DNA from: a virus
Virus record (IMG/VR): IMGVR_UViG_3300048550_000505
Coordinates: 1-36,213 of that record
DNA: 36,213 nucleotides
Direction: 5' to 3' (one strand)
Shown: positions 1 to 36,213 of the stretch, piece after piece
Layout of the letters: each line of letters opens with the position of its first letter
Numbering within the stretch: the first letter of the stretch is position 1
Notes under the pieces: generated by a model
The model's input: only the letters and a program-made list of their open reading frames with translations
Told to the model about the DNA's origin: nothing
Database searches by the model: none
Translations under genes and position numbers: made by a program

Positions 1-813
1 CGTATAAGCCAACATCCCGCGTTGTTCGTCCGTTTCTGATGTGCCATCAGCAAAACAAATGCGCCCAGTGTTTGTTGCGCTGCAAGCAATAGTTATGCCA
101 TGACCATCGCCATCAGAAAGGTCACCGACAACTAAATCGTCTGCATTAGTTTTAAAACTACTAGGGTTTGTTAGCCCAATACCTACGTGGCCTTGAGCGT
201 CTATCCTTATTGCTTCAGTGCCGGACCCTGAGTGCAAAGTCAGTGCCAACTCACCGGTTGTACCTTCAGCGGTAGCAACAATTGCAGCGCCAATACCTGC
301 GCCACTGCTGTCGCTTTGATAAAACTCAATAGCAGAACTTTGTTGCGCGTCACCCAAGCTGGTGTCGGTGTCTTTTAAACGAATTATGGGGTTATTGTCA
401 CTAACTTCTAAAAGTTTTGTAGGATCTGTGGTGCCTACACCCAATCGACCGCTGGAATCAACGCGGACGCGCTCCGTTCCACCAGTAACAATTCCAACTT
501 CGTCAGCTGCAGCCCTGTATAAGCCAGTGTTTACATCGCTAACAAATGCAATTGCAGGTTTAGACGTTGTTCCATTGCCTAAAAGCTGCTGACCATCAAC
601 TTCTGCAAGCGTGATCCATGCAGTGTTTGCAGCGTTTCTTTGTTTTAGTAAGGCAGGTGTTGTGCTTGTATCAACCCAATATTGATAAGGGTATTTCGTT
701 CCAGGCTCAGTGCTACTGCTGTTTTGCGTGACAATAGCGCCTAAAGCCCCATTCAGGTCAGCGCGAAAAAAACTACCGCTTTGGTTGGCGATGACGTAAT
801 CGTGCGTTGCCAT
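1..813 (-). CDS. Tail fibre, N-terminal part, cut by the left edge
   Basis: An open frame of 271 codons runs from an ATG at 813 to position 1 without a stop, so the 3' end is missing. The protein starts MATHDYVIANQSGS, which I recall as the usual N-terminus of marine cyanophage tail fibres, and carries repeated fibre-like strands such as RVRVDSSGRLGVGTT and AIRIDAQGHVGIG. Those are the repeats that often precede a receptor-binding tip. It starts 2 bases after the FN3 tail-tip gene stops, consistent with the end of the tail operon. It is in frame with the fibre fragment at the right edge if the molecule is circular. The N-terminus probably docks on the tail tip. Confidence 0.85.
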   Translation of the reverse strand, partial: MATHDYVIANQSGSFFRADLNGALGAIVTQNSSSTEPGTKYPYQYWVDTSTTPALLKQRNAANTAWITLAEVDGQQLLGNGTTSKPAIAFVSDVNTGLYRAAADEVGIVTGGTERVRVDSSGRLGVGTTDPTKLLEVSDNNPIIRLKDTDTSLGDAQQSSAIEFYQSDSSGAGIGAAIVATAEGTTGELALTLHSGSGTEAIRIDAQGHVGIGLTNPSSFKTNADDLVVGDLSDGDGHGITIACSATNTGRICFADGTSETDEQRGMLAYT

Positions 814-815
814 TT

Positions 816-2330
816 TTAAGTCTGTTCAGAGCCAAAGCCCGCTGCAACATACTGAAAATTTCGATCCACCGACAGATTGCTGGAATCTTTGAAATGGACC
901 GTAAAACCAGTGCGTGTTACGGATGTAATCTCATAATAGTCCCCACTGAGCAGATTGAAAGCGGTTATCCCGACTGAAGGCGCTTCATAAAACGCATTTG
1001 CAAACGTCACCGCCTTGGCTGCCGCTCCAGAAACCTGCAAAGATCCGTTTTCTACTCGCGAAGGAATCGTTACCGTGACTCCCAACTCGTCAACGATTGG
1101 CGTCTGATCAACGTGATCGGTCTCAAGCTCTACTTTGAACTGGAACGTGCGACCAACAAACGTGTTGCGATCCAGAACCCTCCATGCTGTAAACACGGTT
1201 GACAGTTCTTGCAATAAAGATGAACCATCTTCCAGCTCAAAGGGAACACCCTCAACGAGTACACCATTTTCATATATGGAATCTAAAAGTATGGCGTCTT
1301 GACTTATTCCCTCATCACTGGAACGAAAATACATAGTTGCAGACGTATCTTCGGCAAGAAACCCGTTAAAATCAGTCCAGCTGTCCAGCAACTCAGCTCT
1401 ATCGTCAATCAAGTCACTTGGGTACAAGCCACGGTTGCCAAGCACCCTGTCAAGAGACACCTGGAATTTTCCACCTAAATCCAAAACTGAACTAAATTCG
1501 TACTCGCCACTAAAATTGCGAGTGCCAATAAAATCAATCTCGGTTAAGTCGTCAATATTGCCAGGAACATCTCTGTCCCACAAGGCGTCTCCATCTAAAA
1601 TCAAGCCGCCGTACACGTCGCTATAAAAAACGCCACGCTTGTAACTGCCACTACTAAACGGTGGTTCGCTTAAATCTTCGCGAATATTAAGGGTTATAAG
1701 ACCCGGCGAAAAATCAGGGTTGTTGACCACAACGCTGACGGCAGTTTCGCTTAAACGCTTAGTCGTTTGATCCTTAAGTTTTATTAGATACTCGCCATTT
1801 AAAAGAGGAACGGTGACTTGATTTAATTGAACGGGAACATCTATAAGCTTTGTAGAGTCTGCATACGTTCCAGTGCCATCTGTCTTTCGCGAATGGCGAA
1901 CAATAGCAATTAAGTTATTGAGCCTTGCATTGACTGGCGAAACCCACTGAAGAACTGCCCGTTTATCATCAACGGGAGCTAAAGACAAGGAAGAAACATT
2001 AGGGATAGCGCCACCAATTGTGTCGTCAGGATTGCCGGGAATTTGCTTCGGTAAGCCAGGGGCAATCGCTGTTGCTCTTACATATTTAGATGTTTTAGGA
2101 GGGAAACCAACGCCAACAGCTCTTACCTGTACTTCAAAAGTTGTTCCAGGCTTGATACCATCAACGCTAAAACTTGTTGACGTAGTATTAAAAATTTCAA
2201 AGCTATTTCTGTTAATACGGTGTTTTACGTCAAACGAAGCGGTAAAACCGCCTTCGCCTCGCTCCCAAGAGGTAACTGCGCGGTTGGTCACACCGCCGTC
2301 TTTTTCAATCAACTGAAAATCAATTGGCAT
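816..2330 (-). CDS. Fibronectin type III tail-tip protein (C-terminal half of gpJ, separate gene)
   Basis: This 504-residue protein begins with two FN3-like domains (about residues 10-90 with SFEIFNTTSTSFSVDGIKPG, and about 110-205 with VLQWVSPVNARLNNL). A long beta-rich region of unknown type follows. In lambda-like gpJ proteins FN3 domains follow the hub domains in one chain of about 1100 residues or more; here they form their own gene, whose ATG overlaps the stop of the hub gene (TGATG). Hub and FN3 protein together total about 1193 residues, a normal gpJ size. It probably forms the distal tail tip with the hub and helps host contact. No catalytic motif was seen. Confidence 0.75.
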   Translation of the reverse strand: MPIDFQLIEKDGGVTNRAVTSWERGEGGFTASFDVKHRINRNSFEIFNTTSTSFSVDGIKPGTTFEVQVRAVGVGFPPKTSKYVRATAIAPGLPKQIPGNPDDTIGGAIPNVSSLSLAPVDDKRAVLQWVSPVNARLNNLIAIVRHSRKTDGTGTYADSTKLIDVPVQLNQVTVPLLNGEYLIKLKDQTTKRLSETAVSVVVNNPDFSPGLITLNIREDLSEPPFSSGSYKRGVFYSDVYGGLILDGDALWDRDVPGNIDDLTEIDFIGTRNFSGEYEFSSVLDLGGKFQVSLDRVLGNRGLYPSDLIDDRAELLDSWTDFNGFLAEDTSATMYFRSSDEGISQDAILLDSIYENGVLVEGVPFELEDGSSLLQELSTVFTAWRVLDRNTFVGRTFQFKVELETDHVDQTPIVDELGVTVTIPSRVENGSLQVSGAAAKAVTFANAFYEAPSVGITAFNLLSGDYYEITSVTRTGFTVHFKDSSNLSVDRNFQYVAAGFGSEQT

Positions 2331-4399
2331 CAGATTACGGGCATCGGTGGCTTTTTATCTACGGTAGTAACGTCTTTGAACTCCAGCTCTCCCCCAGCGT
2401 CAGCAGTGCCATAAATGCTGTCATTAAACTGCACGGCGACAACAGCAAACGTTCCATCAGCATTATCACTCACTGAAAGACACCGAAACTTTTGCTCGTT
2501 TACTTCCGTGGTACTGATTGAATAAACAGCTTGCTCCAAAGGCAATGAGCTAAATGCAGACTCAACCGTGATGGTAGTGCCGCTAGTGCTGGCTATTGAT
2601 CTGCTTTCAACCGTTCCATCGTTGAGAATACAAGTCAGCATTGGGTTAGCCCCAGCTGGCAACGTAATTGACTGATCAGCGACAATGCTGGTTGGTGTTG
2701 AGTAGTTAATCCTTCCAGACAACCGTTTTGCGGCACGCAGCTCATCCTGAATAGCAAAGACCTGCCCGGGAAAAACCAACGCCCCATCAAGGCCAACAGC
2801 AAACGTAACGGTATTGGAGTCTAGCTCTTCTGATTTCATCATCCAACGTCCCAGCCGCCGAGCTTGGTTTTTAGATGTGCAGCCAAAAGCCAAAACATCT
2901 TTGACTTGATAGCCGTATTTAGTAATAAGCTCTGCGTCTTCAACAACAAGAATGTTGGGTTTATAGAAGTTGTCAGGGTCGATGTAACGAATCCTGATGC
3001 TAGTGCTGCGTGTTTTTAACGAAGACCCGCTGTAGTTAAAAACCCCATTGATTACGTTTGAGTTGGAAAAAATATGAACTGGATCAACGATAGAACTATC
3101 TAAATTTCCGTGGTCTGCAGTCAACTGGATAGTGTTTGACTGCCAGTACATCATGCCTCTAAAGACGCTGGCAAAGTCTTGGAAGATTGTAAAAGCTTCT
3201 ACTTGAGACGAAACTGCGACGTTGCAAGCAAATCTTGGTTCTCCGTCAATAAGTTGATTTGAATATTGAGCGAGAGGGTACAGGTCAACCCAACTTAAGT
3301 TGCTTGCTTCGACAAAATTACCAGCGCCGAAACGCTTGTTAGTCATAAGATCGTAGAAAATGCAAACGGGGCATGTTGTCCAAACTGCCTCGCCCAAGCT
3401 GCCGTCAAACGATCCAATAAACTCCAAGCTGCCATCCTCTCTTGGTACGGCATTTGACGGGACAAGAACTTTTTTGCCTTTAACTAGATACGCTCTAGTG
3501 GGCAAACTTTGAAATTCTTCGGTAGAAATGTCCATCCCTACAGTCGCACAAAAAGAATTTGCAGTCCTGTCTTTTATCGTTGCAACAACTGAAGTCCAAA
3601 ACAAAGTGTTGGCGCGACCGCTTTTCAAAGGAGTAGTTTTTGAAAGGTCTTCAAACTCTTGATAAGTAGCACGAAAAATGTCTTGGTCTACATCAGCAGC
3701 ATCTGAGCGAGTATGAGAGATGTCTCCCTGATACTTTGCCTGCGGATACTTTGTGACCTTTACGTTCCAAGGGGCTTTCCCTTCAAGCTCAATGCCGCTT
3801 ATTTTGAATTGATAAGCAGTAGTGCTGATTCCTTCAATATAAAAAACTTCAGGGCCACCATTGTTTCGGAAGGCTTCGCTAACTTCATCAACATCAGCAA
3901 CTTTAATCCTTTTAAAGCTTGTTCCGCTGCCTACGGATTGAATAAATACATCAAAGAAAACCCGAGCATCAAAAAGCTGTCCTTTCACCAAACCTTCTTG
4001 GGCGCTGGAAAATAATCTTGGGATTGTAAAAATTAAATCTATGCTGTCTGTGTCAGGGTCAGTAATCTGAACTGTTTGTTGCCCACTGCCGTAATTTCGT
4101 TCCCTTACTTCCGTTCCATCATCGTTCAAAATCTCTGTGTACCCAGTGCCGATTTCTTTACTAACGTCGATAACAGTGTTTAATTCTCCGCCTTTCAGTT
4201 GCGGTAAATAACTTGGCTCACGACCGCCTTTGTTGCTGTCAAATGTAACAAGATCTTTATCAACAAGATCTTCACCTGACTGTGCTTGCAACGGTGATTC
4301 GTCCAAATAAACGCCTTTCCGAGCATCTTCAACACCTTCAATCGGACCTTCACACAGAAGATCAACAATCTTTATGACAGAGGCTGAGTTAAGTCCCAT
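2330..4399 (-). CDS. J: Tail tip central hub protein, lambda gpJ-like
   Basis: The 689-residue product opens with SASVIKIVDLLCEGPIEG, a typical N-terminus of lambda gpJ-type tip attachment proteins, followed by the YLDESPLQ and IGTGYTEI segments of the hub domains. In the family this protein forms the trimeric hub under the tape measure and directs adsorption. It ends with LEFKDVTTVDKKPPMPVI, the segment that in relatives leads straight into the first FN3 domain, but here a stop codon intervenes and the FN3 part is a separate overlapping gene. It starts two bases after the gpI gene ends. The family assignment rests on the N-terminus, size and neighbours. Confidence 0.85.
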   Translation of the reverse strand: MGLNSASVIKIVDLLCEGPIEGVEDARKGVYLDESPLQAQSGEDLVDKDLVTFDSNKGGREPSYLPQLKGGELNTVIDVSKEIGTGYTEILNDDGTEVRERNYGSGQQTVQITDPDTDSIDLIFTIPRLFSSAQEGLVKGQLFDARVFFDVFIQSVGSGTSFKRIKVADVDEVSEAFRNNGGPEVFYIEGISTTAYQFKISGIELEGKAPWNVKVTKYPQAKYQGDISHTRSDAADVDQDIFRATYQEFEDLSKTTPLKSGRANTLFWTSVVATIKDRTANSFCATVGMDISTEEFQSLPTRAYLVKGKKVLVPSNAVPREDGSLEFIGSFDGSLGEAVWTTCPVCIFYDLMTNKRFGAGNFVEASNLSWVDLYPLAQYSNQLIDGEPRFACNVAVSSQVEAFTIFQDFASVFRGMMYWQSNTIQLTADHGNLDSSIVDPVHIFSNSNVINGVFNYSGSSLKTRSTSIRIRYIDPDNFYKPNILVVEDAELITKYGYQVKDVLAFGCTSKNQARRLGRWMMKSEELDSNTVTFAVGLDGALVFPGQVFAIQDELRAAKRLSGRINYSTPTSIVADQSITLPAGANPMLTCILNDGTVESRSIASTSGTTITVESAFSSLPLEQAVYSISTTEVNEQKFRCLSVSDNADGTFAVVAVQFNDSIYGTADAGGELEFKDVTTVDKKPPMPVI

Positions 4400-4401
4400 G
4401 G

Positions 4402-5703
4402 CTAAGAATCAGAAAGATCTTCGGTACGATTTTCATCATTGTCTCTAAAGTGGTCGTAGCCCACACCTCGTATTCTAATTCTTTGATTGTCCCTAGCATC
4501 AAAATTAATGATGCGGAACCTTACCTCTACCTCAGTATCGCCATCTTCTTTGCCGCCTACTCCGTAAGTAATCGCATGAGCCCACTTATAATCATCTGTT
4601 GATCTTAGTAAACCCTGAATTGTTCCACGCACTCTTGCAAAGACAGGCGACTTTCCTGAATATTTATTTTTTTCAACTGTTATTTCATAAGTCAAGAAAG
4701 CAGGGACATTTTTACTTCCTATTTTTCTGTAAAATCCATTATCAATCTCAAGTAAAATTTGCAAGTTCTTACGGTTATCGTTACTGTTTCCGTAATCCTT
4801 TAAACCGCCAATCTTGAATACGTCGTTGTTCCTAAAAAGTATTGACTCGTTAGGAGCTTTTCTTCGGTCTCCATCGTCTTCAATGCGGACCTGGCTGCTT
4901 TGATACCTTCTTGTTCTAAAGCCATTTAAAGAAGCAAATTTATATTTTACTGGCTCACTGTTAACTGTAATCGAAGAACTGCCTGGGGCAGTAAAATATG
5001 AGCTGGTTGGATCACTTTCGCTTGCAACGCTAACTTCTGAGGAAAGCAAGTGACTGCCGATCAGCACTTTGCCATAGACAATAGGAATTGTCGCTCCAAC
5101 ACCTACGGTGTTAGCTGGACCTGAGAAAGCATAAGACTGCACGCCTGATGTGGCGCGTGAAACCCCTTGCGGGCCTGTGGCGTTTGTGTTTTGCCCTGGT
5201 TTTGTTCTGTCTTTAAGTGTTGGGATAACTGGTTGCGGTGCAATTATGTCTGCAATGCCGCTAAGGACAAGGCTGGCACCGACTGCACCGATCGATATAG
5301 CTGTAGATAGGCCAAAGCCCAAACCAAGTCCAGGCACTAAACCTGCGCCAGCTGTAACTACAGCAAACGCAATTATGCCAATACCAAGCAAAACTTTTCC
5401 TACCCCGCCACCACTACCTGCAACTACAGGCGTCAAAATCAGATCATTTTTGCCTAATGGCAAATGCAAATCGTCATAATCCAAAAATTCATCCGCTTGC
5501 ACCAAGGTGTACGCAATCCCGTACTTATGCGCTTCTGCTAATTCTTTTGCAAACTCAGGCTTATTGATGCACAGCAACTTGATTGCTTCTGCAGGGGATC
5601 GCAAGTCAAAATACTTATGCTCAGAGCCGTAACGCTCGCCCAAGTCATTTAGCAACCTAACGGTCTGCTGCATATCGGAAAACAGCCGCCACTCTTGAGA
5701 CAT
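4402..5703 (-). CDS. I: Tail tip assembly protein, lambda gpI-like
   Basis: The N-terminal 100 residues (RLLNDLGERYGSEHKYFDL, then SPAEAIKLLCINKPEF) match the ubiquitin-like domain of lambda tail assembly protein I. A hydrophobic, glycine-rich stretch follows (roughly residues 95-150), then a beta-rich C-terminal region that makes this longer (433 aa) than lambda gpI. In lambda, gpI is needed to assemble the tail tip but is not retained in the particle. The ATG at 5703 lies inside the NlpC/P60 gene; a GTG at 5730 preceded by AGGA is an alternative start that adds nine residues. It sits in the conserved L-K-I-J order. Confidence 0.75.
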   Translation of the reverse strand: MSQEWRLFSDMQQTVRLLNDLGERYGSEHKYFDLRSPAEAIKLLCINKPEFAKELAEAHKYGIAYTLVQADEFLDYDDLHLPLGKNDLILTPVVAGSGGGVGKVLLGIGIIAFAVVTAGAGLVPGLGLGFGLSTAISIGAVGASLVLSGIADIIAPQPVIPTLKDRTKPGQNTNATGPQGVSRATSGVQSYAFSGPANTVGVGATIPIVYGKVLIGSHLLSSEVSVASESDPTSSYFTAPGSSSITVNSEPVKYKFASLNGFRTRRYQSSQVRIEDDGDRRKAPNESILFRNNDVFKIGGLKDYGNSNDNRKNLQILLEIDNGFYRKIGSKNVPAFLTYEITVEKNKYSGKSPVFARVRGTIQGLLRSTDDYKWAHAITYGVGGKEDGDTEVEVRFRIINFDARDNQRIRIRGVGYDHFRDNDENRTEDLSDS

Positions 5704-6037
5704 AGTACCGCCCAAACGGTTCCACCGCACTCAAGGAATCCTGGCGTTGATGCAAAATTCGCTCGTCTGGCAGCAAGATCGCAGCGTGCATTGGTGTTGC
5801 CGTTCCAAGGCGCATGATCAACACGTCACCCGGTTTTCTCTTTACATACTCAACTTGCTCAAAGCCAATTGCCTTGGCTTGTTCAAGAAAAATGCTGTCA
5901 CAGGTTTCTAAATCATCAGGACGCGCAAAGTCAGGCAGGGCAACACCTTGCAAGCCAAACCAATCGCGTATCAACGTAAAGCAATCAAACTTGCCGTACT
6001 CCCACTGCCTGCCGATCAGGGTTCGATAGTTGACCAT
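5657..6037 (-). CDS. NlpC/P60 peptidase of the tail tip (C-terminal half of gpK)
   Basis: The 126-residue protein has the NlpC/P60 pattern: the nucleophile in GKFDCFTLIRDW (Cys19), PGDVLIM, then PMHAAILL (His84) and LHQRQD (His96) as the likely other catalytic residues. Lambda gpK carries this domain fused behind a JAMM domain; here the two are separate genes overlapping by 22 bases. The family cleaves peptidoglycan cross-peptides, so it may help the tail cross the cell wall or trim it during tip assembly. The ATG at 6037 lies inside the JAMM gene. Confidence 0.85.
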   Translation of the reverse strand: MVNYRTLIGRQWEYGKFDCFTLIRDWFGLQGVALPDFARPDDLETCDSIFLEQAKAIGFEQVEYVKRKPGDVLIMRLGTATPMHAAILLPDERILHQRQDSLSAVEPFGRYYVSRVAAVFRYAADR

Positions 6038-6324
6038 TGTTTACCTGGCACGCTCCAAATATGCCACGGAACTTTCGTTCCAGTACAAGCCCGCTTATCA
6101 GCTTCGCTGGCTGGTCCGCCTTCAGGATGCGAATGAACGATAGCTTCAATCGATCCATATAAAGCTGCGGTCGCATAATCTCTGGCGTCAATGACAAAAT
6201 CCAGACAAGGGTCATCCGCAACATTCCGGCAAGGCCAATACTTGCCATCGACAACAACACCACACGCTTCATGAGGGCTACAACGTTCCGCGTGTCGCTC
6301 CGCGTCAAACCTGAAGTCGAGCAC
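6016..6324 (-). CDS. JAMM/Mov34-type metallopeptidase of the tail tip (N-terminal half of gpK)
   Basis: From a GTG at 6324 the product is 102 residues. It has the JAMM zinc-peptidase signature: Glu19 in SPHEACGVVV, then HSHPEGGPASEAD (His64, His66, Ser73, Asp76). The GTG is chosen because GGAGG (6333-6337) stands 8 bases upstream; in-frame starts at 6354 (ATG) and 6396 would overlap the gpL gene much more and lack that site. In lambda this domain is the N-terminal half of gpK. Its substrate in phage tails is uncertain; the zinc residues look intact. Confidence 0.8.
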   Translation of the reverse strand: MLDFRFDAERHAERCSPHEACGVVVDGKYWPCRNVADDPCLDFVIDARDYATAALYGSIEAIVHSHPEGGPASEADKRACTGTKVPWHIWSVPGKQWSTIEP

Positions 6325-7045
6325 CTGGGAAGCCTCCAAATGGCAGTAAATCATTCTTGGGGCCAATGCCTTCGCCTTTGGGGTATCGAAGCTCACAAGC
6401 TCTTATGTTCTTGGCGCATTGGTCCTGTGATGCGTTGGTCACTTCATTATTTTGCAAATCAAACATCTTGCCTGGTTTGTAACCACACTCAGCGCCTTTG
6501 TACTTCCACTGACAATGCTCGACCACTTGCCTTCCAGGTAAACGCAGATTTGTAAGGTCAAGCTTGCCAATTAACTCAAACTGAACTACCTGTGGGTTTT
6601 CAGTTGCAACACGGTCGATGTACCAAGACTCATAGCCGCCGTTAAAAATAGCTGTAGGGTCAGCCGTTGGGTTGCTACCGCTTGCAAAATTGGTGGCATC
6701 AAGAAATTTTTTACACGTCCTGATTCTCCTAACCTCTGCCTGCAATGGGTTGTACGCACCAAGCAAAGCACTAATTGCTCCGTTTGCATTGGCGATTGTC
6801 ATCGTAGGACGGGGCAATGTGCCCTTTGTCGTCACTGCAAACCCCTCAACCTCAATTGGCACAGCAGCATATGTCACATTATCAAATACGATGTCTTGTG
6901 ATAACTCATTCGTTCCAGCATGGTAGTAATAAACTAAATCCACGCCATTTACAGCTGCAGTTAGATGCAGCTCAAATAGTTCAATAATTGCGGATGGCTC
7001 TAGAGAATAAAGCTCCCTTTCGACTGCATCAGGTGTTGTCGTCAT
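6305..7045 (-). CDS. L: Tail tip protein, lambda gpL-like, with Fe-S cysteines
   Basis: The 246-residue protein matches lambda gpL in length and in its C-terminal cysteines: Cys178, Cys187, Cys210 and Cys217 (HCQWKYKGAECGY and DQCAKNIRACELRY). The 9-23-7 spacing equals that of the four lambda gpL cysteines reported to bind a 4Fe-4S cluster, as I remember those residues. gpL sits in the tail tip complex between gpM and the hub. The gene begins with an ATGA overlap with the gpM gene and its end overlaps the JAMM gene by 20 bases, so translation is probably coupled. Confidence 0.88.
   Translation of the reverse strand: MTTTPDAVERELYSLEPSAIIELFELHLTAAVNGVDLVYYYHAGTNELSQDIVFDNVTYAAVPIEVEGFAVTTKGTLPRPTMTIANANGAISALLGAYNPLQAEVRRIRTCKKFLDATNFASGSNPTADPTAIFNGGYESWYIDRVATENPQVVQFELIGKLDLTNLRLPGRQVVEHCQWKYKGAECGYKPGKMFDLQNNEVTNASQDQCAKNIRACELRYPKGEGIGPKNDLLPFGGFPGARLQV
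6333..6337 (-). promoter_or_regulatory. Shine-Dalgarno site deciding the GTG start of the JAMM gene
   Basis: The minus strand reads GGAGG here, 8 bases before the GTG at 6324 and inside the end of the gpL gene. It is one of the few strong Shine-Dalgarno sites seen in the window and settles a start that is otherwise ambiguous. Confidence 0.6.
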
Positions 7046-7380
7046 GCTTCAAATACCTGCTCAAATGTTGCAGAAATTTCCGCTCGATCAATAAATGAAA
7101 TCGTCTTGGTCCATTGCTTACAGATAAATTTACTGACGGTCGCTTCGCCGGGTGGAGTGTAGGTAAATTTTTCTACGCCGCCTCTCGCATCAAGAAAATC
7201 TTCGATCGTGTCAGCTTCTGTTTCTGACACACGAAAGGTCAGGTTATAGATCTTTGGATTTTGGTTGATGCCAAACGTTGAACGCTGGCTGTAACCGCTC
7301 CCAAACTGAGCAACACGCACTTGTGGTGCGCTTTGTTTTGTCATCCCTGGTGCGGGATCAAAATCGGGGAAAGCACTCAT
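7042..7380 (-). CDS. M: Minor tail protein, lambda gpM-like
   Basis: The 112-residue protein shows gpM family features: an N-terminal FPDFDPAPGMTK, then QVRVAQFGSGYSQRS, and a central IEDFLDARGGVEKFTYTPP with the common loop-and-strand pattern. In lambda, gpM joins the tip complex to the tail tube. Its ATG overlaps the tape measure stop (TAATG) and its stop overlaps the gpL start (ATGA). The family size is about 110 residues, so it is full length. Confidence 0.85.
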   Translation of the reverse strand: MSAFPDFDPAPGMTKQSAPQVRVAQFGSGYSQRSTFGINQNPKIYNLTFRVSETEADTIEDFLDARGGVEKFTYTPPGEATVSKFICKQWTKTISFIDRAEISATFEQVFEA

Positions 7381-10300
7381 TAGGACAACAAGCCTCCAGG
7401 TCGTTGCTGTTTGACCAATTCTGCCTGCACAGCCGCTCCAATCAACCTTCCAAGCTCTTTGCCCGTACCAGTGTCGCCTGAAGCAGAACTGTCTTTGGCG
7501 TCAACGTTAACGACAACGTTTGTGCTGCCACCTCCACCAAGCTTGTTATTTGGAACGATGTTGCCAGAAGTGTTTGGAACGAATAGCTCAGGGCCTTTTT
7601 CGCCAACCATGTATGGCGTACTGCCCGAAACAGGACCGCCGTTCGCTCGTCCACTCAGAAAATTGGTCAATGTAGACATAGCGGCATCGCCAGTTTTTGG
7701 TGCGGCAGAAGGCACTAAGGGATAGCCACCGCCACCAAAGAAGCTCAATCCGATATTTAATAACTGCATTTTTAGCTGAGCTGCAATTATTTGTGTAGCC
7801 ATGTCTAGGAAATGATCTGCTGTCCTTTGGAACAGATTCGCTAACGCTTCACGGGCGCTCATACTTCCGTCAATAATTCCCTTGAACGATTCAGAGAACG
7901 CATCACCAATCTGAGTTGACAACTCAATTATTTGGTTAGTTGGATCAAGCAGGTCATTCAAGCCGCCTTGAATTACAGCGATTTGATCTTTAATTCTTTC
8001 TTCCGGCGTCTTACCTTTACCAGGCCCTTCAGCTGCCTTGCTCTCGATCAAACCCCTTTCTTCTTTTAAATCATCTATTCGCTGCCTGAGAGCCTTGGCC
8101 TGTTCGCTGTCTATATCAAGCGAAAGCAATTTTGCTTTTTCGATTTCGATTAACTCATTTTTTTGCAGTATCAACGCAGCAGCTTGCTTGTTGTATTCAA
8201 CAATCCTCTTTGCTTCAGCGGGAAGCACGCCTTCCATAATTAGGCGGTTGTATTCCTTGGAAGAAGCAAGGTTTGCGGCTTGGCTTTCTTGGATTTGTTT
8301 TAGTGGAGCGACTGCGTCTCTAAGGGCTTTTGCACGTTTCTGTTCTTGGTCAAACGCAAGCTTTGCTTCAGCGTTTGTTTTGATTTGATTAGCTAATTTT
8401 CTTTGTTCGGGCGCTTCACTTTGGTCTTTTAGTTTGGCAATTCTTTCTAAAGTTTGTTCATACTTTTGTTCTATTGCAAGTTTTTTAGCTTGCTCAGTGC
8501 CTGCTACTTTGCTTTGGGCTAACTGCCGCTCCAAGCTGGAGGTAAGAGCACGGGATTGCTCGGTCTGCTTATCAGTTCTTGACGTTTCCCGGGCTAATTT
8601 TTTATCTCTCGATTCAAGAGCTTTATTAACTTTTAAAGTAAGATCTGCTTGCTGCGAGATGGAAGCTTGCGTAATTTGTCCGTTCTTTATAAGAAGTGCT
8701 GCGCGGTCTTTTATATTGCCATTTTCGTCTCTGCCTACAGTCTCTAGTGCTTTTTCTCGCTTAAGGTCGGCTTCTCTAATTATTGCTTGTCTGGTTAAGT
8801 TAACAAAATTTTCGTTTGTATAGTCTGCTTTTGTCCCAGCTAATTTTGCCTCTATTTCTTGAAGTTTTGAGTCTTTTACCCCAAGTTGTTGCAGAAGAGT
8901 TTTGTGTTGCAGCTCCTCAGCAGTTAACTTAGCTTGTCTTTGTGCCTCTGCAGTTCTTTCTTGCCCAAGCTCTGTTAATCTTTTGTTAATAGCTACTAAC
9001 TCTTTCATATCTTTTGCAGATAAACCACCCATCCCACCTGCCGCTCCAACAGTGTCAACGCCTGTCAGCTCATTTCTCCTTTCTTGGAGTTCTCTCGCCT
9101 CTGGAGTGTCTAAATTTAAGCCAGCTTGTAGATCGTTTCCGGCTTTAAGTGCGTTTGCTATAAACCCTGGAATGCCTGCAAAGAATCTGGCTGCTGCTGA
9201 TTGCATTTGCGTCATAGCTCTTGCAAATTCATTCCCCAGATCTGCAGTTTCTGCACCAAAACTATTAAGGGCATCTACGCCTTCGTTCCCAACAGTTGCC
9301 GCTAGAAGTGCAGTTGCAGCCTCAAGAGCCTGCTGCTGCGTACCAAGTTGTTCTATGGCCTGCAGAGCCGCACCAGTTTCAGTTCCAGCAAAGCCTGCGG
9401 CGTCAGCTAAAGCTTCAATATCAGCCGTAAGCGGGTTAAGTGCTTGGCCGAGTGTTGCACTGCCTGCAACAATCTGATCGGCAAAAGCTCCGAACTGAGT
9501 ACCGACTAGAGACAGAGCAAAGCCCATCTGGCCGCCAATCATGCCGCCAGCAAAGCCACCTATGCCGCCACCAATTGCCGCACCACCGCCTTGCCCAAAC
9601 AGCAGGGGAAACGCCCCACCAATAAGTCCACTGCTAATCGCGTCATTACGCCTTTTCTTGCTTGCAGCAGTTCTTCCAGAGTCCTCATTAGCAATTCTTT
9701 TTTCAGCTCTTTTTACGTCGTTAGCTGCTTTTATTTTGGCCTTAATTTCTCGGTCTAGCCTCTTGTCAAAATCTGCTTCAGCTTTTCTGTTATCAGAAAT
9801 ACGTTTTGCAATCAGCTTGTCAGCAGCCTTGCCCTCAGCTGCTGCTTGCTTGGCTATCTTGTCAAACTCAAGATCTAAGGATCTCCGTATATTTTTAGCC
9901 CGAATTCCAAAAACTGTCGCTTCATTCTTTTTAGCAAATTGAGCTACTTTGTTGTAGCTTTCAATGGTTGCTTTTCTGTTAGCTTCTTGCTGTGCAGCAA
10001 ACTCAGCCCCCTCTTTCATTATTTGCTGTCTTCTGACACTGTCATCAACCTTCCTTTGGCCTGCCGCCTTACTAAAACCTTCTGGTTCCCGAGGGCCAAT
10101 CTTAGCAGCAACTTTTATATCATTTAATTCCTCTTTCAGCTGGGTCGATAGATTTAATCTTTCTCGCGCAGCTGCAACTGATTTTTCGTCAAGAGCGAGA
10201 AGAGAAGCCTTAAGTTTTGCTTGATCACGCAGTTGCCGCGAAAGTCGCTCAGCTACAGGAGAGCTTTGCCCTTGAAGCCCGGACAGAGCAGGGCCTATAG

Positions 10301-10796
10301 GTCCGGCATATGCGCTTGGATCGCCTGCTAGCTTCCTGCGTCGTCTAGCTATAGATTTAGCTACCGGATCGCGACCAGCACCAAAATTGCTTGCTTCTCT
10401 ACTTGCCCTAGACAGTTCTATATTTGCTTCAACCTGATCACGAATAGCCTTTGCTGCAGCGCCTCTGCTATCAACCTCTTCTCTAAGCTGTCGGCTAGTA
10501 AGTTTACTTACTTCATTGAAACTAACCTGAGCAGTTACAACTTCTTTTATAGCGTTCGCATACAGACCTGTCGCTTTTCCCGCAGAATCAAGCTCAATTT
10601 GTACTTGGTCTAACTCTCTTTTGGCTAAAGATAAAGCGTCAGTGTACTGACTTACACTTTGTACAGCGACTCTGTCAAATAATGGTTTTTTATTGTTTTC
10701 GTCTATTAACGTTGCTAAATTTTTTAATCTGTTTTGCAAGTCTTTTAAACGCGCTGCACCCCTTATGCCAATTTCAATCTCAGCTCTATAGGCCAC
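7380..10796 (-). CDS. H: Tape measure protein
   Basis: At 1138 residues this is the longest gene and sits where a tape measure belongs, after the gpG/gpT pair. It has long coiled-coil helices (residues about 1-380 and 590-940, rich in Ala, Lys, Glu, Gln), a hydrophobic glycine-rich stretch at about 387-432 (GGIGGFAGGMIGG) that may insert in a membrane during injection, and a C-terminal GPELFVPNTSGNIVPN motif common in lambda gpH-type proteins. Its length would set the tail length; at about 1.5 angstrom per residue that suggests roughly 170 nm. It starts at GTG; no better ATG lies nearby. Confidence 0.9.
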   Translation of the reverse strand: MAYRAEIEIGIRGAARLKDLQNRLKNLATLIDENNKKPLFDRVAVQSVSQYTDALSLAKRELDQVQIELDSAGKATGLYANAIKEVVTAQVSFNEVSKLTSRQLREEVDSRGAAAKAIRDQVEANIELSRASREASNFGAGRDPVAKSIARRRRKLAGDPSAYAGPIGPALSGLQGQSSPVAERLSRQLRDQAKLKASLLALDEKSVAAARERLNLSTQLKEELNDIKVAAKIGPREPEGFSKAAGQRKVDDSVRRQQIMKEGAEFAAQQEANRKATIESYNKVAQFAKKNEATVFGIRAKNIRRSLDLEFDKIAKQAAAEGKAADKLIAKRISDNRKAEADFDKRLDREIKAKIKAANDVKRAEKRIANEDSGRTAASKKRRNDAISSGLIGGAFPLLFGQGGGAAIGGGIGGFAGGMIGGQMGFALSLVGTQFGAFADQIVAGSATLGQALNPLTADIEALADAAGFAGTETGAALQAIEQLGTQQQALEAATALLAATVGNEGVDALNSFGAETADLGNEFARAMTQMQSAAARFFAGIPGFIANALKAGNDLQAGLNLDTPEARELQERRNELTGVDTVGAAGGMGGLSAKDMKELVAINKRLTELGQERTAEAQRQAKLTAEELQHKTLLQQLGVKDSKLQEIEAKLAGTKADYTNENFVNLTRQAIIREADLKREKALETVGRDENGNIKDRAALLIKNGQITQASISQQADLTLKVNKALESRDKKLARETSRTDKQTEQSRALTSSLERQLAQSKVAGTEQAKKLAIEQKYEQTLERIAKLKDQSEAPEQRKLANQIKTNAEAKLAFDQEQKRAKALRDAVAPLKQIQESQAANLASSKEYNRLIMEGVLPAEAKRIVEYNKQAAALILQKNELIEIEKAKLLSLDIDSEQAKALRQRIDDLKEERGLIESKAAEGPGKGKTPEERIKDQIAVIQGGLNDLLDPTNQIIELSTQIGDAFSESFKGIIDGSMSAREALANLFQRTADHFLDMATQIIAAQLKMQLLNIGLSFFGGGGYPLVPSAAPKTGDAAMSTLTNFLSGRANGGPVSGSTPYMVGEKGPELFVPNTSGNIVPNNKLGGGGSTNVVVNVDAKDSSASGDTGTGKELGRLIGAAVQAELVKQQRPGGLLS

Positions 10797-10826
10797 GACG
10801 GTTTCAGCGCACTGCGATGCCTAAGT

Positions 10827-11018
10827 TTAACGCCTACGCCGCGCCTTATCCATTTCTTTCTTCTGCTCTGCATTGATCACGCCAAAATAGGCGCTCCAAC
10901 CAAGCAACTCCTCTTGCGTCATTGTGGTGCGAACTTCAGACAAGCTCATGCCAAGCTCTTTGGCAACACCAAATTGCAGCATGAGCCAGTTGTCCTTCTG
11001 AAGCTCGGCTTCTAGGCT
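10827..11018 (-). CDS. gpT-like extension, made by -1 frameshift from gpG
   Basis: Downstream of the gpG gene a 63-codon frame, open back into the slippery site, encodes SLEAELQKDNWLMLQFGVA, then ELGMSLSEVRTTMTQEELLG and WSAYFGVINAEQKKEMDKAR, ending in four arginines. The segment is typical of gpT domains of gpGT tail-assembly chaperones, which contact the tail tube protein. It has no good start of its own. A -1 shift at the CCCAAAA heptamer (11018-11024) joins it to gpG residue 111, giving a 174-residue fusion. In lambda and many other phages the gpG:gpGT ratio matters for tail assembly. It lies 30 bases before the tape measure gene. Confidence 0.8.
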   Translation of the reverse strand, partial: SLEAELQKDNWLMLQFGVAKELGMSLSEVRTTMTQEELLGWSAYFGVINAEQKKEMDKARRRR

Positions 11019-11350
11019 TTTGGGTCGATGGCCTCTTCTTCGTCATCAGTCAAAATTGCCAGCATCAAGGATTGCAAATCCTTATCCTTTACTTCGTTCT
11101 TAAGTACATCGACTTCACCAGCCAAGAACAAGGATTCACCCATCTCGTCCTTAGCCTTGGTGATCAGCAGCTGCAAAGCAAACGCATTGGCGTCATCCGA
11201 TCCAGCACGTTTTTGAGCACGCTCACGCTCTGCCATCGTCAAAGGCTTTACCCACATCTCAAACTCAGTCTTATCTGAGAGAGTAACTACTCTTTTTGTT
11301 GCCTCTAAATTTGCGGCTTTCTTAAGACGATCAATGGCGCGTAATGCCAT
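11012..11350 (-). CDS. G: Tail assembly chaperone, gpG-like
   Basis: The 112-residue acidic protein (MALRAIDRLKKAANLEATK at the start; ILTDDEEEAIDPKA at the end) has the size and position of gpG, between the tail tube and tape measure genes. The family binds the tape measure during assembly and is absent from the mature tail. The fusion partner is made by frameshift at the end of the gene. It follows a minus-strand terminator, so expression depends on read-through or a local promoter; a TGTGCCAC copy lies at 11365-11372, between terminator and start. Confidence 0.8.
   Translation of the reverse strand: MALRAIDRLKKAANLEATKRVVTLSDKTEFEMWVKPLTMAERERAQKRAGSDDANAFALQLLITKAKDEMGESLFLAGEVDVLKNEVKDKDLQSLMLAILTDDEEEAIDPKA
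11018..11024 (-). other. Programmed -1 ribosomal frameshift site CCCAAAA
   Basis: On the minus strand the zero frame reads GAC CCA AAA GCC TAG, giving a perfect X XXY YYZ heptamer, C CCA AAA, two codons before the gpG stop. A purine-rich GAAGAAGAGG lies about 10 bases upstream and could act as an internal Shine-Dalgarno stimulator. The position, just before the end of the gene upstream of the tape measure, is where many tailed phages shift. Confidence 0.75.
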
Positions 11351-11384
11351 GAGTTAAAACTGATTGTGCCACTACACTAGCATT

Positions 11385-11413
11385 AAAAAAACCCCTAACA
11401 ATGTCAGGGGTTT
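11385..11413 (-). terminator. Rho-independent terminator after the tail tube gene
   Basis: On the minus strand AAACCCCT (11413-11406) pairs with AGGGGTTT (11396-11389) around a 9-base loop, followed directly by a run of T. It lies 20 bases after the tail tube gene. It would lower expression of the chaperone and tape measure genes relative to the abundant tube protein. Confidence 0.75.
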
Positions 11414-11432
11414 GTTTATCGTCAATCGACTA

Positions 11433-12173
11433 TCAGCTCTTAGCGAAGTCGAATGTAGGAGCTACCGTTGGGCGGAAGTTAATAGAAATCGCCTGAGCAT
11501 CGTCTGGCGTTACTGAGAAACTTGCAGAAGTCAGCACTGCTTCCATCGAAATGGAACGGCTAGCTGCTTCGTCTGGCGTACCAGCTGACACAACTGCGTC
11601 CATATACAACTTGAAGGTTGCACCAGCTTGATTGCGCTGGGTAACGTCTTCAATCAAACGAGCCGAAATACCGGTGTCGTCATCAGTGAAGTAAACCTCA
11701 GCTGAACCTGTGCCATCCGCAAAACCAGAGATAAAGGTTCGGAATGGTGCGCTTTGACCCAAAGTGCCACCGATGCTTGTCACATCGATTTCATCTCGGG
11801 TTACCTCAAAGTTCCAAGAGCGGACGTTTGCCACTGATTGAAACTCGGTGTAATTAATGCCGAAAGCACTGGTGCCATCAGTCCCGTCGTCTGACAAAGC
11901 AAGCTCACTACCACCTGCCGTGGCAGCGAATGTGGCTGCTCCGGTAGAAGCCGTGTAGGTCAAGACGAAGACGGGAGTTCCTGCAGCCAAGCCGCCGGGG
12001 AGAGTGCCCCCGCCAGCAGTAAACGAAACTTTGTCGTTTACTTTGAAATTGAGGAACGTTCCAACGTTGATGGAATTGCTCGCGTTGGTGACATCTGCAG
12101 CCTTAAAGGTTCCAGATGTGCCAGCTGGCTTGTAATAAAGGGCTCCAGAGGTGCCCGAAAGGACGGTAGCCAT
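11433..12173 (-). CDS. V: Major tail (tube) protein
   Basis: The 246-residue protein starts MATVLSGTSGALYYKPAGTS and contains NVRSWNFEVTRDEIDVTSI and RTFISGFADGTGSAEVYF, features of gpV-like and TP901-like tube subunits (the EVTRDEIDVT strand is typical). The C-terminal part (SISMEAVLTSASFSV) completes the beta barrel. It probably forms the hexameric rings of the non-contractile tube. It has its own 74-base upstream gap with a promoter-like element and a strong terminator downstream, fitting high expression. An insertion of about 50 residues near 40-95 (VNDKVSFTAGGGTLPGG) looks like an extra surface loop domain. Confidence 0.88.
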   Translation of the reverse strand: MATVLSGTSGALYYKPAGTSGTFKAADVTNASNSINVGTFLNFKVNDKVSFTAGGGTLPGGLAAGTPVFVLTYTASTGAATFAATAGGSELALSDDGTDGTSAFGINYTEFQSVANVRSWNFEVTRDEIDVTSIGGTLGQSAPFRTFISGFADGTGSAEVYFTDDDTGISARLIEDVTQRNQAGATFKLYMDAVVSAGTPDEAASRSISMEAVLTSASFSVTPDDAQAISINFRPTVAPTFDFAKS

Positions 12174-12214
12174 TCGTGGTACTGAGAATGGTGGACTTAC
12201 GGGCGAAACCCGGA

Positions 12215-12236
12215 CTCATACAGCTTAGCGTGTCAA
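12215..12236 (-). promoter_or_regulatory. Weak promoter-like element before the tail tube gene
   Basis: In the 74-base gap the minus strand has TTGACA (12236-12231) and, after an unusually short 10-base spacer, TGTATGAG with TATGAG at 12220-12215. The spacing is wrong for a normal sigma-70 promoter, but an extended -10 reading is possible. The gap itself, within an otherwise tightly packed operon, suggests regulation. Confidence 0.25.
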
Positions 12237-12247
12237 CAGTGAAAGTT

Positions 12248-12679
12248 CTAATCCTGCTCTTCTGCAACGAAAGACGTTGTTATACGTCCCATCATGTGAG
12301 GACTGGATTCGGTTGCTGAAAACGTTGGCCCGTTTATCGCACCAGGGCGCAAATATACCCCTGAACCGTCCCGTGTTGAAGCAGGTAACGCTAAAAGCGT
12401 TGTGATTGCAGTGTCTAAAAGCGTTTGGTTTCTTGCAGGGCCTTGGCCTTTTTCGCTGTAAACACGGATGACAACAGTGCCTCGCGGATAATCAAGATTG
12501 CCCGTAATCGTCACTTCTGTTGTTAACCCAAAAGCAATATTTATTCGGACGTACTCTGTCGTCGTGTTTGCTGGGGCAGCAGTGATGTTGTCAAAAAAGA
12601 CTGGTACTGCTGGTGAAAGATTGTTGAAAGCCGTCAAAAGAGGACTTTCAACAGCAGCTCGAATGGCTTGGTAGTTCAT
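12248..12679 (-). CDS. Tail terminator protein (gpU-like)
   Basis: The 143-residue protein (MNYQAIRAAVESPLLTAFNN, then VPVFFDN and YVRINIAFG) has the size and strand pattern of the DUF4128/gpU-type tail terminators that cap the tube and join it to the head. Its ATG overlaps the stop of the neck protein gene (ATGA). It lies between the neck protein and the tail tube gene, the usual place. Identification rests on position and general fold pattern, so the family name is moderately sure. Confidence 0.65.
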   Translation of the reverse strand: MNYQAIRAAVESPLLTAFNNLSPAVPVFFDNITAAPANTTTEYVRINIAFGLTTEVTITGNLDYPRGTVVIRVYSEKGQGPARNQTLLDTAITTLLALPASTRDGSGVYLRPGAINGPTFSATESSPHMMGRITTSFVAEEQD

Positions 12680-13311
12680 AACTCAGTAAACAGATCATCC
12701 ATTTCAATTGCAACCGCACGATCTAATCCACCCCCTTCAACATACATCGCAAACCAGTCAAGATCAGCAGTTGCACTGGACTCACGGTCTTCTGGACCAC
12801 CACCAACTTCACCGCGATATGAAGGAAGTTGCATTGCAGTACCTGTTTTTACTCCTGTTTCAGCGTTAAAGCTGCTTTCTGTCCTGGGACGACCGCCGTC
12901 ACCTTCACGAAACTTCCTTTGACCTAAAGCTGTAGTTGGCTCTTCAGTTGGGCGGAAGAATCCGCTTTCTATAACGTCAGTCGCTTCAGCTGCATACTCA
13001 GAAAAATTTGAAATTGTTGTTACCGCTCTGTCTTTAATTGGCAGAGAACCTCGAAGGTTTTGGCGGCCTGTTAACACGCCAACAGGAAGTTTGATAGGTC
13101 TTGGCTCTCCAGGCTGACCATCACCTTTGTACATACGGCCATCAGGTGTTTCGATTTGATATGAATTTGAGAATTTACCTGTCCAGCTTGGTCCTTCTTG
13201 CTGCAACTCTCTAATAGTTCTTTGTGCCGCCCTTGATGGGCCAGACAACACCAAAGAAGATCCAAGTCGATCTAAGTTTTCAATCAACTTTATAAATTGA
13301 TTTTTTGCCAT
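12676..13311 (-). CDS. Neck / tail completion protein (HK97 gp10-like position)
   Basis: The 211-residue protein starts MAKNQFIKLIENLDRLGSSL and has PSWTGKFSNSYQI, a motif like those of HK97 gp10-type tail completion proteins that bridge head and tail. The middle (about residues 110-185) is polar and poorly conserved in type, and makes it longer than HK97 gp10. It overlaps its upstream neighbour as TAATG and its downstream neighbour as ATGA. No enzyme motif was seen. The call comes mainly from its place between head closure and tail terminator. Confidence 0.55.
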   Translation of the reverse strand: MAKNQFIKLIENLDRLGSSLVLSGPSRAAQRTIRELQQEGPSWTGKFSNSYQIETPDGRMYKGDGQPGEPRPIKLPVGVLTGRQNLRGSLPIKDRAVTTISNFSEYAAEATDVIESGFFRPTEEPTTALGQRKFREGDGGRPRTESSFNAETGVKTGTAMQLPSYRGEVGGGPEDRESSATADLDWFAMYVEGGGLDRAVAIEMDDLFTEL

Positions 13312-13688
13312 TACTGGGGCCTCGCAACAATTGTGTGGAGCAAGGGATCTTCACCCCGAAGACTCAACACATTTAAAATCTTCGCTTCTCTTGTCACACC
13401 AGCTTGTGAATACTGGATACGGTCGGCTTCAGTTGGATAGTAAGAACCCAACTCGTCACCACCAATAATCACCTTGATGTCAGTTGTTTGGTAAAGCCCT
13501 TCGCTTTCTCTTGCTGAAACATTAGAAATCAAACCCTTCAACACAACTGATGTATCCGCACCAGTCACAGCACCTGTTGCTGGGTCGTAAGTGCGTGGCG
13601 TTGTCGTTTTAACAAGCGTGATGTCTTGGCCCCATTCGTCTAGTAGATCTTTAGGGATTGACTTAAAAGTGCTGTCTACAAGTGACAT
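13311..13688 (-). CDS. Head closure (stopper) protein
   Basis: A 125-residue protein (WGQDITLVKTTTPRTYDP, then LGSYYPTEADRIQYSQAGV and ILNVLSLRGEDPLLHTIVARP) with the strand-rich pattern of SPP1 gp16 / HK97 gp7-type stoppers, which close the portal channel after packaging. The ending, on a strand about adjusting units and location, is common in this family. It starts one base after the adaptor gene stops and shares TAATG with the next gene. Confidence 0.65.
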   Translation of the reverse strand: MSLVDSTFKSIPKDLLDEWGQDITLVKTTTPRTYDPATGAVTGADTSVVLKGLISNVSARESEGLYQTTDIKVIIGGDELGSYYPTEADRIQYSQAGVTREAKILNVLSLRGEDPLLHTIVARPQ

Positions 13689-13689
13689 T

Positions 13690-14220
13690 TCAACCCCTCA
13701 CCATACGAACTTGATAAGAGCCAGAACCTCCAAGACAATAAGCACCAAGATAAGACTGCAGCCAAGGGTAAACGTCGAATACGTTATTGACAGTTCCAGT
13801 AGCTTGACTAGCAGTGTTGTACTTGACCTTAAGGTCTCCGAGTTCGACTTCTTCGTATAACCCCTTATCGCCGGTATTCCCTGTAATCGCGTCCGTGTCA
13901 TTAGCCAGCTCAAACGCTAGTAGATATGTAGCTTTTTTAATTGCGTTTGGGATCGCGGAACAGGTCAGTTCTACGCGATCGACATGATAATTATTGCGGG
14001 GCCAACTTAAGGCTTGGCTTGAATCGCAACGATCACCATAGAAATTCAATGTATCGATCCAGCTTGTAGCTGAGATCAAAGCGCGGTTTTTGCTGTCGTC
14101 TTGTTTGTTGTCCCACTGCGTTGAGCTTGGAACGGTTTCAAAATACGCGTCTGCTTCTGCCAACGTCACAAAGCTGTTGGCTGTTGCGCTTTTAAGTGTG
14201 GCGTTGATCGTGGCAGCCAT
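13690..14220 (-). CDS. Head-tail adaptor, DnaT-like family
   Basis: From the ATG at 14220 the product has 176 residues. NSFVTLAEADAYFE and ALISATSWIDTLNFYGDRC followed by ALSWPR are the family marks of phage connector proteins often labelled DnaT-like ssDNA-binding. In position it is the adaptor that sits under the portal (HK97 gp6 / SPP1 gp15 role). A GTG at 14244 would add eight residues but lies inside a hairpin, so the ATG is preferred. The DnaT label probably reflects family naming and not replication. Confidence 0.7.
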   Translation of the reverse strand: MAATINATLKSATANSFVTLAEADAYFETVPSSTQWDNKQDDSKNRALISATSWIDTLNFYGDRCDSSQALSWPRNNYHVDRVELTCSAIPNAIKKATYLLAFELANDTDAITGNTGDKGLYEEVELGDLKVKYNTASQATGTVNNVFDVYPWLQSYLGAYCLGGSGSYQVRMVRG

Positions 14221-14236
14221 AAGGCAATAATAAGGT

Positions 14237-14258
14237 GGCCCCACCTAATGGTAGGGCC
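14237..14258 (-). terminator. Strong hairpin after the major capsid gene (terminator or mRNA stabiliser)
   Basis: GGCCCTACC pairs with GGTGGGGCC on the minus strand (9 pairs, one T-G) around loop ATTA. Only a weak T-rich tail follows, so partial termination or 3' end protection of the capsid message is as likely as full termination. Confidence 0.5.
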
Positions 14259-14274
14259 TTTGCTCTGATCAAGA

Positions 14275-15354
14275 TCAGATGGTTGTGGTATCCAACGGAG
14301 AGTTGACGGTCAACTGAACCATAGGGATCAGATCAACGTCATAAGTGGCGGCCCACTTGTTAGCGGTAGCCAGGTTGGCGTTGGTGGGGTTGTCACCAGC
14401 GTCAGACCACTTAGTACCCATTACGTGATAGGTGCTGTGATAATCCACAGAAAGCACGTCTTGCTTCGAGAGGACGTTGCGATCAGCTTCAATGCGAAGC
14501 TCTTGCTGCACACCCTCAAGGATGGTGCCGCCTTTGGTCAGGTAGCAATAGAACTCACGCTGATGACCACCAGTGCCAGGAGCAACGGTGTTCACTGCGC
14601 TGTCGGTAACGACTCGCATTCCTGCGAACTCACCAACTTCGCGAGCGCCAATGCCTACGCCACCACCACCCCAGGTCACTGCGCCAGAAGCGGCTAGTGC
14701 TGAAGTAGAGAAGGTCAGCATTCCTACCTGATACAGGTAGTAAGCAACAGAAGGATGAACAATCAGAGTGTCCAGCTCTTCGCCGCGCTCTCCAAGCTTG
14801 GAGCGTGCTTCAGCAACCATGGATGCACTGAGGAAGTTAGCCTCAGCACCACCAGATGCTGCTGCAACAGCTTTATCCAAAGCGTTAGCAGAAAGTGCCG
14901 TGCCAAACAATCCAGCAAGCTGTGAGAACAGACGTGCGCTGTTCAGCTTGTTGATTGCATCAGCCAGCTGATTGCGGATGTGAAGCATTGGATCTTCACC
15001 AGCAGCCAAAACTGCAATGTCATCCACGGCATACGCGAAACCGCGATGGCAGATGGTTGCAATCTGGGTGCCAGTCCCAATCTTTTGTGGCGTCAGGTAG
15101 CCAGCAGTGCTGGTGCCCCAAGTTGCTGTGCCATCCATGATCTCCTCTGTTGGAGATACAGGATTGAACTCAGGAACTTGAATGCGGGTACCGCCTGAGC
15201 GGGAATCAAGCAATGAATTGCGGGTAACGGCGCCAGACTTGATAAACAAGCTGCGCTCTTTGATGGCCTCAGACACATAGGTGCTGAGATTATTCCTTTT
15301 TACGATGTCCGCGAGTAGGACACCGCCGGAATAATTCTGAAATGGAGCAGCCAT
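14275..15354 (-). CDS. Major capsid protein
   Basis: The 359-residue protein begins MAAPFQNYSGGVLLADIVKR and has IQVPEFNPVSPTEEIMDGTA, GFAYAVDDIAVLAAGEDPM, then DTLIVHPSVAYYLYQ, the strand and spine-helix pattern of HK97-fold coat proteins that use a separate scaffold gene and no protease. The next gene upstream is a coiled-coil scaffold, and no prohead protease was found. It is flanked by hairpins on both sides in the transcript (15385-15420 and 14237-14258), which suggests a protected, abundant message. The start ATG is unambiguous though no Shine-Dalgarno site is visible. Confidence 0.88.
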   Translation of the reverse strand: MAAPFQNYSGGVLLADIVKRNNLSTYVSEAIKERSLFIKSGAVTRNSLLDSRSGGTRIQVPEFNPVSPTEEIMDGTATWGTSTAGYLTPQKIGTGTQIATICHRGFAYAVDDIAVLAAGEDPMLHIRNQLADAINKLNSARLFSQLAGLFGTALSANALDKAVAAASGGAEANFLSASMVAEARSKLGERGEELDTLIVHPSVAYYLYQVGMLTFSTSALAASGAVTWGGGGVGIGAREVGEFAGMRVVTDSAVNTVAPGTGGHQREFYCYLTKGGTILEGVQQELRIEADRNVLSKQDVLSVDYHSTYHVMGTKWSDAGDNPTNANLATANKWAATYDVDLIPMVQLTVNSPLDTTTI

Positions 15355-15384
15355 TTCTTATTTAGGGATAATGTTTGCGGTGGA

Positions 15385-15420
15385 TCAAGTCACAGACTTG
15401 AGATGGTGTCCCACAGGGAC
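15385..15420 (-). promoter_or_regulatory. Two tandem hairpins in the leader of the major capsid gene
   Basis: On the minus strand GTCCC-TGT-GGGAC (15420-15408) is followed six bases later by TCAAGTC-TGT-GACTTGA (15401-15385). Both stems are perfect and both loops are TGT. No T-run follows, so they are unlikely to be terminators; processing or stability of the capsid message is more likely. Confidence 0.5.
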
Positions 15421-16130
15421 TATTTACCGGCCTCTCTCCTGAGCACAGCTGCAAGATCAGGGTCAGTAGCATCCAAAGCCATTTGCTTTGTTAAGTTAAT
15501 ACTACCCTCTAGCCAAGGATTTGCGATGCCTGCGGCACCTGCAGTCCCTGTAGAAGGCTTAGCTCCCATCCCAGCTTGAGTGCTTGGCTTGAAGTGATGT
15601 TCAAAGCCAGAACCAGGATTTTTTAGCTTGGCTAAATAAACACCTAAGTCTTGTTCAACGCCACCGTCAAGAACTTTGACGCTGCCATCTTCAGACTTCT
15701 TAAGACCGTTCTGCACTAATTGCAGCATTTGCTGAGCATTGATTGCTCCAGCCTGACTAATTGCAGACAACGCAGACGTTTGCATCGCTGCAGTTTCGTT
15801 TGAAACCCGAAGCTCTTGCAATTGACGCTCTAGGTCAGCAATTTGTTGTTGCTTGTCTTGAGCAGTTTTGTTGGCCTCTTCCCAAAGGTCTTTCCATTGA
15901 CCCTGGTCTTCGAGCGTTTTTCTACGTTGATCGTCTTGTTTCTTGTAGACATCATCAAGCTTGCCCTTGATGCCTTGGAATTTATCCTCGGCTTCACTGG
16001 CACGATTTTTTAATGCCTGAATTTGTTGCTCGTAAACAGAAACGTCTACAGCAGGAGTTGAAGTCGCAGTCTCAGCCACGGGCTGATCAGGAGTTGCCAC
16101 TGGCGTCTCCTGAATGACTTGTTCTTCCAT
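15420..16130 (-). CDS. Scaffolding protein
   Basis: The 236-residue acidic protein has a long coiled coil (about residues 35-120, from VSVYEQQIQALKNRASEAED through QQIADLERQLQELRV) and a short basic C-terminal end (ATDPDLAAVLRREAGK). It lies directly before the major capsid gene. These are the usual marks of internal scaffolds, where the C-terminus binds the coat protein. No protease domain is present. It starts two bases after a short Lys-rich gene. Confidence 0.75.
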   Translation of the reverse strand: MEEQVIQETPVATPDQPVAETATSTPAVDVSVYEQQIQALKNRASEAEDKFQGIKGKLDDVYKKQDDQRRKTLEDQGQWKDLWEEANKTAQDKQQQIADLERQLQELRVSNETAAMQTSALSAISQAGAINAQQMLQLVQNGLKKSEDGSVKVLDGGVEQDLGVYLAKLKNPGSGFEHHFKPSTQAGMGAKPSTGTAGAAGIANPWLEGSINLTKQMALDATDPDLAAVLRREAGK

Positions 16131-16132
16131 TT

Positions 16133-16246
16133 TTAAGATTTAGTGGACTCTTTTACTTTAGTATCTTTTGCTTTACCTGCTGGTTTTTTGGCAGCGGCAG
16201 TTTCTTTCTTTGCAGGAGGGTTGATCTCCTCAAATCGAAGTCCCAT
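16133..16246 (-). CDS. Small Lys-rich protein between portal and scaffold
   Basis: A 37-codon frame reads MGLRFEEINPPAKKETAAAK, then KPAGKAKDTKVKESTKS. It fills the gap between the portal and scaffold genes and ends two bases before the scaffold ATG. It is low in complexity (Lys, Ala, Thr) and not recognised. It may be a minor head protein, a DNA-associated tail, or only a translated spacer that couples the two genes. Confidence 0.45.
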   Translation of the reverse strand: MGLRFEEINPPAKKETAAAKKPAGKAKDTKVKESTKS

Positions 16247-16268
16247 GAGAACAAAGGCTGTTACGCCC

Positions 16269-17720
16269 CTACTGTACCTCTATCGACTGATCTTGCGACT
16301 CAGCTGATGTAGGCAGGATTTCACCCTGTACCAACATCTCGCGGAACTCTTCGCGATCAATAATGCTGTCTTGGAACAGCTGAGCCATTGCCGTAATGTC
16401 TTGACCGATAAGACGCTGAAGGTCAAAGTCACGGCTGATCTTCACTTCAGGTGGCTCAATACCTAAGTAATTAGCAGCCAGGTTATAAGCCTTCTGCAAG
16501 CCTGACTCCAGGTCCATAGAAACCATCGACAACATTGAATTTGTGTCGATACGGTCTAATCGTCGTGCGTCAGCTGATTCAGCTACGAATTTTTGCTGGC
16601 TAAGCGTACTGATGCCCAACGTCGCCATTTGTTGCTGTAACTCTTGGATCTCCGCAGATTGCGCTTCAAAAGCACTAGCGGCAGGCTCCACGTAATAGAC
16701 CTTGTTTCCCGGCTGTGTCGCCATCGCATAATTCACACTAATCGCCATATCTTTGGTCTGATCGTCCCAGCCCTCAAGCACCAGCATCGGTTGTGATGCG
16801 ATGTGCAAGCTATGAATCAAGTCAGCCTGACGCTGGAAATGAGCAAGATTTAGATGAGCAATGTCTAATAACGGTGGACGACTTGTCATCGTGTCCGTCT
16901 TGTTCGCGTATATGGTGACCAGCGGGACTTGATCAAGTGAATACGGCCCAGACTCAACAAGCTCAAACTCCGCCGTAGCGTCTGATTGGTCAAACGAAGA
17001 GGGGTATGGGAAGTTCCCTTGCATCGATTTCTTTTGCTCTTCTTGCCGATAGACGCGATAACGACCTGGCTCAATGACACGAATCTGGTCATAAACCTTT
17101 TCTCCGAACTCGCCATCAGGGACAACAGCTTTCTCGCCAATACGCACTTGCGTCAGGTTGCCGTAATTCGATTCACGATCTAAACGCCAGCCATACACTT
17201 TGGTTGGATCAACCTCAATCCAATATGGACGACGGTTTAATGCACGTTCTTCTGCAAGGCTTCGGGCTTCTGTTGGAGCGGGAAAATCAACCAACGTATG
17301 GCAATGGCCATAGGTCAGAGCACAAATCACTAGACGACGTGCATACTCATCTAGATCTGAACCACAGCCATCAACATCTTTGTTGAAAACTTCTGTCCAA
17401 TATGGATCGCCAACAATATTAATTGGCTTACGCAAAATTAAGCCTGCTGCCGCTCGAATCAAACGTTGGGTATATGGCGTAAATACAGCACGATTTACAC
17501 GCGCTAGATACGCGGAATAATCTTCGCGGGGCTCTAATGGCAGGAATGCTTCGCTGTTATCACGTAAATACTCAGTGCCAGAAACCACGGCTTTCATAAT
17601 TTCCCAGCCTTTCATCTGGTCAATCACTGCCCGTGTTCGGACAAATGGACTGTCAACACTCCCCATATAGGAGCTGCTGACCAAATGGGTCCGAACGAGC
17701 CCTGGGACGGAGTAAGTCAT
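16269..17720 (-). CDS. Portal protein (DUF4055-like)
   Basis: The 483-residue protein has the portal pattern: VRTRAVIDQMKGWEIMKAVV near the start, YSAYLARVNRAVFTPYTQRL, RLVICALTYGHCHTLVDFP, and a C-terminal RRLDRIDTNSMLSMVSMDL. This set fits portals of the DUF4055 type found in marine phages. The ring of twelve would form the DNA gate and bind the terminase and adaptor. It lies upstream of the scaffold gene and downstream of the basic-protein cluster. Length is normal. The start ATG has no Shine-Dalgarno site. Confidence 0.85.
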   Translation of the reverse strand: MTYSVPGLVRTHLVSSSYMGSVDSPFVRTRAVIDQMKGWEIMKAVVSGTEYLRDNSEAFLPLEPREDYSAYLARVNRAVFTPYTQRLIRAAAGLILRKPINIVGDPYWTEVFNKDVDGCGSDLDEYARRLVICALTYGHCHTLVDFPAPTEARSLAEERALNRRPYWIEVDPTKVYGWRLDRESNYGNLTQVRIGEKAVVPDGEFGEKVYDQIRVIEPGRYRVYRQEEQKKSMQGNFPYPSSFDQSDATAEFELVESGPYSLDQVPLVTIYANKTDTMTSRPPLLDIAHLNLAHFQRQADLIHSLHIASQPMLVLEGWDDQTKDMAISVNYAMATQPGNKVYYVEPAASAFEAQSAEIQELQQQMATLGISTLSQQKFVAESADARRLDRIDTNSMLSMVSMDLESGLQKAYNLAANYLGIEPPEVKISRDFDLQRLIGQDITAMAQLFQDSIIDREEFREMLVQGEILPTSAESQDQSIEVQ

Positions 17721-17740
17721 GTCATTATTTTAACCATTGA

Positions 17741-18007
17741 TTAGTTGTTGCAACCCCATCTTCTTCGAGCAGCTTTGCCTCGTTCGCCAGTCCAGCTTTT
17801 GCTGCGAGCACAAAAAGATTTCTTGCGTGCTGCTTCTTTTTTGGTTTTAGGCTTGCCAGTGACAGGCGCTTTTAAGTTTGAACCGGTTTCTCGATTATAT
17901 TTAGCCCTGCCTTTTGCAGTTAATCCTGCACCTTTTTTTGCTGGGAGTTTTTCACCCCGGCCAACACTAAGATTTGGTCCTTTTTTACGCTTTTTCTTTT
18001 CAGCCAT
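17741..18007 (-). CDS. Small basic protein (DUF6321-like)
   Basis: The 88-residue Lys/Arg-rich protein contains GAGLTAKGRAKYNRETGSNL, then KAPVTGK and KSFCARSKSWTGERGKAARR. I recall this block from small phage proteins labelled DUF6321, often near the terminase and with no known function. Its start overlaps the previous gene by 8 bases. The charge suggests DNA or RNA binding; packaging or head-interior roles are possible but unproven. Confidence 0.65.
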   Translation of the reverse strand: MAEKKKRKKGPNLSVGRGEKLPAKKGAGLTAKGRAKYNRETGSNLKAPVTGKPKTKKEAARKKSFCARSKSWTGERGKAARRRWGCNN

Positions 18008-18302
18008 TTTTCTTCTTGGCAGATTTACGGCGTTTATGCTGATAGCTTATCTTCTTTGAACCGGTTTTTTCACGCTTAAACCGGGCTTTTTCTGCAGCCG
18101 TCATCTCGCCTGATGTCTTAGGTGTCTTGGCAGATACACGCTTTGATGGTCGGCACGCTGGATATGCTCTGTCTTCACCTTTGGAGCGGCCACAAGGCTT
18201 TCCGGTCTTTACATCGACCCATTTCTCGTCAAACCAACGGCTGAGCCCACCCTTGGGCTTGCTGGCTTTACTTGGTTTTTTTGGTTTTTTTCGTTCCGCC
18301 AT
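18000..18302 (-). CDS. Small basic protein (DUF5872-like)
   Basis: A 100-residue protein with GGLSRWFDEKWVDVKTGKPC, GRSKGEDRAYPACRPSKRV and FKREKTGSKKISYQHKRRK. I recall this pattern from DUF5872 proteins of aquatic phages and giant viruses. The two cysteines in GKPCGRSK and AYPACRPS might bind a metal. The ATG at 18302 is chosen over the GTG directly before it. It overlaps its neighbours on both sides, as in one translation unit. Confidence 0.65.
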   Translation of the reverse strand: MAERKKPKKPSKASKPKGGLSRWFDEKWVDVKTGKPCGRSKGEDRAYPACRPSKRVSAKTPKTSGEMTAAEKARFKREKTGSKKISYQHKRRKSAKKKNG

Positions 18303-18456
18303 CACTCACTTTTCGGTAGGTGCCGCCACGCTTCTTATATTCCCGCACCAGCCAAGCATTGGCATAGGCGCTGGGATATACAGCGAACTTACGCTTTGCA
18401 GCCGCTTTGACACGGCTATAAAGCGCCTTATTGGTGGGCTCGTTTCTAGTCGCCAC
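18268..18456 (-). CDS. Small basic protein, related to the DUF5872 cluster
   Basis: A 62-residue protein from a GTG start: YSRVKAAAKRKFAVYPSAYA, NAWLVREYKKRGGTYR, then a Lys/Thr tail. The VYPSAYANAWLV segment is a motif I recall from small phage proteins that travel with DUF5872 neighbours. It overlaps the upstream 35-codon gene by 11 bases and the downstream gene by 35. The function is unknown; charge suggests nucleic acid binding. Confidence 0.6.
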   Translation of the reverse strand: MATRNEPTNKALYSRVKAAAKRKFAVYPSAYANAWLVREYKKRGGTYRKVSDGGTKKTKKTK

Positions 18457-18553
18457 AGGTGCAACGCATTTTTTTAGAGCCCTTTTTCACGCCCTTTTTT
18501 TTCTTGGGTGGACGGCCCTTCTTTGTGCCGTAAGTTCCGGGGCCTTGGGGCAT
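18446..18553 (-). CDS. Tiny basic protein, 35 residues
   Basis: The frame reads MPQGPGTYGTKKGRPPKKKK, then GVKKGSKKMRCTCGD. A MPQGxGTYGxKxGRP start is one I recall from short marine phage proteins. It contains an AT-hook-like GRPPKKKK core that could bind the DNA minor groove, and a C-terminal CTC. It is the first of four small basic genes between terminase and portal, and its stop lies inside the next gene. It is too short for most gene callers. Confidence 0.6.
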   Translation of the reverse strand: MPQGPGTYGTKKGRPPKKKKGVKKGSKKMRCTCGD

Positions 18554-18606
18554 GACGAGGGCTGGCTTTGGTCTAGTCTAGCCCTTCGTGCCAATCAAAA
18601 CCAACC

Positions 18607-18951
18607 TTGAAGTGCCCAGAGTGCGGGGGCAAGACCCGTATTACCAGCGTTAATAACAAAAGTCCCGAAGAGACACGCCGCTATCGCAAGTGCCCTGACT
18701 GCGATCACAACTTTGTGACCACACAGCCCCCAGACAAAAAGTCGCCAGAAGTCATTACAGACAGATTGCCGTGTTTACGCCTCAAAGGGGAAGAAAACCC
18801 CAACGCAAAGCTCACAGAAGCCAAAGTAATTGCAATGAGGAAGTACGCGGCCGAAGGCAACAGCTCTTTTGAATGCGGTCTTGTTTGGGACGTATCTCAA
18901 AAAGTGGCCTGGAACGCAATCGTTGGCAGGACGTGGAAGCACGTTAAGTAA
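18607..18951 (+). CDS. NrdR-type zinc ribbon fused to a helix-turn-helix
   Basis: From a TTG start the 114-residue product has a zinc ribbon (Cys3, Cys6, Cys29, Cys32: CPECGG and RKCPDCDHNF) very like the N-terminus of NrdR. The ATP-cone of NrdR is absent. Instead GEENPNAKLTEAKVIAMRKY and VAWNAIVGRTWKHVK form the helix-turn-helix that usually ends HNH endonucleases. It is therefore probably a DNA-binding regulator. It is the only plus-strand gene inside the late block, converging on the terminase gene with six bases between stops. Its leader has ACCAACC before the start and no Shine-Dalgarno, like the early genes. Confidence 0.65.
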   Translation: MKCPECGGKTRITSVNNKSPEETRRYRKCPDCDHNFVTTQPPDKKSPEVITDRLPCLRLKGEENPNAKLTEAKVIAMRKYAAEGNSSFECGLVWDVSQKVAWNAIVGRTWKHVK

Positions 18952-18956
18952 CAACT

Positions 18957-20210
18957 TCAATACAACCGATAAGACGTAGTGCCCATTGTCTCCGGTTTTG
19001 CCAAATTAAACTGTTGTAAAACTAAATAACCGAACGCATCAAATGCGTGGTCCACTCCTAAATTCTTATTTGGTAGCCCCGTATTTGGCGTATAAGTTAA
19101 CGTCCTTAAATCTTTGATTAGCTGCTTGCATCGTGGATGAATTACAGTCCTTCGCGTCCCAGCAGCATCAAGTAACGCTGTATTGACGGCTGTGATCTTG
19201 TCCCTGATTTTCCATGGCGCTTTGGGTGATTGAACGGTAAAACCGCTTCGACGCAAAATCGTGTGGTCCGTTACGCCAATACCAGAGGTCTTTCTGGCCC
19301 CACCTGTAGGGTCTGGACACGCAATAATTCTTCGGTCTACACCATATCTACGTGTAACTTCCTCGGCAAAATCCCAGGTTGTTGCACCGCCAGTCAGCAT
19401 AATCTCGTCGAAAACATACAAAGTATCGCCGTCTTTGACCGCACAAATACCACTCATTGGATCAACGTTAAAGTCAACCCCAAGCAACAATGGCTGGATA
19501 CTTATATCCCTCGCGTCTGTAGAAATATTCTCATCACTGAAGCTAATTGCGACAAGACCCGTAAGGTTCTCAAAGCTGGCCTCAAATTCTTGACGGAATG
19601 TTCTCGTATCAAGCTGGGCGCGAGCTGCCTCAACTTCATGCTTACTAACATTTCCGCCGTCAATCGTCGTATAACTCCATCTCTCCCATAAACCCGTCGC
19701 GTCCTCTGGCACATAACACCACAAGTCATAAAACCAACTAGCTGTGCCGTCTGGCGTTGAAATAAATAATGCCCACCCCTCCTTATCCGCTAACGCAGGT
19801 CGAATCACCTCAAACCATACGTCCGAACTCATAAATGCAGCCTCATCCAATACCACCCCAGACAAACTGCGACCCCGCAATGCCATTGCGTTCTCTGTTC
19901 CCTTTAACTCGATCGTTGATCCATTAATTAGCTCGATCCGTAAATCAGTTTCGTTCTTGCTGTGAATCCATACCTTCGGCACAAGCTTCTTTAATGCTCG
20001 CCATGCAATGTCTTTTGCCATCCGATACGTCGGAGCACAATAAAAAAATGTCTCCCCAGGTCGATTAATCGCTCCACGCACCAATTCAACACAAGACAAA
20101 TACGACTTGCCGAAGCGACGGCCTGCTACTAAGACTCTGAAGCGTTTTTCGCATGAAAATACTTGGCCTTGAGCCCAGCGAAGCTCTATTGGTGCGGTTT
20201 TTTGACTCAT
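18957..20210 (-). CDS. terL: Terminase large subunit
   Basis: From the ATG at 20210 the protein has 417 residues. It shows both terminase activities: the ATPase Walker A GRRFGKS (30-36) and Walker B VVLDEAAF (Asp122, Glu123), and an RNase H-like nuclease with LLGVDFNVDP, DPTGGARKTS and LGVDHAFDAFGY. It packages DNA through the portal. A GTG at 20219 would add three residues, but ATG is preferred. It is head-to-head with the small-terminase-like gene, on the opposite strand, which is less usual. TAATGTGGCA, related to the early operator motif, lies at the start. Confidence 0.93.
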   Translation of the reverse strand: MSQKTAPIELRWAQGQVFSCEKRFRVLVAGRRFGKSYLSCVELVRGAINRPGETFFYCAPTYRMAKDIAWRALKKLVPKVWIHSKNETDLRIELINGSTIELKGTENAMALRGRSLSGVVLDEAAFMSSDVWFEVIRPALADKEGWALFISTPDGTASWFYDLWCYVPEDATGLWERWSYTTIDGGNVSKHEVEAARAQLDTRTFRQEFEASFENLTGLVAISFSDENISTDARDISIQPLLLGVDFNVDPMSGICAVKDGDTLYVFDEIMLTGGATTWDFAEEVTRRYGVDRRIIACPDPTGGARKTSGIGVTDHTILRRSGFTVQSPKAPWKIRDKITAVNTALLDAAGTRRTVIHPRCKQLIKDLRTLTYTPNTGLPNKNLGVDHAFDAFGYLVLQQFNLAKPETMGTTSYRLY

Positions 20211-20307
20211 AAATGCCACATTACACAGATTCTTGACCCCTGCCCCCCTTCAATAGGGGCTAGAAGCCTTTCTACCAGTTAAGATCTTGGAAAAGGTCGT
20301 ATCAAGC
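20211..20307. promoter_or_regulatory. Divergent region between the two terminase genes
   Basis: This 97-base gap must serve both the late operon and the small terminase gene. It holds a hairpin CCCCT-TCAAT-AGGGG (20245-20259), a second short one TAGAA-GCCT-TTCTA just after it, a TTGACC (20233-20238) and a G/C-tract. No clean promoter pair is visible. Late transcription may need a phage activator, and a packaging site is possible here. Confidence 0.35.
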
Positions 20308-20691
20308 ATGTCTCAAGACGAACGCCGCTCCAATAACGCAAAAGAGGATCGTGTGCGGCGTTTATATCGTCGGCAACTTGAGGGGTTATCCGCAAGGGCA
20401 CTCGTTTATGAACACGCCGAGCGCGAACAAGTTAGCGATGCAACAGCTTGGCGCGATTGGGCTGAAGTAAAGCTTCTCGTTGATGAAGATTGGAAGTCTG
20501 ATCGCGAAAATATGCTGGCGCGTCTTCAGCACATGCGTACCAAACTATTTAATCAAGCGATCAAGAAGGGACAATTGCAAACTGCAAGCCAGGTGTTGGA
20601 TTCAATTGGACGTGTAATTGGTGAGTCCGTTGAAACCGTCAATATTCAGGCTCCTGATCTAACTATCAAGATTCAAGAGAAACAGGATTAG
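20308..20691 (+). CDS. Probable terminase small subunit
   Basis: From the ATG at 20308 the product has 127 residues. It has an N-terminal basic helical region, a helix-turn-helix (EHAEREQVSDATAWRDWAEV), and a C-terminal helical part (AIKKGQLQTASQVLDSIGRV) ending in a strand that could form an oligomer ring. This is the architecture of small terminases that recognise the packaging site. The large subunit gene is beside it on the other strand. A TTG at 20287 would add seven residues. It is followed by a terminator. A transcription regulator cannot be excluded. Confidence 0.6.
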   Translation: MSQDERRSNNAKEDRVRRLYRRQLEGLSARALVYEHAEREQVSDATAWRDWAEVKLLVDEDWKSDRENMLARLQHMRTKLFNQAIKKGQLQTASQVLDSIGRVIGESVETVNIQAPDLTIKIQEKQD

Positions 20692-20718
20692 CAACACCCT
20701 CCCCCCTCTCACTTATTT

Positions 20719-20743
20719 GCCTCTTCGCAAGAAGGGGCTTTTT
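20719..20743 (+). terminator. Terminator after the small terminase gene
   Basis: GCCTCTTC pairs with GAAGGGGC (8 pairs, one T-G) around a GCAA tetraloop, followed by TTTTT. It is 28 bases after the stop. Confidence 0.75.
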
Positions 20744-20886
20744 ATTGAGAATCAACAAAATGGCCAATATATATTCGGGGTGTGGGTATCAGTGTTCTGC
20801 GCGTGGGATCTGCAACCTCTCCCCCTGTGCCAGTCGCCAGCTGTCACTCACAGGCTTAACATTTCTTTTCGCTTTGGGTCTTCCAA
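20744..20886. other. Non-coding stretch before the first early promoter
   Basis: Together with the elements listed next, this makes a 315-base stretch without a gene (20744-21058). This part holds an AT-rich segment (CCAATATATATTCGG) and C/T-rich sequence, with no convincing promoter, hairpin or coding frame. A 65-codon frame crossing it begins inside the terminator and does not look like a gene. Confidence 0.5.
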
Positions 20887-20897
20887 ATGTGGCACAT
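20887..20897. promoter_or_regulatory. Operator-like palindrome ATGTG-G-CACAT
   Basis: A perfect 11-base inverted repeat sits just before the extended -10 at 20902. Its core TGTGGCACA is the reverse complement of TGTGCCACA found at two other early promoters (21531, 22556). A repressor or activator site is likely. Confidence 0.5.
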
Positions 20898-20901
20898 CCA
20901 A

Positions 20902-20910
20902 TGGTAGAAT
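20902..20910 (+). promoter_or_regulatory. Early promoter, extended -10 TGGTAGAAT
   Basis: TGG followed by TAGAAT fits an extended -10. No good -35 is present; the operator-like palindrome lies there instead, so an activator may replace it. The start would fall near 20917, right at the first stem of the structured leader. Confidence 0.5.
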
Positions 20911-20917
20911 CTAGGAA

Positions 20918-21025
20918 CTGAGAGTAAAAACACTTTTCTCGCTCTCAGCCCTTGCACAACTCGCAGCGTCACACCTGCATCCTGGCAGCCTAAACCCGTT
21001 TCGGAGAGCTCTCAGGCAGTGCAAG
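20918..21025 (+). promoter_or_regulatory. Structured leader with competing stems
   Basis: CTGAGAG (20918-20924) can pair with either of two copies of CTCTCAG (20942-20948 and 21009-21015). CTTGCAC (20951-20957) pairs with GTGCAAG (21019-21025). GAGAGCTCTC at 21004-21013 is a palindrome that could also bind the middle strand. The alternatives exclude each other, as in a riboswitch, thermosensor or protein-binding leader. It precedes a small membrane protein gene. It matches no riboswitch class I know. Confidence 0.5.
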
Positions 21026-21036
21026 AGAAAACCACT

Positions 21037-21048
21037 CCACAACCACAC
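21037..21048 (+). promoter_or_regulatory. A/C-rich leader box CCACAACCACAC
   Basis: The 12-mer lies 11 bases before the ATG at 21059, where a Shine-Dalgarno site would be expected but is absent. The same 12-mer occurs at 21535-21546. It is probably a single-stranded translation-start element. Confidence 0.5.
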
Positions 21049-21058
21049 GTAACCAGCA

Positions 21059-21262
21059 ATGCGAAACTTTTTTTTAACTCTCTCAGTCGCCACCATGGCT
21101 GTGTCTGCCGGTTGCCTCGGTTATGGCATCAGCCAGATGACTAACTTTGACAAGTCAACTAAGACCATCAGCAACAGCCAAGCCGTCAGTTTATTTTTTG
21201 GTGGTTTCGTTGGTGCTCACCTAGCGGTCGCACCTTTGATGGTTGCAGGTCGGATCGACTGA
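21059..21262 (+). CDS. Small protein with two membrane segments
   Basis: The 67-residue product has hydrophobic segments at about 3-22 (FFLTLSVATMAVSAGCLGYG) and 42-62 (VSLFFGGFVGAHLAVAPLMV), with a short polar link. It is not recognised. It is the first gene behind the early promoter at 20902 and its structured leader, so it is probably made early and tightly controlled. A role in the host membrane, such as blocking superinfection or altering transport, is possible but only a guess. Confidence 0.65.
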   Translation: MRNFFLTLSVATMAVSAGCLGYGISQMTNFDKSTKTISNSQAVSLFFGGFVGAHLAVAPLMVAGRID

Positions 21263-21270
21263 CTTATAGC

Positions 21271-21299
21271 AACCGCGCCAACATCATCGCTAACTACTT
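21271..21299 (+). promoter_or_regulatory. A/C-rich leader box before 21300
   Basis: AACCGCGCCAACATC precedes the ATG at 21300 and is close to the CCGCACCAAC box of the next genes. No Shine-Dalgarno site is present. Confidence 0.4.
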
Positions 21300-21491
21300 A
21301 TGAGATCAAGAACCATTGACCCGTCAACCTTTGATGCCCTATGTATCACCACTGGGTTATCAACTTTTCTTTTTTGTCTAACATTTATTGCTTGCATATT
21401 TGGAGCACAAAATGAAGAGGCAATGAAAAGATGCATGGCAAAGAATAGTCAACAGGCTGATCTTTGCATGTTGACAGTCTACGGAAGATGA
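21300..21491 (+). CDS. Small single-span membrane protein
   Basis: The 63-residue protein has one hydrophobic segment at about 14-36 (LCITTGLSTFLFCLTFIACI) and five cysteines. It is not recognised. It follows the previous membrane protein gene by 37 bases and is closed by a terminator 6 bases after its stop, so the two form one early transcript. It may act at the host inner membrane together with its neighbour. Confidence 0.6.
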   Translation: MRSRTIDPSTFDALCITTGLSTFLFCLTFIACIFGAQNEEAMKRCMAKNSQQADLCMLTVYGR

Positions 21492-21496
21492 CAGCA

Positions 21497-21521
21497 ACCC
21501 GGCGGATGCCGGGTCTTTTTT
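21497..21521 (+). terminator. Terminator after the first early unit
   Basis: ACCCGGC pairs with GCCGGGT around GGAT, then a run of T. The T-run merges with the next promoter, so the two units are packed end to end. Confidence 0.85.
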
Positions 21522-21522
21522 A

Positions 21523-21539
21523 TGGTACGATGTGCCACA
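21523..21539 (+). promoter_or_regulatory. Early promoter TGGTACGAT with overlapping operator TGTGCCACA
   Basis: An extended -10 (TGG TACGAT, 21523-21531) abuts TGTGCCACA (21531-21539). There is no -35 match. The operator would lie across the transcription start, so a bound protein would block the promoter. Confidence 0.5.
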
Positions 21540-21567
21540 ACCACACACAACCAACCGCACCAACACC
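21535..21567 (+). promoter_or_regulatory. A/C-rich leader with both boxes
   Basis: CCACAACCACAC (21535-21546) is followed by CCAACCGCACCAACACC up to the ATG at 21568. No Shine-Dalgarno site; only four T or G bases stand in the last 30 before the start. Confidence 0.55.
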
Positions 21568-21753
21568 ATGCCATTTCAATTCGATCAGCCTTACGAGTCT
21601 CAGAATCTCATGTCACAAGAGATCCGAGATGACTTTGCACAATTGGTAGAGGACTCCTGTGATCCTGATCGTATCCTAAGATCTCTCGCCGGTCATCTTC
21701 CCGCTAGTGACTTGGCTGAATTTATGGATGACTACGCTATGGGCCGGGTCTGA
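21568..21753 (+). CDS. Small acidic protein, unknown
   Basis: From the ATG at 21568 the product is 61 residues: MPFQFDQPYESQNLMSQEIR, then a helical acidic part (RILRSLAGHLPASDLAEFMD). It is soluble, with no motif I recognise. The start was placed behind the A/C-rich leader; the same frame opens earlier at 21532, inside the operator, which is unlikely. Small acidic early phage proteins often bind host enzymes, which is only a possibility here. Confidence 0.6.
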   Translation: MPFQFDQPYESQNLMSQEIRDDFAQLVEDSCDPDRILRSLAGHLPASDLAEFMDDYAMGRV

Positions 21754-21758
21754 CTCTC

Positions 21759-21786
21759 CCGCACCAACCAACCACACTTAACCACA
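21759..21786 (+). promoter_or_regulatory. A/C-rich leader CCGCACCAACC plus CAACCACAC
   Basis: Both leader boxes lie in the 33-base gap before the ATG at 21787 (CAACCACAC at 21769-21777). No promoter was seen, so the element seems to serve translation and not transcription. Confidence 0.55.
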
Positions 21787-22494
21787 ATGAAAAAACCTAA
21801 GGGATTCATCTTGCAAGAAGGGTTCTCACCGATTGATGGCCAGCCCTTTGTCGTTGTCTTAACGCTCGAGAGCAGCAACAGGAAAACCGGGAACATGGCT
21901 CAGGTCTGGATTCTCAGAGCTGACGTTGACCCAGTCACAGCAATAGCAACAGGACAAGACTTGTCAATCTGCGGAAACTGCGGACACAGGAAACAGGCTG
22001 ATGGTTCTCGGACCTGTTACGTCAACGCTGGCCAAGCTCCATTGGCAGTATGGAGAACCTACAAGAAGGGAGGCTACGAAACGGACTTAACTGTTTCCGA
22101 TGGCGAGCGTTACCTAAGCGGCAAAAAAATTAGGTGGGGAGCTTATGGAGATCCTGCCATCATCGACCCTGTGATTTTTCATGCTGTCAACGGTGCAGCA
22201 GCAGGCCATACAGGTTATACGCACCAATGGCGGGAACCCTTCGCACAGTGGGCCAAAGGTAGCTTGCAAGCTTCCTGTGATGGCTTAAGGGATTACCTGG
22301 AAGCTTCAAGCCATGGCTGGAAAACCTTCGCAGTGGTGCCTAAGGGGAGCAAGGGATTCTCAGGTCACAAGTGCCCTGCAACCGTTGAGGCATCCGAGGC
22401 ACAGTGTCAAACCTGTTCCTTATGTGATGGAGACAAAGAGGACATCTTTGTTGAGGTTCATGGGACAGGATCGAAACACTTCAAGCCACAATGA
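21787..22494 (+). CDS. Cys-rich phage protein, gp88/DUF7227-like
   Basis: The 235-residue protein has a conserved-looking core: KTGNMAQVWILRADVDP (33-49), a cysteine cluster ICGNCGHRKQADGSRTCYVN (61-80; Cys62, Cys65, Cys77), QAPLAVWR, RWGAYGDPAIIDP and GHTGYTHQW. More cysteines lie near the C-terminus (CQTCSLC). I recall this pattern from phage and plasmid proteins labelled gp88-like or DUF7227, whose role is unknown; the exact family name is uncertain. A metal or Fe-S site is likely. A terminator follows directly, so it ends a two-gene early unit. Confidence 0.65.
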   Translation: MKKPKGFILQEGFSPIDGQPFVVVLTLESSNRKTGNMAQVWILRADVDPVTAIATGQDLSICGNCGHRKQADGSRTCYVNAGQAPLAVWRTYKKGGYETDLTVSDGERYLSGKKIRWGAYGDPAIIDPVIFHAVNGAAAGHTGYTHQWREPFAQWAKGSLQASCDGLRDYLEASSHGWKTFAVVPKGSKGFSGHKCPATVEASEAQCQTCSLCDGDKEDIFVEVHGTGSKHFKPQ

Positions 22495-22499
22495 AAACC

Positions 22500-22523
22500 A
22501 AGCCCGTAAGGGCTTATTTTTTT
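22500..22523 (+). terminator. Terminator after the Cys-rich gene
   Basis: AAGCCC pairs with GGGCTT around GTAA, followed by A and seven T. It stands 5 bases after the stop. Confidence 0.8.
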
Positions 22524-22528
22524 GCCTG

Positions 22529-22564
22529 TTGACAGAAGCCTAAAATATCGGCTAATGTGCCACA
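22529..22564 (+). promoter_or_regulatory. Early promoter TTGACA-18-TAATGT with operator TGTGCCACA
   Basis: TTGACA (22529-22534) and TAATGT (22553-22558) are 18 bases apart. The operator-like TGTGCCACA (22556-22564) overlaps the -10. It is the best sigma-70 promoter in the early block and drives the run of small genes to 24485. Confidence 0.65.
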
Positions 22565-22579
22565 AGGGAGATCAGTCTT

Positions 22580-22604
22580 CCGCACCAACAACAACCACAA
22601 GCTT
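22580..22604 (+). promoter_or_regulatory. A/C-rich leader CCGCACCAACA
   Basis: CCGCACCAACAACAACCACAA precedes the ATG at 22605; there is no Shine-Dalgarno site at the right place, although GGGAG lies further upstream near 22567. Confidence 0.5.
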
Positions 22605-22811
22605 ATGGGCCAACCCGAACAACTATTCCACATCTGCCAATATACGGAGACACAAGGACACCAGGTGATTTATCACCTAATCGGTTCTCAGTATGAAGCA
22701 GATGATTGCTGTGATGACCTTAATTCAGCATTAGCCGATCGTGGCATACCAGGATCGGTCGCGTCATGGTACTCAACAGGCCCACATCTCCCCGCACCAC
22801 AAACAACCTAA
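22605..22811 (+). CDS. Small protein, unknown
   Basis: The 68-residue protein (MGQPEQLFHICQYTETQGHQ, then IYHLIGSQYEADDCCDDLNS) looks like a small alpha-beta fold. It is not recognised. The start is the ATG behind the A/C-rich leader; the frame also opens at a GTG inside the operator, which is unlikely. It shares TAATG with the next gene, suggesting coupled translation. Confidence 0.6.
   Translation: MGQPEQLFHICQYTETQGHQVIYHLIGSQYEADDCCDDLNSALADRGIPGSVASWYSTGPHLPAPQTT
22792..22810 (+). promoter_or_regulatory. A/C-rich leader CCGCACCACAAACAACC inside a gene end
   Basis: The box lies in the last codons of the previous gene and directly before the ATG at 22811, so the sequence is both coding and leader. 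Confidence 0.45.
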
Positions 22812-23020
22812 TGGATCACAACACAGACGACTTAATGCCTAGCGAATTGGGAGAATGGCCTCCTAGCGAAGCCGACATCCAGGCAATGTTTGAGGCAGGC
22901 GAAATTGACGCCTACGACCGCGAGAAGGCTTTGGATGAGCTAATCGCGCAAGAACTTTGGCGGGAGTCTTTGCCTTGTTCCGTGCCATCACCACAAGAAT
23001 TAAACCCAACTCTCAGATGA
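22811..23020 (+). CDS. Small acidic protein, unknown
   Basis: A 69-residue acidic protein: MDHNTDDLMPSELGEWPPSE, then ADIQAMFEAGEIDAYDREKA, LDELIAQELWRE. The second half is likely helical. No family is recognised. ATG overlaps the previous stop (TAATG) and its own stop overlaps the next start (ATGA). Confidence 0.6.
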   Translation: MDHNTDDLMPSELGEWPPSEADIQAMFEAGEIDAYDREKALDELIAQELWRESLPCSVPSPQELNPTLR

Positions 23021-23187
23021 AAGAACTCACAGCTGAATGGACAGGCGTCACGCTTCAGGACTTCATTGAACTGAACTCAGAAGACTTGTCTCATATCGAA
23101 GGTTTGCTAATGGAGGAATGCGCTTGCACTCCAAAAAGCGAAATCTTGCTAGCGAAGATTCGGATTCTTCAGCACTGCACCCATTAA
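23017..23187 (+). CDS. Small protein, unknown
   Basis: A 56-residue protein (MKELTAEWTGVTLQDFIELN, then SEDLSHIEGLLMEECACTPK) with CAC near the middle and a helical end. It is below the length limit of many gene finders but fits the ATGA overlap chain. Between its stop and the next gene lies a T-rich 32-base gap without hairpin. Confidence 0.55.
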   Translation: MKELTAEWTGVTLQDFIELNSEDLSHIEGLLMEECACTPKSEILLAKIRILQHCTH

Positions 23188-23219
23188 TTTTTTTTGTCCG
23201 GTTTTTCCAGTTTTTTCTG

Positions 23220-23585
23220 ATGTCAACTCAACTTGAGGTCAAAGCTCGCCATAGCTTTGCCCGATCCTTTCTTGAAAGGAATGCCAAGGTTCAAACAATC
23301 GCAACCATGATCTCAGCAAAGTATGGGGTGTCACGCACCACAGCCTATGAAGACATCAAAGCGGTTCATGCTGAGATACAGCTGAGTGATGACGGACCAA
23401 GCCTAGAAGAAGCCTCTGAGCCAATGGACACAGACACTGTCCTTGCGATGCTTCAGCACCGTTTGGAGGTGACTGTGGCCACTGGTGACGACAAAATGAC
23501 CTGTGGCCTAATCAAGGCCATAAACCAGGCCAAACAGTGGAATGGCTACGCACCACAAAGCACATCACCGACCACCTTCGTTTAA
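23220..23585 (+). CDS. Helix-turn-helix protein, second small-terminase-like
   Basis: The 121-residue product has an N-terminal HTH (MISAKYGVSRTTAYEDIKAV) and a helical C-terminal part (MLQHRLEVTVATGDDKMTCG, LIKAINQAKQWNGYAP). The layout resembles that of the small-terminase candidate at 20308: HTH, linker, then a helix pair that includes counts of related items. It could be the true small terminase, a paralogue, or a regulator of the early operators. The ATG at 23220 is used because the longer frame is unlikely to be coding. Confidence 0.6.
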   Translation: MSTQLEVKARHSFARSFLERNAKVQTIATMISAKYGVSRTTAYEDIKAVHAEIQLSDDGPSLEEASEPMDTDTVLAMLQHRLEVTVATGDDKMTCGLIKAINQAKQWNGYAPQSTSPTTFV

Positions 23586-23830
23586 TGAACATCAACACTC
23601 AATCCGGTGACTTCCTAATCGCAAGCTTGGGACGTTACACCAGCAAAACTGAGAAGATCATCTTCTTTAAAACTAGAGCTGGTTCTCTTGTTAGCAGTTA
23701 TTACATCAGCACCTTCAATTCAATTAAAGAGGGTGATGGCTTGATGCTGTCTAACGAATGGGGACGTGATCAAGTTCTTGATGCTGATCAAGTCGCTAAA
23801 TGTAAAACTTTTATTCGCAACCACTCATGA
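23585..23830 (+). CDS. Small protein, unknown
   Basis: The 81-residue protein (MNINTQSGDFLIASLGRYTS, then KTEKIIFFKTRAGSLVSSYY) is mainly beta-strand in pattern with a short helical end (DQVAKCKTFIRNH). No family is recognised. Its ATG shares TAATG with the HTH gene upstream and its stop overlaps the next ATG. Confidence 0.6.
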   Translation: MNINTQSGDFLIASLGRYTSKTEKIIFFKTRAGSLVSSYYISTFNSIKEGDGLMLSNEWGRDQVLDADQVAKCKTFIRNHS

Positions 23831-24033
23831 CTTACCACTACAAACCAGAACAAGAGTACGAATTAGACAAGCTTGAGAGGATCCTTAAAGAACTTCAGTC
23901 TGTTATTGAGCGTGAAAAGAAGCGCCATATGATGGATGAACACCTTTCACATTCAATGCGAGATCTTCTTGAATATGAGATTATTCCATTACTTGAAGCT
24001 GAAGTTTACTACGACCCAACACCACAGTATTGA
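23827..24033 (+). CDS. Small coiled-coil protein, unknown
   Basis: A 68-residue charged helical protein (YELDKLERILKELQSVIERE, KKRHMMDEHLSHSMRDLLEY) that probably forms a coiled-coil dimer. It starts with an ATGA overlap. No function is recognised. Confidence 0.6.
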   Translation: MTYHYKPEQEYELDKLERILKELQSVIEREKKRHMMDEHLSHSMRDLLEYEIIPLLEAEVYYDPTPQY

Positions 24034-24036
24034 TCA

Positions 24037-24324
24037 ATGAACAAAGAACTAATCTCACGCCAACAAGCCGACCGTGCCATCAATCAATTGGTGTCTGTCA
24101 TCGTTGGCAGGCAACAAGCAAAAGCCTCTAATCACCTTGAACAGTACATTCCTGAACGCTTAGAATTTATCATTAAATTAGTAAATCAAGAATACGACAA
24201 TGATAAAAAATCAAGTAGACCTGAAATAGTTGACGCTGCTAGAAATAGGTTCAATCGTAAATTTGACAGCATCCGATCGCTTCAGGTTTTATCTACTTTG
24301 ATCAAAGAGGTTGATTGGTCATGA
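24037..24324 (+). CDS. Small helical protein, unknown
   Basis: A 95-residue protein, strongly helical (ADRAINQLVSVIVGRQQAKA, RLEFIIKLVNQEYDNDKKS, RNRFNRKFDSIRSLQVLSTL). No motif recognised. It follows the previous gene by 3 bases and overlaps the next by ATGA. Confidence 0.6.
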   Translation: MNKELISRQQADRAINQLVSVIVGRQQAKASNHLEQYIPERLEFIIKLVNQEYDNDKKSSRPEIVDAARNRFNRKFDSIRSLQVLSTLIKEVDWS

Positions 24325-24485
24325 GTGGTGACATTAACTGGAACAATCGACCGCATGAAGTCATCGCAGCCGCTAAGTCCAGGGCGCTTGCGGCGCTCCA
24401 CCATAAACACAGCAAGGGGCTCACTGCCCTTGAACGTGCTTACCTTCATGCCCTAAAAACTGGCCGCCTTGATCTTGATGATTAA
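24321..24485 (+). CDS. Small basic protein, 54 residues
   Basis: MSGDINWNNRPHEVIAAAKS, then RALAALHHKHSKGLTALERA and YLHALKTGRLDLDD. It starts with an ATGA overlap, so it belongs to the early operon. Its stop TAA shares the TTAA at 24482-24485 with the stop of the converging minus-strand gene. The His/Lys-rich middle could bind nucleic acid. Not recognised. Confidence 0.55.
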   Translation: MSGDINWNNRPHEVIAAAKSRALAALHHKHSKGLTALERAYLHALKTGRLDLDD

Positions 24486-24664
24486 CACCAGGGCCAGCTA
24501 ACTTCTAACTCTTCCTCCCATGAATGGCCGTCTATCGGTCGTTCTTCAATGTAAGCAGTCAGCAAGCGTTTCATCTCTATGAATGGGATTTCTACCTCTG
24601 CGGCTGCTTTCGCCACATTCTTCTTCCCCCGATAACAAAGGTCTAACGCTTCTTCAAGTTTCAT
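24482..24664 (-). CDS. Small protein, HTH-like, after the exonuclease
   Basis: A 60-residue protein from the ATG at 24664 that overlaps the exonuclease stop (ATGA). The middle (KKNVAKAAAEVEIPFIEMKR) looks like a helix-turn-helix and might bind DNA; the end (SWEEELEVSWPWC) is acidic and aromatic. It is the last gene of this minus-strand unit and meets the plus-strand operon stop to stop. Confidence 0.55.
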   Translation of the reverse strand: MKLEEALDLCYRGKKNVAKAAAEVEIPFIEMKRLLTAYIEERPIDGHSWEEELEVSWPWC

Positions 24665-25482
24665 CCCACCGCTCCAACAGCAACCATTGCCATATAGCGG
24701 TCCATACGCTCTTGCCACCTAACTTCGCAGCCACGCATCTCAAGCTCGCTGAGCATCCGCAGTTGAATGCTCCCATCAGGCTTGCCAATAATTACCGCCC
24801 CACCTGCAACACGAATGCCTGCTCTCTCGTGCAGAGCAAGGCTATAAGCGCCTAGCTGGTCTTGATGATCCTTTAACCACGCTTCTGGCTTGTCAGCCTC
24901 ACGACCGCTTGTCTTGAAGTCACAGATCGTTAAACCTAGCTCTGTATCCAACAACGCATCTGCCGTTCCAGCAAAGCCTGATGAATGGCTCACACTAAAT
25001 TCTGAGGCATGAATGGCTTTTACTGACCCACTCACCAACCAGTCGGATAAACCTCTGGCGTACTTACGGGCGGGCCATGGAACTTTTGGCGAGCCTTTTT
25101 GCGACTTCTTAAGTGCCCAGGTGGTGATGGCTTTTGGAGGACGTGCCAAACCATCATCCCAAACCTTCCACGCTCCTTTCTTGTTGGCGCTTTGACGTGC
25201 CAGCTTGGCTGCGGTCTTGAGGACATACTCGCAATGCTCATGGGCAATAGTGCCCCTGTTACAGGCAAGATCACGTTCCAGTGAACTGCCAGGTCGTTTA
25301 GACCATTGTTCCAATGCATCCTTCTGTGTTTGAGGGGCTGTGTGCTTCAGAATATGGGTGACAGAGTGATATATCTGCCCTTCTTGATCTCTGTAAACCC
25401 TGAATGGACCAGAGTTATCTTGTTCCAATTGCCATCGACGCAGTGACGCCAATATGTCTTGGGCGTCAAGCTGCTCCGTCAT
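24661..25482 (-). CDS. RecB-like PD-(D/E)XK exonuclease
   Basis: The 273-residue protein has the exonuclease motifs: RGTIAHEHCE (His81), Glu161, GTAD (Asp175), ICDFKTSGR (Asp188, Lys190) and QLGAYSLAL (Gln209, Tyr213). This set is that of the PDDEXK_1 / Cas4-RecB group. Many phages use such an enzyme for recombination or host DNA breakdown. A probable ssDNA-binding protein is encoded in the same unit, which fits a recombination pair. The N-terminal part (FRVYRDQEGQIYHSVTHIL) is also common in cyanophage members. Confidence 0.85.
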   Translation of the reverse strand: MTEQLDAQDILASLRRWQLEQDNSGPFRVYRDQEGQIYHSVTHILKHTAPQTQKDALEQWSKRPGSSLERDLACNRGTIAHEHCEYVLKTAAKLARQSANKKGAWKVWDDGLARPPKAITTWALKKSQKGSPKVPWPARKYARGLSDWLVSGSVKAIHASEFSVSHSSGFAGTADALLDTELGLTICDFKTSGREADKPEAWLKDHQDQLGAYSLALHERAGIRVAGGAVIIGKPDGSIQLRMLSELEMRGCEVRWQERMDRYMAMVAVGAVG

Positions 25483-25663
25483 AGTCCTTATTCAATAGAG
25501 CTTCTGATTTTTGTTCCAACCATGCACGCATTAGCTGGTTTGCTTTTGGCTCAACTAAATGGGCGCTCGATACCCATCCTGTTAAATGGCCGACCGTAAC
25601 AGCAACAGAACCATCCTCTAAAAACACTGTCACTGTCTCGGGCAGTTCCGTTGTACCGGTCAT
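25466..25663 (-). CDS. Small protein, unknown
   Basis: A 65-residue protein with a beta-rich first half (TVTVFLEDGSVAVTVGHLTG) and a helical end. It overlaps the exonuclease gene by 17 bases, so translation is probably coupled. It starts 31 bases after a terminator-like hairpin. No family is recognised. Confidence 0.55.
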   Translation of the reverse strand: MTGTTELPETVTVFLEDGSVAVTVGHLTGWVSSAHLVEPKANQLMRAWLEQKSEALLNKDYDGAA

Positions 25664-25693
25664 TAGACGCTCTTTCCCAAATTTACTTTACAT

Positions 25694-25720
25694 GAAAAGA
25701 AAGGGGGCGCAAGACCCCCG
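25694..25720 (-). terminator. Terminator-like hairpin on the minus strand
   Basis: GGGGG and CCCCC pair around TCTTGCG and are followed by TTTCTTTT. It lies 8 bases after the gene at 25728 and would reduce expression of the exonuclease genes. Confidence 0.6.
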
Positions 25721-25727
25721 CTCCAAA

Positions 25728-26231
25728 TCATGCGCTAAAGCCTTTAGCGATAAGGCTGTCTCGCACCAAGATCTCTAAGGTCTCAGACATTGTCAGGCCA
25801 CGTTCCTCTTGGAACTTGTTAAAAGCCTGCTCTGTTCTTGGATCCCTTAATTTGCCTGATAACTTTTTGCACTTGTCAGCAAAAAATTGCTCAGAAACAA
25901 TCTTGGCCTCAACTCCTGTCATTGCAATGGCAGGGCCTCTTGCCTGAATGTCTTCAGGCTGATCCATGTTTTGCAAAAGTGTAGTCAGCGGATCGCTGCC
26001 ACGACCTGGCTTCAATGGCAATTCAATGCCAATTACGTCACCTTCATCCAAAGCTTCAAGCATCCAAGCTTGCTTTGTCTTGTTGTGCAAGAAACAAAGT
26101 GAATCCCTGCCTGTTTCTTCGTTGTCGGGGTCATAGCTGACCTCAACTACAAACATGTTCTTGTGCTCCGCTTTTCGCAGAATGCGTCCTAATCCTTTTC
26201 TCTTTAAGAGATTTACGTTTGGCTGTTGCAT
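25728..26231 (-). CDS. Unknown protein in the exonuclease / SSB unit
   Basis: From the ATG at 26231 the product has 167 residues. It begins MQQPNVNLLKRKGLGRILRK, has a beta-rich centre (MFVVEVSYDP, VIGIELPLKPGR) and a C-terminal helical part (AFNKFQEERGLTMSETLEIL). No family is recognised; the centre could be an OB-like fold. A TTG at 26303 overlaps the upstream stop but would translate a tandem repeat as S/T residues, so ATG is preferred. It lies between the ssDNA-binding candidate and the exonuclease, so a DNA role is likely. Confidence 0.6.
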   Translation of the reverse strand: MQQPNVNLLKRKGLGRILRKAEHKNMFVVEVSYDPDNEETGRDSLCFLHNKTKQAWMLEALDEGDVIGIELPLKPGRGSDPLTTLLQNMDQPEDIQARGPAIAMTGVEAKIVSEQFFADKCKKLSGKLRDPRTEQAFNKFQEERGLTMSETLEILVRDSLIAKGFSA

Positions 26232-26258
26232 GGTGGAACTGGTGGAACTGGTGGAGTT
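26232..26258. repeat. Three 9-base tandem repeats at a start codon
   Basis: GGTGGAACT occurs twice and a third unit differs at two bases (GGTGGAGTT). On the minus strand they read as TCCACC repeats directly before the ATG at 26231, forming a C-rich leader without Shine-Dalgarno site. Confidence 0.6.
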
Positions 26259-26299
26259 TTCAGGACTTACACAAACAATCGTTTGACGCCTGAGAGAAA

Positions 26300-26911
26300 T
26301 CAATTCTCGCTGAACGGATTGCCATCAGTCAAAAGCCGGTTTAAATCAAAACCTGCTTTTTGGACACGCTTCCATTCCTTTTGCATAACTAGATCGTCAT
26401 GCTCCTCTTCGTCACGAGGGATAACACGCAAGTTGTACTTAGTCTTGCCCCCTGTAATTTCTTTTTCAAGCTTGAAATCATAATCAAGCAATTTATTCCT
26501 ATAAGCTTTTTCAGTCCCATAGGTGTAAAACTGCTTTGCAATTGAAATCTGTGGGATCTCAAAAACCTGAACAGCGCCCAACTCCCAGTTAAAAATTGGA
26601 AACGTCAAACATTTGTAAATCTTGTCGGTATCTGTCTTCTCATAGTTCAAGGCACGGGTAAAAGCTTTGCCAAGCTCTAACTCGATGTCCTCATCGCTTG
26701 GCTTTTCCAAAAAGCGAAAAGGCTTGTTATTGCCGCCTGCGACTGGTGTGCCCCAAACTAAGTACCACTCACATGGGTCTTCTTCAAGCAAAGCAAAAAC
26801 CGCTGGCTTGCCAGGTTCTACGCTTTTTGGTCGAAAATAATCTGTTGCTGAAGAAGAAGAATTTTCTGGTTCTGATTGAAAAGCTGAAACAAAATCGTCT
26901 GAAATTTTCAC
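26300..26911 (-). CDS. Probable ssDNA-binding protein
   Basis: The 203-residue acidic protein has PAVFALLEEDPCEWYLVWGT, then NNKPFRFLE, KCLTFPIFNWELGAVQVFEI and LLDYDFKLEKEITGGKTKYN. This order (envelope strands, a helical middle, then GAVQVFEI and a final strand pair) is like the ssDNA-binding proteins of several phage groups, though no cysteine zinc site is seen. It heads the unit with the exonuclease. The acidic stretch near the N-terminus (about 10-25) is unusual because this kind of tail is generally C-terminal. The family call is tentative. Confidence 0.5.
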   Translation of the reverse strand: MKISDDFVSAFQSEPENSSSSATDYFRPKSVEPGKPAVFALLEEDPCEWYLVWGTPVAGGNNKPFRFLEKPSDEDIELELGKAFTRALNYEKTDTDKIYKCLTFPIFNWELGAVQVFEIPQISIAKQFYTYGTEKAYRNKLLDYDFKLEKEITGGKTKYNLRVIPRDEEEHDDLVMQKEWKRVQKAGFDLNRLLTDGNPFSEN

Positions 26912-26937
26912 GGGAAAATGTGTTGTTTGGAATTTCG

Positions 26938-26951
26938 GTCAGTTGCCTGAC
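26938..26951 (-). promoter_or_regulatory. GNRA hairpin in the ssDNA-binding gene leader
   Basis: GTCAG-GCAA-CTGAC on the minus strand is a perfect 5-pair stem with a GNRA loop, between the promoter and the start at 26911. It may bind a protein or stabilise the message. Confidence 0.4.
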
Positions 26952-26959
26952 GCCCCAAC

Positions 26960-26988
26960 AAACTACAGACATTGCTGCACCTTGTCAA
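26960..26988 (-). promoter_or_regulatory. Minus-strand promoter TTGACA-17-TAGTTT
   Basis: TTGACA (26988-26983) and TAGTTT (26965-26960) are separated by 17 bases and lie 49 bases before the ssDNA-binding gene. It overlaps the plus-strand promoter of the primase gene, so the two may compete. Confidence 0.55.
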
Positions 26989-27001
26989 TATGGGCTAAGA
27001 T
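26972..27001 (+). promoter_or_regulatory. Plus-strand promoter TTGCTG-18-TAAGAT
   Basis: TTGCTG (26972-26977) and TAAGAT (26996-27001) are 18 bases apart, 65 bases before the primase-helicase start. It is a fair match only; it is supported by the position. Confidence 0.45.
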
Positions 27002-27036
27002 AAAAAAATCCGGCCAACTACCGCTAGCTGACCGGA
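27002..27036 (-). terminator. Antisense terminator at the primase leader
   Basis: On the minus strand TCCGG and CCGGA flank a 23-base middle with extra pairs, and seven T follow. It stands before the minus promoter, so it would stop antisense RNA from the primase gene. In the plus direction it has no T-run. Confidence 0.5.
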
Positions 27037-27065
27037 GATGTTTATCTGTTCACTTGTCACTCTAC

Positions 27066-29318
27066 ATGAAACTTCTTGACTTTGTCCAGTCACTTCCAGC
27101 TGGATTGGTGTATGCGCCGATATACCGCAAAGGGGCACAAATGGCTTCAGGCAAGCCTGCTACTGGGAAAAACCCTTTAGAGGCAAGCTTTGATCGCAAG
27201 TTTGATGCTGCTGATGTTGCCCTTAGCATCCAGCGCAATCCAGAACTGCAAGCCGTAGGCGTCTTTACTGGTATTCGCGGTAATGGCATCGTCATCCTTG
27301 ACGTTGACCTTGGCTTAAAAAAACTTCTCAAGATCTGGGGCTCCTCCCTTGAAGGCGCTCCAACAATCACATCAACCAAGAGCAACGCAGCCAAATACCT
27401 TTTCCGCGTGCCTGAAGACCTTTGGAGCAGCGTTGAAGGCAGAGGCTTAGGCGATCAGGACTACGAGATCCTTTGGAACTCCAAACGCCAAGGCGTGATT
27501 TTTGGCGAGTATCCCGGTAGCAAAAACTCTGAACCTGGTCAGTACAAGATCTCTGGCGACCTATCCAGCATTCCTGTCGCTCCAGATTGGCTGCTTGCTG
27601 AGATGAAGCAATCGCCAAAAACAATCAATAAACGAGACCTTGATTTCACTGACCGCACTCAAGACGAAATCTTTGAGATCATTCGTGACTGCCTAGGCGT
27701 TATCCCATGCAAAGGCGCTGGCTCTAGGGATCACTGGGTCAGAGTTGGTATGGCAATCAATTCTGCTTTGCCTAACGAAATGGGCTTCATGCTCTGGTCA
27801 GCATGGTCTGCAGAAGACCCTGATTACGCCTCTGAGTGGGAAGACTCCAACCCTTGCGCTGACACTTGGAACACCTTCAAGGGCAATGGCGTAGGCATTG
27901 GAACATTGATTCATTTAGCTGACAGGGAGGATCCCAAGCGGCTTAGGTTCTCAGACGACCTGGCCCAGGCTGTCAAAAAAGCAGAAGACAAAGTAATTCA
28001 AGAGTTTAAAGACTCAAGAACTACTTACCAAAAATGTATAGAAGAGATGGAAGTAATTTTTCAGCTTAAAAATCCGGCTGAAAGAGAGTTCAAATTGCAT
28101 CAACTAGCTCTGAGTTGCGGTTTTAGAGACGCTTCAGTCTTAGAAAAAATGTGGGTCGATCATCAAGCCTTTATTCTTGACACTAAAAAAATGACAGCAG
28201 CTGAATTAAAAGAAACTGATTACAAGCGCGATTACATCATCCCAGATGTTTTACCTCATCCTTCTGTCGTTCTTGTCTACGGGGCAGGTGGTGACGGCAA
28301 GTCAATGTCAGCTTGGGCGATCGCTAAAAAAATTGTTACTGGAGAATCTTTTGAAGTCCGGGGTGCTCACGTCCCAGTCAAAAAAGGCAAAGTCCTCATC
28401 CTGAATGGAGACCAGCCATTGATGCAGATCAAAGAGCAGTTAGAAGAGATTGATTATCCAATGGATGAAAATACAATTATTCAGACTGACTGGCAGTTGC
28501 AAAATTATGCTCAGTTTCAAATACTGATGCAGGAAGTCAAGCCAACCCTTGTGATCATCGATTCTTTAATTGGCTGCAGTGGCGGCAAAGCTTTTGACGA
28601 AAACAAATCAGATTTTGCCTCACCTCTGTACTGGCTTACTCGAAACAATGGCGTCAAGAACAAGGAAGGCAAAGAGCTGTTCCCTCCTTCAACAATTCTG
28701 ATCATTCATCACGCAAACAAGAATGGAGGCTTCAGAGGCACTACAGCCATCCGTGACGCTGTTGATGAGACTTGGGCGCTGAAGAAGCCAACAGATGAGG
28801 AGAAGCGCCTTGTCGGTCCCAATAGCCGCCTCATAACCGTTGAGAAGTCTCGCTCAGGGCGCTCAGGCACTCAGCTTGAAATGCGTATGGAGGAAGATCT
28901 TTCCTTCAGCATCAGAGATTTCGTTCCAACAGGAGCGAATAGCGGCAGCTCGCCTGCTTCTGTTGTTGATCGAGTCTTGCAACGCCTTCGTGCTTGTCAC
29001 CCAGAGACACGCACCAGGGAAGAGCTTTTCTACGACTCTTTAATCAAGGGGTCGAATGACGCTATTCGTAAAACGCTCCAAAGGCTTGAAAAGAAAGGGC
29101 TCGTGGAATCTTCCGTCCCAACAAACTCTCAAGCTAAGAATTACAAGGCTGTTCTTGCGCGTGGAGAGATAAAAGAAGTGTCCCAACCAATAGGACTTTC
29201 TTGTGCTGGAGCGGATTCTGCCCTGGGACAACAGCCTGAGACATCGCTTACTTGTCCCACCCTTTTGGAGGGTTCTGTTGAGATTGATATTGGAGCGGAA
29301 GACCTGGGACATATCTAG
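27066..29318 (+). CDS. Primase-helicase (prim-pol, PriCT and RepA-like AAA domains)
   Basis: From the ATG at 27066 the product has 750 residues. The N-terminal prim-pol-like domain has GVFTGIRGNGIVILDVDLG (Asp79, Asp81). A PriCT-2-like part follows at about 220-290 (SRDHWVRVGMAINSALP). The helicase domain has Walker A GAGGDGKS (406-413), Walker B LVIIDS (Asp499) and TILIIHHANK; a winged helix lies near 665-690 (RKTLQRLEKKGLVESS). Such proteins melt the origin, unwind and prime. No phage polymerase was found, so host DNA polymerase is probably used. The seven iterons in and after its 3' end suggest it binds there. Confidence 0.85.
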   Translation: MKLLDFVQSLPAGLVYAPIYRKGAQMASGKPATGKNPLEASFDRKFDAADVALSIQRNPELQAVGVFTGIRGNGIVILDVDLGLKKLLKIWGSSLEGAPTITSTKSNAAKYLFRVPEDLWSSVEGRGLGDQDYEILWNSKRQGVIFGEYPGSKNSEPGQYKISGDLSSIPVAPDWLLAEMKQSPKTINKRDLDFTDRTQDEIFEIIRDCLGVIPCKGAGSRDHWVRVGMAINSALPNEMGFMLWSAWSAEDPDYASEWEDSNPCADTWNTFKGNGVGIGTLIHLADREDPKRLRFSDDLAQAVKKAEDKVIQEFKDSRTTYQKCIEEMEVIFQLKNPAEREFKLHQLALSCGFRDASVLEKMWVDHQAFILDTKKMTAAELKETDYKRDYIIPDVLPHPSVVLVYGAGGDGKSMSAWAIAKKIVTGESFEVRGAHVPVKKGKVLILNGDQPLMQIKEQLEEIDYPMDENTIIQTDWQLQNYAQFQILMQEVKPTLVIIDSLIGCSGGKAFDENKSDFASPLYWLTRNNGVKNKEGKELFPPSTILIIHHANKNGGFRGTTAIRDAVDETWALKKPTDEEKRLVGPNSRLITVEKSRSGRSGTQLEMRMEEDLSFSIRDFVPTGANSGSSPASVVDRVLQRLRACHPETRTREELFYDSLIKGSNDAIRKTLQRLEKKGLVESSVPTNSQAKNYKAVLARGEIKEVSQPIGLSCAGADSALGQQPETSLTCPTLLEGSVEIDIGAEDLGHI

Positions 29319-29383
29319 CTGTCCCAACCCCTTGTCCCAACCCTCTTTCATTGCTATCACTGGCTTTTGGAACGGTTGGGACA
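29179..29383. repeat. Iteron cluster, candidate replication origin
   Basis: TGTCCCA or its complement occurs seven times in 205 bases: 29179, 29224 (inverted), 29253, 29305 (inverted), 29320, 29333 and 29377 (inverted, in GGTTGGGACA at 29374-29383). Four share the longer TGTCCCAACC. By chance a 7-mer would appear about 0.03 times here; the few copies elsewhere (for example 15407) match background. The last three lie after the primase-helicase stop at 29318. Iterons in or beside the initiator gene are a classic origin layout, as with lambda O. Confidence 0.65.
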
Positions 29384-29416
29384 CTTACGGCATCTATACG
29401 CGCGAGAAGCCTTTTA

Positions 29417-29614
29417 ATGAATTGGAGCGAAATCCTTAGCAAGGCTGGTGTTCCCGAACCTCCGGGCTACCTTGAAACTGTTGCTTCGGTACGCTCCAAA
29501 CCAAGGGTTAAATCGTCCAACAAATCCAAGAAATCCAAAAAGAAACCCGTAAAATCACGGAATGAAAAGAGTCGAAACCTACCTCCCAGAGGACATCGCC
29601 AAACGTCTTTCTGA
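29417..29614 (+). CDS. Small Lys-rich protein after the origin
   Basis: A 65-residue protein: MNWSEILSKAGVPEPPGYLE, TVASVRSKPRVKSSNKSKKS, then more Lys and Arg. The WSEILSKAGVPEPPG start is one I recall from cyanophage proteins of unknown role. It has a disordered basic tail and may bind DNA near the origin. It overlaps the ribbon-helix-helix gene by 53 bases in another frame. Confidence 0.55.
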   Translation: MNWSEILSKAGVPEPPGYLETVASVRSKPRVKSSNKSKKSKKKPVKSRNEKSRNLPPRGHRQTSF

Positions 29615-29834
29615 TCAAGCAGAAAGTGCTGGCATCAAGCGATCAGAATTGATTCGCGACCTTCTTACTAATTCACAAACAAGCTTCAACATTACGCCCG
29701 ATGACTACAACAGAGCTGTCGTTAGGATTCGCAAGCGTTGCGGTAATTTGCTGGGGCGTCATCAAGCTGAAAGCCTTGTGGCATCAGTTTTTACAGAGTT
29801 CTCAGGAGCTAGTCTTCGTGCAGCAAAGAATTAA
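29562..29834 (+). CDS. Ribbon-helix-helix regulator
   Basis: The 90-residue protein starts MKRVETYLPEDIAKRLSDQA and continues ESAGIKRSELIRDLLTN, a clear CopG/Arc-type fold: one strand then two helices. The rest (about 45-90) is helical and may set the oligomer. It probably represses an early or replication promoter. It lies next to the candidate origin, so control of the primase-helicase gene is a reasonable guess. Confidence 0.7.
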   Translation: MKRVETYLPEDIAKRLSDQAESAGIKRSELIRDLLTNSQTSFNITPDDYNRAVVRIRKRCGNLLGRHQAESLVASVFTEFSGASLRAAKN

Positions 29835-30075
29835 TCTGTACTACTGCCAGGTTGATGACGATGACGATCACTTCCCATTAGCTATCGCTCGATTCACCGC
29901 TTATGACGAGGACCACAAACCTCTATCTGTAGAGCAAGTAACTTACGAAAGTGACCCTAATTACTTTCAAGCTCAGGTCTCTGCTGCTCTTTCATGCGGT
30001 GTTGATGTAAGTGTCATCACCGCTTCACCAATGGAAGATTTTGCCTGGATCAATCAACTGTCGCAACAAGCTTGA
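29818..30075 (+). CDS. Small acidic protein with AGGAG site
   Basis: The 85-residue product starts at a GTG (29818) with AGGAG at 29804-29808, nine bases upstream; a longer frame from 29701 would run through most of the ribbon-helix-helix gene and is unlikely. It has an Asp run (QVDDDDDHFPL) and NYFQAQVSAALSCGVDV. The function is unknown. Confidence 0.6.
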   Translation: MQQRINLYYCQVDDDDDHFPLAIARFTAYDEDHKPLSVEQVTYESDPNYFQAQVSAALSCGVDVSVITASPMEDFAWINQLSQQA

Positions 30076-30245
30076 AACTTAAAATCTTTCGCAATGATGG
30101 CACATGGATTGTGCTAACAGAGAATAATGAGATAACGTTCCACCAAACGCTTGCTGGAGCGATGGCTGATGCCTCTACCAAAATCAGGGCGTCAACTGAT
30201 GCTGGATCGTCTATATGCAGCAGTTCGTTCAGCGACAACTGCTGA
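30072..30245 (+). CDS. Small protein, 57 residues, TTG start
   Basis: MKLKIFRNDGTWIVLTENNE, then ITFHQTLAGAMADASTKIRA. The TTG overlaps the previous stop (TTGA). It looks like a strand-rich small protein. Its end overlaps the next possible gene by 47 bases, so the exact gene set here is uncertain. Confidence 0.45.
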   Translation: MKLKIFRNDGTWIVLTENNEITFHQTLAGAMADASTKIRASTDAGSSICSSSFSDNC

Positions 30246-30378
30246 TATACAAAGGGCTGCAATGCTCCTTGAAGGAGCTAAAAAGATTAGAGCTGGGTCA
30301 AGCCGTCAGAGGTCTTCCGCTCGATCAGCACAAGCAAATTCATGGAAGAAAAAAGTTGACAATTCAATATCATGGTAA
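30199..30378 (+). CDS. Small protein, 59 residues, uncertain
   Basis: MLDRLYAAVRSATTADIQRA, AMLLEGAKKIRAGSSRQRSS, then a basic end. A helical first half and the codon pattern (many GCT, GCA, GAA codons) favour this frame over the one that runs into the next gene. It ends 25 bases before the second ribbon-helix-helix gene. It may start earlier, at 30169. Confidence 0.4.
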   Translation: MLDRLYAAVRSATTADIQRAAMLLEGAKKIRAGSSRQRSSARSAQANSWKKKVDNSISW

Positions 30379-30381
30379 TGT
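30373..30381 (+). promoter_or_regulatory. Extended -10 TGGTAATGT before the second RHH gene
   Basis: It resembles the early -10 elements TGGTAGAAT and TGGTACGAT. A TTGACA lies only 14 bases upstream, which is too close for a normal -35. Confidence 0.35.
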
Positions 30382-30403
30382 CAATCTATTGTTCCACTCG
30401 GTA

Positions 30404-30622
30404 ATGGCCAATAGGCACGGAGATCGTATTCGCTTCAGTGTACTGTTGGCGGAAGAGTACGCTCACCTATTGATTGAAGACGCAAATTTGCAGGGCCAGA
30501 AGCCGTCATCCCTCATAAGAGACCTTGTCTATCAATACATACAATCACAGCATTACAACGCTACGCTTGCCTCCACCGCTGACACTATTATTTCTGATAT
30601 TCAAAAACTAGAAACTCACTGA
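30404..30622 (+). CDS. Second ribbon-helix-helix protein
   Basis: From the ATG at 30404: MANRHGDRIRFSVLLAEEYA, HLLIEDANLQGQKPSSLIRD, LVYQYIQ and a helical tail, 72 residues. The strand RIRFSVLLAEE and two helices fit the RHH fold. The frame is open upstream to 30215, but a start directly before the strand is usual for this family. Its 3' end overlaps the converging minus-strand gene by 15 bases. Probable transcription regulator. Confidence 0.6.
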   Translation: MANRHGDRIRFSVLLAEEYAHLLIEDANLQGQKPSSLIRDLVYQYIQSQHYNATLASTADTIISDIQKLETH

Positions 30623-30838
30623 CTCAAACTGTGAAATCCGCTCCACAGCTTGCTTAAGTAACTTGCCCTGATGCCACTGTTGACGCGCCATAGCAACACA
30701 AAGCTGTGACAACACATCTATGTTCTCGCAGTCCTCAATCTCCCTAATACTGCGTTCGAGCGTCAATTCCTCTTCAAGACTCTGCTCAACGACCATCCAC
30801 TCCATTGATGGATCGTAAGACTCGCTTTTCGGAAGCAT
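30608..30838 (-). CDS. Small acidic protein with a strong ribosome site
   Basis: The 76-residue protein starts MLPKSESYDPSMEWMVVEQS. GGAGG stands six bases before the ATG at 30838 and decides this start over 30871. It is helical and acidic (LEEELTLERSIREIEDCENI). I recall similar small proteins from cyanophages but know no function. It ends the lysis-like unit. Confidence 0.6.
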   Translation of the reverse strand: MLPKSESYDPSMEWMVVEQSLEEELTLERSIREIEDCENIDVLSQLCVAMARQQWHQGKLLKQAVERISQFESVSF

Positions 30839-30983
30839 AAGGTTCCTCCGTCTTAAATCGTATGTAATCACCTATAGCGGGAAATAACCAGTCCTGCACT
30901 GGTAAACAAGCTTGCCAATTCACAGGTTGAACGCAGTTCATCACAACTGTCGTCCAGAACGCACTGATATAACCCCAGTTCAT
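30786..30983 (-). CDS. Small protein after the C39 peptidase
   Basis: A 65-residue protein: MNWGYISAFWTTVVMNCVQP, then VNWQACLPVQDWLFPAIGDY. It is rich in Trp and moderately hydrophobic, and starts with an ATGA overlap with the peptidase stop. It overlaps the next gene by 53 bases. It might support lysis, but no motif shows this. Confidence 0.5.
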   Translation of the reverse strand: MNWGYISAFWTTVVMNCVQPVNWQACLPVQDWLFPAIGDYIRFKTEEPYASEKRVLRSINGVDGR

Positions 30984-31699
30984 CGATCCACAAACACAGC
31001 CCAGCCGCTTGCTTCTCCTTCAATAGACCAACGCTGATAGAAGGCAGGCCGAGACATCCTGATCAACTCACCAGATTTTGTGGTGTCATGACCGCCATGA
31101 TCCATATCTGGCTTACCCATTGGATCCATGGCAATGAAATCATCCTTGTCATAGCCAATGATTACGCTCCAGTGGCCGCACCCTTCGCTGTTGCACACTG
31201 CTGGATTGCCTTTGGTTAGATCACCCTTATGCAACCAGCCAACCATGATTGGTCTGCCAGCATCGATCTCAATCTCAATGTCCTCAACCCTCGCATCTCT
31301 GCGAAACTCAGCATCCAAGCCAAGTGATCTCAACGCAGAGACTTGAGCATGAACTGCTGTCGTATCACCAAACTTTCGGCGTATATGCCGATAAGCATCT
31401 TGGCTTTTGATGCCATGGTGGAACGCCACAACCATTGCGGCTGCTGCATCAAAGCATTCCCGGTAGCCATAGCCGGTAAGGCTATCCATTTGGTTGTAAT
31501 ACGGGACGCCATACACCTCTTGGTGGATGCCACTGGTCTTCCACATCTCAAACCACTCAGCTTCGTCGTCAAGCAGATCTTGATCAATGGAACGTTCCAG
31601 CTCCGCAATTGCAGCTAACTGATGGGGATCGCCTTTTTTAAAGAACTGGAAAAACGGAAGGAGTGATAAGCCCACAACGATTACGACCCAAAACCACAT
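30980..31699 (-). CDS. Membrane-anchored C39-like cysteine peptidase, probable lysin
   Basis: The 239-residue protein has an N-terminal membrane segment (residues 2-20), then a papain-like C39 domain: GYGYRECFDAAAAMV (Cys82), SEGCGHWSVIIGYD (His176) and DFIAMDPMGKPDMD (Asp192). The segment FGDTTAVHAQVSALRSLGLD is one I recall from cyanophage putative endolysins. It probably cleaves the peptide part of the cell wall. The single membrane segment would act as a signal-anchor (SAR-like) or link to a holin. It is followed and preceded by small membrane protein genes. Confidence 0.75.
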   Translation of the reverse strand: MWFWVVIVVGLSLLPFFQFFKKGDPHQLAAIAELERSIDQDLLDDEAEWFEMWKTSGIHQEVYGVPYYNQMDSLTGYGYRECFDAAAAMVVAFHHGIKSQDAYRHIRRKFGDTTAVHAQVSALRSLGLDAEFRRDARVEDIEIEIDAGRPIMVGWLHKGDLTKGNPAVCNSEGCGHWSVIIGYDKDDFIAMDPMGKPDMDHGGHDTTKSGELIRMSRPAFYQRWSIEGEASGWAVFVDR

Positions 31700-31873
31700 T
31701 TACTTCTCAACGCGATCTCCAGGGAACAGTAAATCCTGGACATACTTACAAGCAACGTCATCAAGCTGGTTGTCAGTTTGCTCGCTGATCTTGATCAAAC
31801 AGTCAAGCAGCAGCTGCTTTACAGCCTTTGATTTGATGAAGCTAAACAGAATTGGCTTTAGGAGTAAAACCAT
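31700..31873 (-). CDS. Small protein before the lysin gene
   Basis: A 57-codon frame: MVLLLKPILFSFIKSKAVKQ, LLLDCLIKISEQTDNQLDDV, then ACKYVQDLLFPGDRVEK. It ends directly before the peptidase ATG (TAAATG). The N-terminal half is amphipathic; I recall related small proteins (FIKSKAVKQL, STDNxLDD) beside lysis genes in other phages. Its role is unknown. It is too short for the usual gene calls. Confidence 0.6.
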   Translation of the reverse strand: MVLLLKPILFSFIKSKAVKQLLLDCLIKISEQTDNQLDDVACKYVQDLLFPGDRVEK

Positions 31874-31897
31874 GACAGCACTGTGTGTGCCGGAAGT

Positions 31898-32152
31898 CTA
31901 AGTCCGATTTGCGTGGCCTTCCAGTCGCGCAACATTCTGCTCTAAGTCTGAGATTCGAGCGAATAGCTCCTGATCTCGAACCCTCAGATCAGCATGGAGT
32001 ACATCCATTCTTGACGCTAAATTATCGACAGCTGAAGTGAGCCGCACCAACGAATCCCTGCCGTCTTGGTTTTGGCGGTTTGCTCCCCGGACACCGCTAG
32101 CCGCTACGCCTATTGACGCACCAGCAACAGCAGCCCAGATTTCAACCACCAT
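31898..32152 (-). CDS. Small membrane protein with coiled coil
   Basis: The 84-residue protein has an N-terminal hydrophobic segment (EIWAAVAGASIGVAASGV) and a coiled-coil tail (LTSAVDNLASRMDVLHADLR, then FARISDLEQNVARLEGH). It could be a holin-associated or spanin-like protein in the lysis unit. It is divergent from the next gene with only 23 bases between start codons, so its promoter probably lies inside a gene. Confidence 0.6.
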   Translation of the reverse strand: MVVEIWAAVAGASIGVAASGVRGANRQNQDGRDSLVRLTSAVDNLASRMDVLHADLRVRDQELFARISDLEQNVARLEGHANRT

Positions 32153-32175
32153 TCGACCTCTAGCGTGAACTCATC

Positions 32176-32442
32176 ATGGCAGAAGAACAGGCAAAGCAAG
32201 AGCAAGAAAACGACAACTCACGTTTAGGTGATGTCATCAAGGTTGTCTTGCTTGCTTGGGCAATGGCAATCCTGACGGCAAATTACCTAGGCGTCTTCAA
32301 GCAATCCCTTGATCCCACCTACCCAGCTTCCATTCTTTCTGGTACGGCTGCGTCATTTGGCTTAGCTGTTGGCGGCAACAAAAAAGCTAAAAAAGAAGAG
32401 CCTACAATTAAGGAACAGACCTCTACGTCCAAACCCAAATGA
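32176..32442 (+). CDS. Small membrane protein, holin candidate
   Basis: An 88-residue protein with a charged N-terminus, one clear membrane segment (VIKVVLLAWAMAILTANYLG), a second weak one (ASILSGTAASFGLAVGG) and a Lys-rich end (KKAKKEE). This is a common holin layout, but it is the first gene of the exported-protein operon and not of the lysin unit. Its stop overlaps the next ATG (ATGA). Confidence 0.55.
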   Translation: MAEEQAKQEQENDNSRLGDVIKVVLLAWAMAILTANYLGVFKQSLDPTYPASILSGTAASFGLAVGGNKKAKKEEPTIKEQTSTSKPK

Positions 32443-32930
32443 GACGTTTTCTCTTTGTATCGTGCCTAACATTTTTTGCGGTAAGTCCTGCCTCGGCAGA
32501 CATTACGCACAAAATTCAATCATCAATCTCGCTAACTGTTGATGGAGCGGCATCGCAAGCGACCAGACTCGGCTCTACTTTGGCTGTATCTGGGTCTAAC
32601 GTCACTTTGGGTACTGCTCCATCTTTGGGGACACTTACTCCAGGGTCCGCTGTTGGTTACACTCCTGGCTCTTATTCTGTTACTACTTCTGGTGACGCTT
32701 TTTCATATTCAGAGTCGTTTATAGAAGGTGATGCCACACCATCCGCAACAACCGTAACTTCAGGTGTGGTTGGATCGTTGCCAATGTTGGGAAACACTTT
32801 GACCCAATCAGGCGGTGTTGCTGGTTTACTGGCTGGCACGATTGCCACTGATGGCGCAATGTCGATTACTGCTGGTGGTGCTGGAACTTCTGCCATTGGT
32901 CAAGTAATTCAAGAGCTAACTATCCGATGA
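32439..32930 (+). CDS. Exported protein 1 of the envelope cassette
   Basis: The 163-residue protein has a signal peptide (MRRFLFVSCLTFFAVSPASA, cleavage after about residue 20), then a Ser/Thr/Gly-rich beta sequence (QSSISLTVDGAASQATRLGS, SYSVTTSGDAFSYSESF). No catalytic motif. It probably ends up in the periplasm or outer membrane. It is coupled by ATGA overlaps to genes on both sides. I recall similar proteins from marine cyanophages, of unknown role. Confidence 0.7.
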   Translation: MRRFLFVSCLTFFAVSPASADITHKIQSSISLTVDGAASQATRLGSTLAVSGSNVTLGTAPSLGTLTPGSAVGYTPGSYSVTTSGDAFSYSESFIEGDATPSATTVTSGVVGSLPMLGNTLTQSGGVAGLLAGTIATDGAMSITAGGAGTSAIGQVIQELTIR

Positions 32931-33349
32931 GGATCTTGCTGCTGTTGCTTTTGGCTGCTCCAGCTGCAGCAATTCCTGTAGTGCCAAATTTTCAGCAAGG
33001 TGTTTTGTCTTCCACGACACGCACCAAGACAAAAGTAACTGAAGTCATCAACTCTTATGAGTACAGGACAGGTTATGAGCTAAGCGTTTCTGGAACAAAT
33101 ATCGCTCCAGTAAACGGGGCGATTGCTCCAGCTAGCCTGACAACAACGATCAATACATTAAATGGTGTTTCTAGTCGCTGGACTGGCCTTGACCCTGCTA
33201 GCAAACCTGTCTGGAACATCGTCAACCAAGGTGCATCGTTTCAGTTTGTTGAAACGCTCCAAGGGCCAGGGCTTACAAACCACACCCTGATCAACAGAGA
33301 AACAGACATTGAATCTTTAACCGAGACGACTAGCACCTTCAGCCAATGA
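32927..33349 (+). CDS. Exported protein 2 of the envelope cassette
   Basis: A 140-residue protein with a signal peptide (MRILLLLLLAAPAAAIP) and a beta-rich body (TRTKTKVTEVINSYEYRTGY, PVWNIVNQGASFQFVETLQG). The Thr-rich end (TDIESLTETTSTFSQ) is a pattern I recall from cyanophage proteins found next to exported proteins 1 and 3. Overlaps both neighbours by ATGA. Confidence 0.7.
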   Translation: MRILLLLLLAAPAAAIPVVPNFQQGVLSSTTRTKTKVTEVINSYEYRTGYELSVSGTNIAPVNGAIAPASLTTTINTLNGVSSRWTGLDPASKPVWNIVNQGASFQFVETLQGPGLTNHTLINRETDIESLTETTSTFSQ

Positions 33350-34080
33350 AGCGAGTTATCGCAACGCTTCTGCTGCTAACCGCTCCAGCACAAGCACAGG
33401 TCTCAAGCACTGCCGCTCCAGTAGCAAACAGCTCAGGATCGGTTACAAATCAAGCTGTCCAGGTAGTACCCTCAAAACAATTCACTAACACCTACGGCGG
33501 TGGGATTAGCTGCCAAGGTGCAACGCTAAACATCAACCCTTTTATCAGTACGACAACAGGTTGGGCACAACCGTACGAAAGCCACTACAACGAACCTGTA
33601 TATGACACGATCGATGTTATTGGCGCGTTTGATTCAGAAGGCAATTCCATCCCAGACGGAAGACCAGATAATCCGGGCGATGTCCTTTTTTACAAACCGG
33701 TCAGAACAGGGCAAAAAACCAACCTATCGATTAACGGCGGCATCACTGCCACAATTTCGATACCGCTGGATCGTCATCACGTACGAACCTGTCGCAAAGC
33801 TGCCGAAAAATCCGTGGCACTTCTAGACGCAACCCTTGCTGACAAGCGGCTGAATTACGAAATAGCTAGGTTGCGAAACTGCGCTGACCTGATGAAGGAA
33901 GGCGTGATTTTTCACCCTTCCAGTCCATACGCGTCAATATGTGCTGATGTCGTCCTAGTTAATCCGCCAGGTGTCTTGCCGCCCCACACACATTCAATTC
34001 CTACTTCTTTAAGTACCGCTGGAAACGCCGACGCTGCCAAGCTGACTCAACAACAGCCTTCTTCCCCAGCTTCTCCTTGA
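33346..34080 (+). CDS. Exported protein 3 of the envelope cassette
   Basis: The 244-residue protein has a signal peptide (MKRVIATLLLLTAPAQAQ) and a mature part with VVPSKQFTNTYGGGISCQGA and a three-cysteine region (DRHHVRTCRKAAEKS, RLRNCADLMKE, YASICADVVLV). Cysteines suggest disulfides in the periplasm. The end is Pro/Ser/Thr-rich. Its last 80 bases overlap the converging minus-strand gene. With the two previous genes it forms a tightly coupled exported set. Confidence 0.7.
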   Translation: MKRVIATLLLLTAPAQAQVSSTAAPVANSSGSVTNQAVQVVPSKQFTNTYGGGISCQGATLNINPFISTTTGWAQPYESHYNEPVYDTIDVIGAFDSEGNSIPDGRPDNPGDVLFYKPVRTGQKTNLSINGGITATISIPLDRHHVRTCRKAAEKSVALLDATLADKRLNYEIARLRNCADLMKEGVIFHPSSPYASICADVVLVNPPGVLPPHTHSIPTSLSTAGNADAAKLTQQQPSSPASP

Positions 34081-34678
34081 TCTTTTTGATCGTCTTTTTA
34101 ACTAGAGGCTTGATCACCTTTAGCAAAATATCGCCTAATGGCTTGGCTAAGACTGCCGCTGTCGTCGCAACAACCGCAATCGACGCAGTCGTAACCACAA
34201 CAGGTGAACCAGGCAGATGGTTGCCGAGAATCGCTGGTATGTCCAACGACTTGAACTGGGTTTTGCATTCTCCATCGACTCGCTTGTAACCAGTGATGAC
34301 AGCAGTCTGAAGCTTATTTTTAGCTCCTATAGGTATTGCGTCTGGTGGCGGACATGGCAACTCTGTGTCTACATTTGGAATGCCGGTTGGATTGGACGCC
34401 TCCGGTGAAGGGGACTTAGCCGGTTGTTGGGAGGCAGCCGGTTTTTCTTTTGGTGCCTCAATTACTGGCGGCTTAGCTGATCCATAAGTCAACGTTCCAG
34501 GTGTAATGTCCATCGCGTCATACGACGGCATCGTTCCACCCGGTATATCAGCGACCGGGAAACCCAGCATTAATGTGATTGGTGGCTCTTGCGGAATGCT
34601 TTGCGGCGGAATACCTTTCCAAGTTGGTATTTCTGGGACGTACACACGCCCCACACCAATATCAGGTATTTCAGGCAC
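34001..34678 (-). CDS. Pro-rich membrane protein of the envelope cassette
   Basis: The 225-residue product starts at a GTG. The first 140 residues are Pro-rich (PDIGVGRVYVPEIPTWKGIP, KPPVIEAPKEKPAASQQ) with a CPPPDAIPIG and a TGYKRVDGECKTQF segment. A hydrophobic segment follows (VVVTTASIAVVATTAAVLA) and a very basic end (KTIKKIKEKLGKK). I recall such proteins from marine cyanophages next to exported genes. It could span the inner membrane with the Pro-rich arm outside. It overlaps exported protein 3 at the 3' ends. Confidence 0.65.
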   Translation of the reverse strand: MPEIPDIGVGRVYVPEIPTWKGIPPQSIPQEPPITLMLGFPVADIPGGTMPSYDAMDITPGTLTYGSAKPPVIEAPKEKPAASQQPAKSPSPEASNPTGIPNVDTELPCPPPDAIPIGAKNKLQTAVITGYKRVDGECKTQFKSLDIPAILGNHLPGSPVVVTTASIAVVATTAAVLAKPLGDILLKVIKPLVKKTIKKIKEKLGKKAVVESAWQRRRFQRYLKK

Positions 34679-34682
34679 CGAA

Positions 34683-34919
34683 TCAGAACGGCAACTTAGG
34701 CGTTTCGATTGCTGGCCCTGTAGCTGATGGCAGCTCAGGCATCACGTCATCAACTGCTGGAACCATGTCAGTCACTAGCTTTGTCAGTTCTAGTTTTAAT
34801 TCACTCATGTAATACTTCGTCAGCGATGGGATGCGCGTGTAAAGCGTCACCGTTCCAATCACCATGCCTGCTGACATCGTGAATGCTGCGACCGACATTA
34901 CGTTGAAGACTTTTTGCAT
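34683..34919 (-). CDS. Small single-span membrane protein
   Basis: The 78-residue protein has one membrane segment (MSVAAFTMSAGMVIGTVTLY, about 8-27), a helix and a Pro-rich end (LPSATGPAIETPKLPF). I recall its start (QKVFNVMS) from cyanophage proteins that neighbour Pro-rich membrane proteins. It ends 5 bases before the next gene, so the two are one unit. Confidence 0.65.
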   Translation of the reverse strand: MQKVFNVMSVAAFTMSAGMVIGTVTLYTRIPSLTKYYMSELKLELTKLVTDMVPAVDDVMPELPSATGPAIETPKLPF

Positions 34920-34930
34920 GATCAGATTGC

Positions 34931-34971
34931 AAAGAAAAAACCTCCCCTGCTGTGTGAGACCAGGGAAGGTT
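34931..34971 (-). terminator. Terminator after the beta-barrel gene
   Basis: On the minus strand AACCT-CCCTG and CAGGG-AGGTT pair (one mismatch) around an 11-base loop, followed by a run of six T, C and more T. It closes the gene at 34996 and isolates it from the next unit. Confidence 0.8.
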
Positions 34972-34995
34972 GCAGTTGCTCTGTTAAAGACTAGC

Positions 34996-35361
34996 TCAGA
35001 AGCCGTACTTCAGACCAAGCTTTGATCCCCAGCTGAAGTCGTCGCCAGTTACGCCGCTGAGTTCTCCATAAACGGAAACGCTTTCAGCAACCTGGACTGA
35101 GCCCCCGAATTTACCGGCAAACTCAACCTCGTTCTCGGCACCGTTTGGCATCAAGATGGCAGGACCGCCCTGAACAAACCAGGAATAAGCGCCTTCACCG
35201 CCTTCGTAGCCAACATCAAGGTTTAGCGAACCACCTAGGTAATCATCGCCAACAGTTGCACCGTTGAACTCAGGATTTAGATAAGGCCCAGCGAGGGCAG
35301 ACGCTGGTGCCAATGCAACTGCCGTAGCGGCTGCACCAATCGCAATCAAAGATTTGATCAT
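34996..35361 (-). CDS. Exported, outer-membrane-like beta protein
   Basis: From the ATG at 35361 the product has 121 residues: signal peptide MIKSLIAIGAAATAVALAPA (cleaved after SALA), then alternating strands (GGSLNLDVGYEGGEGAYSWF, GSVQVAESVSVYGELSGVTG) ending SKLGLKYGF with a C-terminal Phe as in outer-membrane barrels. The size suggests a small barrel or an oligomer. I recall similar proteins from marine cyanophages. The frame opens at 35394, but the ATG before MIKS gives a proper signal. A 12-base palindrome lies in its leader. Confidence 0.7.
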   Translation of the reverse strand: MIKSLIAIGAAATAVALAPASALAGPYLNPEFNGATVGDDYLGGSLNLDVGYEGGEGAYSWFVQGGPAILMPNGAENEVEFAGKFGGSVQVAESVSVYGELSGVTGDDFSWGSKLGLKYGF

Positions 35362-35371
35362 TTTTGGAAGT

Positions 35372-35383
35372 GAAAACGTTTTC
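35372..35383. promoter_or_regulatory. 12-base palindrome GAAAACGTTTTC
   Basis: A perfect palindrome 11 bases before the ATG of the beta-barrel gene. It could be an operator or, in RNA, a start-blocking hairpin. Confidence 0.4.
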
Positions 35384-35452
35384 CGTAGGTACATTAGCTG
35401 GCCCAGTCAATGGACGATTTTTGCTTTGACCTGATAAACCATCTTTCGGCAC

Positions 35453-35791
35453 TCAAGCAAACACCCGGTATGGATTTTCTGGTGCTACCTCAAAGGCTTC
35501 CCAACCATCAGGCAAATCGCCTACATAATTGACGTGAAAGCCGTCAAGTGGTGTTGGAGCGACAGTTTCATTGCCTTCTTCGTCCCACTCACCACCTACT
35601 GAAATGGCACCAATGACATCAATGGCGTGGGAATGGGTGTAAGCCTGTAGCTGTTCTGTTTCGTTGCCTTCTTCATCAATGATGGTAGTGATGAAGCCAG
35701 CAGTACGAGCGGCTGTAAGCCAAGCTGCTTCATCAGCAAACCGGAAGAATGGTCCAGGTGTTGGTGGGGATTCGATTAGTTCTTCAGTCAT
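35453..35791 (-). CDS. Small acidic protein after the fibre gene
   Basis: The 112-residue acidic protein (PGPFFRFADEAAWLTAARTA, IIDEEGNETEQLQAYTHSHA, WDEEGNETVAPTPLDGFHVN) carries a DEEGNET segment twice. It starts with an ATGA overlap with the fibre gene, so it may be a fibre chaperone or a tail component. I recall proteins like it behind fibre genes, without known role. Confidence 0.6.
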   Translation of the reverse strand: MTEELIESPPTPGPFFRFADEAAWLTAARTAGFITTIIDEEGNETEQLQAYTHSHAIDVIGAISVGGEWDEEGNETVAPTPLDGFHVNYVGDLPDGWEAFEVAPENPYRVFA

Positions 35792-36213
35792 TTTACTAGG
35801 TCGATTAATTCCTGATCAGCCTTGCGAGTTGGGAAGTACGCAAGGCGGGAGATGTGACCGTTAATCAAGTTGCCTCCATCATGAGACCGGCCAAAGTCAA
35901 GCCTACTAATGACTGATGGAATATTTGGAGTGTTTGATGTAACTACAGCAGCCCCATCAAGAGAACCCGCAGACCCCGTGGATTTATAACCACCAATAGT
36001 TTTAAGTCCACTGCTTACAAAATTCCCAAGAATTGCTCTTTGATGAGAGCCATTAGCCACCACATCAAAGTTAAACTGATTGCTTCCAGTAGAGCCAGCA
36101 AGAGTAATTCGATTGTTATAGGTATTGTCACTAAAAGCAAGCGGTACTAGAGCTTTTCCAGTAACTGGATGTGGATAATTCTTAGCCTCAATAAATAGCG
36201 TCCCTTCACTTTG
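35788..36213 (-). CDS. Tail fibre C-terminal part, cut by the right edge
   Basis: The frame is open from 36213 to the stop at 35788 (141 codons plus stop). It reads QSEGTLFIEAKNYPHPVTGK, RITLAGSTGSNQFNFDV and NGHISRLAYFPTRKADQELI, the pattern of concanavalin/LamG-like domains that end many phage fibres. No start is in the window. If the ends are joined, it continues the fibre that is cut at position 1 in the same frame, giving a protein of about 412 residues. The domain probably binds a surface glycan. Confidence 0.75.
   Translation of the reverse strand, partial: QSEGTLFIEAKNYPHPVTGKALVPLAFSDNTYNNRITLAGSTGSNQFNFDVVANGSHQRAILGNFVSSGLKTIGGYKSTGSAGSLDGAAVVTSNTPNIPSVISRLDFGRSHDGGNLINGHISRLAYFPTRKADQELIDLVK

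Follow-up and report, generated by a model that had tools for sequence, protein, structure and literature searches.

Shine-Dalgarno-less early genes of a likely cyanophage carry A/C-rich leaders that may act as translation-start elements

The early block and its leaders

The window, i.e., the whole stretch of DNA that was analysed, is an IMG/VR virus record of 36,213 bases with genes for terminase, tail proteins, primase-polymerase and exonuclease. Uncultured relatives of the virus are numerous. The 21 kb half that was searched for isolates at the DNA level (15000-36213) gave no match, and the closest isolate proteins are the terminase of cyanophage S-2L (43% identity) and the primase of Synechococcus phage S-CBS4 (26%). 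Because these are the nearest isolate proteins, the host is likely cyanobacterial, and the cyanophage assignment made by the sequence-only reading is plausible, its basis being weak similarity to proteins of these two phages. A terminase search for host assignment returned distant matches only, and no prophage turned up when 35 CsoS2-bearing genomes were searched for the tail protein. The features of interest are as follows.

18588..18606, + strand: short A/C leader of the zinc-ribbon gene 18607 (ACCAACC, TTG start)
21026..21058, + strand: A/C-rich leader of gene 21059 (67 aa), with CAACCACAC at 21040-21048; kept before homologues in L091, L085 and L123
21273..21299, + strand: weaker A/C leader of gene 21300, CCGCGCCAACATCATC
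21497..21514, + strand: terminator hairpin and its T-run, ahead of the 21568 cassette
21523..21531, + strand: extended -10-like TGGTACGAT of a putative promoter; the leader starts at the putative transcription start just downstream
21535..21567, + strand: A/C leader of gene 21568, both boxes present
21755..21786, + strand: A/C leader of gene 21787, containing both boxes, in an intercistronic position where no separate promoter was seen
22580..22604, + strand: A/C leader of gene 22605, CCGCACCAACAACAACCACAAGCTT
22781..22810, + strand: A/C leader of gene 22811, within the 3'-terminal part of gene 22605 (the two genes overlap in TAATG)
22988..23016, + strand: A/C-rich codons ahead of gene 23017, within the 3' end of gene 22811
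23549..23584, + strand: A/C-rich codons ahead of gene 23585, CGCACCACAA...
24304..24311, + strand: true Shine-Dalgarno (SD) site AAAGAGGT before gene 24321, an internal control in the same operon with no A/C leader

The sequence-only reading had proposed that A/C-rich leaders with shared boxes precede at least five consecutive starts (21059, 21568, 21787, 22605 and 22811). Leaders are indeed found at all five, with 71 to 91% A/C over the upstream 35 nt, but 21059 has only a CAACCACAC-type box and 22811 only CCGCACCACA. Nor are the genes strictly consecutive: gene 21300, between 21059 and 21568, has the weaker form, and the related box described there is CCGCACCAAC with one mismatch at 21273. 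Homologues of gene 21300 that lack the upstream 67-aa gene have full A/C leaders. The box said to lie inside coding sequence directly before an ATG is that of 22811, and the pattern runs on past the named genes, as the A/C-rich codons before 23017 and 23585. The ACCAACC leader of gene 18607 is present but short, and its gene starts with TTG; in the relative L077, a CPxC zinc-ribbon-like gene, likened to the 18607 gene without alignment, has a full A/C leader and an ATG. The zinc-ribbon protein itself (18607-18951) has an Ogr/NrdR-like N-terminus and a C-terminal part resembling a phage endonuclease family.

Exact copies of CCGCACCAAC lie at 21555, 21759 and 22580, and a copy with two mismatches at 22792; one further exact copy, at 32042, has no relation to a start. 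CAACCACAC is exact at 21040, 21538 and 21769, with the variant CAACCACAA at 22592. Its count in the window shows no excess over expectation, the unusual feature being its start-adjacent position. Counted over both strands of the 36 kb, eight stretches have at least 26/30 A/C, and four of them, in this block, end at an ORF start (expected fraction of A/C 30-mers doing so, 0.055; p=5e-4).

The absence of an SD site in place was confirmed at all five starts, where duplex energies range from +0.3 to +2.9 kcal/mol. A GGGAG upstream of 22605 is about 35 nt away and inside a small hairpin. In the close group of relatives, 0% of the genes with at least 27/35 A/C upstream have an SD below -4 kcal/mol. 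Gene 23220 has a leader of another kind, U/C-rich (TTTTTTTTGTCCGGTTTTTCCAGTTTTTTCTG, 23188-23219) with no good SD and pyrimidine-rich in several homologues, which is a second possible type of SD-less start.

Composition, position and conservation in relatives

We profiled 141 distinct early-block leaders, which are not wholly independent of one another, their genomes being related. The share of G drops from about 25% to 9-11% at -30 to -1, with a sharp edge at -30, and is again low (10%) at +5 to +14. Genes with at least 27/35 A/C upstream make up 11.5% in the close group; among hosts, S-CBS phages and unrelated bacterial contigs the share is 0.4-0.7%. An ORF start marks the end of 40/75 A/C clusters in the close group (p=1e-29 against an expected fraction of 0.058), as compared with 2/34 in Synechococcus-type hosts, 0/11 in S-CBS1-4 and 10/108 in unrelated bacterial contigs. 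More distant relatives, as judged by terminase, show the same effect more weakly, and other phage lineages (L191/L199/L204, L388, L393) likewise carry several A/C leaders. The first of these, with L171, are mostly phage contigs of 63-65% GC that form a separate lineage, in which CCGCACCAACCACCAACCAACC-ATG stands ahead of an 880-aa primase/helicase-like gene and similar leaders occur elsewhere; their nearest isolate proteins are from Bordetella, Pseudomonas and Synechococcus phages. When viral contigs were scanned for exact patterns, the matches lay mainly in unrelated contigs, plus relatives, and a pattern scan of bacterial genome contigs gave apparent chance matches in unrelated bacteria.

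Such leaders might in principle be a compositional accident, arising from strand skew or a host habit, and the + strand of the phage is slightly G-poor (22%). The controls refute this explanation, which we regard as extremely improbable: the phage set has 125 A/C-rich starts against 7 G/T-rich ones, and hosts and other cyanophages lack such leaders. Host genomes, sampled at about 60 genes each, have 0-1 genes that reach 28/35 A/C. A close motif variant was found in 7/291 cyanobacterial genomes, one occurrence each. A host-wide leader was ruled out by the host controls for the stretches sampled.

The box words are real. Of the 46 gene families that have A/C leaders, 6 contain CCGCACCAAC and 8 contain AACCACACCAA, compared with 0.04 and 0.15 in dinucleotide-preserving shuffles, and these families are non-homologous. 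Sharing of the boxes may come partly from descent of leaders from one another. Boxes stand 5 to 30 nt from the ATG, a variable spacing unlike that of an SD site. Some families have A/C leaders of other wording, such as (AAACC)n in L073; non-homologous A/C leaders without boxes precede other genes, and many members share composition alone.

Conservation in relatives, one of the checks named by the sequence-only reading, came out in favour of the leaders. The 21787-type leader is kept in ten relatives (L082, L083, L085-L091 and L123), and the preceding gene differs or is missing in several of them. Six genomes, counting the window, share the upstream gene; among them, pairwise identity is 0.80 in the leader, with gaps counted as mismatches, versus 0.68 at third positions of the gene; none of the 11 substitutions in the leader alignment is to G. 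In L084 and L092 the 21787 homologue has no leader and begins a few nucleotides past the upstream stop.

Where leaders overlap the preceding gene, synonymous sites are biased. In the last 11 codons at the junctions 22605->22811, 22811->23017, 23220->23585 and 23827->24037, third-position A/C is 0.77, 0.81, 0.76 and 0.70, whereas amino-acid-matched codons elsewhere in these genes give 0.53-0.57 (0.81 against 0.53 for 22811->23017). The pooled p-values count related tails as independent, and when one median tail is taken per junction, 22811->23017 alone reaches significance (p=0.01). The bias is absent at 24037->24321, where the SD site AAAGAGGT is present (0.39), and not significant at 23585->23827 (0.60). 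Furthermore, the 22605-type tail of L086 is frameshifted (QVHTQPHHTTN versus TGPHSTAPQTN in L091), and the leader nucleotides are almost unchanged. The simplest reading of these comparisons is that selection at the overlaps acts on nucleotides rather than on protein. Taken as a whole, the sequence data indicate that a leader of about 30 bases is kept by selection in related viruses.

From transcription context to a candidate translation-start element

A consensus sigma-70 promoter scan gave results not above chance, and because of this we infer promoters only from the conserved TGGTACGAT-type boxes, which recur with small changes in L082, L085, L086, L088 and L091. Considering the terminator hairpin and the conserved box before it, the leader of 21568 would form nearly the whole putative 5' UTR. 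The setting is different elsewhere, being an intercistronic spacer at 21787 and coding sequence at 22811. The sole constant is the stretch of about 30 nt before the ATG, which argues for a role in translation, not transcription. Upstream of 21059 (20880-21058), a TGGTAGAAT box and about 100 nt with possible hairpin repeats (CTGAGAG...CTCTCAG and GGCAGTGC) stand before the leader; parts recur in relatives (CTCTCARGCARTGCA).

We consider the leaders to be SD-independent translation-start elements, with a probability of about 0.7. This part of the sequence-only reading is the best supported one, by position, strand, the edge at -30, the lack of SD sites, the synonymous bias and conservation. Its description as a defined element needs qualification, as the spacing is flexible rather than a set register and the element is not host-wide. 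According to this proposal, about 30 nt upstream and about 10 nt into the gene would be kept nearly free of G, with U low upstream, so that the start region would stay single-stranded and present A/C-rich RNA to the 30S subunit. The boxes (CCGCACCAAC and AACCACAC/AACCACACCAAC) would be preferred words inside the leader without fixed spacing. The leader would then be a portable ribosome-binding module, which could make up the entire 5' UTR downstream of a promoter (21568), act as an intercistronic spacer (21787) or be written into the synonymous codons that end the previous gene (22811, 23017 and 23585). It would drive translation, presumably through recognition by S1 or by some other 30S component. 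Against this stand several observations: the known ACA enhancers were shown upstream of an SD site, which these starts lack; the L084 and L092 homologues do without a leader; and 23585->23827 lacks a significant bias.

Mean folding energy of the start region is -3.3 kcal/mol for genes with A/C leaders versus -9.7 kcal/mol for other genes. Composition alone accounts for this low structure, so that the boxes call for a different explanation; duplicated leaders of common descent may be the answer. An Rfam search over 20600-24600 gave no family match up to E=1. Pairing of the leaders with a region of 16S rRNA other than the anti-SD could in principle explain the boxes, and CACCAAC has a 7-nt complement near position 225 of the host 16S rRNA. 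The longest match to host 16S rRNA, however, averages 7.6 nt in leaders and 7.5 nt in shuffled sequences, and the full boxes have no complement there. Such pairing is not supported and appears very unlikely.

The boxes may possibly be recognition sites of a dedicated factor. In one version, the leaders would define an SD-free class of early starts, read by a phage protein or through modified use of host S1 and thereby separated from SD-bearing late and host mRNAs; this elaboration is speculative and rather improbable. In another, the boxes would be sites of a phage or host regulator of early genes that binds RNA or DNA, the A/C richness being part of the site. Their excess over shuffles in non-homologous families, the predominance of early-region genes, and the promoter-like and terminator-like sequences beside some leaders are consistent with a regulator. 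We nevertheless hold this version unlikely, given that the distance to the ATG ranges from 5 to 30 nt, the sites are non-palindromic and also occur in intergenic and coding sequence where no promoter was seen, many members have no boxes, and no candidate protein was identified.

The slot between the 21568 and 21787 leaders (21535-21790) is variable. The window, L086, L087 and L091 have a gene of 61 aa there, L082 has one of 99 aa and L089 one of 52 aa; in L085 and L088 the slot is empty. The junctions fall inside the leaders, within CCGCACCAAC in L088 and within AAC(CACA) in L085. These observations would fit leaders that are recombination linkers for the gain, loss or swap of small genes, their position at starts following from the movement of leader-plus-gene cassettes. 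Recombination linkers, however, would need neither G depletion with an edge at -30, nor its continuation to +14, nor the synonymous A/C bias, and non-homologous leaders without boxes stand before other genes. As the primary function this is doubtful; the leaders probably do contribute to gene exchange, but as a side effect.

Relation to known systems

SD-less translation start is an open question in bacteria and especially in cyanobacteria. Dozens of homologous and non-homologous A/C leaders, an SD control in the same operon and the apparent selection on synonymous codons mean that small reporters can test it. If the translation-start reading holds, the leader could give cyanobacterial engineering a compact expression part that needs no SD site. 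Mutsuda and Sugiura reportedly described, in 2006, S1-dependent, SD-independent initiation on cyanobacterial rbcS mRNA; set beside the leaders by the title of that work, it would share an SD-less start in a cyanobacterium and differ in concerning a host gene. Our literature search, which covered few subscription journals, found no description of A/C-rich, SD-less phage leaders. Cyanophages S-SSM6a and S-SSM6b have been reported to follow host SD usage (PMC6847405), unlike the lineage of the window, which departs from it at these early genes.

The early block of S-2L (MW334946) resembles that of the window in having consecutive small genes, several of them with G-poor, C/A-rich leaders (CCACCGCTCC..CCACC-ATG). 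In contrast to the window, S-2L has 69% GC, its leaders are C-rich rather than A/C-rich, there is no common box, and the two are related via terminase only (43% identity). On the minus strand of S-2L (L354, 1-7900), a promoter-like box of the GTGCTTTAATAG type recurs at several early genes, and a hairpin-like repeat with a C/A-rich leader often comes after it.

In Salmonella and E. coli, the CA-rich ACA motifs of yifK, dppA and gltI, which are GcvB targets, are position-flexible translation enhancers; those studied in yifK and dppA adjoin an SD site and are silenced by the sRNA GcvB (PMC3879156). The phage leaders likewise have a CA-rich stretch near the start at a flexible position. The likeness to enhancers is one of analogy, since the leaders have no downstream SD, reach the ATG and recur over the early block. 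The SAS/ESAS sequences of cluster K mycobacteriophages are repeated, non-palindromic, mostly in one orientation and rare in the host, and lie beside the starts (mostly ATG) of non-structural genes; the SAS is a 13-bp GGGATAGGAGCCC-type sequence whose AGGAG is complementary to 16S rRNA, 3-7 bp from the start (PMC3203893). The phage leaders are also repeated and asymmetric, share one orientation and adjoin non-structural starts, but they lack an SD core, are about 30 nt long with a spacing of 5-30 nt, and are defined mainly by composition. By the features tested, the leaders are a member of neither system; they resemble the ACA enhancers in composition and SAS in layout.
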